From contig CP136061.1 of NCBI GenBank assembly GCA_032622095.1, forward strand, positions 231,074,944 to 231,138,943: DNA of 64,000 nucleotides, read 5' to 3'. The notes under the pieces were generated by a model, which searched no databases, was not told the DNA's origin, and saw only the letters and a program-made list of their open reading frames with translations. The DNA comes from Siphonodentalium dalli. Lineage: Eukaryota; Mollusca; Scaphopoda; Gadilida; Siphonodentaliidae. The stretch's first letter is position 1, and every line of letters begins with the position of its first letter. Shown piece by piece: positions 1 to 64,000 of the stretch. A program made the translations under genes and the position numbers.

Positions 1-182
1 ACCATTTAGTCACTCCCTGTATAGCTATTCATTACATTTATGATCATACAGTCACTAATTGTATACATACATGTACTCATCTCACCGTTGACCATACAAT
101 AACTCCCTGTATACCTATTCACCTCATCTATGACCATATAGTAACTCCCTGGCTACCATCTTGGCATCCACCGTGTATCCAG
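1..182 (+). repeat. Degenerate ~42-bp minisatellite, block 1
   Basis: Repeats of a loose unit (cactccctgtatacctattc, then acctcacc, then a gaccatatagt-like stretch) fill this interval. The same unit fills 2.4-4.5 kb and, reversed, 20.4-21.3 kb and 22.5-23.0 kb. The block begins at the window edge, so its full extent is unknown. Confidence 0.8.
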
Positions 183-1000
183 TTGATATGTTTTATCATA
201 GTGGACCAGAATAGCCACATATTATGGTTCATCTCAGTTCCGTTTCAAAGTTCTGCCCATTTCCTTTCAATAATATGGCAAGAAACACAAAAGAGGTTCT
301 CCGCAAAATTCCATACTGCAACTTTAAAATGAATTTGTCATGCCCCATACGGAACTGGGACAAACATAATAGAACGTAGTTGTCAGTTAATTAACTAACA
401 CGTACAATAACCAAGTGAGTCACAATTTTCTACCTTGTCGGATAACGCAGAGAATAATGTTCGGGATATATGTACAAAATTAACTTTTTACAAATTTGGG
501 TTGCCATTTTGGAAGCCATCTTGAGCAATTTGGTCTATAAACACCGTAGTGTGACACATTTAAGATAGACCAATACAATAAATACCTTTGATACCAATGA
601 TAGTTGCATTTTACTTAAAACAATTGTCCAACCCTGAAAAGTGAATTTTTGTCGAAATTTATGTCAAGTTTGTGAGAGAAAAATCCAATATTTCTGGTGA
701 TGTCAGTGGTGACAATAGAAACAATGATCCATGGTGCATCAGACATGTTAGTATGCAATGTATATAATACAGATTAGCCAATTTTATATATTAACCACAA
801 CTTGTAAGCCATTGCAGGACACCCTGGGGCAATATTTACCATTTTTCATATTTTCGGCGGCCATTTTGGAAATTTTCTACACCAATTTCATTCCCATTGA
901 AGTAAAACATCCGTCCAATAAAATAAAGCACATAGTTGTTGACATTCTATTAACAGCCTGTGTGGTTTGTCGATAAAATGACTATCAAAATCGTCTTGCA
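183..1000 (+). repeat. Partial copy of the foldback-element arm
   Basis: This stretch matches 4510-5240 in the same orientation and 1685-2400 in reverse complement. Landmarks include ttctgcccatttcctttcaa, gaatttgtcatgcccc and a ggcggccattttgg site near 856-869. It follows minisatellite block 1 exactly as the arm at 4510 follows its own minisatellite, so it is a second, partial copy of that half-element. No transposase-like reading frame is visible. Confidence 0.75.
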
Positions 1001-1534
1001 AAAAATCGAAAATTTTACCCCTCTTTTTCAAATCCTCTTTCTGTATCTATTACGGAACCCTCGTCAATGGCAAATGTCTTAAAATGACGCTATAATATCA
1101 CGCTTGATGACTGTCTCAAAAACATTGCCATTTACTAATGATTAATGTGAAGAACAATGGAAGATATGGTGAAATATTAATTAAATTTCCTATTTTCGTG
1201 CAGATGACGTCATTTTTCGGCGGCCATTTTGAATTTTTTTCGAAATTTTTTGCCGTCATTTTGAAGAAGGACATCATACCAACAAATGGCATATATTTTG
1301 TCTGTGTCTTTTGCTAACAACCGATCTGTTACAACGATTAAATACAGCTGGTCGGAATTAGAGGAAATGGCGGCCATCTTGGATTCAAATGGCTCTAGCA
1401 CCTAGTAGGGCCACCTTTATTTTTCGGAGAATTCCGGATTCTTTATCTGGATACCATAGGGAACAATAAAAATAAGGTTATTTGTAATCATCGGGGGGGG
1501 GGGGTGCAGGTGGACCTTATTGGCTCCCCGACTA
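1001..1534. other. Inter-element sequence with YY1-like sites and a G tract
   Basis: No gene was seen. It holds two ggcggccat-type sites (near 1219 and 1367) and a run of 12 G at 1493-1504. The G run is followed by a ggtgcaggtggacc...ggctccccgacta phrase that resembles one at 5826-5875. The boundary with the following arm is clear near 1535, where reverse-complement identity to 5250-5420 begins. Confidence 0.5.
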
Positions 1535-2389
1535 AACCCCTTCCGATCCCTCAAAAATTCGATTTTACAGAATGCGGTATAAAATTTCACAAAAAATCAC
1601 AATTGGGATTCTAGTCATATTTCAACAAGAAATGAACAGAACTTTGTAATGTAAGTGAGGCATTAACTATTAATGTTCCAAATCACTGGGACCAAAATTC
1701 TTACTTTGGCTCAAAATGGCTGCCAATATGGCCGCCAAAATATGGAAAATGGTAAATATTACACCAGCGTGTCCTGCAATCGCTTACAAGTTGTGGTTGA
1801 TGTATACAATTGGCTAATCTGTATTCTATACATTGCATACTAACATGTCTAATGCACCATGGATCATTTTTACTATTGTCACCACTGACATCACCAGAAA
1901 TATGGGATTTTTCTCTCACAAACTTGACAAAAATATTGGCAAAAATTCACTTTTCAGGGTTCGACCATTTGTTCAAGTAAAATGCAACTATCTTTGGTAT
2001 AAAAGGTGTTTATTGTTTTGGTCTATCTTAAATGTGTCACACTGTGATGTTTAAAGACTGAAATGCTCAAGATGGCTTCCAAAATGGCAACCAAATTTGT
2101 AAAAAGTTAAAAGTTAACATATCCCGAACATTATTCTCTGCGTTATCCGAAAAAGATAGCAAATTGTGACTCACTTGGTTATTTTACGTATTAGTTAATT
2201 AACTGACAAATACGTTCTATTATATTTGTTCCAGTTCCGTATGGGGCATGACAAATTCATTTTAAAGTTGCAGTATGGAATTTTGCGGAGAACCTCTTTT
2301 GTGATTCTGGCCATATTATTGAAAGGAAATGAGCAGAACTTTGAGACGGAACTGAGATTAATATGTTTACCTGGATTGACTCTATGGTC

Positions 2390-2780
2390 ATGTGTATGGC
2401 GAATAGGTATACATGTAGCGGCTGTATGGCCCATGGTGAAGTGAATATGTATACAATGAGTGACTGTATGATCGTGCATATGTATACATAGAGTGACTTT
2501 TTGTCATGCGTCGGGTGTATGTGTATACCTGGTGTTCATGCATGGTGACTCGTGGCTGTATCGTCATTTGTGGTATGTACGGGTATAACCAAGTATGGCT
2601 GCATGATCAGGTGTACGTGTATAAAGTGGGTTACTATGTTGTCATTTGTGTGGTGTTTATGTACATATGGAGTGACTTGGGTAATGGGTGGGTTATATCT
2701 TGGTGGTAATGGGTGGGTTGTATCTTGTGTGGCTATCGCTTTCTACAATAACTCAAGGGTATGTTAATCAATAAAGAGGT
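2390..2780 (-). repeat. Degenerate ~42-bp minisatellite, block 2 (reversed)
   Basis: Same unit as block 1 but in the opposite orientation (gtatacatagagtgact, ggtgtatgtgtatacc and similar). It is the short minisatellite of the left foldback arm. Confidence 0.75.
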
Positions 2781-2839
2781 CATGTCAGAGAGTTCTCCAT
2801 CTTGATGATGTTTATGTAGATGGGGGTGGAAAGCGATAG

Positions 2840-4510
2840 CCACCCATTAGCACACAGTCATTACATATATACATAAACACCACAGACATAACAATATAGT
2901 GACCCACTGTATACATGTACACCTGATCCATGACCACGGATGACCATACAGCCATGCGTCACAATGCAGGCACACCGGGTATACTCCTAAACATTACCCA
3001 TAACCATATAGTCACTCCCTGTATACCCATTCATCTCACCATTGGCCATAAGGTCACCCCCTGTATACCTATTCTCCAAACGCATGGTAAAATAGACAAT
3101 CAATATCTACATCAACACCATAACAATGGCCATAAACTCATTCCGGTATACATATGCACCTCACCAATGGCCATATAGCCACTCGCTTCATACTCATACC
3201 CTCACCCATGTCACCTGGTATACCGGTACTCCTTCATCTGACCTATGGCCATATAGTCACCCCGTGTGTACCTATTCAAAACATTCATACATGATCATGG
3301 TCAATCCTTGTATACATAATCGCCTCAACATTGGCCATGTCACTCCTTGTATCCCTATTTGTCACACCATAGCCGAATAGCCACTCAAGATATACTAATA
3401 CACCCCATCCATGTCACTATAGTCACTCCATGTATGTATGTGCACCTCATCCATAGCCACTCGCTATATAGACATATCCCTCGCCCATGACAATAAAGCA
3501 ACACGTGTTATACTGGTATAACCTACACGTGACCATACCGCCACGAGTCACCAAACAGGAGCACCAGGTATACTCATACGCCTGACACGTGACCATTTAG
3601 TCACCCCCTGTATAGATGTTCATTACATTTGTGACCATACAGTCACTACTGTCTTGTGTACCTACATGTTCTCATCTCACTATTAACCATACAGTCACTA
3701 CTTGTATACCTATTTGACACACATAGTCATATAACCACTCGATATACATATGCAGCTCACCCTAATGTATACCCTCACTAATGGCCATTCAGCCCTTCCA
3801 GATATACAAAAAAACGCACACACGACCACTCAAACACTCCATACTTGCATATACACCTCACGCATGACAATTCAGCAATTCACTGCATAATCATACACGC
3901 CATCCATGATAATACAGCTAAGCCTTATACACCCACAAATGATAATACATCCACGAGATATATAAATATACATCCCACCATTACCACACGGACACTCCCT
4001 ATATAACCACGCACTCGATAATGTCCACCCAGCTTACTCCAGGTATTCATATTCAATCATGACCGTACAGTTATTCCATGTATACCTGTACACATTACCC
4101 GTAACCATAAAATCACTCCCTATTATCCACACACCCCATCCATGATCATACAGACAACACATGCACATACCTCCCAGTACCTTACAGTCACTCCATATAT
4201 ACATAATCAACACATAGATGACCATGTAGCTATATCCATACACCACACATATGACCATACAGGTACACCGGTTGCACCCGTACTGAATATACGCAATCAT
4301 ACACCATAGAGTCACTCCATGCATACCGATTGACCTCACACCTGACCATGACCTCTCCCTGTATACCTAGATGCACCTTACCATGGACAACCCACTAATA
4401 ACCATATAGTCACTCATTGTATACCTACTCACATCAGTCATGACATACAATAACTCCCTGTATACCTATTCACCTCACATATGATCATAGAGTAACTCCC
4501 TGGCTATGAT
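2840..4510 (+). repeat. Degenerate ~42-bp minisatellite, block 3 (long)
   Basis: About forty imperfect units averaging about 42 bp, each built from a gaccatatagtcactcc-like half and a gtatacctattcacctcac-like half. Individual units are heavily diverged and the spacing drifts, so this is an old array. Short open frames within it (for example 2930-3178 and 3126-3380) only reflect the repeat and are not genes. Confidence 0.8.
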
Positions 4511-5420
4511 ATTGGCATCCACACTGTATCATGTTGACATTTTTTTTATCATAATGGACCAGAATAGCCAAAGATTATGATCCATCTCAGTTCTGTATCA
4601 AAGTTCTGCCCATTTCCTTTCAATAAATGTGGCCAAAATTACAAAAGAGGTTCTCAGCAAAATTGCATACTTTAAAATGAATTTGTCATGCTCCAAAAGG
4701 AACTGAGACAACCAGAATAGAACATGTAGTTGTCAGTTAATTAAATAACATGTATAATAACCAAGTGAGTCACAATATGCTACCTTTTCGGATAATGCAG
4801 AGAATGTTCGGGATATATGTAAAAAATTAACATTCTACAAATTTGGTTGCCCTTTTGGAAGCCATCTTGAGCAATTCAGTCTATACACACTGTAGTGTGA
4901 TACATTTAAAATAGACCAAAACAATAAACACCTTTCAATCCAAAGATAGTTATATTTTACCTGAAAAAATGGTCCAAACGTGAAAAGTGAATTTTTGCCC
5001 ATATTTATGTCAAGTGTTTGAGAGAAAAGTCCAATATTTTTGACGATGTCAGGGGTGACAATAGTAACAATTAACCATGGTGCATCAGACATGTTAGTAT
5101 TCAATGTATAGAATGCAGAATAGCCAATTTTATACATCAACCACAACTTGTAAGCGATTGCAGGACACGCTGGTGTAATATTTACCATTTTCAATATTTT
5201 GGCGGCCATATTGGCAGCCATTTTGAGCCAAAGTAAGAAGTTTGGTTCCAGTGATTTGGAATATTAATAGTTAATGATATGCCTCACTTACATTACAAAG
5301 TTCTGTTCATTTCTTGTTGAAATATGACTAGAATCCCAATTGTGATTTTTTTGTGAAATTTTATACGGCATTCTGTAAAATCGAATTTTTGAGGGATCGG
5401 AAGGGGTTAGGACCCCAATA

Positions 5421-6020
5421 ATTGCATATTTCGTTGCTCCAATGATCAGTTAATATACAAAACACAATATAAAGTTGCATTACTCTACCAGTTCCAAACA
5501 GCATGAATTGATCTAGAAGACATTTGTGAAAAAATGTTATATTTTCAACTTCCGGTGGCCATTTTGGAGGCCATCTTGGATGGTGAGTTTAAATTTTGGC
5601 TCAAAAATGTGTCATTATGTCTCAGCTTCACGAAAATATATACATTTCTATACATTTTACAAGATTTTCCCGCTATAATTTGCATAAACTGACTTAGGGT
5701 CTGGTCTGAAAAACGGCGGCCATGATGGACGCCATTTTGTCTGGAGTCTACACGGCCACATTTTTTTCTTGTTAACATTGCTTAAAAGTTGAAGGACATA
5801 ATAAGGAACAAAATGAGTGGGGTGAAGTTAAGTCCCAGGGGGGTGCAAGGGTACCCCTGTTAGCTCCCGGACTATATCGATCGAAGAAATCCAATGAAAC
5901 TTACATATCTTGTCAATTGCAGTCCCCGGAGCGTGACGTCATAGGCTGCACCTGCTAGCTATCGAAGAAACTAACATATATAGTCCACTTTCTTTCAGAG
6001 TATGCCACCGATAGTACAGT
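5421..6020. other. Sequence between foldback element and Crypton exon
   Basis: No coding signal was seen. It contains three clustered ggcggccat/ggccattttgg sites near 5550-5580 and 5716-5745, resembling those inside the arms. At 5826-5875 there is a ggggtgcaagggtacccctg phrase echoed near 1500, and part of it (gttagctcc) recurs at 25521. It could be the outer part of the same or a related element. Confidence 0.4.
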
Positions 6021-6192
6021 ACAGTGTATGCCGAAATAAATCACAGAGAAGGCCGATGCATTTGTTTATGTTACATTTCCTATGCATGTACATATACTTA
6101 TATTTCCCTCCCTCAACAGCCACAAGGTTCAAACCCTTCTTGCAAATTTACCAATGCCAAAATAATTAAATTCAATGTATATTCCCTTTCAG

Positions 6193-6754
6193 GTAACAAG
6201 AACTGTCAAGTACTTTCCTTCGAGAAATATATTTCAAGACTGAACTCCGAAATAGAATGTCTGTGGCAAAAACCGAGAGATTCCTTTACGGATGATTCCA
6301 AGTGGTACTGTTGTTCGCCTATTGGGAAGAACACTCTCGGTGGTATGATGGCTAGCATCTCCAAAATGGGGAGATTATCACAAATATACACAAACCATTC
6401 GGTGCGTTCTACAAGTATAACAATTTTGGATCAAGCTGGTCTCGATAGCAGGCATATAATGTGTGTTTCTGGGCATAAGAGTGAAAGCAGTCTCAGGCAC
6501 TACTCAAGCCATGTAAATGACAAAAAGAAAAGAAATATATCAGAAACTGTTAGTCAAGCATTGAATATATACGGAAGCGATGGTAACGATATGGATACAG
6601 TTACACATGAACCCATACCAGCTACCGGTGTATCTCCCACTAACAAGCAGATACATCTGAATATAGCAAGTTCTGCTACAAAGAGCGACTCTGCAAACGG
6701 ATTCAATTTTGCGAGTGGATGCAATGTAACGATAAACGTCTACAATCACAAATG
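6193..6754 (+). CDS. Crypton-type tyrosine recombinase, C-terminal (last) exon
   Basis: This is the catalytic C-terminal part of a Crypton/DUF3504-type tyrosine recombinase, an enzyme family that cuts and rejoins DNA through a tyrosine nucleophile. The exon start is chosen at the acceptor ttccctttcag ending at 6192, because the family-like sequence begins just after it. The frame is open upstream to 6024, but that part has no family character. Visible signatures are a cysteine/lysine start followed by FEKYISRLN, then WYCCSPIGKNTLGGMM, the HxxR box in TNHSVRSTS, and GHKSESSLRHYSS with the second catalytic His and the Tyr. The C-terminal tail ends NVTINVYNHK before a TGA stop; similar Asn-rich tails occur in this family. 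Upstream exons with the first catalytic Arg are not recognisable in the window. The exon is intact, but the upstream neighbourhood is repetitive, so it may be an isolated remnant. It could also be a domesticated relative. Confidence 0.8.
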
Positions 6755-6930
6755 AACATTATTTCATTGCTCATTATTTGTTCAATGTTGACAAACATAT
6801 ATAGTGTACACATGTTTTCTGAATAGCCAACGAAACAGTTACTATACAATTATGTGTTTAACAACTTTCTACCTGTATCCCAACTCGAGTTATGATTTGC
6901 ACTAACATATGGGTGGGGTCGTATAACAAA

Positions 6931-7040
6931 ACAGTTATCACCCTTGCCTTCGTGAGACACGTGGAAGGCCCTCGGGTGACATTCCGGTCTCGAGCGGGCG
7001 ACAAATCCCCGTGTCTCACTCACGCGCGGGCGATAACTGT
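6931..7040. mobile_element. Palindromic element, copy 1 (left arm truncated)
   Basis: Starts acagttatcacccttg and ends cgcgggcgataactgt, with gggtgacattcc-ggtctcgag-cgggcgacaaatcc inside. It matches the palindromes at 8094-8233 and 9114-9265, but most of its left arm between gagacacg and the centre is deleted. Confidence 0.7.
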
Positions 7041-7043
7041 ATA

Positions 7044-7209
7044 TTGTTATCCTTCATCACATTTCATCCCATTTTCCTCTCTTCTGATTGGCTGAGAGTG
7101 CGTCACATGGCGGGCCGTAAATCACCTTGTTATCCTTCATCCCATTTCATCTCATTTTCCTCTCTTCTGATTGGCTGAGAGTGCGTCACATGGCGGGCCG
7201 TAAATCACC
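7044..7209 (+). repeat. Two 83-bp direct repeats with promoter-like motifs
   Basis: Two adjoining copies (7044-7126 and 7127-7209) share ttctgattggctgagagtgc followed by gtcacatggcgggcc. Each contains an inverted CCAAT box (attgg) and a tgcgtcac CRE/AP-1-like site. They sit between a palindromic element and the tandem 1-kb array. A promoter role is only inferred. Confidence 0.6.
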
Positions 7210-8093
7210 ATATTACCCTCGAGGGTAACATTGTCTCAGTTATTGACCGCTCAGCTGTTACCAGTAAACACAGAACTACGAAGAACTCAACGCGCAGAGA
7301 TTCTCTGACAGCTCTCTAATATTTTCGAAAAACACTGTTTTTATAAACCCCACTGTTTCATAACAACCGCGAACTGTGGTGTTTGCTAATTTGCATAATT
7401 GTGGGGGTTTTTTTATTTGCAATTAAAGCACGCTATATATAAATGGTGTTATCACAGACACAAATCCGTTATAAGGTGTAATGTTCCTATTGGACCTTTT
7501 TATATCAATAATAAAGACCGTGGGACAAATAGATAAACCTTATTATGCAGTTTGTATGTGCTGGAGACAATTACACATACGATGTACATACGTTACAACT
7601 ACGTTTATGTACTAGATCAAATAGCCACTCTTTGCTGTTTATCAATTGACTATTTCTTTTCTTCAATACATTCCTCAGACTTCAGAGAATACCCGATTGT
7701 TGCGTAACGATCTGTGACATATGTCAATTTCTTTTTTGCACTAGTACAACGTGTTAGTTTCACATTTTAGCATTCTGGAATTTAACACGTCTGTCGGCGT
7801 CTTCACGCTCATTTGAAACGAAACCGAACATTTCGCTGCATGGCTACTCAACTTCGAAATTGCATTACTCCTCTTTCCATGAACCGATTTCCACCATGCA
7901 ACCAGCAAACTGACCGGAGAATAGCTGCGCAAACGACGGGTCTGTCAATTGATCCAGATTACGAATGTTTTATTTTCTAAATAGCGATGATTCCAACATA
8001 AAATTAACTTTTCGAACTGGATTAAAGAATATATGCGCGCATTTATGCCTGCTATTAAGGAGGTTCGTGTGTACTCCTTTGTCAGATAACAAA

Positions 8094-8233
8094 ACAGTTA
8101 TCACCCTTGTTTTCGTGAGACACGGGGATTTGTCGCCGCTCTCGACCTGGAATGTCACCCTCGGGCCGCCACATTCCAGGTCTCGAGCGGGCGACAAATC
8201 CCCGTGTCTCACTCAATCGCGGGCGATAACTGT
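8094..8233. mobile_element. Palindromic element, copy 2
   Basis: A near-perfect inverted repeat: cagttatcacccttg and gagacacggggatttgtcgc on the left oppose gcgacaaatccccgtgtctc and gcgggcgataactg on the right. The centre is GC-rich around ctcgggccgccac. It can fold into a hairpin of about 65 bp per arm. Confidence 0.8.
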
Positions 8234-9113
8234 ATATTATTACCCTCGAGGGTAACATTGTCTCAGTTATTGACCGCTCAGCTATTACCAGTAAACATAG
8301 AACTTCGAAGAACTCAACGTGCAGAGACACTCTCACACCTCTCTAACAATTTTCGAAAACACTGTTTTTATAAACCCCATTGTATCATAACAAAAGCGAA
8401 CTGTGGTGTTTGCTAATTTGCATAATTGTGTGTTTTTTTAGTTGCTTTTGCACGCTAAGTATAAATGGTGTTATCGCGGACACAAATCCGTTATAATGTG
8501 TAATGTTCCTATTGGACCTTTTTATATCAATAATAAAGACCGTGGGACAAATAGATAAACATTAATATGCAGTTGGTGTGTGCTGCAGGCAATCGCACAT
8601 ACGATGTACATACGTTACTTAACGTTTATGTACTAGTTCAAATAGCCACTCTTTACTGTTTATCAATTGACTATTTCTTTTCTTCAATACATTCCTCAGA
8701 CTTCAGAGAATACCCGTATGTTGCGTAACAATCTGTGACATATGTCAATTTCTTTTTGCACTACTACAACGTGTTAGTTTCACATTTTAGCAATCTGGAA
8801 ATGAACACGTCTGTCGGCGTCTTCACGGCCATTTGAAACGAAACCGAACATTTCGCTGCATGGCTACTCAACTTCGAAATTGCTTTACTCCTCTTTCCGT
8901 GAACCGATTTCCACCATGCAACCAGCAAACTTACCGGAGAATAGCTGCGCAAATGACGGGTCTGTTAATTGATCCCGATTATGAATGTCTTATTTTCTAA
9001 ATAGCGATGATTCCAAAATAAAATTAACTTTTCGAACTGGATTAAAGAATATATGCGCGCATTTATGCCTGCTATTAAGGAGGTTCGTGTGTACTCCTTT
9101 GTCAGATAACAAA

Positions 9114-9265
9114 ACAGTTATCACCCTTGTTTTCGTGAGACACAGGGATTTGTCGCCGCTCTCGACCTGGAATGTCACCCTCGGGCCTAGCGGCCCTCGG
9201 GTGACATTCCAGGTCTCGAGCGGGCGACAAATCCCCGTGTCTCACTCAATCGCGGGCGATAACTG
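9114..9265. mobile_element. Palindromic element, copy 3 (most complete)
   Basis: The fullest copy. Its centre ctcgggcctagcggccctcg is bounded by ggaatgtcacc on the left and ggtgacattcc on the right, and the outer ends are cagttatcacc and ggcgataactg. It closes tandem unit B. The superfamily is not assigned. Confidence 0.8.
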
Positions 9266-9271
9266 TATATT

Positions 9272-9680
9272 AACAACCAATATTGTGCGATTGGGTGATA
9301 TGGATAATGATGTATATTATATGAATCAAGATGATTTTAAATATGCATAGAATTGGAATACATTAAGTTTATCGTAAAGGGCACGTAGATGTGTTTATAA
9401 ATGTACCTGCAAAAGATTTATTTTGAATAAAAATTAGGCGTAAATTTCACGTCTATTTTAAATTTAAAGCATCCATAAAATTAATGTGTTATTTCGAATA
9501 TATATAATACTTAAATTGCACGTATATTTGAATTTAATTTCATTTAACGTCACGTATTTTCCATTAAATGTCTAGATTTATGGTAAACACGGAACACGTA
9601 AATTTCCTTAAATTTGACAAATACGTGGGACTTACAGACACGTAATTTCCAAGTAAATGTGGAAGAATACGTGTAATTAT
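9272..9680. other. AT-rich stretch with recurring CACGT/ACGTG cores
   Basis: No gene was seen. About ten cacgt or acgtg cores recur in a loose context of cacgtaaatttcc and aaatacgtgg, which suggests a decayed short tandem repeat or a low-complexity region. Confidence 0.4.
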
Positions 9681-9691
9681 ATAAAACTCAC

Positions 9692-9718
9692 CACAACAGT
9701 CGCCCCTGTTCACAACCA
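9692..9718 (-). pseudogene. Broken duplicate of the F-type lectin exon 3' end
   Basis: On the minus strand this reads the residues VNRGDCCG and then a GTGAGTTTTATAT splice donor. That is the same exon end and intron start as at 9856 downward, with a few substitutions. Homology fades within about 30 bp upstream, at the aaaaggggccgcc stretch. The rest of the exon is absent, so this is a relic of a local duplication and not a usable exon. Confidence 0.7.
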
Positions 9719-9855
9719 AAAAGGGGCCGCCGTTAAATAAAGGCGATGGAGACAGTCTATAATCAAAATGTGAGCAAAGCGCACAAATGGTCCGCAGACC
9801 CCTCCGACGCTGGATAACGGCTGCCTGTTTCAGCTATTAATGATATAAAACTCAC

Positions 9856-10086
9856 CACAGCAGTCACCCCTGTTCACAATCAACCCGCCCGTGATCGTGT
9901 ACGCCCCACCAAGGTCGACAACCCACCACGGGTAAGCCTGTGATCTCGTCTCCGTGCACGAAAGGGACCAGTAGCGAGAAGCTCTGTTCCCGTCGACGCC
10001 ATGGCTAGGAATTCCGTTTCCAGAATACAGCGATGATTGCCAGGTATCGCCACCAAGGGCCACATTAGTCTGCGCATAAATCAAAT
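9856..10086 (-). CDS. Internal exon of an F-type lectin (fucolectin) domain protein
   Basis: A 231-bp exon bounded by a polypyrimidine tract plus ACAG at 10087-10099 and a GTGAGT donor at 9855-9850. It starts with two bases of a split codon. It encodes the N-terminal half of an F-type lectin fold, a secreted beta-sandwich that in fucose-binding members recognises fucosylated glycans in innate immunity or fertilisation. Visible family landmarks are NVALGGDTWQSS, AVDGN-like HGVDGNRASRYW, the SCT(x)TRSQ turn, PWWVVDLGG, and the NRGDCCGE double-cysteine motif. In family members I recall, a His follows SCT and starts the fucose-binding His-x(~26)-Arg-x-Asp motif. Here that position is Glu (SCTE), while the Arg-x-Asp of RGDCC is kept, so fucose binding may be changed or lost. 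The flanking exons, including the rest of the fold and any signal peptide, are not recognisable in the window. Confidence 0.8.
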
Positions 10087-10207
10087 CTGTAAAAAAAAAA
10101 TCAGATCAGTCCAAATCGGTAACTTGGTTCAAAATGTGTTTCCATCATTTCCCATGCTCGATTTGAGGTCAACGGTATTTAGATCATTGTGTATACGAAG
10201 TGGAGTA

Positions 10208-10420
10208 CAGTAATGCTCTAAATAATCGACTCCTTAACCTCAGCATAATTGTGGGTAATTTTTCAGGATTTAGTGGGAAATATGGCTTGTTGCCATTCAT
10301 CGGAAAGCTCTCACTGAGAGCTTTCCGATGAATGACAACAAGCCATATTTCCCACTAAATCCTGAAATATTACCTATAATTATGCTGTGGTTAAGGAGTC
10401 GATTATTTAGAGCATTACTG
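10208..10420. mobile_element. Palindromic MITE flanked by TA (Tc1/mariner-like)
   Basis: A near-perfect palindrome with its centre at ggaaagctctcactgagagc. The ends are cagtaatgctctaaataatc and its complement, bounded by TA at 10206-10207 and 10421-10422. The inverted symmetry continues about 20 bp beyond the TA on both sides (gatcattgtgtatacga). No coding capacity. The Tc1/mariner assignment rests only on the TA flanks. Confidence 0.75.
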
Positions 10421-10723
10421 TACCTCGTATACACAATGATCTAAAACAATGTACTGGGAGAGTGGTTGCTCTTACGTTTCAGTCAAATTCACCGAATTGA
10501 AGCCTGCAGGTCACTCCAGTGATGTTTACTCAACTAGCTTAACACCAGCTAATCACAAAAATGCAAGAAAATTGATAGGTCATGAGTTTACTTTGTAAAA
10601 TAGTTCCCCAAGTGTACGACAGGGCTATCTCGTAGCCATATTTTACCTGGAAAAACACAGAACTACAGCAGCTAGTTTAATAAATTTCCCGCTCACAAAA
10701 AAATCCATTCCCCCATTAAATCA

Positions 10724-12070
10724 TCAGTTTAAAATATTTAGATATGAAATAAACAAGATATCATCATTTAATAACGTGTCGCGTGTATCAGGTGAAGGCC
10801 ATTCTTCAGTTACCTTCACCTCTAGCACTAGCTCCCCGTCTCTGGAACACATTTAGTTCCCTGATTCCTATATATATATATATGTATATTTGTACTACAC
10901 AGCGTTTCTTATAGTATTTTATCCAGATATAGACCTTAAAGGCACGGGTGGCGTTCGTTGTGAGTAGTGGTGTTGAGCTACCAGTATATATATATATATG
11001 TATATATATATATCGAATGTATATAAGATACATGTATATTTATGCTGATGTTTCCTACTGCGCATCGATATACTTTGGTGCTTTTGTATATATGTTTGCA
11101 TGTACCATGTCAATTCGTGGCTAGTAATAAACTCATTCAAGAAATATTCATATTTGTTCAAATCACCATCAACAGAAGGAATATTAAAATATATATAGTT
11201 TTGTTCATATGCCAAACATAATCAGCGCGTAAATAGTATATTGTCGTCAAGACGTACGATGGTGTACGTAAACAAGAACCTGCTCATTACAGTTTTGCTT
11301 CTGTTTACATAACACAGCGCAATTCTATTGGTTAATCACACAAAAATTATATAAACGCTCTTTATTGTTTCCATATCAGGGAAACAGTAACAGATAACGC
11401 TCTTTATGTTTACCACATCCGGATCTAAACAAACGCCAGGAAAAACATAAGGTGTTTTGCTTTTGTTTACATAACAAATGAAAAATAATTGACAATAACA
11501 TACTGTTTATGCCATATTTCTGATTGGTATAAGAAAAAAGTCTGTCTATATTTTACTATTCTTTCTGTTATTTAATGGCGGTTTTTGACGGAGGTGAATA
11601 TCTTAACAACATACCCACCGCCAACGCCGCCCGTATCTTTAATGAAAACTGAAAATCATCTATATCTGGCATTACTGGTTTTATTTTTTCAATACAAGGG
11701 CTCCTGAAAATTAGTGTCAATTGTCAAAATAAAGCCAAATTAATTCACCAGTTTAACATATTTAGATATGAAATAAACAAGATTTCATCCTTTAACAAAG
11801 GGTCACATGTACCAGGTGAAGGCCATTATTCAGTTACCTTCACCTCTAGAATTCTACGGTGCACTCGCTCCCCGACTCTGGAACACATATTTAGCTCCCT
11901 GATTCCTATATATATGTATATATGTACAACACAACGTTCCGTATAGTATTTTATCCAGATATAGACCTTAATCAAAGCAGAAAATCAGCTATATCTGGCA
12001 GTATTGGTTTATTTTTCCTGTATATTAGTGTCAATTGTCAAAATAAATATATATATTTTTAGTAATTTGA
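10724..12070 (+). pseudogene. Tandemly duplicated ~322-bp unit with a LINE reverse-transcriptase tail
   Basis: Unit 1 is 10724-10935 plus 11643-11748, interrupted by a TTAA MITE. Unit 2 is 11749 to about 12070. Both start cagtttaa(a/c)atatttagat and share caggtgaaggccatt and gtattttatccagatatag. Within each, a short frame reads ALAPRLWNT, which is the conserved 'aprlWN(s/t)lP' stretch at the C-terminus of many non-LTR reverse transcriptases. The frames are broken and no catalytic domain is present, so this is a relic. Confidence 0.6.
10940..11638 (-). mobile_element. TTAA-flanked MITE family A, copy 1 (with internal TA-rich insertion)
   Basis: Bounded by TTAA at 10936-10939 and 11639-11642, with ends aggcacgggtggcgttcg and aacgccgcccgtatct. 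The opposite orientation matches copies at 14155, 48406 and 59201, including cttttgtttacataac and caccatcgtacgtctt-like internal sequence. About 170 bp near 10970-11145, including TA repeats, is extra relative to other copies. The unoccupied tandem partner has a single TTAA at 11971-11974. Confidence 0.85.
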
Positions 12071-12116
12071 CTAGCTGATGTATCTCGTACAAACTGATAT
12101 ATGCGGCATTCCTTAA

Positions 12117-12710
12117 AGGGGTACTGTACGCCATTTACAATAAATTTCCGGTGATAACAACGATCTAATATCGATAATATATAGAAACATAAGTAATTTG
12201 AATCGAAGATGTATTCTGTAAACGCTCAGGTTAATAGGCTATCTTAAAATCAAAGTTAATAATATAATGATATATATAATGATATAAATTTAATTTATGG
12301 CTGAAGCCATAAAATGGCGTAAATTAAATTACGAATTTCCGTGTACAAGACGTAATCAAATTAATTGAGGGATAGTGGATTGGTAAACCCATGGCACACA
12401 CGATCGTTTAAAACATTATGCTGATATGGGGAGAAAACTCAAGCCACTCACTGACTAGTGACGATACAATAACTTAAATGAGTATATGGGACTAGTATGC
12501 ATATAATATAACTTTTATTTGATACATTGGTTGAAAACTGTACAAAAATTACTCGAGAACGACAATTTGTATTTTTGCATTCCGGTTAATTTGCCATCCG
12601 TGACACTACTTCGTACTCAACAGACTTTCAAATAATGGAAAAATTGTTACCTCATTCTCCGACTCTAGACACAAAAGAAACCAACAACAACATTTGAGTA
12701 CAGTATCCCT
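12117..12710. mobile_element. TTAA-flanked MITE family B
   Basis: The ends aggggtactgtacgccattt and gagtacagtatccct are inverted and lie inside TTAA at 12113-12116 and 12711-12714. It is 594 bp with no protein-like frame. The TTAA target suggests mobilisation by a piggyBac- or Kolobok-type transposase; the sequence does not decide which. Confidence 0.7.
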
Positions 12711-12714
12711 TTAA

Positions 12715-14122
12715 TACACCTTAATATTACTAAATTGGAGAGGAAATGTTAATCTACATTTTGACATGGATATATTGTCCAATGTTAACCCTTTTCATGC
12801 ATGATTTGGTAATTTATTATAAACATTTACCTATTTTAACAAAATTGACAATTAAAAATACTTTAATAGAAATATTCTCGTTATGAAGCAACCATAAGTC
12901 AATAGAAATATCTAAACATAATGATACATGAGACAAATCGTCAGGCATGAAATTATATCAGATGGCGGGAAATATGTGCCATGGCAGTCTTACACGGCAG
13001 TAACACTAGTGGTAGTGCCATCACACCACCCCGGATTGGGGCGGGACTGCGATTTCCGATAGAGGGCTACAGGGTACCGGCAGCTATTGGGTCAACCACT
13101 GCAGCTTCCCCCAACCAACGAGGGGGGGGGGGGCTAACACTCCTCGAAATGGGGGGGGGCTGTAGACCCCCCTGACCACTCATGGTAATACCCTCCATAT
13201 TTAACTCCCAGGATACTCATTTCGTCGAAATAAATACCAATCGCTATCCAATCGTGAACCCCGATAAAGCATATTTTATTATTCAGTCTCGTGCATATTA
13301 AGTGCAACTTAAGCCGGTCTCAGTTATTCGGATCTAATTAGCCAGCATAAACAAACTTCTCTGAATACGAATTTGTGTATTTATACTGACTTAGATGGTT
13401 TATTCAGTTTAATATCTAACACATACAATTGGCCGCGTCGGCAACAACTGAAAGTAGGTTAACACCACCGAAGCCTTCGAATATAATATTGTTAAGACTG
13501 CTTATCATAGACACAATTAGAAATACTATAGGTTGAAAGAAAAATCCATCACAGGGTTCTGCGCCACACACACGTAGGCGCTATATAGTACAATTATATG
13601 AAACAATGTGTGCGCATTTCAAAGGGCGACATTTTGTTAAGGGTGTCAGCTGATTACACCGTGGTCCGCTCAATATAACACTCTTTCAAAAACTTTTGCG
13701 CTGATGGAGGTGTAGTTGCCAACAACAGTACAATTGCATTTGAATAGCATCTATTTCAATAGTTCCATGGTGTGCTATCATTTTGCACAATTATGTATAA
13801 GATGACATGTCCTTGAGAAAAAGAACGAAACATAACATTCATCGACTGATTTTAGTATCAATGGAATCCATTTGAATGGGTCGTTTACTATCATGCACTG
13901 TGCACAATTACCGCGCTCCAGCTATATCACATGGCTAGCCCTTGTGAAAAAGAACAAAACCGGATCTATTATATATTGGTTTCAACTAACTACCGTTTTG
14001 TCTGACGAATACAAAGCCAGATGGTCGGTGTCAGTGTACATTATATATATATATATCCAGAGAGTCCATGTGCACTGATACAAGATTTATACCATTTGCC
14101 GATATAGGTAACGTTTTCAACA
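12715..14122. other. Unassigned intergenic sequence with G-rich tracts
   Basis: No gene or clear repeat was recognised. Two G tracts near 13119-13131 and 13151-13159, in a GC-rich island at 12960-13170, could form a G-quadruplex. The 64-codon frame spanning them is composition-driven. Confidence 0.4.
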
Positions 14123-14124
14123 TA

Positions 14125-14787
14125 CAGTAATGCCCTAAATAATCGACTCGTTAAAGGTACGGGCGGCGTTGGGCGGTGGGCATACGGTTAAAATATTCAG
14201 CTCCGTCAAAAACCGCCATACACAGAAAGAATAGTAAAATATAGACAGACCTTGTTCTTATACCAATCAGAAATGTGGCATAAACCGTATGTTATTGTCA
14301 AATGTTGTTCCTTTGTTATGTAAACAAAAGCAAAATACGTTACAGAACCTGGCTTTTGTGTATATCCGGATATGGTAAACATAAAGAGCGCTATTTGTCA
14401 CTGTTTTCCTGATATGGAAATAATAAAGAGCGTTTGTATCATGTGTGTGTGATTAACCAATATAATTGCGCTGTGTTATGTAAACAGAAGCAAAACTTCT
14501 GTAACACGGGCAGGTTCTTGTTTATGACCACCATCGTACGTCTTTGCGACAATATACTATTTACGCACTGATTATGTTTGGCATATGAACAAAACCATAT
14601 ATTTTAATATTCTTTCTGTTGATGGCGATTTGAACAAATAATAATAGTTCTGCAACGAACGACTGCCCGTGCCTTTAAACACAGCAGAATTATGGGTAAT
14701 ATTTCAGGATTTAGTCGGAAATATGGCTTGTTGCCATTCATCGGAAAGCTCTCAGTGAGAAGGAGTCGATTATTTAGGGCATTACTG
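14125..14787. mobile_element. Second copy of the TA-flanked palindromic MITE, split by a TTAA MITE
   Basis: The left end cagtaatgccctaaataatc lies inside TA at 14123-14124. The right end ttatttagggcattactg lies inside TA at 14788-14789. Relative to the intact palindrome at 10208, it is interrupted at the TTAA following the cgactcg sequence. It has lost most of its right arm after the gctctcagtgaga centre. Confidence 0.75.
14155..14674 (+). mobile_element. TTAA-flanked MITE family A, copy 2
   Basis: Flanked by TTAA at 14151-14154 and 14675-14678, 520 bp, with ends aggtacgggcggcgttgg and gactgcccgtgcc. Internal landmarks are gtcaaaaaccgccat, ttatgtaaacaaaagcaaaa and gcatatgaacaaaac. It is inserted in the palindromic MITE, whose intact relative at 10208 carries an unoccupied TTAA at the same place. 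Confidence 0.85.
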
Positions 14788-15039
14788 TACTTTGTCTCGA
14801 TACCCCGCAATTGTAGAATGGCTGGTGTCACGTGTGCCATGGTAGCGATGGCATAATAGGTGTGCTGCCTTAATATATATGGTGACACTGGTATATCGTG
14901 ATCTATACGTGCTCACCACCAAGCGACATAGTATTCTCATATGTGATATATCATAGTGTGATCGCTCGGGAATTTACTGAGTGTGACAATCCCAAACATG
15001 TGTAAATGCGACATAACAATAAGGCACAATTATATAACA

Positions 15040-15846
15040 CTAGCAGATTACACCACCACTGGCGGGATTGGTCCCTTGGCTTTGGTCGATCCATTAATTT
15101 TTGTTTTTCAAGGTAACCCCGTGCGTCGCTGCCACCGCTGATGCCCGAAATATCGTCCAAGGTCACTTGCGTGTACCCGTGTCAAGGTCATGTTGGGTGG
15201 ACAAAATAACCAGACAAAAATATTTCCCGTCCCGAGTTGACCATACATAAAATATTTCACATCGATGTCACCGCTGACAACCGACATATCGCCCAAGATA
15301 ATTTGTGGATACCCGTTTCAATGTCAAGGTCACATCGGGCGGACAAACTGAACCGACGAAAATCTCCCCCGTCCATTGGAACACCTAAGTACGAAATTTC
15401 GTCTCGATATCCCCAGTTTTGACCTGCCGTATATTTTCACTAAAGTAGATAAACGCTCTTTAATAGCGACGCCTCATATACAAACGCTCATTAATTATCA
15501 CGCGATTAACCCACCAATCACCATTACGGTGGCAGTTGAAGGGTGAAGGAGTGGTCGCACGGGCTCGCGAATGATCCGAGTTCACTGCCTGTGGTTTTTA
15601 TCCTTACACAGCAAGTTTGGGTTCAATCGGCCTAGCAGTTTTCGTCTCGATATCCCCAGTTTCCGAGACGGTCAAATGCCCTATATTTTCACTAAAGTAG
15701 ATAAATGCTCTTTAATAGCGACGCGTCATATACAAACGCTCATTAATTATCACGCGATTAACCCATCAATACCAATTGCTGTGCCAGTTGAAGGGCGAAG
15801 GAGTGGTCGCACGGGCAATCGGTCGAGCCGTTTTCGAGTCTATAAA

Positions 15847-15892
<46 letters not shown>

Positions 15893-15916
15893 GGAAGTCT
15901 CAAAATATATAGTAGA
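15040..15916 (-). mobile_element. Helitron-like non-autonomous element, downstream unit of a head-to-tail pair
   Basis: Read on the minus strand, it begins TCTACTATATATTTTGAGAC at 15916 and ends in a short hairpin (CCGCCAGTGGTGG) followed by TGTAATCTGCTAG at 15040, with T next. A TC start, a 3' hairpin and a CTAG end before T are the hallmarks of Helitrons. The interior has two ~240-bp direct repeats (about 15400-15640 and 15640-15830; shared agtagataaa(c/t)gctcttta), aggtca-rich phrases and a (TA)n tract. No Rep/helicase frame was seen, so it is non-autonomous. Confidence 0.7.
15850..15891. repeat. (TA)n microsatellite
   Basis: About 21 TA dinucleotides near the 5' end of the Helitron-like unit; similar TA tracts sit near this end in other copies. 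Confidence 0.95.
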
Positions 15917-16861
15917 CTAGCAGGTTAGCCCGCCACTGGCGTGGTTGGTCAGAAACATGACAATTTAAAAAAAAAAAAAAAAAAAAATTTTAAATTAATT
16001 TTTGGTTTTTCAATATTTTACCCGATTTGACCTTGAATTGATCATTTTCAAGGTCAAGGTCAGGTCGGGGTCACAATTTAACCCGTTCATGACACTTCCC
16101 GTAGGTAGCAAGTGTGAGCGCAATCGGTTCGAGTCTATAAAGGACACATGCACACATATATATATAATTTGTGGGTACCCGTTTCGAGGTGAAAATCACC
16201 TAGGGCGGAAAAACTGACCAGATCCATTTGTGGGTACCCGTTTCAAGGTGAACATCACCTAGGGCAGAAAAACTGACCCGATCCGCGTTCCTAGGAAGCC
16301 CTGAGTATGTAAGAATCACACAACACGCTCATGTCTGTATAATGACGCAATGTAGACAGTGCCATTCGCGGTGATTTTGATGATTGGGAGTGGAGAAAGG
16401 GTGCTCAGAGCTTCTCCAAAACGCGACAACTACGGTGTCCGTGGGATTTTACCCTTAGATAGGAAGTTTGAACTCAATCGAGCATGCGGAGAGCACGCAA
16501 AATATTGTTCCCGTATATCTCTGCGTTGCGTTGAATTGCAAACAAACGCTCTTTTTATAGCGACGCGTCATATACAACGCTCATTAAATTATCACTTGAT
16601 TAACCACCGCAGTGCCGTTCGCGGTGATTTTGATGATTGGGAGTGGAGAAAGGGTGCTCAGAGCATCTCCAAAACGCGACAACTACGGTGTCCGTGTGAT
16701 TTTACCCTTATATACGAAATTTAAGCTCGATCCGACCAGCCTTTTTCGATACTTACCCTTATATACGAAATTTGAGCTCGATCCGACCAGCCTTTTTCGA
16801 TTCTATAAAGTACACATATACACACACATATATATACGGAAGTCTCAAAATATATAGTAGA
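15917..16861 (-). mobile_element. Helitron-like non-autonomous element, upstream unit of a head-to-tail pair
   Basis: On the minus strand it begins TCTACTATATATTTTGAGAC at 16861 and ends GCCAGTGGCGGG...CTAG at 15917. The next base starts the following unit's TCTAC with no spacer. The interior holds two ~245-bp direct repeats (16359 and 16612 onward; gtgattttgatgattgggag), a 48-bp tandem pair near 16706-16801, a poly-A tract at 15967-15987 and aaggtcaaggtcaggtcggg. There is no coding capacity. The flanking base before the TC is G rather than the expected A. Confidence 0.7.
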
Positions 16862-17534
16862 CAACGCGTTAAGTAGAACTCAACCGCCCGCGAAACGGGT
16901 TATGGTGTTCATGCAGAGAAATTCTTGATAGTATCGATATGCCAAGAATCGTTTGCACCCCTACTGGCACATCCTACGTCTCTGACATTTGATCCAGGCT
17001 GTCTTTACTATTTAATTGTCTGGAAAATACTTTTTTCCTAATTATTGAGTTGTTATTTCCATAATATCGTATAATCTCATTTTGGTTGGGTGACTGAAAT
17101 TCTTGTTTTCCAAAATATCGTACAACTATTTGAACTGTTTGGAGACATGTCCTTGGTGGTCAGAGTACTCAGAGTATTGGATATCGAACATAACAAATGC
17201 AAAGCGCGAGAACCTCATACCCGTTCTGATACGCACAAGGGAAGCACGATAATCCAGCTTTAATGTTTATCATACGACTTTCTGGAATTAAACAAAAAAA
17301 TTCCGCCACTATTCCGAAACCTCGTATGGAGAAAAACGTACGTCGAAAATGGGTGACATGTCAATAAAAAAAACATTTAAAAAAAAAACCTCTTATTTCA
17401 TGTCTCTAACCGTAGTGGGCATATTCCCTATTGTGTGAACTTATATATATATATACCATTTTTGTTATTATGACAACACATTTGAGATTTATTTAGTTTT
17501 TGCTTCTGCTGTAAATTCGCAACAAAACAAAAAT
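16862..17534. other. Unassigned AT-rich sequence
   Basis: No gene, RNA or repeat could be recognised apart from short A- and TA-rich runs near 17367-17390 and 17443-17456. Confidence 0.4.
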
Positions 17535-17995
17535 AGTACAGTATTGCACAGTATAGATCAGTATAGCCAGGCAGTGCATTCCAGTCGGAAATAACTATGT
17601 TCCAGAAGAAGATCATCCCGATATCCTTCGATGATCTCGTAAATGTATATACCATTTTCGCAACGTCACCTCTTGTTCTGGTTCACTCCGCCCGATTGAA
17701 TAGTTTACTTTCGTTCACGTTATACGTTATATAACTCATTCTGATAGTTGTTTGTCTCTAGTATATCACATCTGAAACGGCGATATTGTATGGACATCAA
17801 ACAAAGGTTTATCATTGTGTCTCTATAACTTAAATATCTAAATTTCGGCACCGTGTTGTTGCTTTGTTACTCGTACCTTGTCAATGGTTATGCTTCTATG
17901 CTTGTAGTGAGGGTTCCAAGCCGTATTACAATATTCCAGTATTGTTCTCACCTGAACAAATAGCTCGATTGCCTGGTTCTAAACTGACAAACGTT
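17535..17995 (-). pseudogene. Non-LTR retrotransposon reverse transcriptase C-terminal relic
   Basis: Three minus-strand fragments line up in the order of a LINE reverse-transcriptase thumb and C-terminus. VRTILEYCNTAWNPHYK (about 17955-17890) corresponds to 'vRp.LEYa...Wsp..k'. YLSYRDTMINL and YRRFRCDILETN (about 17840-17760) correspond to 'lsYe.RL..L...s(L)e.RR.RgDliet'. RSSKDIGMIFFWN and DWNALPG (about 17640-17570) correspond to 'k.ffs.Rvi..WNsLP'. The three lie in different frames and have stops between them, so the gene is dead. The catalytic palm is missing, consistent with 5' truncation. Confidence 0.65.
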
Positions 17996-19264
17996 CTCTT
18001 AATTATACCCAAATTGCTATATCTGTGATTACACATATACTATCAATATGGTACTCCCAAGTCTGTTTCATACTGGCTCACTACAATTGGTGGTCTTTCT
18101 GCCGAATCCTGAGGTTTTGTGCATGAACCGTGTCCATCACATCTCAGCCTTACCCCTCAAACTTGCAATGACTTCCCTGCAATTCGAACCTGGTCTTTAT
18201 TTGATTAGTGTGCTAAACATTGTTGTACTGGATATCTGGCTTGCGATTGACACCGAAACAAGACCCCTGGTGGGAAATTGTGCGAGAAATCGCCGATACC
18301 ACGTTATTCCAAATCCTGTTCAGCGGTTTGTCACTTTGTTCCATGTCCCATTCTATTCAGCGCGAAATTTGATTACGGTACAGAGTATGAAACTACTATC
18401 CGACATGTCTCGAAACTATGCTATTTTCGGTGGGATGTTTTACATAGTCCATTGGTCGAGACAGATTGCTGTCAGAAAACCGTATACGTATGTATAATAC
18501 ACGACAGGCAATAGTGACCAAACCACATATTAGTAACGCAACACACCACTCTCTATGTCATCGCTACTGTTGTTCTTGTGACACCACACGAGCCGTTTAT
18601 AGTCCATCGCGCATCGTGTGACTTTCATTTCTATAATTCAGCTAACCAAAAGTTTATAAAAAAAAAACAAAGGTCGCAGCGCCACATTTATCAGCCTTCG
18701 TATCATTCATTTGTTGAAAACACACACATTTTATAAATATTTTCTGTATACTATCAAATTACATATTACAAAGTAGTCCATGTAGTTGGGCGGATATGTG
18801 TAAAATCGTTCATTTTAATGAATAAATTGTGAAATTTGGCCCAGACGTTCCTGGTTGGGTCCCTTGAAAATATTTTCGGTAGTCAACTAGTTCGGACCAC
18901 TTTTAGGGGTTTTTATGGGGGTTTCCATAGCAACGAGCCCCAATGCAGCCTACCTTTCACAGAAACATGTATACAGGACCGGAGAATTTGGGTAGATCAG
19001 ATTTATTTCCTTCTCAGAATTCCACGCTAGTGACAAAAGTATTATCCGACAGCCTTTAGACAACTAAAGGCACTGGTTGGTTCCTACGGCAACAAAATAT
19101 ACACAATAACGTGACCAATGTGTAGCTGAATGGTACGTGGTATTCGAAGAGATAGACTTCAACTCAATTAGTATTTAGAACAAAATCGTGAATACTCCTT
19201 CGCGAATTCAGTCATATTAAATATTGTTTGATCTTATACTGCTATAATAACGGAAACCATACCT
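17996..19264. other. Unassigned sequence with RFX X-box-like sites
   Basis: No gene was supported. The 149-codon plus-strand frame at 18048-18497 has no family signature and no splice context. A gtttccatagcaac site at 18929-18942 resembles an RFX X-box, and a related gttcctacggcaac lies near 19080. Confidence 0.35.
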
Positions 19265-19767
19265 AACTTTTCACGTGCCGAGGTCAAATCTGTTTTTACG
19301 CCGTTTTGCGCTAATATATTTCAGTTCGGTGCTCACAAATCGATTGCCAGTCATATAATTTGCACGGTTAGAATATGTGGCGCTTCATCTTTCCAATGAT
19401 GTATCACACGCCTGTGTACGTTTAAAGTTTCTACCTTAATTATCGGGAAGAACGCAGGACCATGCTTCGCTCATCGAAAATCATTGCGTAAATATATTAC
19501 GCCATCAACATATCGTGACGTGTTCGCGTTTAACTCATAACCGGCCGATGTCGCGTTAACTCATCACCGGCCGAGGTATCCGCAAATGTTATTGGGCTAT
19601 ATATCTCGAAAACGGGTGGAGCTATCGACTTGAAATTTGGTATGTGAATGTATCTTGCCCCGGATACGAATTTTATCGGGTCGCAGACCAGATCTCGGAA
19701 ACGGGTGGAGCTATCGACTTGAAATTTGGTTTTTGAATAGCCCGGACAAAGTCGGGTCACCTTCTAG
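19265..19767 (+). mobile_element. Helitron-like element, 5'-truncated upstream unit
   Basis: Parallel to 19922-20413 from cttttcacgtgccgaggtca to the 3' terminus. The end is a small hairpin (cccggacaaagtcggg) followed by tcaccttCTAG at 19764-19767. Its own 5' end is missing. An internal duplicated module contains ggagctatcgacttgaaatt twice. No coding frame. Confidence 0.65.
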
Positions 19768-20413
19768 CTATTATATATTTTGGAAGATCTGTTTGTTTGT
19801 GTGTGTGTGTGTGTAATCGATGAACTCGAAAACGGCCGACCCGATTTCGATGAAACTTGGTATGTGGGGGGTATTTTCGGGTCAGGAGTAACATAGGCCT
19901 ATTGATTTTCAGATCCGAGGTCAACTTTTCACGTGCCGAGGTCAAATCTGTTTTTACGCCGTTTTGCGCTAATATATTTCAGTTCGGTGCTCACAAATCG
20001 ATTCGATATAGCGCGAATAATAAATTGCCAGTCATATAATTTGCACGGTTAGAATCTGTGGCACTTCATCTTTCCAATGATGTTTCACACGCCTGTGTAC
20101 GTTTAAAGTTTCTACCTTAATTATCGGGAAGAACGCAGGACCATGCTTCGCTCATCGAAAAACATTGCGTAAATATATTACGCCATCAACATATCGTGAC
20201 GTGATCGCGTTAACTCTTAACCGGCCGATGTCGCGTTAACTCATCTCCGGCCGAGGTATCCGCAAATGACATTGGGCTATATATCTCGGAAACGGTTGGA
20301 GCTATCGACTTGAAATTTGGTATGTGAATGTATCTTGCCCCGGGAAACGGGTGGAGCTATCGACTTGAAATTTGGTTTTTGAATAGCCCGGACGAAGTCG
20401 GGTCACCTTCTAG
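19768..20413 (+). mobile_element. Helitron-like element, complete-looking downstream unit
   Basis: It starts directly after the previous CTAG with ctattatatattttggaaga, a variant of the TCTAnTATATATTTTGGGAC start seen at 28612 (the leading T is absent). A (GT)n tract, gatttcgatgaaacttggta and the same body as the upstream unit follow. It ends cccggacgaagtcgggtcac then cttCTAG at 20410-20413, with T next. It is non-autonomous. Confidence 0.65.
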
Positions 20414-20419
20414 TATATA

Positions 20420-21287
20420 TATATATGGGTGTAAGGACAAATGGGGAGTGGTTGTATGCTTATGGGTAATGTACATTGGGGTACATGGAATGACTATACA
20501 GCCGTGATTGTTGAAGTGTATATGCATGTGTAGCTGGGTAGTCATCGGTGGGCTTGTGTGTATATAGGAAGTGTCCTTCTGGTCATGGTGTATATGGGAT
20601 GTATATGCATTTCAGCTGTCTGTATTGTCATGTATGGGTGTATCATTAAACAGCGAGTCGCTGGGTTGTCATGGGTGATGTGTATATTCAAGTGTTTGCG
20701 GGGTATTGGTATATATATTGATGAGGTGTACTGTATTCGTATACATACAGTGACTCTATGGTAATGTGCGGGTGAATATGTATGTTTCGTGGCTATAGAG
20801 ATAAACACTGAGTGGGTAAATATGTATACATAAGTGCGGTGTGTGTGTGTACATCGAGTATCTGAATTGCCATTGGCGAGGTACATGTGTAAGTCTGGAG
20901 TGTATGCATGGCTGTTGTTCATTGGTATACATTGAATGGCACTGTGACCATTGGTGAGGGGTAGATGTATACATGGAGAGACTATATGACAATGAGTGAT
21001 GTGTATATGTATATATTGAGTGGCTACATGGTAATGTATATGGCCAATAGGTATACCGGGAGTGACCGTATGGCCAATGTTGAGGCAATATGCGTGGTAT
21101 TGGTATATCTAGGGTTGTAATGCCATTGGTGATGTGTATGTATTCATGGAGTGACTATATGTGCATGGATGGTGTTTATATGTATGTATTGGGTGGCTAT
21201 ATGTCCATATGTGTGGCCAATAGGTGCACAGGGAGCAACAATATGGCCAATGGTGGAGTGAATATGTATACAAGGAGTTACTGTATG
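20420..21287 (-). repeat. Degenerate ~42-bp minisatellite, block 4a (reversed)
   Basis: The same unit as in 2.4-4.5 kb, reverse complement (ggtatacatggagtgac, tatggccaatggtgaggt). It is interrupted at 21288 by a LINE and resumes at 22489. Minus-strand frames of 110-126 codons here are repeat artefacts. Confidence 0.8.
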
Positions 21288-21298
21288 ACCACGAATGT

Positions 21299-22477
21299 AA
21301 CCTTCATTAAATCGCATAGACACCTCGGTCTCGATATCCAAGCAAATTTAAATTGGAATGATCACATTGAAAATATCTGTCGACGAGTATCAGGAAGACT
21401 ATCCCAACTCAGAAAATTTAAATACGGTATCGACAGAAAGACGCTTGAAAAAATCTACAATACTTATATTTTGCCTATAATGGACTATTCTGATATTGTC
21501 TGGGCGAACGCACCAAAATACTTGACTGATAAACTTGAAAGACTTCATAAAGAAGCTGCCAGACTTGTAGCAGGACTAAACCGATCGGTATCCGATAAAG
21601 ACCTACTCCTTGAAATCGGCTGGCCCACGCTCAGTAATAGACGCGAACATCATCAGTTACATTACATATATAAAATTACTAACAACCTTGCACCCAACTA
21701 CTTATCAACTATCTTACTTCCTCGCGCTGGCAATGTCTCGAGGTACTCAAAGCGGAACCCTGGAAACTTTTATTGTTACTTCTGAACATTTAAAAAAATC
21801 CTTCCTACCCTTCCAATTATCGTAACTGATACGTTTAACCTAAAAGAATTTAAGGTCAATCTTAGTTTTATAGATTTGACCCTAAAACCACCTCCTTATT
21901 TTCAAACTGGAAGTCGGAAAGAAAATATAATCCATTCTAAAATTCGCAACGGTTGCAGTGAACTTCGCTTAGATATGTATGATAACTTTATAGCCGAAAG
22001 CCCGGTGTGTAATTGTGGCACAGAGATCGAGGATGCCTTTCACTTCTTTTTCGAATGTCCATTGTTCCGACCGCAAAGAACTAAATTATATGATAGACTA
22101 GATGAGTATGCTTTCACAGTAGTAGACGTAAACCACTTCCTCAGAGGCGCCCCAGGCATTCCACAGCATCGAAACCAGCTACTCTTTTACATTGTACAAA
22201 AATATATATCAGAATGTAAACGTTTCACTTAACGAAGAAAAATCGTAAACAACTTACGGCATGGCATGATATATACAGGAGAGGACCTCAGGACCGGTAT
22301 AACATCAATCACCAGACATCATCATCAACATTCTTATTATTACATGTACATTATATCTGTTATTCATCTTGTTTAAACATTTGTGTAAATATTGTCGGGA
22401 GAGGGGCCACCTTAAGTTGTTATAACTTGTCCCCCAATCCCTTGTAAACTGAGTTACAATAAATATGTTTAAACCAA
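21299..22477 (+). pseudogene. 5'-truncated LINE: reverse transcriptase C-terminus, with 11-bp target duplication
   Basis: The insertion is flanked by accacgaatgt at 21288-21298 and 22478-22488. The first part reads HRHLGLDIQANLNWNDHI, YILPIMDYSDIVWANAP, LHKEAARLVAGL and YKITNNLAPNYLS, the typical thumb and C-terminal order of non-LTR reverse transcriptases. After a frameshift near 21780 it continues with RKENIIHSKIRNGCSELRLD and the zinc-knuckle-like CNCGTEIEDAFHFFFECPLF, then stops at 22232. The catalytic palm is absent because of 5' truncation, and at least one frameshift is present. The 3' UTR ends taaatatgtttaaaccaa and, with the duplicated target, reads aaaccaaacc. It looks relatively young compared with the other LINE relics, because the target duplication is still perfect. 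Confidence 0.85.
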
Positions 22478-22488
22478 ACCACGAATGT

Positions 22489-23000
22489 GGTGTGTGAGTA
22501 TAGAGCGAGTGGCTGAATTGCCATGGGTGAGGTGTATATTCATGCCTGGCTTGTATGAATGGTCGTGTGCGCATATTATGGGGATATATAGAAGGGCTGT
22601 ATATATATGACCATTGGTGCGGTGTATGTTTACCTGGAGTGACTACGGATATGGTTGCAGTGTATATGTATATCTTGATTGTCTATATGACCATGGGTGT
22701 GGCAAATAGATATACTGGGAGTGAGTGTATGGCCACTGTTGATACGAATATGTATAGAAGTGACTGTATGATCATGGTGATGCGGTGAATACGTATACAT
22801 GGACCGACCATATAGTCATGGTGAGGTGTACATGTAGGGTTATACCTGGTGTGCCTACATGAGTGTATAGTCGTGTGTGGATGTACAGGAATACAACTGT
22901 TTGGTCATGTGTGAGGTATATGTGCATAAAGCGGGTCGATACATGGCCATTTGTGTGGTGTTCATGTATATATGGGGTGATTGCTTGTTCATGGGTGCAT
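22489..23000 (-). repeat. Degenerate ~42-bp minisatellite, block 4b (reversed)
   Basis: Continuation of block 4a beyond the LINE insertion, with the same unit and orientation. Confidence 0.75.
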
Positions 23001-23099
23001 CAACATTCTGGCCCATTGGCATCACAATTAATCGAATTATGTCAGGAAACATGTTTCCTCCATAATGCAGATAACACGCCATCAAGCTAGAGCACATTC

Positions 23100-23290
23100 T
23101 GGCACTACCTATAGGAGCCACATAATATGGCCCATCTCAGTTCAGTGTCAAAGTTCTGCCCATTCCGTTCAAAACATGGCCAGAATCCCAAAAGAAGTTT
23201 TCGGTAACATTCCATACTGCATCATTCAACATGAATGTGTCAGGCCGCATAATTAAGGTACTGAGATAACCAGAATAGATCATTTAGTTA
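23100..23290 (+). repeat. Fragment of the foldback-element arm
   Basis: About 170 bp match the arm at 220-380 (cccatctcagttcagtgtca, aagttctgccca, tggccagaatcccaaaag). This again places the arm next to the minisatellite and supports one composite family. Confidence 0.7.
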
Positions 23291-23654
23291 TTTTATTACA
23301 TATTTAACATTTCAGAGCTGCTAAAGTAATCTTATAGCAGGAATTCCCATTCGTAACATGTGTACCAAGAACCGGCCAATCTCGAAACTGCCAATTCGTG
23401 CCAACCAGTGTTCATATAAAACTTCGTTTATTGTGGTCAATCACTAACTAAATCTGAAAAATCTGTTATATTGTCTGGATGGATTACCAACAATGATATA
23501 ATCTTAAAATGAAACTTATCAGATGAAATTTGTTCTGACTGGTACAAACTAAGTAAAAATTTCATTTTTTTAAATTCAGTTTTTTAAGAAAATCCAATCG
23601 CGTTTCCATGGCAACAAACACAATGTTGGTGCCCTGTGCCCAATTTGTAGTCTG

Positions 23655-23699
<45 letters not shown>

Positions 23700-23959
23700 C
23701 CTTTTCTCTATTGGACATCAATGCATCAATATGACTGATACTATTCACATAGTTGCCATCAAAATAAACTGCCCTATACTGTAAACTAAATCGGAGTTGG
23801 TTACTATGGCAACTGCTTAATCACCCTAACTGACCTCGGATTTTTGTGCCTACCTACTTTTTAAACTGAGACATACCAAAGATTAACTGTGCGAAATTTC
23901 GTAATATATTCACAAAGTGTAACAATTTACCATTCTAAACGAATGTCTGTTTTCAGTTC
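23291..23959. other. Unassigned sequence with (TA)n and two X-box-like sites
   Basis: No gene was seen. A (TA)n tract covers 23655-23698. On either side lie gtttccatggcaac (near 23604-23617) and gttactatggcaac (near 23800-23813), each a good match to the RFX X-box palindrome. Confidence 0.45.
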
Positions 23960-24300
23960 AGTTCTTTATAAAATATTCTATATATATCCACTATGTACTG
24001 CTGAGTAAATCGGTCTTCCAAAATAAGGGAACTCTATTTATTCAGACCATGTCACACCAATGCCAACTGAAAGTGAAATGTATTTGATACTATCGACATT
24101 TCTGAAGGCTTTACCATCATATTCCATCAGTTCAAATAAAACAGTGTATCGTTTCTTCGCTAGAACTGAGCCTTCTTTCATAACCCTCGACCAATAACCT
24201 ATTATCCTTTGTTTTGCTATAATATGCAATGGGCGTCTCCTTAGTTTTCCGCATACCATATAATTCGATGTGCTAGTATTCTTGAAAATGTTTTCGAGTT
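23960..24300 (-). pseudogene. LINE C-terminal relic
   Basis: The minus-strand frame 24259-24038 reads CGKLRRRPLHIIAKQRIIGY, WSRVMKEGSVLAKKRY and VGIGVTWSE. This corresponds to the 'gElGr.Pl...ik.RmikYW.rl......s...Y..l' and 'gL.yvW..Q' segment found after the reverse transcriptase in many invertebrate LINEs. Stops on both sides and the lack of any catalytic part mark it as a fragment. Confidence 0.6.
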
Positions 24301-25130
24301 ACTATAGTATGAACGGGCGTAGCAACAAGTATTCAGTTGGTTTGTACGAACCCGCCCTGGAAACATATTTTGTTATCTGAAGTTTAAGCCAGGTTTAGAC
24401 ATTGCCATTTTGTAGATATTTAATAAATTATGTCGATGTCAACTAAAGTAGCGGAAAATGATGTGCAATTGACTGAAATATTAATCGTAAACTATTCAAA
24501 CCTATTTGTAATGCACTTAAGGCAACATACCCCCGGAAACATCACATATTTGCGGGGGGTTATTCATCGATAACCAGTCACAATGTATGGTCCGGTTCAC
24601 CGCTTCAATGTTAGATATTCCTGCGCGCCAATATTGCCGTCAGCTGAATTCCTAATCTCCCCAATATAGATCCACTCACTGTTCCGTTTCTCTCAATGAC
24701 GTCACCCTTACGCAGTACATGCCGACGACCTTACGGAGTAGATGTATAGAGTAGGATCCCGGTGTACTGACTTCCGTCACTAGCTCGTTGCTATATACAA
24801 ACAAACCAGCGGCATCGCTTTTGTCGAAATTTGACAGTCAGTACATTCGCTATGTATACATGTACATTCAGAAAACACAAAATACCACAGCGTTATATCC
24901 CATCAATAGCATTGTCTCGATATCATTTGAACAAATTTCTTGACATGAAACCGCGACAGACACGGCGTGAAATACATCTCATTGAGTAAAAAAATGTCCA
25001 TTGTTTCAATTCAACTTCAAGTTCGCGGTAATATTCAAAACCGCAATTTGTAAGTGGTAAACATCTGAAAAAGACATGAAGTACATATTTATTTCTAATC
25101 GAGGTGGCAATTTTTCAAATGACAGACACG
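24301..25130. other. Unassigned intergenic sequence
   Basis: I see no coding frame, RNA gene or recognisable repeat here. Confidence 0.4.
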
Positions 25131-25134
25131 CTAT

Positions 25135-25490
25135 TTGCAGACCTGGATGACGAGGGACGATGACCTTCATGACGCTAACGTGGTGATACCAGAAGACAGG
25201 AGCAGCTGTATTAAAGTGACCAGGATACCCGGACCTCTTCCAGTCGGCCTTCTTCTCCTTGGATTTGATTTCTCCTTCACGTCAGCCATCCCTTTGGGGC
25301 ACCCCCGACAGCGGATACCACCAAATCGGAGTTCACCACCACCATCACCGACGAGGCAACAACACATGCTGGGACACTGTAGCTACCATCAACCTACAGT
25401 GCTTCCAATATGCTAAACACCCCCTCGTGTAGAAGCCAGCTTTTTGTTTCTTTTCTTTTTTTTTCTTATGATTTTTCTAATAAAGAAATT
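25135..25490 (+). other. GC-rich open stretch ending in a T-rich tract and AATAAA signal
   Basis: A 93-codon plus-strand frame (25135-25416, TAA stop) lies in noticeably GC-richer sequence than its surroundings. It is followed by a long T-rich tract and taataaagaaatt near 25480, which could be a polyadenylation signal. No protein family was recognised and the frame is proline/serine-rich. Given the LINE relic just downstream, it could be an old ORF1 end or a host 3' exon. Confidence 0.25.
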
Positions 25491-25539
25491 AAAATGAGGG
25501 GTGAATGAAAGCATCCCGGGGTTAGCTCCACCGAAATAC

Positions 25540-25950
25540 CCTCCACTACATTCAATCTTTCGCTGATTGTATGTGCATTAAATAAATAAAGCTCAGTACC
25601 CGCCCTGTCGACCACCGCTGCTAGGCCTGAAACCAGGCGAAATTGATTGTCCCCATTGAACATTACACTCTTTGTTTCGGGAGCAATCCTTGAGATTGAA
25701 TACCAGCATGCGGGAAAGATCTTTGTTCAAGAATATGCAGGAGTTTGTCATAATTGACCGATCAAATGCCTTACTACTATCTATCAAACACACAAAAGCG
25801 GGTGCACCTTTCGAGCTGTAGTACCTTTACCATAGATCCCCTTTTCAATGCATTATATGCATGAATCCGTCGAGTGATCTTTCTAAAAATCCAAATTGGT
25901 TGTCTATAGAAATAATGATCACATTTTCAAGTATAGCCATGTCTAGAACC
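25540..25950 (-). pseudogene. LINE reverse transcriptase palm relic
   Basis: On the minus strand, NQFGFLERSL (near 25900) matches the 'nQFGFk.g.St' box. FVCLIDSSKAFDRS (about 25795-25750) is the first catalytic box, with the Asp and the KAFD motif. QWGQSISPGFRPSSGGRQGG (about 25655-25597) corresponds to 'WG...S..F.v.nGvRQGg'. The QGG is followed immediately by a stop, and the second catalytic box was not found, so the element is dead. Confidence 0.7.
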
Positions 25951-26379
25951 TTTCATATTTCACACGACATCGCAATTGGCCGGTAGTTTGTCATTTTCCA
26001 ATATATTCCCCTCTATATCTTTCAAGATACTTATGAACGCTGTCGATCGATGGGGGATACTATAAGAATTGTTTTTGACATAGTTCCATCTCGTCTTCTT
26101 TTTCGATACCTTTTCCTTTGCTAATATTTGTATGCCTATTAGCAGAACCATCTCTTTCGTTCATATCTTCCCCATAAATATATATCACCTTGTGTAAATT
26201 TAACACCTGTTCCTCTGCCAGTCTTAAAACCCGTCAGCTTGCGAGCGGGTTGGAAAATTCAAAATTTCGAGTCCAGGAAATTAGGAAACGTCACTCAATT
26301 ATATTAATTTCTTCAAATCTTATGAAATAATTAGTGTTAGAATTACGGTCCTGATTCGTCTCCTACTAGTTCGGGTCAT
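25951..26379. other. Unassigned sequence
   Basis: No supported feature. It may continue the decayed LINE upstream of the QFGF box, but no motif is readable. Confidence 0.35.
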
Positions 26380-26700
26380 GCGGGTTTAAGGTCCCAACCC
26401 ATACTGTCCCGATTGTCGTTAGGGAGAAGGTTCAGTGCTTGTATAATTTACGCCCCGCCCCCACCAATTCCTTACCATACCGCCCTGGTCGTCGATGTTA
26501 GAGTCAGGTATAGTGCTAGGAACTTAGGATTAGGGTCCCGACCGTCCGCCTCAGGTTAGGGCCAAGCTTACCTTTGGGGTTAGGATCTCATACCGTCCTG
26601 GTTATGTCAAGTTGAGGGTCACGTATAGACGTCCCGACACGTCCTGTCCTTCTGGCCCTGCGGAGTTAGGTTAGGATCCTATCCTGACCAGTCACGTTCA
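26380..26700 (+). repeat. Decayed minisatellite with GGTTAGGGTCC cores
   Basis: Phrases such as ggattagggtcccgaccgtc, caggttagggcc, ggggttaggatctcat and aggttaggatcct recur at 25-60-bp spacing in a GC-richer stretch. They include telomere-like TTAGGG cores, but not as an uninterrupted telomeric array. It is probably a degenerate minisatellite. Confidence 0.5.
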
Positions 26701-27454
26701 GTTTATTCGCTCGAAATCGGCCCACAAACACGCACACGGGTGCAATTTTTGTTCGCCTCCTGCTGCGGCCGCAAAGGCTAGGGCGATGAGGTTTTCGGCC
26801 TTTCTCGGAAAACTTGGATGCCCCAAACCGCTGCACCGTTTATTTGGTCGAAATAGAGAAACGCTGTTGCCGCCTCTCGTGGCTAGACCCGTTAGGTTTT
26901 CGGCTTTTCGAGGTCAGTTTTCAATTGCCTGGTATATATCCTGATCAGTATAATTATAAATTCCCGCATTAGGCACGATGATGCATGTATAGCTGTTGTA
27001 TCTCGAATTTTAGTATTTTACCTCGAAATTTAGAGTTATTATCTCGAATATTAGACTGTATATCTCCTATGACAATGCGTTCATATACGGGAACATATCA
27101 ATTAGGATAACGAAACGATTATTTCCTGAAGAGGCTATATCAATAAAGAACGGGGTGGCATTGTGTTGGTTCATTTTCAGCGCATTCGCAAACAATCAAA
27201 CTTGAAACTTACATGATAGTTTACGGCAAATTTCAAATCACAATATATGTACTGCCGTGCGAATTGGTGCTGTCGCCACCGAGAAAGAAATAACTGTGTC
27301 GCCCATGGGTCAATAAAATACTGTTCCCAACAAAAGGCAACTAAACGATATAACTACGATTGGCTGACTGCATTTAAGAAATAGCTTTTTCCCGGTCATA
27401 TTGTAGTAATTCGCCACCATAATTTATATATGTTTAACCCATTATATGTAAATC
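26701..27454. other. Unassigned sequence
   Basis: A short GC-rich patch at 26750-26910 contains a gcggccgc site and two ggttttcggc(c/t)tt repeats. Near 26998-27065 a few atctcgaa phrases recur. No gene was recognised. Confidence 0.35.
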
Positions 27455-28425
27455 AGTGAAATCAGTGATTACATGAAATCCCTAGAGATTACGTTAATTC
27501 GCTAAAACGTAATTACTGAAAGTGTCAGAGATTTCATGAAACCACTAAAAGTGGCCATGGATTACGCGAAATCACTTAAATATGTCAATTTATGTTATAG
27601 ATCTTTACGGTTTGGGTTTCAGTAAATAAGTGTAATGGTTTTTAGACTACCACTGGCTACTTTACACATTAAAAGCTCAGACAAGCTATCTGCATAGGCT
27701 AATTAGTTTCTCTGTTGGTTTGTCATAATCTGACAGTCAACCGAGCTTTGGACTTGGGTTTTTTAATTCATTTGGGTGATATTGAAATGAGCAGCTGTTA
27801 TGTACCATAATTAATTGAGTGTTTGTCATACAGTCATCTTCATTCATAACAAAGAGGAATGTTTCAAAAATGAAATATGAGTTGTGAGTACAAATATCGT
27901 TCCGAAATCGTTATATTCCAAACGTATCGCTCATATTAAATAAGCTAGTGAAAAATCTAAAACGTAAGAACCAGAGTTATTCGTTCAACCAGTCAGTTCC
28001 TTCCAATGAGATGTAGTCAACAGTTGCTGTCAACGAATAGCTACTTGCAGACTCTATAACTGCCATTTCTGAGAAAATAGATTCGGTAAGCAAAAGACGA
28101 TCAAACAAAACAACTGCAGTTGATGATAATGTTGCCATTCCAATACAATGCATATACAGGTCGATTGTGGGCGAAGTGACCCCAAGGAACATTCTGGGAG
28201 CTGTTATCACTATTGATTGTGTTTATAATATCAATGTTCAAAAATATGTTAAACTTAAAATTTCATGAAATCCATGACGCCTAAAATCAGTGACCACGTG
28301 AAATCGCTGCATTTTTTAGTAATTTTATGAAATTCCTAGTCAGATCAGTGATTTCACGAATTTAACTGAAACGTTCACGGATTTCACGTAATTATTCATT
28401 TCACTGATTCACTGTAACATGAATT
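27455..28425. repeat. ~970-bp element bounded by inverted clusters of a GTGATTTCATGAAATC-type repeat
   Basis: Cluster 1 (27455-27600) and cluster 2 (28255-28425) are packed with aaatcagtgatt, catgaaatcc and attacgtgaaat-like units of about 15-20 bp. Reversed, cluster 2 starts cagtgaatcagtgaaatg and parallels cluster 1. About 650 bp lie between them, including a 77-codon minus-strand frame (28210-27977) without family features. This could be a MITE with extended subterminal repeats, but no termini or target duplication were established. Confidence 0.45.
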
Positions 28426-28611
28426 AAATGAATTCTCCCACTCAGTTATAAAATCATACATAGGAATGGTATATTATTCATTGGGAGGGATGGTAAGCAT
28501 AAATGAGCAGACGAAACAAGTGCAGAAGTATTCATATTCATGGGCGAGAAATGTTTAGATATGAACTAAGTATCTGAATATTTCCTAAGGGAACTACTCA
28601 TCAATGAGTAT

Positions 28612-29132
28612 TCTAATATATATTTTGGGACTTCTGTCTGTTTATCTGTTTATATGTATGTCTGTTTGTTTGTCTGTTAGCAATAGCCGGGAAAACTGCC
28701 GGACGGATTTCGACGAAATTTTATACCTAGGGATACTTTCGTCCGGGGAGTGTTTAGGACGGGTCAAATCGTGACCCCGACCTGACCTTCAAAAAGGTCA
28801 ATTCAAGGTCAAATCGGGTAAAACGGACGGATTTCGACGAAATTTTATACCTAGGTTACTTTTGTCCGGGGAGTTTTTTGGGCGGTTCAAAACGTGACCC
28901 CGACCTGACCTTGACCTTCAAAATGATCAATTCAGGGTCAAATCGCGCCTTTCGCCGGAAAGCAGAGGGGAAACAGCCCGGACGAAGTCTTGTCCGGGGA
29001 GTGTTTTGGACGGGTCAAATCGTGACCCCGACCTGACCTTGACCGTTAAAATGGTCAATTCAAGGTCAAATCGCGCCTTTCGCCGGAAAGCAGAGGGGAA
29101 ACAGCCCGGACGAAGTCGGGCTCACCAGCTAG
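28612..29132 (+). mobile_element. Helitron-like non-autonomous element
   Basis: Starts TCTAATATATATTTTGGGAC and ends in the hairpin cccggacgaagtcggg followed by ctcaccagCTAG at 29129-29132, with T next. The interior is two to three modules of roughly 130 bp built from ggatttcgacgaaattttat, gtccggggagtgttt, gaccccgacctgacctt and ggtcaattcaaggtcaaatc. No Rep/helicase frame. Confidence 0.7.
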
Positions 29133-31948
29133 TTAGTATATATATCTATATCTATATTTGCGAATGTCTGTCTGTCTGTCTGTCTGTGTTCTATAGAAAT
29201 TCACAGGGGACCATCTAGATGATGCCAAAGGGGTCTACTAGGAGTAGCTTTTTACAAGAAAGATAATGGTCGGGGTTAGAATTTTCTAAAGTGACGCCGT
29301 TGTTGTCAGGGGCAGAAAAGGGGGAGGGGCAGACAAAATATTTGTCGCCGATTGCCACCAAACTTATACATAATCATCCCCATAATATGAGGAATCTAAT
29401 GGCGTGGTTTAAATATGGCAAAAGTCGCGCCGTTCGCGTCAGGGGTGCCCGGAAAGGGGGGGGCAGATTTTGTTTTTGTCGCCGATTGCCACGAAACTTA
29501 CATATAATCATCCCCATGATATGAAGAATCCAACGGTGTGGTTTAAATATGTCAAAAGTGGCGTCGTTTGAGTCAGGGTTGAACGGAAGGGGAGAGGGCA
29601 CCAAAATTGATAAAACTAATTTTAGCGCCGATTTCCACCAAATTTATCTATATTCTTCTTCATGATACAAGGAATCTAATTGTGCGATTTAACAACGCCA
29701 AATTGTTGTTTTGGATGAGAGATTGGGAGGGGGTGGGCACTAAATTTGATAATAAGTCGCCGATTGCCACCACACTTATACAAAATCATCCCATGGTATG
29801 AGGAGTCTAATGGTGTGGCTTTTATCTGTCAGATGTGGCCTCATTCGAGTCAGGGTTGCATTGAAAGGGACAAGGGCACCAAAATTGGTGCACAATATTT
29901 TTAGCGCCAATTTCCACCAAATTGATACACGTTCTTATCCATGGTATGAGGAATCTAATCGTGATTTAAAGACTCCATATTGGTGCTGTTTTGGGTGAGA
30001 GGTGGAGAGGGGAGGGATTGGCACCAAATTTGATAAAAACATTGTTTAGTCGCCGATTATCACCAAACTTATAAACAATCATCTCCATGATATCAGGAGT
30101 GTAATCGTGTGGTTTTAGGATGTCACAAGTGGGGCAATTCGAGTCAGTGGTGTATGGAGATAAGAGGGACACAAAAAATTATATCTATATGTTTAGTGCC
30201 GATTTCCACCAGATTGATACATATTCTTCTCCGTGATACGAGGAATCTTATCGTGTGGTTTAGATACACCAAATTGGTGCCCTATGGGTGAGAAATATGG
30301 GGACCTTAAATTTGATACCAATTTGTATACTCGCCAATTTTCACCAATTTTATATATATGGATATCTAATCTCTAATGAGTCTTAGTGTGTGCAGCTTGA
30401 GTCCGAAATAGGGACGGGAGGGTCACCAAAACTGATACAAAATATTTTTAGTACCAATTACCATCAAATTCAGACACGTTCTTCTCAAATGATACAATAA
30501 ATAAAATCGTACTTTTTGTCAGTCTGTGTGCGTTCTATATATAACTTCACGCGGTGCAATCGAGATGGCACCAAGGCGTTCTAAGAGGTGTAACTTTTCA
30601 CAAGGAAGATAATGGTGCGGGTTAAAATTTTCTAAAATGACGCTGTTGGTGGGAGGGGAAATTAAAAAAATATGGTGAAATAGTTTTGTCGCTGATTTCC
30701 ACCAAACGAATACATAATCACCTTCGCAATATGGCGTTGTTCGAGTCAGCGTTGCATCAACAATTTATTTAATAAACCAAATTCCATCAAATTCATACAC
30801 GTTTTTCTCTAATGATATACCATGAATTAAATCACATTTGGTGTCGTTTGCGTCACGGGCGGCGAGCGGATATGCACTATCATTGATAAGATTGCTATTC
30901 GCCGATATCCACATATAAGTTATATACAGTCACCAGGCCATCTCCATATCATTTTAAGTAGTTGGGCGTTCACATTTCACAATCCCGACATATGGTGACC
31001 AACATAAGTCACTTGAACAATTATATCTTCTTAACAGTCATATTTATATGGGAATGGTAATCAAGGCATTCACACAATGGGGTAGCAAAAAGAGATAACT
31101 AGAAGAAGCATTAAACGTATATTTATCATTCTATTGAAGAGATACATATATTCGTGCAAACTGAGAGACCTCGAACCGTCAGAGGATTGCATATATATAA
31201 TAACAAAATATAGTCTGTTCCATTCAATAGTTTCCACAAAAAGTTACAATTTGTCAAGAGATATGGAAGGCCTGTACAAAAATAGTGGTCACAGTGTGCA
31301 GTCAAATATAGTTTATTCTGATATACAAGAAAATGCAGTTAGTAGCACAAGACTTTTCAGGATCCTACCAATACTGACATCTGACAAGGGTTTTATAACA
31401 GACTCATCGACTGACATAAACAACTCAAAATATCGCTCTGTGTCTGGCACATGTAGCTGATATACGTGCGCAGCAACATTTCGTTTAAACTAAGAATATT
31501 TAGTCAATATATAGCACCATGAACAGAGGAGCACCTGGAAATATCTTTGAAACATCTGTATCTTCATGGAGAGATGATAGACAGGTGTCCTCGAGATCTT
31601 AGTCCAACCCACTAGATTGATTGATACATCTCAATATGTAAAACCCAATTATCATCTTTTATCGAACTAATGTGTTTATGATGTGCATGTATCATATTAT
31701 AACGTTTAATGTATACGCAGTTGTAAATACATAAATACTTCATTATTGGTGGAACGGATTAATCGCGATAAACAGAATGACAATTGACAAGGAGAGCAAT
31801 CACTTATATTCCATGACTGTAATAATCATGTTTTGTGATGCTATTTGAATATACAATTTATTTATTAACACTTTAAGCAAGAGCATTCTCTATTCCCAAA
31901 AAATCCACAGCATACATTAACCTGGGCAACGCCGGGTAACACTGCTAG
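29133..31948 (+). mobile_element. Probable Helitron-like element enclosing a ~140-bp satellite
   Basis: The 3' end is well marked: the hairpin cctgggcaacgccggg, then taacactgCTAG at 31945-31948, with T next. The 5' end is inferred just after the previous CTAG, in the tatctatatttgcgaatgtc and (TGTC)n stretch at 29141-29190; a second, similar start-like stretch lies near 30515. Between them are a dispersed satellite (29340-30860) and unassigned sequence. The 108-codon frame at 31134-31460 resembles no family I know. The element is non-autonomous, or was expanded by satellite growth. Confidence 0.5.
29340..30860 (+). repeat. ~140-bp satellite with alternating monomer types
   Basis: About eleven monomers start near 29345, 29482, 29623, 29758, 29905, 30050, 30197, 30333, 30456, 30690 and 30775. 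Each has a gccgatt(g/t)ccaccaaa core, a tgaggaatctaat phrase and a gtggttta phrase. Type A carries cataatcatcccca and type B carries a ttcttct(c/t)-type phrase; from 29482 they mostly alternate, giving a ~280-bp higher-order period. The core resembles the ggatttcgacgaaattttat module of the adjacent Helitron-like element. Confidence 0.8.
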
Positions 31949-33780
31949 TATATATATATATACCAACTAAATAAATGGTTAAACTAAGCGTAACTGCATC
32001 AACACGGGCCCAGTTACCAAAAACATTTTGACCACGTGTCTTGCCACATCTACACACATCCCTCCTTGTTTTCAAGATCTCATTTAATTAAATATATTTA
32101 TAGTTATATACATGATGAACTAGATCCCATCAATCTTTCCATATGCATATATGGATGTGTGGTGCCAGTACATGTTCCAGAAATGGAAGTAATTAATAAC
32201 CCTCTGGCATACTGGCATGCAAGCGGTCAGTGGTTCTCGATTGCCGGGGTGTCGTTCCGAATTGTAAGCCACCCAGAGTTCTGTAATACGTATATGATTT
32301 TACATATTTGCACATCATTATATTTTAAATTCCAGTAGTTTCAAATCACACAATCATGTTACGAAAATTGGTCCGACAATTGTCACATTATGACACTATT
32401 GTGAATGGAGTATACTACGCTGTTTGATAAATTATTATGTCGGCTGATATACAATGTAAGGCTCGGCCGAATCGGTCTAGAAACAAAAACAATGAGATTG
32501 TGTTGTATTCATTTATTCATTGGTGATTGGATAGATTCCGCTTGTGGCGTTTGTAGGGATTGTAGCGTTTATGCATGTGTACACATGGTAACTTCGTAAT
32601 TCGCAGATATCCGTGCGTATCACGTGAATACGGCTAGACGTCAATGGCGTTAGACGTCAATTGTGTTACATGTGTACTTGTAGATGTTGTAACACAATTT
32701 ACAATAGAAATTATTAGAAAATTTTAGTTACAAAACAAAATACTAAATTATTATCACAAAACCGATATGTGGCGATATTTTGTGTTACAAAAAGCGATTA
32801 TCAATTGGGATAAATTTTCGTTACTATTTTGAGAAGTTAGACCTATGCTTCAAACGAACGCGAGTCGTGAACCGTCCAGACTGATTGCTTGTATATTTTC
32901 CCAGAACATTCTAAATAAAATAACTATAAGTGGATCGAAGCGAATCTGGTCAGTGGTCTTCGATTCATATTCATTGTGATATACCCAGGAAACTATATTA
33001 AACTTGTTATATGAATAGATATACAGTATATCATATACTGTCTTCAATGAGCAATTAGTCACAGTGAATAAGACTGTATACATTTATGGTTCACAAAGAA
33101 ATAAAAATTTGGTCCAAATTGGTCTGGTGCACTAAATCGATATAAATCAGGTTCGTCGTCTGTTCTTCATTATATATGTGCAAACTTCAAACACATTTGA
33201 TTCCAATCATCTTTTGACATCTTGTAGAACACATTATGGCCAGAGTATAACATCAATGCGTGTATATATGGTAGATGAAAAGAAATGCTGCGCGACTTAA
33301 TTTCGGAAAAGAACGCACTTCTGAATAAGGCGCCATAATGAACCATCGCTGGCCACACATGAATATTTAACAAAACACGCATTATATCTGTCAGAATAAA
33401 AAGGTTTCCGAGAGATATAGCTCCATTGGTTGACATTTAGGAATCCATTTACTCCACTGAATCGTCGACGGGTTGAACACTGGTTTATCAGTTCAATTCA
33501 TGGCAGCAAACAAAGACATTTCGCGCCATTGTTAAAGACATATTATGGACTTGTTCGGGTGCATGAAACTGATAAGTGAGTACTCGTGCACTATGCCAAC
33601 TATGGGAATGTAGCATTCTACTAAGATCACCGAACATTTCAAATGAATCGACCATACCACTACATAGATATCACCGTCTGAACTACTCTTAATTGTAAAT
33701 ATTTACATCTCGATTCGGGACGCAAGTATCGGCGATAAACTAACGCAAATTATTTCGCCATCGAAAGTCATTGCATTGAA
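31949..33780. other. Unassigned intergenic sequence
   Basis: No gene was supported. A short tandem tagacgtcaatggcgt / tagacgtcaattgtgt pair lies at 32635-32665. Open frames such as 32036-32338 show no family signature or splice support. Confidence 0.4.
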
Positions 33781-33784
33781 TTAA

Positions 33785-33792
33785 TATATAAG
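33785..33792 (+). promoter_or_regulatory. Candidate TATA box
   Basis: TATATAAG lies about 150 bp upstream of a well-placed ATG and splice donor (33943-33973). A start site some 30 bp downstream would give a 5' UTR of about 120-130 bases. This rests on motif and spacing only. Confidence 0.25.
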
Positions 33793-33942
33793 ACTGACGG
33801 CGTGTGTGTGTTGTAAATTTGGATTAATATTCGTAAAAATAACTACTTTGAGCAAGATTATTCTCCATTTCTATTTGATCACTCAACCGGAGTGTTTCAC
33901 ATCACTTTAAGCTGAAGCTTTCGTTATTTTTTAGTCGTCAGA

Positions 33943-33971
33943 ATGGGAGAAAAAATCGAAGTCGGACAATT
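33943..33971 (+). CDS. Candidate first coding exon of an unknown gene
   Basis: ATG in good context (A at -3, G at +4) opens ten codons reading MGEKIEVGQ plus a split codon, then runs into a strong donor, tt|GTGAGTTTG, at 33972. A TATA-like box sits upstream at 33785. If real, this would be a short first exon of a plus-strand gene whose later exons lie downstream, but none is recognisable in the rest of the window, and a TAA-flanked MITE starts 400 bp later. The peptide is too short to classify, so chance is a serious alternative. Confidence 0.25.
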
Positions 33972-33973
33972 GT

Positions 33974-34384
33974 GAGTTTGTTTTGTGTAGATTTATTGCA
34001 CATTGAGTTGTGCAGATGAATGCTTGTAGCTTCTAATGCTTGCTTAAAAATAACAATTCAAATGATTCTTCCAGTGACAATACACAGGCGCGCCGTTTAT
34101 TATAAATTTTATGTGAAGTGTGTGCATTTTGGAGTAATATCACATAGATCGTTTCGTGTTAGTATTCTACGACCGTTAGCAATTAAAAAGAGCGTTTAGC
34201 TCTGTTCTTGGGTCGTTATGAATTGCATGCTTGAACCTTTCTGGTAAATATTCGGTTTCCTCGAATTAGATGCTTCAAAGGGACGCATTCAAACCTGACT
34301 AATACCAGCAACCCGAGAGGCGTGAACATACATGTATGTCATGGCTATTCCAGGGTAAAGGTTCACCTCCAAACTTATGATGAA
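33974..34384 (+). other. Unassigned sequence, possible intron
   Basis: No recognisable feature. It would be intronic if the candidate exon at 33943 is real. Confidence 0.3.
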
Positions 34385-34387
34385 TAA

Positions 34388-35971
34388 GGCCCGTTCCAAA
34401 CGACGGATTTTTGTCGACTCGAATCTAATACCAGACCCACAATTGTATTAAATGCGTCAAAAATGCGACGTTTGAAACAATTAGATCCGTGTCAGACGCA
34501 TCACAGACGAATCTCCGTCCAATTCAGACGAATCTTCGTCGGTGATGCGTCTGAAATCCGTCTTGGTTTCAAACGACGGATTTTTGACGAATCGAATCTA
34601 ATACATGTGACGAGAAGAGCCGAAAGTTGCCGAAGAACGAATGCAAATGATATGATAATGGTATAATAATGAGGGGGTTCCCCTTATCTGCGGAAATACC
34701 CACGTGACGTCATTTGTCGCACGCTCTCTTTGTTATAAAGAAAGAGATATCTATAAGCATTGCTTAGGTAACATTGTGCAATTGTAATTATTTTGGTAGT
34801 TTGATTCCTCAACGAACATGGCATTTCACTGACTCACATCTTATAATGGATAGTGTATCAATTATTTATAATAATCCATATATACCGGTATAAGGGATAG
34901 GGGTTGTAGCAACTGATTTATAATAATTCATATAGACCGGTATTCCTTATTGTAAGGAATAGGGGTGGTAGTCTCTGATGTATAATAATTAATATATACC
35001 GGTATTACTTATTATAAGGGGCAGAGGTGGTACCACTGATTAATAATAATAATATATACCGGCATTACTTGTTATGAGGGGTTTATGGGTGGTAACCTCT
35101 TATTTATAATAATTCATATATTGCGGTATTACTTATTATAAGGGGCAGAGTGGTAGCCTATGATTTATAATAATTTATATATACCGGTATTACTTATTAT
35201 GAGGGGTAGGGATAGTAGCCTATGATTTATAATATTCATAGATAACGGTATTCCTTTATTATAAAGAATATAGGGTGGTAGCCTATGATTTATAATAATT
35301 AATATATTCCGGTATTCCTTATTATAAGGGGCAGAGTGGTAGCCTCAGATTTATAATAATTCATATAAACCGGTATTACTTATTATGAGGGGTATGGATA
35401 GTAGCCTATGAATTATAATAATTCATATATACCGGTATTCCTTATTATAAAGGATATAGGGTGGTAGCCTATGATTTATAATAATTAATATATTCCGGTA
35501 ATCCTTATTATAAGTGGTAGGGGGTGGTAGTCTCTCATTTATAATAATTCTTGTATACCGGTATTTACATGCATGGTATACACATATATAGATGGCAATT
35601 GGTTGCACGATATAACATTTATTTGTAGCGCCTATTATAGTATATTATATACCTGCATGTACTATATACATCCTCATATACATGAGCACATATATTCGCG
35701 TTGCAGTCGCGCATATATATATATACATAATTTATACTGTATTTTAGTATATATATGTATAACATATACCGGTATATATAGGTCTCTATATCTACGCGTG
35801 ACCAATTTTTGACGGTAACCGGGAATCCACCTTTAAATAAATCGACCGATATATTAGATTCGACGCGACAAAGATGCGTCCGTCTGTAACAAAATCGACC
35901 ACAGACGCATCACCGACGGATTTAATACAATTAGATTCGAGTCGACAAAAATCCGTCGTTTGGAACGGGCC
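34388..35971. mobile_element. TAA-flanked MITE with GGCCCGTTCC ends (PIF/Harbinger-like)
   Basis: Exact 3-bp target duplications TAA at 34385-34387 and 35972-35974 bracket inverted ends: ggcccgttccaaacgacgga on the left and tccgtcgtttggaacgggcc on the right. The similarity continues through tttttgtcgactcgaatcta. Subterminal regions repeat gacgcatcac and cgacggattt motifs in both orientations. A 3-bp TAA/TWA duplication and GG-starting ends fit PIF/Harbinger. No transposase is present; the interior is a minisatellite plus TA-rich sequence. Confidence 0.8.
34845..35575 (+). repeat. ~61-bp minisatellite, about 12 copies, inside the MITE
   Basis: Copies share tttataataattcatatata, accggtatt, cttattataagggg and gtggtagcct. 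The accggtat core recurs near 34884, 34940, 34998, 35058, 35122, 35184, 35246, 35309, 35371, 35431, 35494 and 35557. Substitution and indel variants alternate between ggcagagtggtag and ggatatagggtggtag ends. Confidence 0.9.
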
Positions 35972-35974
35972 TAA

Positions 35975-37140
35975 GTCTCTTTAATAACGGAAGTAATATA
36001 TTGGGAGATCGCTTTGTTCGTATATAATATAGATTGGAAACATGCAGCCATGCATTGGTTCATGGAAATGTATGCGAAAAATGCAGTTAGAAGGCGCACC
36101 CAGTATGCACCAGCCACTACACTAATTACCGCAATTTGATTACAACCTCCTAATTATTCTTAGACACGCCCTGCGTGTACTATACCTATCGCGAGACACA
36201 GTATCTAGGAAGATATCATGCACAGAACCAATATTTTCTGCCCATATATGTAACACATGGACACCCGACCCAGTTTAAATGCGCGTTTGTTTTATGAAAC
36301 GTGTTCATGAAACGGCAAAGCAAACCTTAACATATATATACCTTACATCTTATCGATTAAGTTCATCTTGAGATTGTAATACCTTGTTTTGTGAAACTGG
36401 GCCCTGGTATCATGAAAGTGTCTATCATATAAGTTTGATGGAAATCAACAACAATAATTGTTTTACCAACAATGCTGCCATCCCATACTTCATCAATTTG
36501 ACACTTTACATCTCAAAATTGTATTGATTTTGGTGGAAACCGACGTTAAATGTTTCTTCTATTGTAAACTTTGGTGAATCTCCCCGATGATGAGGCGCGT
36601 ATATGGTAACGGCGTATAATGGCAGTGTGTGGGGGCAGTAGAGCGCTGTTTGTGCCCCTATGGGATAATCACTGAACTATTCCTTTCTCAGCCGTTGGAA
36701 TTGGTGTGCTTTACCAAAATTCAGGGAACGATTGCAACAATGGAATTGTGCTCTAACTTTAAATACAGTGTAAGATCTTGATATACTATCCGTTGTGACG
36801 GTAGTTTTCACAGCTACGGTTAGAATGTGTGCATAATGAAGTACCATAATAGTATTCACACCTGCGATATACATCTCCAGAAGCGCATGTTAAACCTTTT
36901 GTCGCGACAGCTCCATATTGTCCAGTGCATTTATGGTTTTACCCAGAACTAATTGCAGCCGAATAATAATACACGACATATATGTCAAGATCACGTGATT
37001 TCATTTCGAGATAAGGAGATCTTTTCTCACAAGACAACGATATACTTTATCATTATAACGAGATACTAAATATGGAGATGACCAGATCTTTTTCGAGATA
37101 CTGATCTTTTCACGAGATGATCTTGTTATAACCACCCTAT
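35975..37140. other. Unassigned intergenic sequence with a degenerate GAGATAA repeat
   Basis: No gene was supported. At 36995-37130 the phrases cgagata, gagatctttt and cgagatgat recur about eight times, suggesting a short decayed repeat. The remainder shows nothing recognisable. Confidence 0.4.
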
Positions 37141-37629
37141 ATACCCCACTTCATGTAATTAATATGTTGCTACCTGGATATTGAGCACACACATGCATGT
37201 TAGAAAACTGATATTTCATGACTGGTGTCGTTGCATTGCAATCTAATGCTCTATGCCTAGTTATTGTAGCAAGCCCTTTCTCTGAAATACGTACATGCGA
37301 GCTAATCGACTTGATGTTGAATCGCAGATTGACAAATTGATGCTTTTCCAATGGATTTTTAAGAAGTTGTTGTGGAAATATTTGGTCCTCAACCACCCCA
37401 TACCCTTAGAATGATATATATATATACCTTTATTTCCTCCAATTTCGGAGAGCAGTAATAACATAATTACAGGTTACATATATATATACATACATTGTTT
37501 GACAAAAGAGAATTGACATGCAAAGCACATAAACTTTTTAACAAATGGATACAACACAAACAGAACACCTGTGTAGTCTCGCAGACTAAACGTCCACATG
37601 CAGTTACAAACAACACGGGCGCACATACA
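37141..37629. other. Unassigned sequence
   Basis: No coding or repeat feature beyond short TA runs near 37410-37420 and 37477-37490. Confidence 0.35.
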
Positions 37630-37742
37630 GGATGGCCCTAACTTACATACTTAACTACACATATGCATACATATATACGCATATACATACATATAAACAC
37701 ACACACACAATTACATACATACATACACATCCATACACATAT

Positions 37743-37795
<53 letters not shown>

Positions 37796-37836
37796 CATAT
37801 ATACACACATATATATACACATATATATACATACAT

Positions 37837-37912
<76 letters not shown>

Positions 37913-38010
37913 ACACCACACACGTATGCACGCACATGCATTCACATACTTATACACATACAAATACACCCTTACATATATGCATACACACATATACTCA
38001 CACACGACGG
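37630..38010. repeat. Compound (CATA)n / (CA)n / (TA)n microsatellite
   Basis: Tetra- and dinucleotide runs, with a pure (TA)n tract of about 28 units at 37853-37909. All six frames give Tyr/Ile/His/Thr-only open frames that are artefacts of the repeat. Confidence 0.95.
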
Positions 38011-38099
38011 ACATACATCATTCGTTATATGCTAACCTGATCATTCAAACCGACTCTATATACGGGTCAACATATATAAATATACACAAACATGTGTTC

Positions 38100-39722
38100 A
38101 TGCGGATGTGAAATAGAGCATGTACATCAGTTACCGACGTTTTATCGGCGTCCTCATTGATAATATTCATGAATTATTACTATCATCACTGCATGTCGGT
38201 AATATTTGAGATTGCGTGGTATAAGCTTTCCACAAACAATACGTACTGCATACTACAAAGTCTGTGAATGAGTCAGCTTCATCAATTAAATCAAATAACT
38301 CCGGTGGACGTGCAGTGAGAAATACATTCAATTGCACATCTGGGCAAAGGCTGTCTAGTTTGAGAATACATTGAATATTGAACTGGTTCATTAACTCATA
38401 CCATATGTCGTTTCGATATTCCGCAATGGCGGTGCAGTTTATGATGACGTGTTGAGGGAGATCATCGTAAGCAACACCACATTTGTTGCAAGTTACAAAC
38501 ACGGACTCAGTACAAGCCATGATACCGGCCACAGTCAGGTATGCTATTTTGTGTCTAGGGAACTTTCGACAGCAACGCCACAAATGGGAGACTGATAACT
38601 GTGGGTGTATAACATGAAAGCGACTGAGTGATTTGTCACCGATCACCGCGCTTTTCCATCCGTGTTCTGAATATTCAGATATTGCCTTGCGCACTATACT
38701 TTTCCATGACGACTTTGTTGGGAATTCACTTTCAGAAACATAATTTGTAAAATACGACATCAACTGGTGGTTACCCAGAATATTTGCAATATCGGAAATG
38801 AAGGAATTTCCCGAAACCCCATCTATGAAGAACGAGTGCAGCCTTAATAAAAAAAACCGATTTGGCTGCCTTCTCAGTTGTGAGGGCGCATAGACTTCCG
38901 AAGAAGAGAAGCTTCTTTTTTTCAATAAAACTGTGAATATTACCTATTCCCAGCAACCCTTCTATAATGTTGGTCCGTGTTTTGGAATGCAAACCTTGGA
39001 TCTTTTTAAGGCAAAATCGGTGAGTTCTTTCCAGGGATAATACATCTGAATCGGTCAAGCCACATAGCAGTTCGCATCCAAAGAGACCTTTTGGCAATAT
39101 TATAGATGTATAGATTGTCCTACTGCTGACTGGTGTTATACCTCCAGCATACATACCGATGTTGGACATAGCAAAATAGCTTGACCTAAGCTTCTGTTTT
39201 ATTTCGTCAATGAATTCACCGTTTTGATTATGCTTATGTATAGGGACACCTAAGTGTGTAAGACTTTCAACTTCAGATACCTGTTTCCCACACAGAGTCC
39301 ATGCCCTGTTAGTACTCGTCTTATTGTGCTCATTTTTACTTTCATTAAAGACAATAACAACTGACTTTTGTTCATTATATCGATACCTCCATTTTCGACT
39401 GTAATTGGTGCATATAGTCAGTAGCTGCTGAAGACCTTTTTCCGAAACAGAGAGAAGTGTCATGTCATCAGCTTGTGTTGGGCATGAACAGTTTACAGAA
39501 TACATATTCAGCCCTGCTCCCGAGTTTGCCAGTTCTACCAAAAGTTGGTCAACAAAGAGCATGTAAAAAAGAGGTGAAATAACGCCTCCTTGTTTTGTTC
39601 CTTGCTCTATTTGAAATTGCCTGGACTGGCAATCTCCGTATTTTACGAAACAAGAGGTACCTTTAAGCATCTGATGAAACAGTAGCCATGATTTTCCACC
39701 AAAGATCAGTCCGGTCAATACA
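38100..39722 (-). pseudogene. 5'-truncated LINE with reverse transcriptase and zinc knuckle, one frameshift
   Basis: The minus-strand frame from about 39720 to 38850 carries reverse-transcriptase palm landmarks: QGTKQGGVISPLFYMLFVDQ, then CPTQADDMTLLS where 'YADD' is expected, then ESLTHLGVPI and a thumb. Reading then switches frame at a run of eight A (38849-38856) and continues to the stop at 38167, with CNKCGVAYDDLPQHVIINC, a Cys/His zinc knuckle typical of LINE C-termini. Apart from that one shift the ~510 codons are open, so the copy is not very old. Substitution of the Tyr of YADD by Gln and the missing upstream catalytic box and endonuclease make it inactive. The 3' UTR contains a hairpin, accgacgttttatcggcgt, at 38132-38151. 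Confidence 0.85.
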
Positions 39723-42176
39723 ATTGAAAATAATCATCTAACTTGGAAGGGATCGTCACACAAACTTTAACCTAAATTCCAAAATATGAAATAGATAACA
39801 ACCAAGGCACAGTGTGTATGCCTTTTTCGGATATATGCTACTAAATGTACTTTCTTCGGATTTGTATCACTTTTGACCAAAAATACTGATCACATGTGTA
39901 CAAAATCTATTAATAAAGGGTTAAATTTCGACAAATGAATAAGTGAACTTAACCACGCGACTAACCAATGATCTGAATTTGTTATTCAGACCAAAACAGC
40001 TATTTAAAATTCATATGTATACAAATAAACGCCATATCTCTCATATTTTGTGTTAATATTTCGTATAGGCGATAACATGTACTCATACTTAAAGTACCTT
40101 AACTATATCCAGGAGCAAATGTAAAATGTCCCAAACCAGTTTCAATTTAGTCAATTAGTTAAGTATTTGACTGACATGGGAATTAGTGTTTAAACAAGAA
40201 TAGAGCAAAATGCGAAAAAGTTATAGAGTGAAAACGTAGAATCAGGCGCGGAGGCGTCATGACGCGATGAGATACATTGAGCAACATAATAAAGAAAGTG
40301 AATGGGCGCAATTAAGTCCTGTGGCGCACAGGTGCCGTTACAACACACATACTAAGATGCATGGTGGTAGCTAACATCAAAGCGAGAGCATGCACCATCG
40401 AGCAGGGGTCAATACTATGAAACTTTTTCTTTGTAAGAATCTACAATTGTTTGTAAGAAATAACAATTTATCATTCCGCCAATACTATGAACCTACGATT
40501 ACAAACATAAATCACAAATAGTACGTGTTCTTTGTATTTACAAATATCTCCAATCACAAAGAATGTTCGAGTACTATGAAACATAATTTTTCAGTTTTCG
40601 CACCCTTAACACGGATAATATATATATCTATGATACGCAGGGACGTGGCGACAAGGGGTCGATTCACCCCCTCGGGAAAATATTTTGTCAGCTGGAAATC
40701 TCAAGTACAACGCACAGGGACGTCGCGACAAGGGGGTTGGGTTATGTTTCTCGCTCCAAACATTTTATCAACACGTTCAACAGCTGGAAATTTGATACCT
40801 GAAACAACATGAATTGGAAATTTTACAACAACAATAGGTTGAACTTGTTCTGTTATTTTGTTTTTTCCAACAATTTATTAGCGGGTATGTTTTGTTTTAG
40901 ACCAACATTTGCATATTTACCTCCTTTGGTCAAAAGTTTGGATTGAAATGGCCTATATTTAGAAATTGTCAAACCTTATGGTGTGTCAGCTTGGGTGTGA
41001 TGTAGCAGTATGTGTTCCTTGTAACTACTGAAATTACCCAATTTATTGAAAGTTACAACGTTAAGAACTTGTCTAGAATGTCTATATAGGGTGTCAAACA
41101 TAAATTGTCGATTTTCACATCCTTAAACCAGAGCATATAACCATCTGATTCGCAGGGATTTAGCCCCCTTATGAAAATGTGTTATCAATGGAAATCTCAT
41201 AAACAGGGACATGGCGATAGTGGTCTTGGGAACACGATACCTGGCACATTACAGCTGTTCAGAATAGGATGGAGAGAGTAGCCGCCAAATCGTATGAGTC
41301 ACAACATCTCTGACAAAAGTTAGTGATTAATACAAATAGTGAGTGATACTTGCGGATTATAGCCAACATTAGCATGTAACATGTACTTACCATAATCAAT
41401 GATATATCCAAGAATGGATAAAAATGACGCGTGTTCCCAATGTGAGTATGATTTTTCGCTCAAGAATGCATGGCGGATTATCCTTTGAGTTTCAATCGTC
41501 GACGCGAATGCATTTGGTCACGGTAAAGGACGCGAATACGAAGATGCAAGCACAGTTTTCATAAATGACTAGAGCATAAATGCAGTGACGTGGCAAGATG
41601 CTCTTTTTTTTTCGAAACGTCGATATCCAACTGTGTATCCCCACCCCTCAATTATAAACAATTATAAAATTGTTTACCCCGGTTGGCTTCTGATTTTCAA
41701 GCTGTAACAGTAAGTTGTGCACCCCCACCCCTTGGATTGGACATATTGACTAAATATGACTAACTTAGTGTTAGTCACAAACGTTTTGAGTAACTTTGGT
41801 CAATTATTGGAATTATTTGCACATAATTCAGCAACTTTAATTTACGCCTTCCAATTGACTAAGAAAAGTCCCCATTTCTTAGTCGTTATGACTAACATCA
41901 CCCTAGTAATTTTGATTAATGTTATGCCTCAGTCATGTTGGCTGAACTAAGTCAGTCATCCTGAGGTTTTGTTTTGTTATCAACGTAGAAAAATTAAAAT
42001 ACTTTCCTCTTGATATACGATTCCATCGTTATATGGAATTTATAGGGATTTTTTTGTTCAAAGGGTGCATATGGAAATTATAGGATGGACACCCCGTCGC
42101 CAAACTGAGCCCATATAGCCACGTCCCTATCTAGATATATTATAAGATATCGGAGCAGTTTGAAATTATAAAATGA
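39723..42176. other. Unassigned sequence with scattered AGGGACGTGGC motifs
   Basis: No gene was supported. The phrase cagggacgtggcgac or a variant occurs near 40637, 40711, 41208 and, reversed, near 42113 and 42503, with ggaaatctca nearby, suggesting a decayed interspersed repeat. A 95-codon frame at 40525-40812 overlaps these repeats and has no family character. Confidence 0.4.
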
Positions 42177-42185
42177 CACTCCTAT

Positions 42186-42474
42186 TGGTTTGGTTTGGTT
42201 TATTAGGGTTTATCGACGTTCTAGCCGCTATGCCACATACGACGTTGTCAATTTTACGGATGGATGAAAGACCACGCAGAGGCTCGATTTCACCGAGAAA
42301 TCGTCCCACTGCGTGTAGAAACCACCGACCCCCGGAAAGCAACTGACAAACTTGCCCAGATACACGATTCCGGTCACCCTCCATATGACGGGGTTAGAAC
42401 CAGCTTCGTTAGCACTGGACGGCATGTAACGGTGTAGTGCACCTGTCATTCTACCGACTGGCACTCTACCGCAC
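42186..42474 (-). mobile_element. tRNA-like SINE with 9-bp target duplication
   Basis: Read on the minus strand, it starts GTGCGGTAGAGTGCCAGTC, an A-box-like segment. A B-box-like GGTTCTAACCC follows about 75 bp in (complement of 42391-42401). After a conserved-looking central region (GGTCGGTGGTTTC), it ends CTAATAAACCAAACCAAACC. The flanks repeat cactcctat at 42177-42185 and 42475-42483. Such internal promoters are transcribed by RNA polymerase III, and the element depends on a partner LINE for mobility. The tail AAACCAAACC equals the 3' end of the LINE at 21299-22477. Confidence 0.8.
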
Positions 42475-42645
42475 CACTCCTATAACCGAAACCATTAACA
42501 CGTCCCTGCTTCGATACACCCCTCCCGATAAAATGGAGCCACGTTACTGCCTCGATGTGTTATGATAAGAGTAGCGGATCAGTTTGAAATAATAGGATGG
42601 TCACAATATATATAATGCTATACCATCAAAATAATATTTTATTTT

Positions 42646-45043
42646 CACAAACTGAATGGTTGTAAATTTGTAATTTGTAAAAACAATGATACCAAAATGT
42701 TTGTAGTACTCGGTATTACACTGACTTGTACTTACATACACACACTACAAACGAACCGTTTAATTGTTAACTTGCGCAGACAAGTGGTCATCAACTTAGC
42801 AATCCGTGAACCGATTGGATAGCTCTGATAAGCGTTCACCTCTCAACTTATGATTGGTTATTTCTTTTGTAACTTTGGCCCGCCGTGATTCAATATAGTG
42901 TTAATCACTCACAGGCAAAGGTTTGTCCGTAAGCAATCTACAATAATCAACAGTAGATCTTTGTGAAATTTGCGAGATTTTGTTAGCTCATCGTTTCATA
43001 GTACCGGCGTTCTCACTAATCACAATATGATAGCACGCATTGTAACTTCCCCATATAAATTGTTGTCAGTTATTTTAGCTCTATATACATGTCCGTCTAA
43101 TTTTAACTGGTATTCAGATAACACTGATAACATATGCATGGGAGCAGAGTGGGGAGTTAGTTTTTTCTAAGTTTTACAGCTGCCTTTTAGGGGTTTCACT
43201 TCTCGCCCAGTCTAAGGTATTACAATAATACGGCTAAATTTTCCCTGTACTATGAAACCACTGTGATCGTTAACACAAATTTGTAATTACAAATTAATAA
43301 ATACAATTTGTATTTACAGGTATAAAATTGTTCATAGTATTGACCCCAGGTCGCTTGGTGTATACCTGCAAACTCTATATAAACAAAACATATTGATTCA
43401 ATTATTTTTTGACGGAGGTGTCCACATCGTTGTAGAAGGGTATACGATCCACGATCAAAGATTTTGAAAAATGAGCACAATGGAAGTGACGCGGTAAAAG
43501 GACGTCAATAAACCCACGATCTAATGGTGCCTATTGATTTACTAACAAGGTGTCACAGCAAGTGACTGCCTAATAAAGAGGCAGTCGTTTTGTAACCTAA
43601 CTCCGATGCGACGATCAGGCATCGTATACAAATCATCAAGTATCTTTACAAATTATTTTAATTCAAGTTGAATATTTGTCGATAAAACACGCATTATGGT
43701 TGACTGAGAGTGGCTAACTGCTGTGTGTCATTCCCAAGCATGCAACCATGGCATCGTGCAAATTTGTTTATATTTTGTTCACAAGAACGCGAAGGTGTAC
43801 AGTGTAACTCAGAAAGCGAAAGAACAAGCGGTGTTGGAAAATTAATCGATTCAATTCATGAACGAATGTCAATGACGCGCTGATTAATAAGCCTGTGTTG
43901 AGTTTTTGCTTCAAGTAACCCCAATGAGCATGTCTAGATATTTGATCCACAAGCAGTAATGTAAAAAATGAAAACATAAACCATGCGCCGAAAAGTCATC
44001 GATGAAGCGCCGAAACTTCCAAGTGATTGGCCCGAAACAACCAGGTGCCTAAAACTCAGGTACCGACACGTCCTGAATACCAGGTGCCGAAACGTCTAGG
44101 TGCCGAAACGCCCTGCACCCATTCCATCCATCCATCGCTGTTATTTGGTGGTGTATGGATATCTTCGTTTTAAATATCAATTACTTCTTGTCTACACACA
44201 CACATGCCCGCCGCCAAACACATGTACATTTATTAATTAATTTCATATGATTATACCAGATTAATATTTATAATTACTTGGGCCAATATGTCGTGCAGCA
44301 GTTCGTTTAATTGTCGATATATTAAGCGACACAGTCTTTTTTCCATTGACGTGCTCGTTCATCCGCCCTTGAAGTTCCAGGCACCATCGGTTTGTTATGA
44401 ATATTATGTCTGTATGAGCACCGATTGTAGAAGTTCGGACACTTTCTTGTTATGAATGTATTATTTTGTTAATAATAGGCACACATTATTATTGGTTAAG
44501 TAAAAGTACCAATCCTGAACACATACTTTCAGAGATGGGGAACGCCCTTGATGTCACATTCAATGGTTAAAAATGTATCTCTGCCATGCTGATGCTATTT
44601 ACTTTTCCAAGGACTAGGTGTGTCTTATCGGCTTTATTTTCTTGTAATGGATAACCTACATACATGTATCTGACGGGTTCGCACAACACGCTAGATATTA
44701 TACAGTATGCAGAATATAATAAACAGACCACAATTGTCGACCTCCGTTACATGATTCGAGTACGAAAATACCCAAGTACATTTATAATCATATTTGCCTA
44801 TAGCTCCTGTGTCCTATCGCACGCCAAGAACAATTTCACAGAATACACCAAGAGGGCGTAATAAATTAGATTTTGACTTTATTGTCCATAAATCCGCCAG
44901 AAACCCTGAAACCAGCGCGTTTGTCAACCAACCACACTAAACCTCACCACCAACCCACAAAATGACCCACACATATACCCCAGAAAATCCGAGAAACAAT
45001 ACTATCTTCCATCATATGTTATATTATATGTATGGATCCGCGG
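42646..45043 (+). repeat. 2398-bp tandem duplication, copy 1
   Basis: Begins cacaaactgaatgg and repeats almost exactly at +2398. Inside are a hairpin gactgcctaataaagaggcagtc-type stem near 43563-43585 and a short GGTGCCGAAACG array (43982-44110). The small frames seen (66-76 codons) occur identically in both copies only because the copies are nearly identical; none has a family signature. Confidence 0.97.
43982..44110 (+). repeat. Degenerate ~20-bp repeat with GGTGCCGAAACG cores (also in copy 2)
   Basis: gcgccgaaa, ggtgccgaaacg(t/c)c and ggtaccgacacgtcc recur at roughly 15-30-bp spacing. The same array appears at 46380-46508 in the second copy of the duplication. Confidence 0.7.
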
Positions 45044-47441
45044 CACAAACTGAATGGTTGTAAATTTGTAATTTGTAAAAACAATGATACCAAAATGTTT
45101 GTAGTACTCGGTATTACACTGACTTGTACTTACATACACACACTACAAACGAACCGTTTAATTGTTAACTTGCGCAGACAAGTGGTCATCAACTTAGCAA
45201 TCCGTGAACCGATTGGATAGCTCTGATAAGCGTTCACCTCTCAACTTATGATTGGTTATTTCTTTTGTAACTTTGGCCCGCCGTGATTCAATATAGTGTT
45301 AATCACTCACAGGCAAAGGTTTGTCCGTAAGCAATCTACAATAATCAACAGTAGATCTTTGTGAAATTTGCGAGATTTTGTTAGCTCATCGTTTCATAGT
45401 ACCGGCGTTCTCACTAATCACAATATGATAGCACGCATTGTAACTTCCCCATATAAATTGTTGTCAGTTATTTTAGCTCTTTATACATGTCCGTCTAATT
45501 TGAACTGGTATTCAGATAACACTGATAACATATGCATGGGAGCAGAGTGGGGAGTTAGTTTTTTCTAAGTTTTACAGCTGCCTTTTAGGGGTTTCACCTC
45601 TCGCCCAGTCTAAGGTATTACAATAATACGGCTAAATTTTCCCTGTACTATGAAACCACTGTGATCGTTAACACAAATTTGTAATTACAAATTAATAAAT
45701 ACAATTTGTATTTACAGGTATAAAATTGTTCATAGTATTGACCCCAGGTCGCTTGGTGTATACCTGCAAACTCTATATAAACAAAACATATTGATTCAAT
45801 TATTTTTTGACGGAGGTGTCCACATCGTTGTAGAAGGGTATACGATCCACGATCAAAGATTTTGAAAAATGAGCACAATGGAAGTGACGCGGTAAAAGGA
45901 CGTCAATAAACCCACGATCTAATGGTGCCTATTGATTTACTAACAAGGTGTCACAGCAAGTGACTGCCTAATAAAGAGGCAGTCGTTTTGTAACCTAACT
46001 CCGATGCGACGATCAGGCATCGTATACAAATCATCAAGTATCTTTACAAATTATTTTAATTCAAGTTGAATATTTGTCGATAAAACACGCATTATGGTTG
46101 ACTGAGAGTGGCTAACTGCTGTGTGTCATTCCCAAGCATGCAACCATGGCATCGTGCAAATTTGTTTATATTTTGTTCACAAGAACGCGAAGGTGTACAG
46201 TGTAACTCAGAAAGCGAAAGAACAAGCGGTGTTGGAAAATTAATCGATTCAATTCATGAACGAATGTCAATGACGCGCTGATTAATAAGCCTGTGTTGAG
46301 TTTTTGCTTCAAGTAACCCCAATGAGCATGTCTAGATATTTGATCCACAAGCAGTAATGTAAAAAATGAAAACATAAACCATGCGCCGAAAAGTCATCGA
46401 TGAAGCGCCGAAACTTCCAAGTGATTGGCCCGAAACAACCAGGTGCCTAAAACTCAGGTACCGACACGTCCTGAATACCAGGTGCCGAAACGTCTAGGTG
46501 CCGAAACGCCCTGCACCCATTCCATCCATCCATCGCTGTTATTTGGTGGTGTATGGATATCTTCGTTTTAAATATCAATTACTTCTTGTCTACACACACA
46601 CATGCCCGCCGCCAAACACATGTACATTTATTAATTAATTTCATATGATTATACCAGATTAATATTTATAATTACTTGGGCCAATATGTCGTGCAGCAGT
46701 TCGTTTAATTGTCGATATATTAAGCGACACAGTCTTTTTTCCATTGACGTGCTCGTTCATCCGCCCTTGAAGTTCCAGGCACCATCGGTTTGTTATGAAT
46801 ATTATGTCTGTATGAGCACCGATTGTAGAAGTTCGGACACTTTCTTGTTATGAATGTATTATTTTGTTAATAATAGGCACACATTATTATTGGTTAAGTA
46901 AAAGTACCAATCCTGAACACATACTTTCAGAGATGGGGAACGCCCTTGATGTCACATTCAATGGTTAAAAATGTATCTCTGCCATGCTGATGCTATTTAC
47001 TTTTCCAAGGACTAGGTGTGTCTTATCGGCTTTATTTTCTTGTAATGGATAACCTACATACATGTATCTGACGGGTTCGCACAACACGCTAGATATTATA
47101 CAGTATGCAGAATATAATAAACAGACCACAATTGTCGACCTCCGTTACATGATTCGAGTACGAAAATACCCAAGTACATTTATAATCATATTTGCCTATA
47201 GCTCCTGTGTCCTATCGCACGCCAAGAACAATTTCACAGAATACACCAAGAGGGCGTAGTAAATTAGATTTTGACTTTATTGTCCATAAATCCGCCAGAA
47301 ACCCTGAAACCAGCGCGTTTGTCAACCAACCACACTAAACCTCACCACCAACCCACAAAATGACCCACACATATACCCCAGAAAATCCGAGAAACAATAC
47401 TATCTTCCATCATATGTTATATTATATGTATGGATCCGCGG
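45044..47441 (+). repeat. 2398-bp tandem duplication, copy 2
   Basis: Same length and order as copy 1. By eye I found four substitutions, near 43085/45483, 43102/45500, 43199/45597 and 44860/47258. The trinucleotide cac occurs at the start of each copy and again just after copy 2 (47442-47444), so the junctions share 3 bp. No transposon termini were recognised. Confidence 0.97.
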
Positions 47442-47529
47442 CACCAATTATGTTATTTTGGGTCAACACAATATCTATACCACGTGCATAACGCATGTCA
47501 CATCAAATTTTAAATGGCTATGTTTCCAA

Positions 47530-47564
47530 CCCCCCCCCCCCCCCCCCCCACCCCCCCCCCCCCC
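47530..47564. repeat. Long C tract
   Basis: Twenty C, one A, then fourteen C. The opposite strand is a G tract with quadruplex potential. Shorter C runs occur near 56010 and 57807. Open frames over it encode only polyPro or polyGly. Confidence 0.95.
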
Positions 47565-48001
47565 TCGGAACCAGACCAAACTCAAAACCAATACTCTCAA
47601 TAGTCCATGTATACACCCCACAACTTGGTTTCGAACTTTCCAGATGACACCTCCCACTTTCGAACCTGACACTCCCTATAAGGTTGAACATTTCCAAATG
47701 AAGGCTATTTCAGACCGCAATTTTTACCAAAAGTTGGCCTGAAAACAATCTATTCTCCACTAATTACTGAGTCGAAATTCAAGCAACGAGAACAATTTCA
47801 ACCTCTATATGGTGTAGAATATGTAACTAATGTTATGTCAGGCATGACATATCCCAACTGTTGAAAATGTTTACCAGTTGGGTGAGAGACCCCAAACCCC
47901 ATGCATATAGGTCATAGTTTATTTCCAAATACCGAATCCCGGTGATTTGGTACACAACGGACGATGATTTGGATATCCGATCAAAGCGTTAATTATATAT
48001 G
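47565..48001. other. Unassigned sequence
   Basis: No recognised feature between the C tract and the paired hairpins. Confidence 0.35.
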
Positions 48002-48136
48002 ACAATGCATTCTCCCACATAGGGAGCCAAGCATATATAACAGAATACATTGGCCTAAATATATTTACATTGAACTTGTAAGCCAGTGCATTCTCTTGTT
48101 AATGGGAGACCCGCATATATAAGAGAAAACACTGGC
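48002..48136. repeat. Decayed pair of palindromes related to 58100-58326
   Basis: Two imperfect hairpins, 48002-48054 and 48082-48136, carry the same ends (caatgcattctc, and gccagtgcattctctt with aagagaaaacactggc) and catatata(a)(c/g)ag stems as the perfect pair near 58.2 kb, separated by a short spacer. Confidence 0.65.
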
Positions 48137-48405
48137 ACTGGATATATCATGCTGCACCAGTGGAGCTCCCGTCATGAAAGGGTTAATTATGCGCACATAA
48201 TAGTATCCTAATTGTTTACTAGCATGTTGCTCTGAAATAAACATTCTCTGGCAAGATGAATTTACTATTCATCGAGTGGAACGGATACACACGAATAAAA
48301 TGACAAAAAAAACGATGGATGTGTCCATACATCTGAGTCAGATAAGCATTTTTCAAATTCTGTTGAATTACCTATAATCTTGGTATAACAAAGCGTAGCT
48401 GTTAA

Positions 48406-48899
48406 AGGTACGGTTGGCCTTGGCGGTGGGTATACTGTGAAAATATTTCCACCCATCAAAAACCGCCACAAACAGAAAGAACAACAAAATGTAGACAGAC
48501 TTTGTCCGTATACAAATAAGAAATATCGCATAAACAGTATGTTATTGTCATATATTTGACCATTGTTATGTAAACAAAAGCATAAAAAGTTACTTTTCTG
48601 GTGTTTGTTTATATTATGATGGTAAACATAAAGAGCGTTCTTTGTTGGTGAATTCCTGATATGGAACGAATAAAGAGCGTTTATGCCATTTGTGTGTGAT
48701 TAGCCAGCAGCATTGTGCTGTCTTCTGTAACACAATCAGGCGCTTGCTTAGGTAAAATATAATAAATCTTTATGATAACATGCTGTTTACGCGATGGTCA
48801 TGGTATATATGAACGAAACTGTATGCGTTTTAATGTTTTTCTGTTTACGGTGATTGGAACAAATATGAATATTTTCGACAACTAAGGCCTCACGTGCCT
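48406..48899 (+). mobile_element. TTAA-flanked MITE family A, copy 3
   Basis: Flanked by TTAA at 48402-48405 and 48900-48903, with ends aggtacggttggccttgg and ctcacgtgcct. It follows the order of the other copies (tcaaaaaccgcca, gttatgtaaacaaaagca, gaataaagagcgttta) but is more diverged and slightly shorter (494 bp). Confidence 0.85.
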
Positions 48900-48903
48900 T
48901 TAA

Positions 48904-50063
48904 GAAGAAGTGCCGTTAACTTTGTATTACCATCTTATCATTTTGTTGGCTCTTTGGCAAATCCGAACGGTCCACGTGTTCAACGAAAAGCCAATATCTG
49001 AATAGACCATTTTATTTATATTATACTATTTTAGCAATGTTGAAAAAAACGACAAGGTAATCTTGATTAAGTTATTAGGAAATAATGTGTGCAGTCATTG
49101 TCCGATTTAAAATATATTTTCTGATTTCAATGTATGTATTTAAAGTGCTCCTTGTCGATATGGACATTATTTTTCCGATTCTACAAAGACCAACAAATGA
49201 TAATTCGATGGAAATGACTGTTATTTTTCTTAAAGATGATGTGTCTCTTTCATGAAAATTGATTGAGTAGTATAAAATAATAATTTTGAAGTATGTAAGT
49301 GAAATTTAATTTGTTGTTGATTGTCGTAACTATAACACAAGTCTAAGAATGTTATCCGTATAGTCCAAGTTTCCTCAAACGTCAACCAGCTAATAATATT
49401 ACGTCGAAGTATGATTAACTTACTCATCTATAGCGCAATTTACACCAAGATCCAATGGCGGGATATTTCGTTAATTTCAATTAACTTTTTAACACACATA
49501 TGAATCCAAACTGTTATATTTATTGGAACGAGTGATATATTACTGTCATAGTTTTATATTATAATCTAGCACTTATATTAAATTACGCACAGAATAAGCC
49601 GTGCAATTAGGAGTAACTCACGTTTGCTCTGTGTTTGTTTACGCTCGGAGAAGAACCGAACTGTTACGAAGTCGCGATGTCAAATAAGTTCGTATTCTTT
49701 TGAAATTATATAAAGAATGTAATAAAATATATTGTTCACATTAAATATGTGGAGTTCAGAACAAATGTGATGTTTCTATTGAATAAACCGGGTTACTTTC
49801 ATAATTGTGGCTATTTATTACCATCATTGGTGATTTTAGATGAACGGTAATTTACGCTTAATCCCCGCTATAGAAGAGTAAAGCAACCGTACTTTGACGT
49901 AAAATCAGTACTATTAATACCGATACATTAGCTAGTCTGTGTTGAATGAAACTTGAACTGTTATCTCGACTGAAGTCCGATGGACCAGTCAACATGAGTG
50001 CCTTTCTCTCGAAATTATTCGTTTTCATGTTTTGGGACAAATCCTAACACTGTTCAGTGGTGA
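48904..50063. other. Unassigned AT-rich sequence
   Basis: No gene, RNA or repeat was recognised. Confidence 0.4.
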
Positions 50064-51300
50064 TAGTAGAGGCTCTTATGTACTCCCGTGTGCACTTTGT
50101 GAAGAAATATAGCGACTATGCCAATGACGTTGCTTGATATCTCAGGCACCAGAAAACAAATGTTAGACACCTTGGGGTCGCGACTGGGTGGATTTATGAC
50201 GTCATCAAGATGGCCGCCATACACAATTTCACAGTATGCACTGAGTCAGTTTGATCAATATCTACTTGTGAATTTATTATAAAAAATTTGATTATCTCAC
50301 CACTGACGTGAAACTAATACCCCATACTTCCATTTGACAGAAAAAGTGGCCACCATAAACCAAGATGGCCGCCAAAATGGCGACTGAAATTTGGAAAATT
50401 GATGATTTTTCACACTTTCCTCTTGAATCATTAACCGATGTTTGAAATTTGTAACGAATAAAGACCTAAATTTGAATAAATTCTAGTATCCAACCATTTC
50501 TACAACATAATATGTCATATTTCGGATCTCATTCCTGCCATCAATCTTTAAAATGTGAATTCAAAAATGTGCTATGAAAGTTAACCAAAATTCAATTATG
50601 TGATTCTAGCCAAGAGTTGGAACAGAAAATAACTAAATTTGATGAAGATAATGTAAAAATATTTTAAATATGTGAATTGCCATATAGTTACACTGAAAAT
50701 AGTGCATTTTCGTTTAAGATGGCGGCCAATATGGCTGCCAAAATGGAGAAATCACCAAAATCTGTCCAATTTGTATTGATATCACTCATGTGTTGGGGAA
50801 AAGTAAATATATGTGAATATGTGCTACTTTTTCGCGTAAATTCATGGACTTATGGAATAATTTGTAAACTTGGTGAACCATATAGCTGCTTATACCCAAG
50901 AATTCAACAGAATTATACCACGAAAATATTAAGTCAAATCATCTTCACGGCAGCCACACAAAATTGTAGAATATGTACTGAGTGAGGAAGCCAATTTAAC
51001 ACAGAAAATAAACATATTTCTACGGCAATGATAAAATTGCACCAAGCTTCCTTTTGAAAGAACAAGATTGATAAAAAAAAACAAGATGGCTGTCAAAATG
51101 GCGACCGAAATATAGAAAAGTGTTGAATTGTTACACATGCCCCTTACATCATTTTCGGTTATTCGTAAACTGGCGAGTAGGACTTGTCTTTGTTTTTATC
51201 AGTCATGACACCAAGTACTTTGGAAAACATATTATGCTGTAATTTGTGTCTAATTGTTGTCCATACTCCGAAAAATGCAAATTAAATAATGCGCTATGTA
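50064..51300 (+). repeat. Left long inverted repeat with regularly spaced YY1-like sites
   Basis: Carries aagatggccgcc/aagatggcggcc-type sites near 50207, 50361 (two), 50717 (two) and 51083 (two), at spacings of about 150-370 bp. Each pair is oriented the same way and is followed by an aaat-rich phrase. Further such sites sit at 51441, just inside. Confidence 0.7.
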
Positions 51301-51499
51301 ATTTCACAAATAAACTTGCTTCTCGAGGTTCTAGATTAACATTGGACAGAAATAGGCATAATAAAATAAACAAAAGTGTACACAGTTTTAAATATCGTTA
51401 GTGTCATTCAATTACACTCGACGTTGATCTATTTGACCCAAGATGGTCGCCAGAATGGCCGCCAAAACTCAGTTATAAAATGTGACAAATGTTTATATT

Positions 51500-54400
51500 C
51501 TCAAACGGCATTTAGGAAAGGAGTTGGATATATTCGCCCAATCTAAATTAGATACTATCATGTTAAGGTATATTGTGACTATGTTTGACCAAACATAGTT
51601 TGTTTATAATCGAGAATATATCAGAATGGGCTCTTAGAAACCTAACATGAAATTGCCCAATATAATTTAAACGATCCTGCCCGTTTCCTGGGAAGGAAGT
51701 CAAACCGGATATGTGCTGACTGAACCATTATAAGAGCATAAGGAGTACTCGAACGCAAAATAATCACTGCAGTCATAATACAGACAGAAATCCAACTTTA
51801 TGGCTATATTATTTCGTCTGCTTTATTCGTTGCCGATTCTTGATGAATTGTTGACCGCGTTGATTTCGCCCGGCCACAAAAATTTAGAAGATTCAGGGAA
51901 AATATCACACCTTGACTTCATCGGAGTCGAATTTGCATTGCTATCATACTGCCACCGGGAAATATAATTGCTCAACTTAGAAATACACAGGCATTACATG
52001 TTAGTGCAAACATTATTTCGTATCTAATTATGAAACAGTTGTGTCTAATAAGATACAATAAGGGGAGATTGCATGGTTCAGTTTCTTGTTTTTGGCATAT
52101 CTGTGTTTCATCACCAGAAATTCGTTTGAATAGTTCAGACATTGTCACACTTCTCAAGACGTGAGTCAGCACATGTACCACTCTTGTTACTTCGTCCATT
52201 AGATGGTCACATTGATGGTAGTCTATCTACAACCAACTCACCCCAGCAACTACAGTTGAATTACAAACTCATCTCGCAAGCTAACAGAGCTCACCACAAA
52301 ACTCTCCGACTGCATATCAGAGAAAAAAATCCATATAGAATGTTTGCTTCGGTTGTGGAATGGAGAGTCCATGAACCAGATTTAATAAATAAATTTCAAT
52401 ACGGCCACTGACCTCATAGCAGATACATTGCATATTCACTTTGATGTAGTCTAACAGAGCTGTGCACATAACCGAGTTAATGCTTGTCAGTTTATTTTAG
52501 AATATGTCAAAACATCAGCATCGGGCAAAAATAGCCTAAGGTTTGTCATTCTCCATGTCGAGTCCAGCAAGTGACAATAACGGCTCCTCAACTTCTTCCT
52601 GGTTGTCAACGAAAAAATATCGTGAAATCAAAATGCCTATGTCTAGTGCCTGTATATTTAGTGATGAAATACCTCATCGAAACACCAGAAGCTCGTCCAT
52701 GCCATATGGTGGTGCATCGAAGTAATGAATACAGTGGCGGGTCATCAAGATCGTTTAATGGAACGTTATTAAGATTTCTTGCAAAACGTCCACATGGGGA
52801 CATTCATTAGCATTATACATCAACTGTTAATTCACAGAAAGTAAAGATCTTCGAATCACAGAAACCCCGCAATCTCGAACGAAATCCTTTAATTGTCCAT
52901 CGAACAAATGTAGTTTATAGAATTTGCTGGCAAACCGTACAACCATAATAGTCGGATCCACAAGTAGGCCAATAACAAGCTTGGAATATAGATACTGCGC
53001 AAAAGTTGGAAGTAATAGATAACAATGTTATGCTTGAATTGAGAGAAGATTGTGGATTGTTAGCTATTGAAGAGTCCATAACTGAAATTTACTTCAACTA
53101 TTGCTCAGGAAGGTATACGATTACAACGTTTAACGACCTGAGTTTTCTGCAGACCTGATTTCATTGTAGTGGGATATCAAATATTCCTGTATTAAACATC
53201 TGGAAAGAATACTACAAACTTTCCACCCAATAATAATACATGTACCTCAACATGTCGGTGAGTTGAATTGCCTTTACAGCCAAGTCGAACTGTGCATTGG
53301 TGCGACAAATTATTATCAGTTTTATCTGGAACATTGCCGATAGCCGATAAAATTACAGAAATTCAGGCATTTAAAGAACATTTGGTGTGAATATGTTTCT
53401 TGTATAACATTTTGATGAGAACGCATAACGCAAGCATTAAAGAACTTCGATAACACATGTGACAAATATGACATGGGTGTATCTAATATAAACTTGATGA
53501 GTGCATAAGTTCAGCACAGGAAGGTGTGGATCATACACGGAACGAACTTGCAGTATATGCGATGTCCAGAAAGCTATCTCGGTGGAACTCAAATACACAT
53601 GTTTACTAATTGAACTCATTATATGAGGCTATCTTCCTATCCTAGCTCGATCAAAAGCAGCCACGCTTTCGCAAATCTTGGGTGTGGAGTCAGTGAGTTG
53701 ACCTATGAGCTGACCAGAGCTCCACAGCAGTTTCTGTTTTGGTACAAACCTGAACATAATTTATATCTAGTCGCTATATATCGCATGTAATAAGCCGAGG
53801 TCTGGTAGAAATCCGCCAATGCGATTCTTCTTCGCAGAAGACACATAGAGCTCACATCTGAACGCTCTCGTTTGGTAGTCTGCGACAAAGCAATTACTGT
53901 CATATAATCCCCTGATGCACACACAATTTGAACTAGATGTTATTCAAGGACGGGCAATTGTAAATTTTCTCAGTTTCACAAAAGTATGCCATGTGTTTTC
54001 GTACATGTATATTAATAAGAACGAATCACACACATATTAGCTCCTATTCTTATATTTGTACTAAGTATACACTAATTATTAAGCTTGTTAACATGTAAGA
54101 TGTCTGTAATGTCAACGCATTATATGCCGCTACTGTTTTTGGGTACTGCATTGTGTGATGTCCATTCAATTAATTTCCGTGAGCAGCTGCATTTCGGTAG
54201 AATTGACTTAGTATGATGCTATTACATGAGCAATACAGGAGTCAAGTGACAAATTCTTAGCCAAACCCCATAAGTGGGGCGATATCAAGGGGAAGTAATT
54301 AAAGTATTGCTCAATATCGACAGCCTTATTGTTGAGGTAGGGATTTTTCTCCAGTCGAGTCACCCAATCAGGACATTTCCGATGTACATATAATGATGGA

Positions 54401-54650
54401 TGTAATCAGCATATATTCAGATTTTGATATTTTCAAATAGGTCAACATCAGGTGAATTTATCTACTTTTCATGGTTTCTGTTTCCATTCTCATGAAATCT
54501 CGAATATAAGCAGCTACTTTTCGCAAATATTCATATTGTATCATATTGTATCAGCATTCCTGGCACTTTTGTCAACAGGGGAACAAATGTGTTTACCGGT
54601 AGTCACTGAAACCCACATTAGGAGCGTTATCAATGAAAACTAGCAAATTT
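51500..54650. pseudogene. Interior of the long-TIR element, probably decayed coding sequence
   Basis: The richest open stretches are 52142-52411 (89 codons), 52543-52725 and 52571-52810 on the plus strand, in different frames. They look like fragments of a former gene (for example PCHMVVHRSNEYSGG near 52700 and PRNLERNPLIVHRTNVVY near 52870), but I recognise no family. Stops and shifts separate them. If this is the former transposase, its type would define the element. Confidence 0.3.
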
Positions 54651-55894
54651 GGATGATTTCTCCATTTTGGTAACCATCTGAGTCACCATCCTGAATATAG
54701 ATTCATATGGATAATAATATGTTAATCTAACATATCAAGGTTGTCGAATGATTAGATAGTATAATTCATTCAAAATAAGGTTGCTAGTAGCCACCGATTT
54801 CAAACCGCTGTGAATAATTTAAGAGGCGAGTGTGAAAAATAATCAATTTTTAGAATTTCGGTCGCCGTTTTGGGAGCCATCTTGGATTTTGAGGTCCAAA
54901 TTGCACCGCCAAGAGGAAGTGTGATCCAATGGTATTATTGGTCGCGAAGCATAATCATTTCACTATCTAAATTTTCCTCCCAGACTCAATGCCAACTCTG
55001 AAATTGTTCATGGTTGCCATTTTGATGATTTCATCTCATTTTCGAAGTTTCATTCTCTCGAATTCTTGAGTATAAATAGCCATTGTTCACAAACTATTCA
55101 TATTGTTTCATGTCTCCATGTTATTACGCCAACACGGAGCAAATATATTCACTTATATTAACTAAATCGCACATTAGGAATGATATCAAAGAAAATTTGA
55201 CAAATTTTAGTGATTTATCAATTTTGGCAACCATTTTTGTCGCCATCTTGAATACAGATGCACTTTTTTGGTTGTAATTATATTGCAATCTATATGTTTA
55301 AACCTGTTGCAAATGTTTGTCATCAAATTCAGCTATTTTCTGGCTAACACTTGGCTTGAATTACAAAATCGATATTTGGTAAAATTTCATAGCATATTTA
55401 TTAATTCACATTTTGACGACATTTTGTATGATTAAGACCCAAAGTGTTCAAATGGTTAGGTATTCAAATGTATTTAAAATTAAGTTGATATTAGCCACCG
55501 ATTTCAAACAACCGTGAATGATTTAAGAGACATGTGTGAAAATTCATCATTTTTCCGAACTTCGGTCGCCATTTTGGCGGCCATCTTGGTTAAATGTTGT
55601 CAATTTTTCTGTCAAAGTGAAGCCTGTTATCATAGTATCACAACAGTAGAGAAATATTATATTTCCTACCATAAATTCACTACTAGCTATTAATCAAACT
55701 GATTCAGTGCCTACTCTGAAATGTTGGATGGCGGCCATCTTGATGGCGTCATAAATCCACCCAGTCGCGACCCCCAGGTGTCTAACATTTGTTTTCTGGT
55801 GCCCCAGATATCAAGCAACATCATGAGCATAGTGGCTATATTTCTTCACAAAATGCACACGGGAGCCAAAAAATGGACATAAGAGCCTCTACTA
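54650..55894 (-). repeat. Right long inverted repeat with YY1-like sites
   Basis: Mirror of the left repeat: ggccatcttgg/gccgccattt-type sites lie near 54866, 55226, 55567 and 55730 in the opposite orientation. Inverted matches include cactaaaatttgtcaa against accaaaatctgtccaa and caagccaagtgtt against agccaagagtt. Confidence 0.7.
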
Positions 55895-58099
55895 TGAAGT
55901 GGGTATTTGTATTCCATCGGAATTCTGTCTTTTTGTTTTGTTCAGTTCTTGTTGTCCTCGGAATAGATAAAAAATCATCCATTTGTTGTACCAACATCAA
56001 AGATAATGCACCCCCCCCCCCCCCAAGAAACATCGGAGCATTTTAATAAGCAGTTATAACCGGGATCAGAACATATATTCAATTAATTTAGCAAACCAAT
56101 CGCCTGAGAGAGAAAATGGTAAATTAAGTAAAACGCATATGATAAAAAGCAAACCTACGGCTGTTGACTGCATCCATGCATCCATTATCTCATTCGTGTG
56201 TCCAAGTAAATACCAATTTTCGAATCGCGGAAATTCTCGTAGTCAGTCAAAAGCCGTGCGTTTCCTCTCTGTACCACAGTTGTTATAAAAGATGAACGTT
56301 CATACTCATATCTCTCACAGTTGATGAGAACAATATTTATGTGAGACACGACATTTAGTTTCGACTATTTCCGCGTAATCGATTAGTCGCTGTCACTCCG
56401 GATAACGAGGAAACGACTTCCAGCCATTAATCTTAAAAAACAATTCAATAATAGTTATACTGCCAGAAATCGTGTCGAAAATTTATATTCGACATTTTAG
56501 AATTAACCTTGATACGACATTTGTGAACACAAGTTCTTCCGAAAAATGGCATTTATACTTAAAAATTTGAGAAGTTATCTAAGCAACTTGTGTAATCGAA
56601 TCCGAAGATACTAAATATGCCAAAAATGTACCTCGTGCCAAAACGCCATAAACGAAACGGACGTGGGCCATTCCGCCCACCAATTTGTGTCTGTTATAGT
56701 ACGCAGAAGGAATTAGATAAGACAGGTTGATAAATACACGAAATATCAAGCCGTAACCGTTGCACCATCTGAAACAAGACAAGAACACTCTCGTTGTTCC
56801 ATGCTGAAGAAAATCGGGAAACATCTTTTTAAAATTCTGTGACTTTCTGTGGTTTATACAGTCCGCATACCAGTATTTAAAGATGCATTCGGGATTTAAG
56901 GATATTTTGTTCTAAAACTATTTAACTCTTTGTTGATATTCTATATAGTGCATAAAATAACTTGTTTGGAATGTGATTTGCTTCACGAATGAAGTTATTT
57001 TCATTCCGATTCAATGTTTTATAGGGACACCAAAAACTATGTTTTTTTTATTTTTCATCAACAAAACGATATTCTTTGATGTTTATATGTATAGATTATG
57101 TCCCATATCTTGTTTTCAACATTGTTTAACATAACACAGCAAGAAATGTTGTTAAATTATATTCGTTATGTTGTTGCTGTTGTTGTTGTAACTGGAGGTC
57201 TGGAGCCCTGACTACATCTTTAACGTATTAGTCGACTAATTTTTATCACCGGAACCGGGCCCAGAATGTGCATTCGACAAGATTATCAATATAAGTCTGA
57301 AAATTGTCAGTGGCTGCTATAGGTTATAAGCAACTAAATACTTGAAATTATGCCCCTTGGCATTTGTGTAGGGAAACTCGAGTCAGCATTAAAAAAATAC
57401 CGGCTGCTGAATGGTGTATAATATCTTCGGTTGTTTAATGTGAAAGAAAAAAGAAATTCATAGGCTATGTTAATTCCTCGGCCATTTGTGTGGGATTGTT
57501 CGTCAAGCGGCTACATTGGTCGCCAAATTTGGTAGGGGTGGGGGTATTTTTCTATATTAAAATTTTGTGCACAAAAGGGGATAGTTGTGAAAATGCCAAT
57601 TTATTTCCAGGAATAAGTATGGTGAGGCACCATTTCTTTTTTGACAACTTATGTCCGACATGGAGTTCTACACGCAAAAGTATTTAAAGTTTGGCTCAGC
57701 AGGGTAATGAATCGTCAAAACAGACCATATACACTTATTATCTGCACAATTCCTCCAATAAATAGGATTTTTCTGGTATTATCTGTCGTCTGATAATTTT
57801 TCCTACCCCCCCCCCCCCCAGATGAATAATAGACCATTCCATTGTAAACTTTTATAACTGAGTGGGAGCATCCCTTTTGTATAGAACTTGTTAACGTATT
57901 GGTCGACATATTTCTATCACCGGAACAGGGCCCAGAATGTAACACATACAAAAGAGTATTACTATAGGTATAATTCGGGGCTCCAAACAGCCATGTGGCT
58001 TTGACTAATTCATCGTTGCTCAAAAGCATCATAACATTTTTAGCAGGACCACATGGGGTCGGGCCCCTAAACCATTAACCCTTTACCCAACAGAAGGGC
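55895..58099. other. Unassigned sequence with one spaced direct repeat
   Basis: No gene was supported. A ~60-bp direct repeat, aacgtatt(a/g)gtcgac followed by tatcaccggaac(c/a)gggccc and agaatgt, occurs at 57221-57272 and 57893-57940, about 670 bp apart. C tracts lie near 56010-56023 and 57807-57820. Confidence 0.45.
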
Positions 58100-58326
58100 C
58101 CTGTGCCAATGCATTCTCTTATATATGCGAGTCGACCATAGGTCGCCTCGCATATATAACAGAATGCATTGGCTTAACACATTAAACATTATAAAATTGT
58201 TAAAGAATGTAAGAAAAAATGGTAAAAAGTGTTAAAAAAATATTTTTGTTAGGCCAATGCATTCTCTTATATATGCGAGGCGACCTATGGTCGACTCGCA
58301 TATATAAGAGAATGCATTGGCACAGG
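58100..58326. repeat. Paired 69-bp palindromes in inverted arrangement
   Basis: Palindrome 1 (58105-58173) and palindrome 2 (58253-58321) both run gccaatgcattctcttatat...gcattggc. Each is a near-perfect inverted repeat by itself, and the whole 58100-58326 block is an inverted repeat too (cctgtgccaatg / cattggcacagg). Each can form a stem of about 33 bp. A decayed relative lies at 48002-48136. Confidence 0.9.
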
Positions 58327-58549
58327 TCTAACTGTAACTATCACAATGTGGTCAAGGAGCCGGTTCCAATTATATCCATATGTGTATGGTTCTAATACCG
58401 TTCTATTGAGACGGACCGAAGATATTTTAGGATGTTGAAGCTTTATTTGGCCGGTTTTGTCCGGTTTGTTGGGTAAACCATTAATACATAAACATACCTG
58501 CCGAATCGGCGACAAGTAATATCAGTACGACAATAACCTCCATCGTATT

Positions 58550-58754
58550 CAGCGTTCTGCGTCACCATATATATACACGTATGTTGTTTTCAGCGTTCTG
58601 CGTCACCATATATATACACGTATGTTGTTTTCAGCGTTCTGTGTCACCATATATATACACGTATGTTGTTTTCAGCGTTCTGTGTCACCATATATATACA
58701 CGTATGTTGTTTTCAGCGTTCTGTGTCACCATATATATACACGTATGTTGTTTT
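58550..58754 (+). repeat. 41-bp tandem repeat, five copies
   Basis: Copies start cagcgttctg(c/t)gtcacc at 58550, 58591, 58632, 58673 and 58714, each continuing atatatatacacgtatgttg. Only one C/T position varies between the first two and last three copies, so the array is young. The open frames through it merely translate the repeat. Confidence 0.97.
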
Positions 58755-58795
58755 CAAAGATCATCACTCCAATTGTGTTTTCGAAACAAACTAAG

Positions 58796-59047
58796 TTACG
58801 ATGAGTTTCCGTAAAATGTACACCCTGATTCCTCGCATGATGTGTCCTCGAGACCTTCCCGTGGCACATTGCAAAGAGTTGCCACCAACACTGTCTTAAG
58901 GGTCTTTTTCATGAATTCATTTGACGCGCCATTGGTAGTATAAATGGTTCGTAAATCGATGAAGTAATTTCCCATATCCGCTCTGACCAGGAGAGCGAGC
59001 ATTTGCGAATTAGGAACAAAACAGGATATTGAATTATAAGCAACCAT
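58796..59047 (-). CDS. Small open frame of unknown nature
   Basis: An 83-codon minus-strand frame starts at an ATG in acceptable context (A at -3, G at +4) and ends with TAA. Its composition looks more protein-like than other short frames here: it has balanced residues, a NYFIDLRTI stretch, and Cys residues near the end in TSCEESGCTFYGNSS. No family was recognised, there is no clear promoter or splice signal, and it adjoins a young tandem repeat. It may be an exon, a decayed element gene, or chance. Confidence 0.2.
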   Translation of the reverse strand: MVAYNSISCFVPNSQMLALLVRADMGNYFIDLRTIYTTNGASNEFMKKTLKTVLVATLCNVPREGLEDTSCEESGCTFYGNSS

Positions 59048-59200
59048 TATCTTAGTGTCTTATATTTGTTTTGCTCTTTTCAATATTGATGAACTTGATC
59101 GAGTTAGTTTTTTGAGCTCATGAACAAAGGTACACCACCATGTGTGGTTATTAAATGTATAGATACTGGTCATTAATATAATCGTTAGAAGATATCTTAA

Positions 59201-59719
59201 AGATACGGGCGGCGTTGGCGGTAGGTATGCTGTTAAAATATTCACCTCCGTCAAAAACCGCCATAAACAGAAAGAATAGTAAAATATAGACAGACTTTGT
59301 TCTTATACCAATCAGAAATATGGCATAAACAGTATGTTATCGTCAAATGTTTTTCCTTTGTTATGTAAACAAAAGCAAGAAACGTTACTTTTCCTGGCTT
59401 TTGTTTAGATCCGGATATGGAAACATTAAGAGCGTTATTTGTTACTGTTTTCCTGATATGGAAATAATAAAGAGCGTTTATATCATTTGTGCGTGATTAA
59501 CCAATAGAATTGCGCTGTGTTTTGTAAACAGAAGCAACACTTCTGTAACACGAGCAGGCTCTTGTTTACGTACACCATCGTACGTCTTGACGACAATATA
59601 CTATTTACGCGCTGATTATGTTTGGCATATGAACAAAACTATATATATGTCAATATTCCTTCTATTGGTGGCGATTTGAACAAATATGAATATTTCTGCA
59701 ACGAACGTCGCCCGTGCCT
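59201..59719 (+). mobile_element. TTAA-flanked MITE family A, copy 4 (cleanest)
   Basis: Flanked by TTAA at 59197-59200 and 59720-59723, 519 bp, with ends agatacgggcggcgttggcg and gaacgtcgcccgtgcct. Internal order matches the other copies: ccgtcaaaaaccgccat, ttatgtaaacaaaagcaa, aataaagagcgttta, caccatcgtacgtcttgacg. Confidence 0.9.
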
Positions 59720-59846
59720 TTAAACAAAGAGTGTACCGGGGCAAGGAAATCGAACAAAATGTTTACGTGACACCATGCGGTCCGCTCCATAACGTCTGAG
59801 TACATCACATGATTTCATCGACACACGGCGTGATCACAGGCCCCTG

Positions 59847-60005
59847 TAGTAGAGTCGCTTATGTACTTCCGTGGGAATTTTTTTAACAAATGTAGAGACT
59901 ATGATATTATGATAGGGTAACACTTACTTTGTCGTCAAAAGTTTGTTAGACTTCATGGGTCCGCGACTGGAGGGAATTATGACGTAAAAAAGATGACGTC
60001 ATTGT
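59847..60005 (+). repeat. Solo end of the 5.8-kb long-TIR element
   Basis: tagtagagtcgcttatgtac, ttgttagacttcatgggtcc and gcgactggagggaattatga parallel 50064-50210. The match stops after gatgacgtcattg. No other end is present nearby. Confidence 0.75.
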
Positions 60006-62600
60006 CAGTTTAGTTCAGATGTCAGTTTTATAGTTCCATCATTGGAATTAGATTAATAGTCTACTTTTAAGTAAATGCGCATAGCGTTAATTTCTTATAT
60101 AAATTAACGAATGTCCTATACTGCATATGTGTCATGTCTTCACATTTCCGATATTAATGGAGGAGCGCGTTGAAGAGAAAATCCAACTCTATCTGAAATT
60201 ATAAAGTATGTGTAGATCTCCATCTTAGCTTGAGGGACAAGTTTTACCATCCCAATGTCTAGCCTTCTGTGCTATACTCTAAGCCGGAGTATTAATTGAG
60301 AAATATTGTGGTTAGCATATCAAATGACAATTGATGATGCAGATAAGCGCTGGTGTTAGTTCTTTTCATGACATCTTTTCAGTAGAAAATGCCTATAGTG
60401 TATCATATAACGTATAGCAATACACAAATGTTTATTGTAATCGGTATGAAGTGGGGATTGAACTTCTCAGCTATACCATGATTCGTGGCAAGCAAGAAAC
60501 AACACATCCTTGTTTATAAAACACAAACAACGGTAGAATTAAATATATGGATGTCATTTGGCCTGCTTGTATCTGTTAGTTTCGCTGTAACCTTGAATTA
60601 AATTTGCATGATAACACCATTTCAATCTGGCTTAGCTGAACTTAGCAGGTTTCAATCGTATTGATAACCACGGCAGATCAAAATAGAATAGACCCCCATA
60701 TGTGGATAATATATTCATATAAGGGGTAGCATCCCGTACCAAGATTAAAATGATATATTCAGATTCTTAAATCTGGATGATGATATTCAACAAATTAGTC
60801 CAACCACTTTCATAGCATATGTGGACTCCTTTTGTGAAGTTACTTTTAGTTATTGACCTCCCAGGACATGTTTATTCAGTTGAAATGAACATTATCATAC
60901 ACCAGGCTATCCCCAACCCCGATCCCGACACCAGACGAAGTGGTGTGTCTGGCTCTTGGCTTTCCTCGTGTTCAGTTAATTGTTGGTGACCTCACAATGT
61001 GATTCGCCCAACATACGAAAGGTGTCATGGTATGAACAAAGTAGGCTGGTGTGGACCATTGGTAGTATATACAGCAAAATGATATCTCATATTTATTTCT
61101 ATGATTTAGGCATATGAAAAGTTTAGTGTGACAATGCATTGCGTTTGTACATCAGTTTAACAGGAAAGTGGTTCTTGGCAATGGTTATGATTGTTATGAT
61201 TGATTAATGATTATTTTGAAGTTTATCGGAAATCAACATGGACTGTGCAACTGCTCTGCATATCTAACCCTGCAGTTTATATGACGAAAGAGTGTGAATG
61301 GTAAGCGCAATAGATACGAGCCAAAAATATACAGGCAATACTTATTATATTACCAATTCCCCCGTTTTGACGAACTGTTCGACCACAAGATGGGAAACTC
61401 GTGAATAATCCATTGTTAGTGATGGGTTTTCTGGTGTCATGTCATAAGTTTGATTTATTATGTCCAATATACTCTGGAATTCAGGTTCTGAATACTGAAT
61501 GACATAATGGGGCAACGTAGTCCACTAACTTCCTACAACACACTGTGAAGTAATAGTTGGAGTTAATAACAACCCGTGACGTGCCATGTTGTTTCTGGTT
61601 AGAATGTTATCATGAACCAACGAAAATGCGGAAATGAAAGAAGTTGAATTAGCACGCGTAACTATGGAGGTGGCCATGGTTCACTATAATATAATGACAT
61701 CTTTCAGACCATGTTATATAGGCCGATCCATCTATATCCCAAATGCCTCAAACTGTTCTAATTCTGTTTGATTAGGAGTTATCACATCAGTCTGGCTATA
61801 CCCCATAAATTGTATATAGCATGCTGCATTCATGCATCATGACAATCTACCCCAACCAAGTGGCATATATAGATCGACTTCAGAAGAAATTTAAATGTTC
61901 ATGTGGAGGCTATTGTACGAAGACCTCCATACATGTTCACTTGATAAGCAATCCAATTTGATAAGATAAACCTTAGTTTAAACAGTATGTATTCAAAGAA
62001 TAACGCATCAACAATAAATATACGTTTCATCGTGGACTGGATTCGACATTAAATGTACATGCTTATGTGAGTCATTTCCAGGAATCATTTTATATTCACC
62101 CCACACAACGAGAGCGTGATGGTCCAGATACACATTAGCCCTACCTGTATATGAGACAAACTAATTATATACATACATGTAGCAATACAAAAATATGCTA
62201 GTATCGCTGTAATACAAGTAAATATATTGCTTGAGTTCTATAGTTCAAATTTGTCACGATCCCATCTTGGTCATCATATTAATGCACACGTGAAAATGTA
62301 CTGGTAGTTAGTATGAACTGGTGACAAGAAGCAGTTTAAGCATGATGCAATCATCAACATTTCTTTCTACACATGTATGTTTGCAGAATGGTAGAAGCAT
62401 GGTTTCTGATCATGTTGTGTCGATTTTCCATTCCAATCACGAAGAGTACCCATACAATGATTCATTTTACGAAGACTTTTATGGATATTATGTCATATAA
62501 CTTCCGCGTGACTTCGACAGACTATCCAACCTCGTTCAACCAAGCCTATACCAACGGTATACATGTACCATGGTGAAATGGACAAGATTAAAGCATAGCT
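60006..62600. other. Unassigned AT-rich sequence
   Basis: I found no convincing gene, RNA or repeat in this long stretch. The few frames over 60 codons, such as 62373-62576, have no supporting signals. Confidence 0.4.
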
Positions 62601-62605
62601 ATAAT

Positions 62606-63420
62606 CACACGGGGAATCGATCGAAGGCAGCTCCGATCAGCCAACGAGGCAATCCGAGTTTTTTAGTAATTTTTTGAGACAGGAATTTAGAACTCTGCAC
62701 TAAACATTCATTATTGATGGGTCCTTGGCTATTTTGGGTCAGCACAGTGCAGTTGGTGTGATATAACATTCAGGATAACCCTTATGTCTTATGCAACAAT
62801 CAATATAAGCCAAGTTATTTTATGTGAATTGTGCCATCTTCCATCATCAAGAATTACAGCATTTGCATGTCAGAGAAACTCGGGCTAAAGCAGTGCCATT
62901 TTAAAAAACCAAAACGTAAAACTCCATTTTGATAGTCACACTCATATGTAGTCACTCGGATGGGCCTCGTTGACTATCACGGTTCAGCCTCGTTGGAAAA
63001 TCATCGCTACACCACCCTTTACGTTTTCCTCCGTCGGATGCTTATTCTGGGGGATTCTGGGGCGGCTTGGAGTAATATTCGGCTTCAAGTACATTCAATC
63101 GTAAATAGCGAGTACTGTATTTTTCCGTGCAACTAATGGATGTTTTGTTAACAGTGCCGGTATTTTCGTCATGGTTGACCTACAGAATTATATATCGTTT
63201 TCTCTGTCGTTCCACCACGTACTGCGTACTGGACAATAACCATATTAATGGGCAAACCCAAAACAGATAATACAAACCTCTCCATTTTTCGGAATCATTG
63301 GTTCCGTGCGTAGTTCTAAATTCCTGTCTCCAAAAATGACTCAAAAACTCGGAGTGCCTCGTTGGCTGCTCGGAGCGGCCTCCGATTGCTCGAAGCGGCC
63401 TTTGATCGATCCCCCGTGTG
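62606..63420. mobile_element. MITE starting CACACGGGG with 5-bp target duplication
   Basis: Inverted ends of about 100 bp: cacacggggaatcgatcgaa on the left opposes gatcgatcccccgtgtg on the right. The similarity includes cagccaacgaggca, ccgagttttt and gagacaggaatttagaact. Both flanks are ATAAT (62601-62605 and 63421-63425). CAC termini with 5-bp duplications recall Transib-type elements, and CAC starts also occur in the CMC group, but no transposase is present to decide. gcctcgttg phrases recur inside. Confidence 0.75.
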
Positions 63421-63425
63421 ATAAT

Positions 63426-64000
63426 AACTTAACAAAGCCCCGGGCGATCTCCTGATTTATATTTTCAATTTCAGGCTTCAAAAGCCAGTCACTGTTAGCT
63501 ATATATACAGTAATCTGAGTCCGTCGCTAGACCTTTTAGTATACGAGTAGATATACTCAATCGCTATCGATATGCAAGAACGTATGGCGATCAGATGCAT
63601 CATTTGAGTGCTGGTAGCTGACAGCGCCTGAAGTTGGCAACTGGACTTTTCGCTCCACATACAATGTTGGTCTGCCGTATTCAAATATTTATATAATATC
63701 AGAGTCGAGTTTGGCACAAGTCCATATACTTAACGTGGTTGAACATATATTTCGGTTTTATATAGTGAATGGTATGTTCTCACCGAAAGCCCATGTGTGA
63801 TAATGATATGCATATGTGTCATTCTTACACGATTGGATATATTGCGGAAATTTATATGTATTTTAATGTCAAATTTCGACATTTCCGCCACATTGGCGGC
63901 CATCTCGATTACAATAAGATATTATATAACTTCGGATTATCTAAATCGGAGTATTCATATATCTAACACCGAGATATCGTTCTCCTGTGGTGGGTATGTT
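63426..64000. other. Unassigned sequence with one YY1-like site
   Basis: No gene was seen. A lone ggcggccatctcg at 63893-63905 resembles those in the long-repeat families and may be the edge of another copy running off the window. Confidence 0.35.

What the first reader, a model, noticed from the sequence alone, without database searches (positions are those of the whole stretch)
15040..16861. Two Helitron-like elements joined head-to-tail with no spacer
On the minus strand, the CTAG end of one unit (15920-15917) is followed immediately by the TCTACTATATATTTTGAGAC start of the next (15916), with no host base between them. The units differ in interior sequence but share termini. This is what a rolling-circle or circular-intermediate mechanism that failed to stop, or precise end-to-start insertion, would leave.
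Basis: partly seen in the sequence, partly recalled or inferred. Interest (0 to 1): 0.7.

Follow-up and report, generated by a model that had tools for sequence, protein, structure and literature searches.

The report
Jumping genes stacked head to tail
The window holds two small Helitron-type jumping genes joined exactly end to start; the same kind of joint recurs thousands of times in this genome, probably because the front end of a resident copy looks like the spot where new copies like to land.

Summary
Confirmed: on the minus strand a 945-bp unit (16861-15917, TC...CTAG) abuts an 877-bp unit (15916-15040, TC...CTAG) with no base between. It is no one-off. In the 2.23-Gb genome 670 of 1,249 exact 25-nt 5' starts are directly preceded by CTAG, and 4,670 of 7,416 exact 3' ends are directly followed by TCT. 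The joint is not internal to one longer repeat: 32 sampled joints show 29 left/right combinations, as random joining predicts, and 3 of 40 neighbouring pairs are 90% or more identical over 80%. That disfavours simple rolling-circle read-through as the main source. Where a 3' end meets host DNA the flank tends to T-N4-TATAWA, about 97-fold over background, in register with the element's own start (TCTAC-TATATA). Best explanation: a resident's 5' end mimics the preferred target, so newcomers land directly in front of it; some arrays expand later by exchange or concatemers. The motif alone does not explain the excess. Tandem Helitrons are known: new variant of a known kind. Autonomous partner, growth direction and cause of the excess are inferred.

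The parts
15917..16861 (-). Unit 1, short Helitron-like element, 945 bp, TC...CTAG; carries a 123-bp and a 59-bp internal direct repeat
15040..15916 (-). Unit 2, short Helitron-like element, 877 bp, TC...CTAG; carries an internal direct repeat of about 160-177 bp (87%)
15916..15917 (-). Zero-base head-to-tail joint CTAG|TC; the exact 29-nt joint occurs 670 times in the genome
16842..16861 (-). 5' terminal sequence (left end) of unit 1, TCTACTATATATTTTGAGAC; preceded by G at 16862
15897..15916 (-). 5' terminal sequence (left end) of unit 2, identical 20-mer; its first 11 bases TCTAC-TATATA match the host target motif T-N4-TATAWA in register
15931..15941 (-). 3' palindrome CGCCAGTGGCG of unit 1, 14 nt from its 3' end
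   Evidence: 54 of 200 shuffles fold as well
15054..15064 (-). 3' palindrome CGCCAGTGGTG of unit 2
   Evidence: 11 of 200 shuffles fold as well
15028..15039 (-). Host flank at the 3' end of the array, T-GTTA-TATAAT, fits T-N4-TATA
19768..20413 (+). Last unit of a second tandem pair in the same window, 3' end CACCTTCTAG, host flank T-ATAT-ATATATA
19265..19767 (+). 5'-truncated unit directly before it (about 87% identical); joint CTAG|CTATTATATATTTTGG lacks the T of TC
28612..29132 (+). Solitary related element, 521 bp, TCTAATATATATTTTGGGAC...CACCAGCTAG, host flank TTAGTATATATA

Best explanation
These are short Helitrons that cannot encode a transposase themselves. Shown: they join 3'-CTAG to the 5'-TC of other, often unlike, family members at zero spacing thousands of times, and where they enter host DNA the site tends to T-N4-TATAWA immediately 3' of the insertion point. 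Inferred: the transposase recognises T-N4-TATAWA as the place to nick and join; because the element's own left end (TCTAC-TATATA) presents the same motif in the same register, a resident's 5' end is itself an acceptor, and an incoming circle or single strand is joined exactly in front of its TC. Each newcomer exposes a new 5' end, so stacks grow, mostly at the 5' side. Motif frequency alone predicts about 2 hits where 670 are seen, even if 20,000 insertions are assumed, so something more must raise the rate; the most likely reason, I think, is that the transposase already binds and nicks resident left ends when it starts transposition. Some arrays are later expanded by unequal exchange or concatemer insertion.
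For: Recurrence: 670 of 1,249 exact starts preceded by CTAG; of 7,416 exact 3' ends 4,670 are followed by TCT and 2,605 by T plus a non-C base, together 98.1% starting with T. In the 60-end sample all 31 flanks beginning TCT were element starts and none of the 21 host flanks began TCT. Independence: 34 exact joints fall into 19 left and 13 right clusters; without two higher-order-repeat duplicates, 29 combinations among 32, with 3 pairs sharing both sides against 2.2 in shuffles, p = 0.37. At least three unlike 3'-end types are joined to the same start. Neighbours unlike: 3 of 40 pairs at 90% or more over 80% or more. Target: TDNNNTATAWA in 775 of 2,605 flanks against 100 of 32,620 window positions, 97-fold; TATA at +4..+8 in 18 of 18 distinct host flanks of the C1 sample and 16 of 19 from joint-bearing loci, against 2,672 of 39,608 window T positions; for a second 3'-end subtype 12 of 14. 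Polarity: the 5' unit has the closer relative elsewhere in 27 of 39 pairs, p = 0.024, or 24 of 35 after I took out four repeats of one array by hand, p = 0.04; the subtype ending AATCTGCTAG abuts another element in 6 of 20, AACCTGCTAG in 39 of 60, p = 0.009.
Against: Motif targeting alone falls short by a factor of about 300, so the nicking step is a guess. The 5' outer base is A in only 16 of 26 starts that the script scored as non-joint (5 of 12 and 11 of 14), and G in the window. Of the 39 joints in the C1 sample 7 carry a short spacer or lack TC (read by eye). Neighbours are more alike than non-neighbours (13 of 40 against 17% aligned over 80% or more; 3 of 40 against 1.4% at 90% or more), and homogeneous arrays exist (3.9-kb higher-order repeat in L039). 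The age proxy is weak, and the subtype difference could be targeting rather than age. No empty sites were compared, and the one locus that looked like a split resident (L140) became ambiguous once TCTATC proved to be a common native start. Sampled loci are mostly the first listed, on C1.
Confidence: 0.6

Rival explanations
1. Rolling-circle read-through: replication fails to stop at CTAG, runs round again and lays down a head-to-tail concatemer in one event.
For: [quoted passage not shown] near-identical units exist at C1:158.16 Mb, three of 1,116 bp with 0-7 differences; neighbours are somewhat more alike than non-neighbours.
Against: A concatemer has identical neighbours; here 27 of 40 pairs align over less than 80% of the shorter unit and 3 of 40 are 90% or more identical over 80%, and different 3'-end families are joined to the same start.
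Confidence: 0.17
2. A circular element (ends joined CTAG-TC) recombines by homology with the shared terminal sequence of a resident, giving a precise joint without transpositional integration.
For: Helitron circles with exact head-to-tail joints are documented (PMC4778049; PMC13286980); the window units share 46 bp at 91% at the left end.
Against: It does not explain why the left end has the same register as the host target motif, nor why 3' ends as unlike as types A, B and C all take part, although shared left ends could still serve as the homology.
Confidence: 0.12
3. Local segmental duplication or unequal crossing-over of an older dimer.
For: Higher-order repeat of about 3,927 bp with four unlike units (L039).
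Against: It can copy joints but not create the first one, and partner combinations are almost all different among the 32 joints examined.
Confidence: 0.08
4. The joint is an internal part of one longer repeat family.
For: The 40 best rows of a 251-bp query across the joint all span it (5 further short rows do not), but that query favours such matches.
Against: 579 of 1,249 starts are not preceded by CTAG; 21 of 60 sampled 3' ends abut host DNA; partners vary.
Confidence: 0.02

Closest known systems
Canonical Helitrons (Helitron1), e.g. bat Helibat/Helraiser
   Same: 5' TC, 3' CTAG, short palindrome before the 3' end, T directly 3' of the insertion; Helraiser also prefers AT-rich DNA, most strongly on the 3' side, and makes exact CTAG-TC circles (PMC4778049, passages)
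   Different: Here the 3' side shows a defined T-N4-TATAWA motif, and 54% of one exact start and 63% of one exact 3' end lie in head-to-tail joints; the 5' A is not strict
Tandem Helitron arrays reported in bat, Drosophila, rice, maize, silkworm and plant centromeres
   Same: Head-to-tail arrays, in bat and maize sometimes of distantly related elements directly side by side (PMC5148889, PMC5876387, PMC4067079, passages; in the silkworm paper itself, PMC3789558, the word tandem was not found)
   Different: Those passages favour termination bypass, rolling circle or circular intermediates; here partner choice looks random and a target-mimicry cause is proposed
Fusarium FoHeli self-insertions (Helitron2-like)
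   Same: An element inserted 2 bp upstream of another's 5' end, composites with several 5' termini (PMC5148889, passages)
   Different: Non-canonical termini and TNAT|A target; single cases rather than thousands
IS91 and IS200/IS605 HUH transposons (recalled, no call)
   Same: Target recognition tied to the sequence next to an element end, which can let insertions recur at the same place
   Different: Bacterial, other sequences and proteins; no homology tested

Membership tests
Helitron (canonical) | 5' terminal TC | tested here: met
   Both window units start TC; 1,249 exact starts in the genome
Helitron (canonical) | 3' terminal CTRR | tested here: met
   CTAG at 15917 and 15040
Helitron (canonical) | Hairpin 10-15 nt before the 3' end | tested here: inconclusive
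   Palindromes at the right distance, but folding no better than shuffles for unit 1 (54 of 200 fold as well) and for 3' type C (158 of 200), better for unit 2 (11 of 200) and 3' type B (4 of 200)
Helitron (canonical) | Insertion between A and T, no target-site duplication | tested here: inconclusive
   3' T in at least 98.1% of 7,416; 5' A in 16 of 26 sampled non-joint starts (boundary uncertain where TCTA repeats precede, and L155 is really a joint with a longer start); no empty sites compared
Helitron (canonical) | Rep-helicase transposase encoded by an autonomous partner with the same ends | tested here: inconclusive
   At least 151 Helitron_like_N matches (150 of 457 candidates scored), several in open frames over 1,600 aa, 0 of 14 control genomes; a type-A 3' end lies about 4 kb downstream of the match at C1:58405351, whose open frame is only 261 aa; no complete element was shown
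Helentron / Helitron2 | Insertion within TT | tested here: not met
   3' T yes, but 5' T in only 5 of 26 non-joint starts
Rolling-circle concatemer | Adjacent units near-identical | tested here: not met
   3 of 40 pairs at 90% or more over 80%; met in the one array looked at for it

The most novel reading that the evidence does not exclude
The transposase reads the same motif, T-N4-TATAWA, as its own left end and as its landing site, so every insertion creates a fresh, preferred landing site for any other family member. The left end is a self-renewing docking site, which turns a dispersed transposon into growing mixed arrays and could be a route from Helitrons to satellite-like DNA.
Probability: 0.45. 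Interest if true: 0.68.

Novelty: new variant of a known kind. Interest (0 to 1): 0.5.

Why it matters
Tandem Helitrons have been cited in support of rolling-circle transposition and termination bypass (passages). Here, with thousands of joints in one genome, partner choice in the sample looks random, which points to repeated separate joinings. If the left end doubles as a target mimic, it links two open questions, how Helitrons choose sites and how they form arrays, and makes both testable with an existing laboratory Helitron system.

Tried and rejected
Rejected: a longer single repeat (partners vary, many solo ends). Rejected as main cause: simple concatemers. Tried and set aside: a 'split resident' proof at L140/L139; it looked decisive until the TCTATC start proved to be a common, variable TCTA-repeat start (884 copies; host A before it in 11 of 19 sampled copies). 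Tried without success: the left end of an open Rep frame at C1:13.744 Mb (2 kb upstream fetched, no left end found). Not obtained because the genome server stayed busy: the count of A before the exact start, the count of CTAG|TACTATATATTTTGAGAC, and TCT after the AATCTG end. Paper searches listed nothing that I could recognise as a TATA-type target motif matching a Helitron's own left end, but most listed papers I saw only as titles and abstract starts; I read passages of six papers (PMC5148889, PMC4778049, PMC5876387, PMC3789558, PMC13286980, PMC4067079), and one paper sought by a recalled DOI is not held. The Fisher test printed at the end used a wrong table; one search has the right one. 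In one search the host-flank script was given 13 of the 14 non-joint AATCTG ends; the one left out, L167, begins CCCGCC and has no TATA, so the count in this report is 12 of 14. Correcting these did not change my odds.

Full report
What is there. The window is C1:231,074,944-231,138,943 of an unnamed 2.23-Gb genome in 9 contigs. On the minus strand, unit 1 (16861-15917, 945 bp) and unit 2 (15916-15040, 877 bp) each begin TCTACTATATATTTTGAGAC and end ...CTGCTAG, and touch with no base between. In shuffled sequence the start is expected 0.01 times (up to 3 mismatches) and the end 0 times. The units share the first 46 bp (91%) and short internal blocks, 29% of the shorter unit in all. Outside the array lie G (16862) and T (15039).

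Is it a one-off? No. CTAG joined to the 25-nt start occurs 670 times, with 0 for the reversed control; the start alone occurs 1,249 times, so 54% of such starts are in a joint. The commonest 3' end that I counted occurs 7,416 times: 4,670 (63%) continue with TCT and 2,605 (35%) with T and a non-C base. In a sample of 60 of these ends on C1 (the first listed, leaving out 11 of one dense cluster at 13.716-13.757 Mb), 39 abut another element's start, 32 of them directly at TC and 7 with a short spacer or lost bases, and 21 abut host DNA. The script had called 44 joints; I moved 5 to host by eye. All 31 flanks beginning TCT were joints.

Is it part of one longer repeat? No. At least three unlike 3' ends (GTGGCGGGCTAACCTGCTAG; CGTCGGGCTCATCGGCTAG; GTTGGGTCACCTTCTAG) are joined to the same start. 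Grouping 300 bp on each side of 34 exact joints gave 19 left and 13 right clusters. After dropping two copies from one higher-order repeat, 32 joints show 29 combinations, and 3 pairs share both sides where shuffles give 2.2 (p = 0.37). The window's own left type also occurs joined to two other right types (L004, L023). So in this sample joints formed separately, by near-random partner choice.

Read-through or insertion? Concatemers should have near-identical neighbours. Of 40 neighbouring pairs, some from one higher-order repeat, 13 align over 80% or more of the shorter unit and 3 of those at 90% or more identity; non-neighbours give 17% and 1.4%. There is thus a modest excess of alike neighbours, and a few arrays are homogeneous (three 1,116-bp units with 0-7 differences; a higher-order repeat of about 3,927 bp with four unlike units). 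Both kinds exist, but unlike neighbours are the rule in this sample, which was drawn mostly from loci with the exact window-type start.

Where do they land in host DNA? In 37 distinct host flanks (18 from the C1 sample, 19 from joint-bearing loci) the pattern is T (37), four free bases, then T29 A29 T28 A29, A or T 34, A27. Genome-wide, TDNNNTATAWA follows 775 of 2,605 type-A ends that continue with T and a non-C base, against 100 of 32,620 such positions in the window, 97-fold. A second 3'-end subtype, sampled at 20 of the 100 places listed, has TATA at +4..+8 in 12 of 14 non-joint flanks. A+T is 0.89 in the first 10 bp and 0.65 and 0.64 in the next two tens, which argues against these flanks being worn-down element starts. 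The element's own start, T-CTAC-TATATA, has the same motif in the same register. Limits: background was taken from this window only, some of the 2,605 are truncated element starts, some flanks are duplicates, and flanks beginning TC were counted as joints, so C is missing at +2 by construction.

Mechanism. I therefore favour repeated insertion directly in front of resident left ends because these mimic the target. Shown: precision, abundance, near-random partners in the sample, target motif, same register. Inferred: recognition by one protein, and nicking of resident left ends. Motif frequency alone would give about 2 hits on 1,249 left ends even with an assumed 20,000 insertions, so an extra attraction is required. 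Growth at the 5' side is suggested, not shown: the 5' unit has the closer relative elsewhere in 27 of 39 pairs (24 of 35 with four repeats of one array taken out by hand, p = 0.04), and the AATCTG subtype is joined less often than AACCTG (6 of 20 against 39 of 60, p = 0.009). The second result may reflect targeting instead of age.

Membership. TC and CTAG are met; the 3' palindrome is present but folds weakly in unit 1; 3' T is met; 5' A is found in 16 of 26 starts scored as non-joint. The genome carries at least 151 matches to Helitron_like_N, several in frames over 1,600 aa, so a supply of transposase is plausible. A type-A end lies about 4 kb downstream of one such domain, but I could not delimit a whole autonomous element.

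Literature. Tandem Helitrons, exact circle joints and self-insertion are in print (passages of PMC4778049, PMC5876387, PMC5148889, PMC4067079, PMC13286980). What I did not find in the listings and passages is a target motif matching the element's left end as the cause. I therefore rate this a new variant of a known kind.

Noticed in passing
window 19265-20413 (+): A second head-to-tail Helitron pair (87% identical units, the first truncated) with a different 3' end type; its joint has lost the T of TC.
   Followed up: partly
window 28612-29132 (+): A solitary 521-bp relative with a GCCCGGACGAAGTCGGGC-type 3' palindrome.
   Followed up: partly
window 6015-6752 (+): 246-aa frame with weak matches to DUF3504 and Phage_integrase, below the curated cut-offs: a possible Crypton-type tyrosine recombinase (Crypton link recalled).
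   Followed up: partly
window 38774-39733 (-): Reverse transcriptase fragment (RVT_1, E 9e-13), probably LINE-like.
   Followed up: partly
G000:C1:158.151-158.169 Mb and 171.50-171.60 Mb; L143: Dense clusters of one start variant; three successive 1,116-bp units in L143 differ by 0-7 bases, satellite-like.
   Followed up: partly
L039 (C1:63.813-63.823 Mb): Higher-order repeat of about 3,927 bp made of four unlike Helitron units.
   Followed up: partly
L163 (C1:13.745-13.747 Mb, - strand): The start region of a frame leading to a Helitron_like_N match (1,614-aa open frame) holds eight tandem copies of a 23-residue block; it sits inside a cluster of the 3' ends.
   Followed up: no
L164 (C1:186541650-186541900): A 3' end of the GTCGGGTCACCTTCTAG type, about 3.9 kb downstream of a partial Helitron_like_N match, is joined directly to a TCTATC start.
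   Followed up: no
host flanks of L016, L089, L111: Several host landing sites read TATAAAAGG or TATAAAAAGG, like core-promoter TATA boxes; insertion just upstream of promoters was not tested.
   Followed up: no
window 58545-58797: 41-bp tandem repeat, about five near-identical copies.
   Followed up: no
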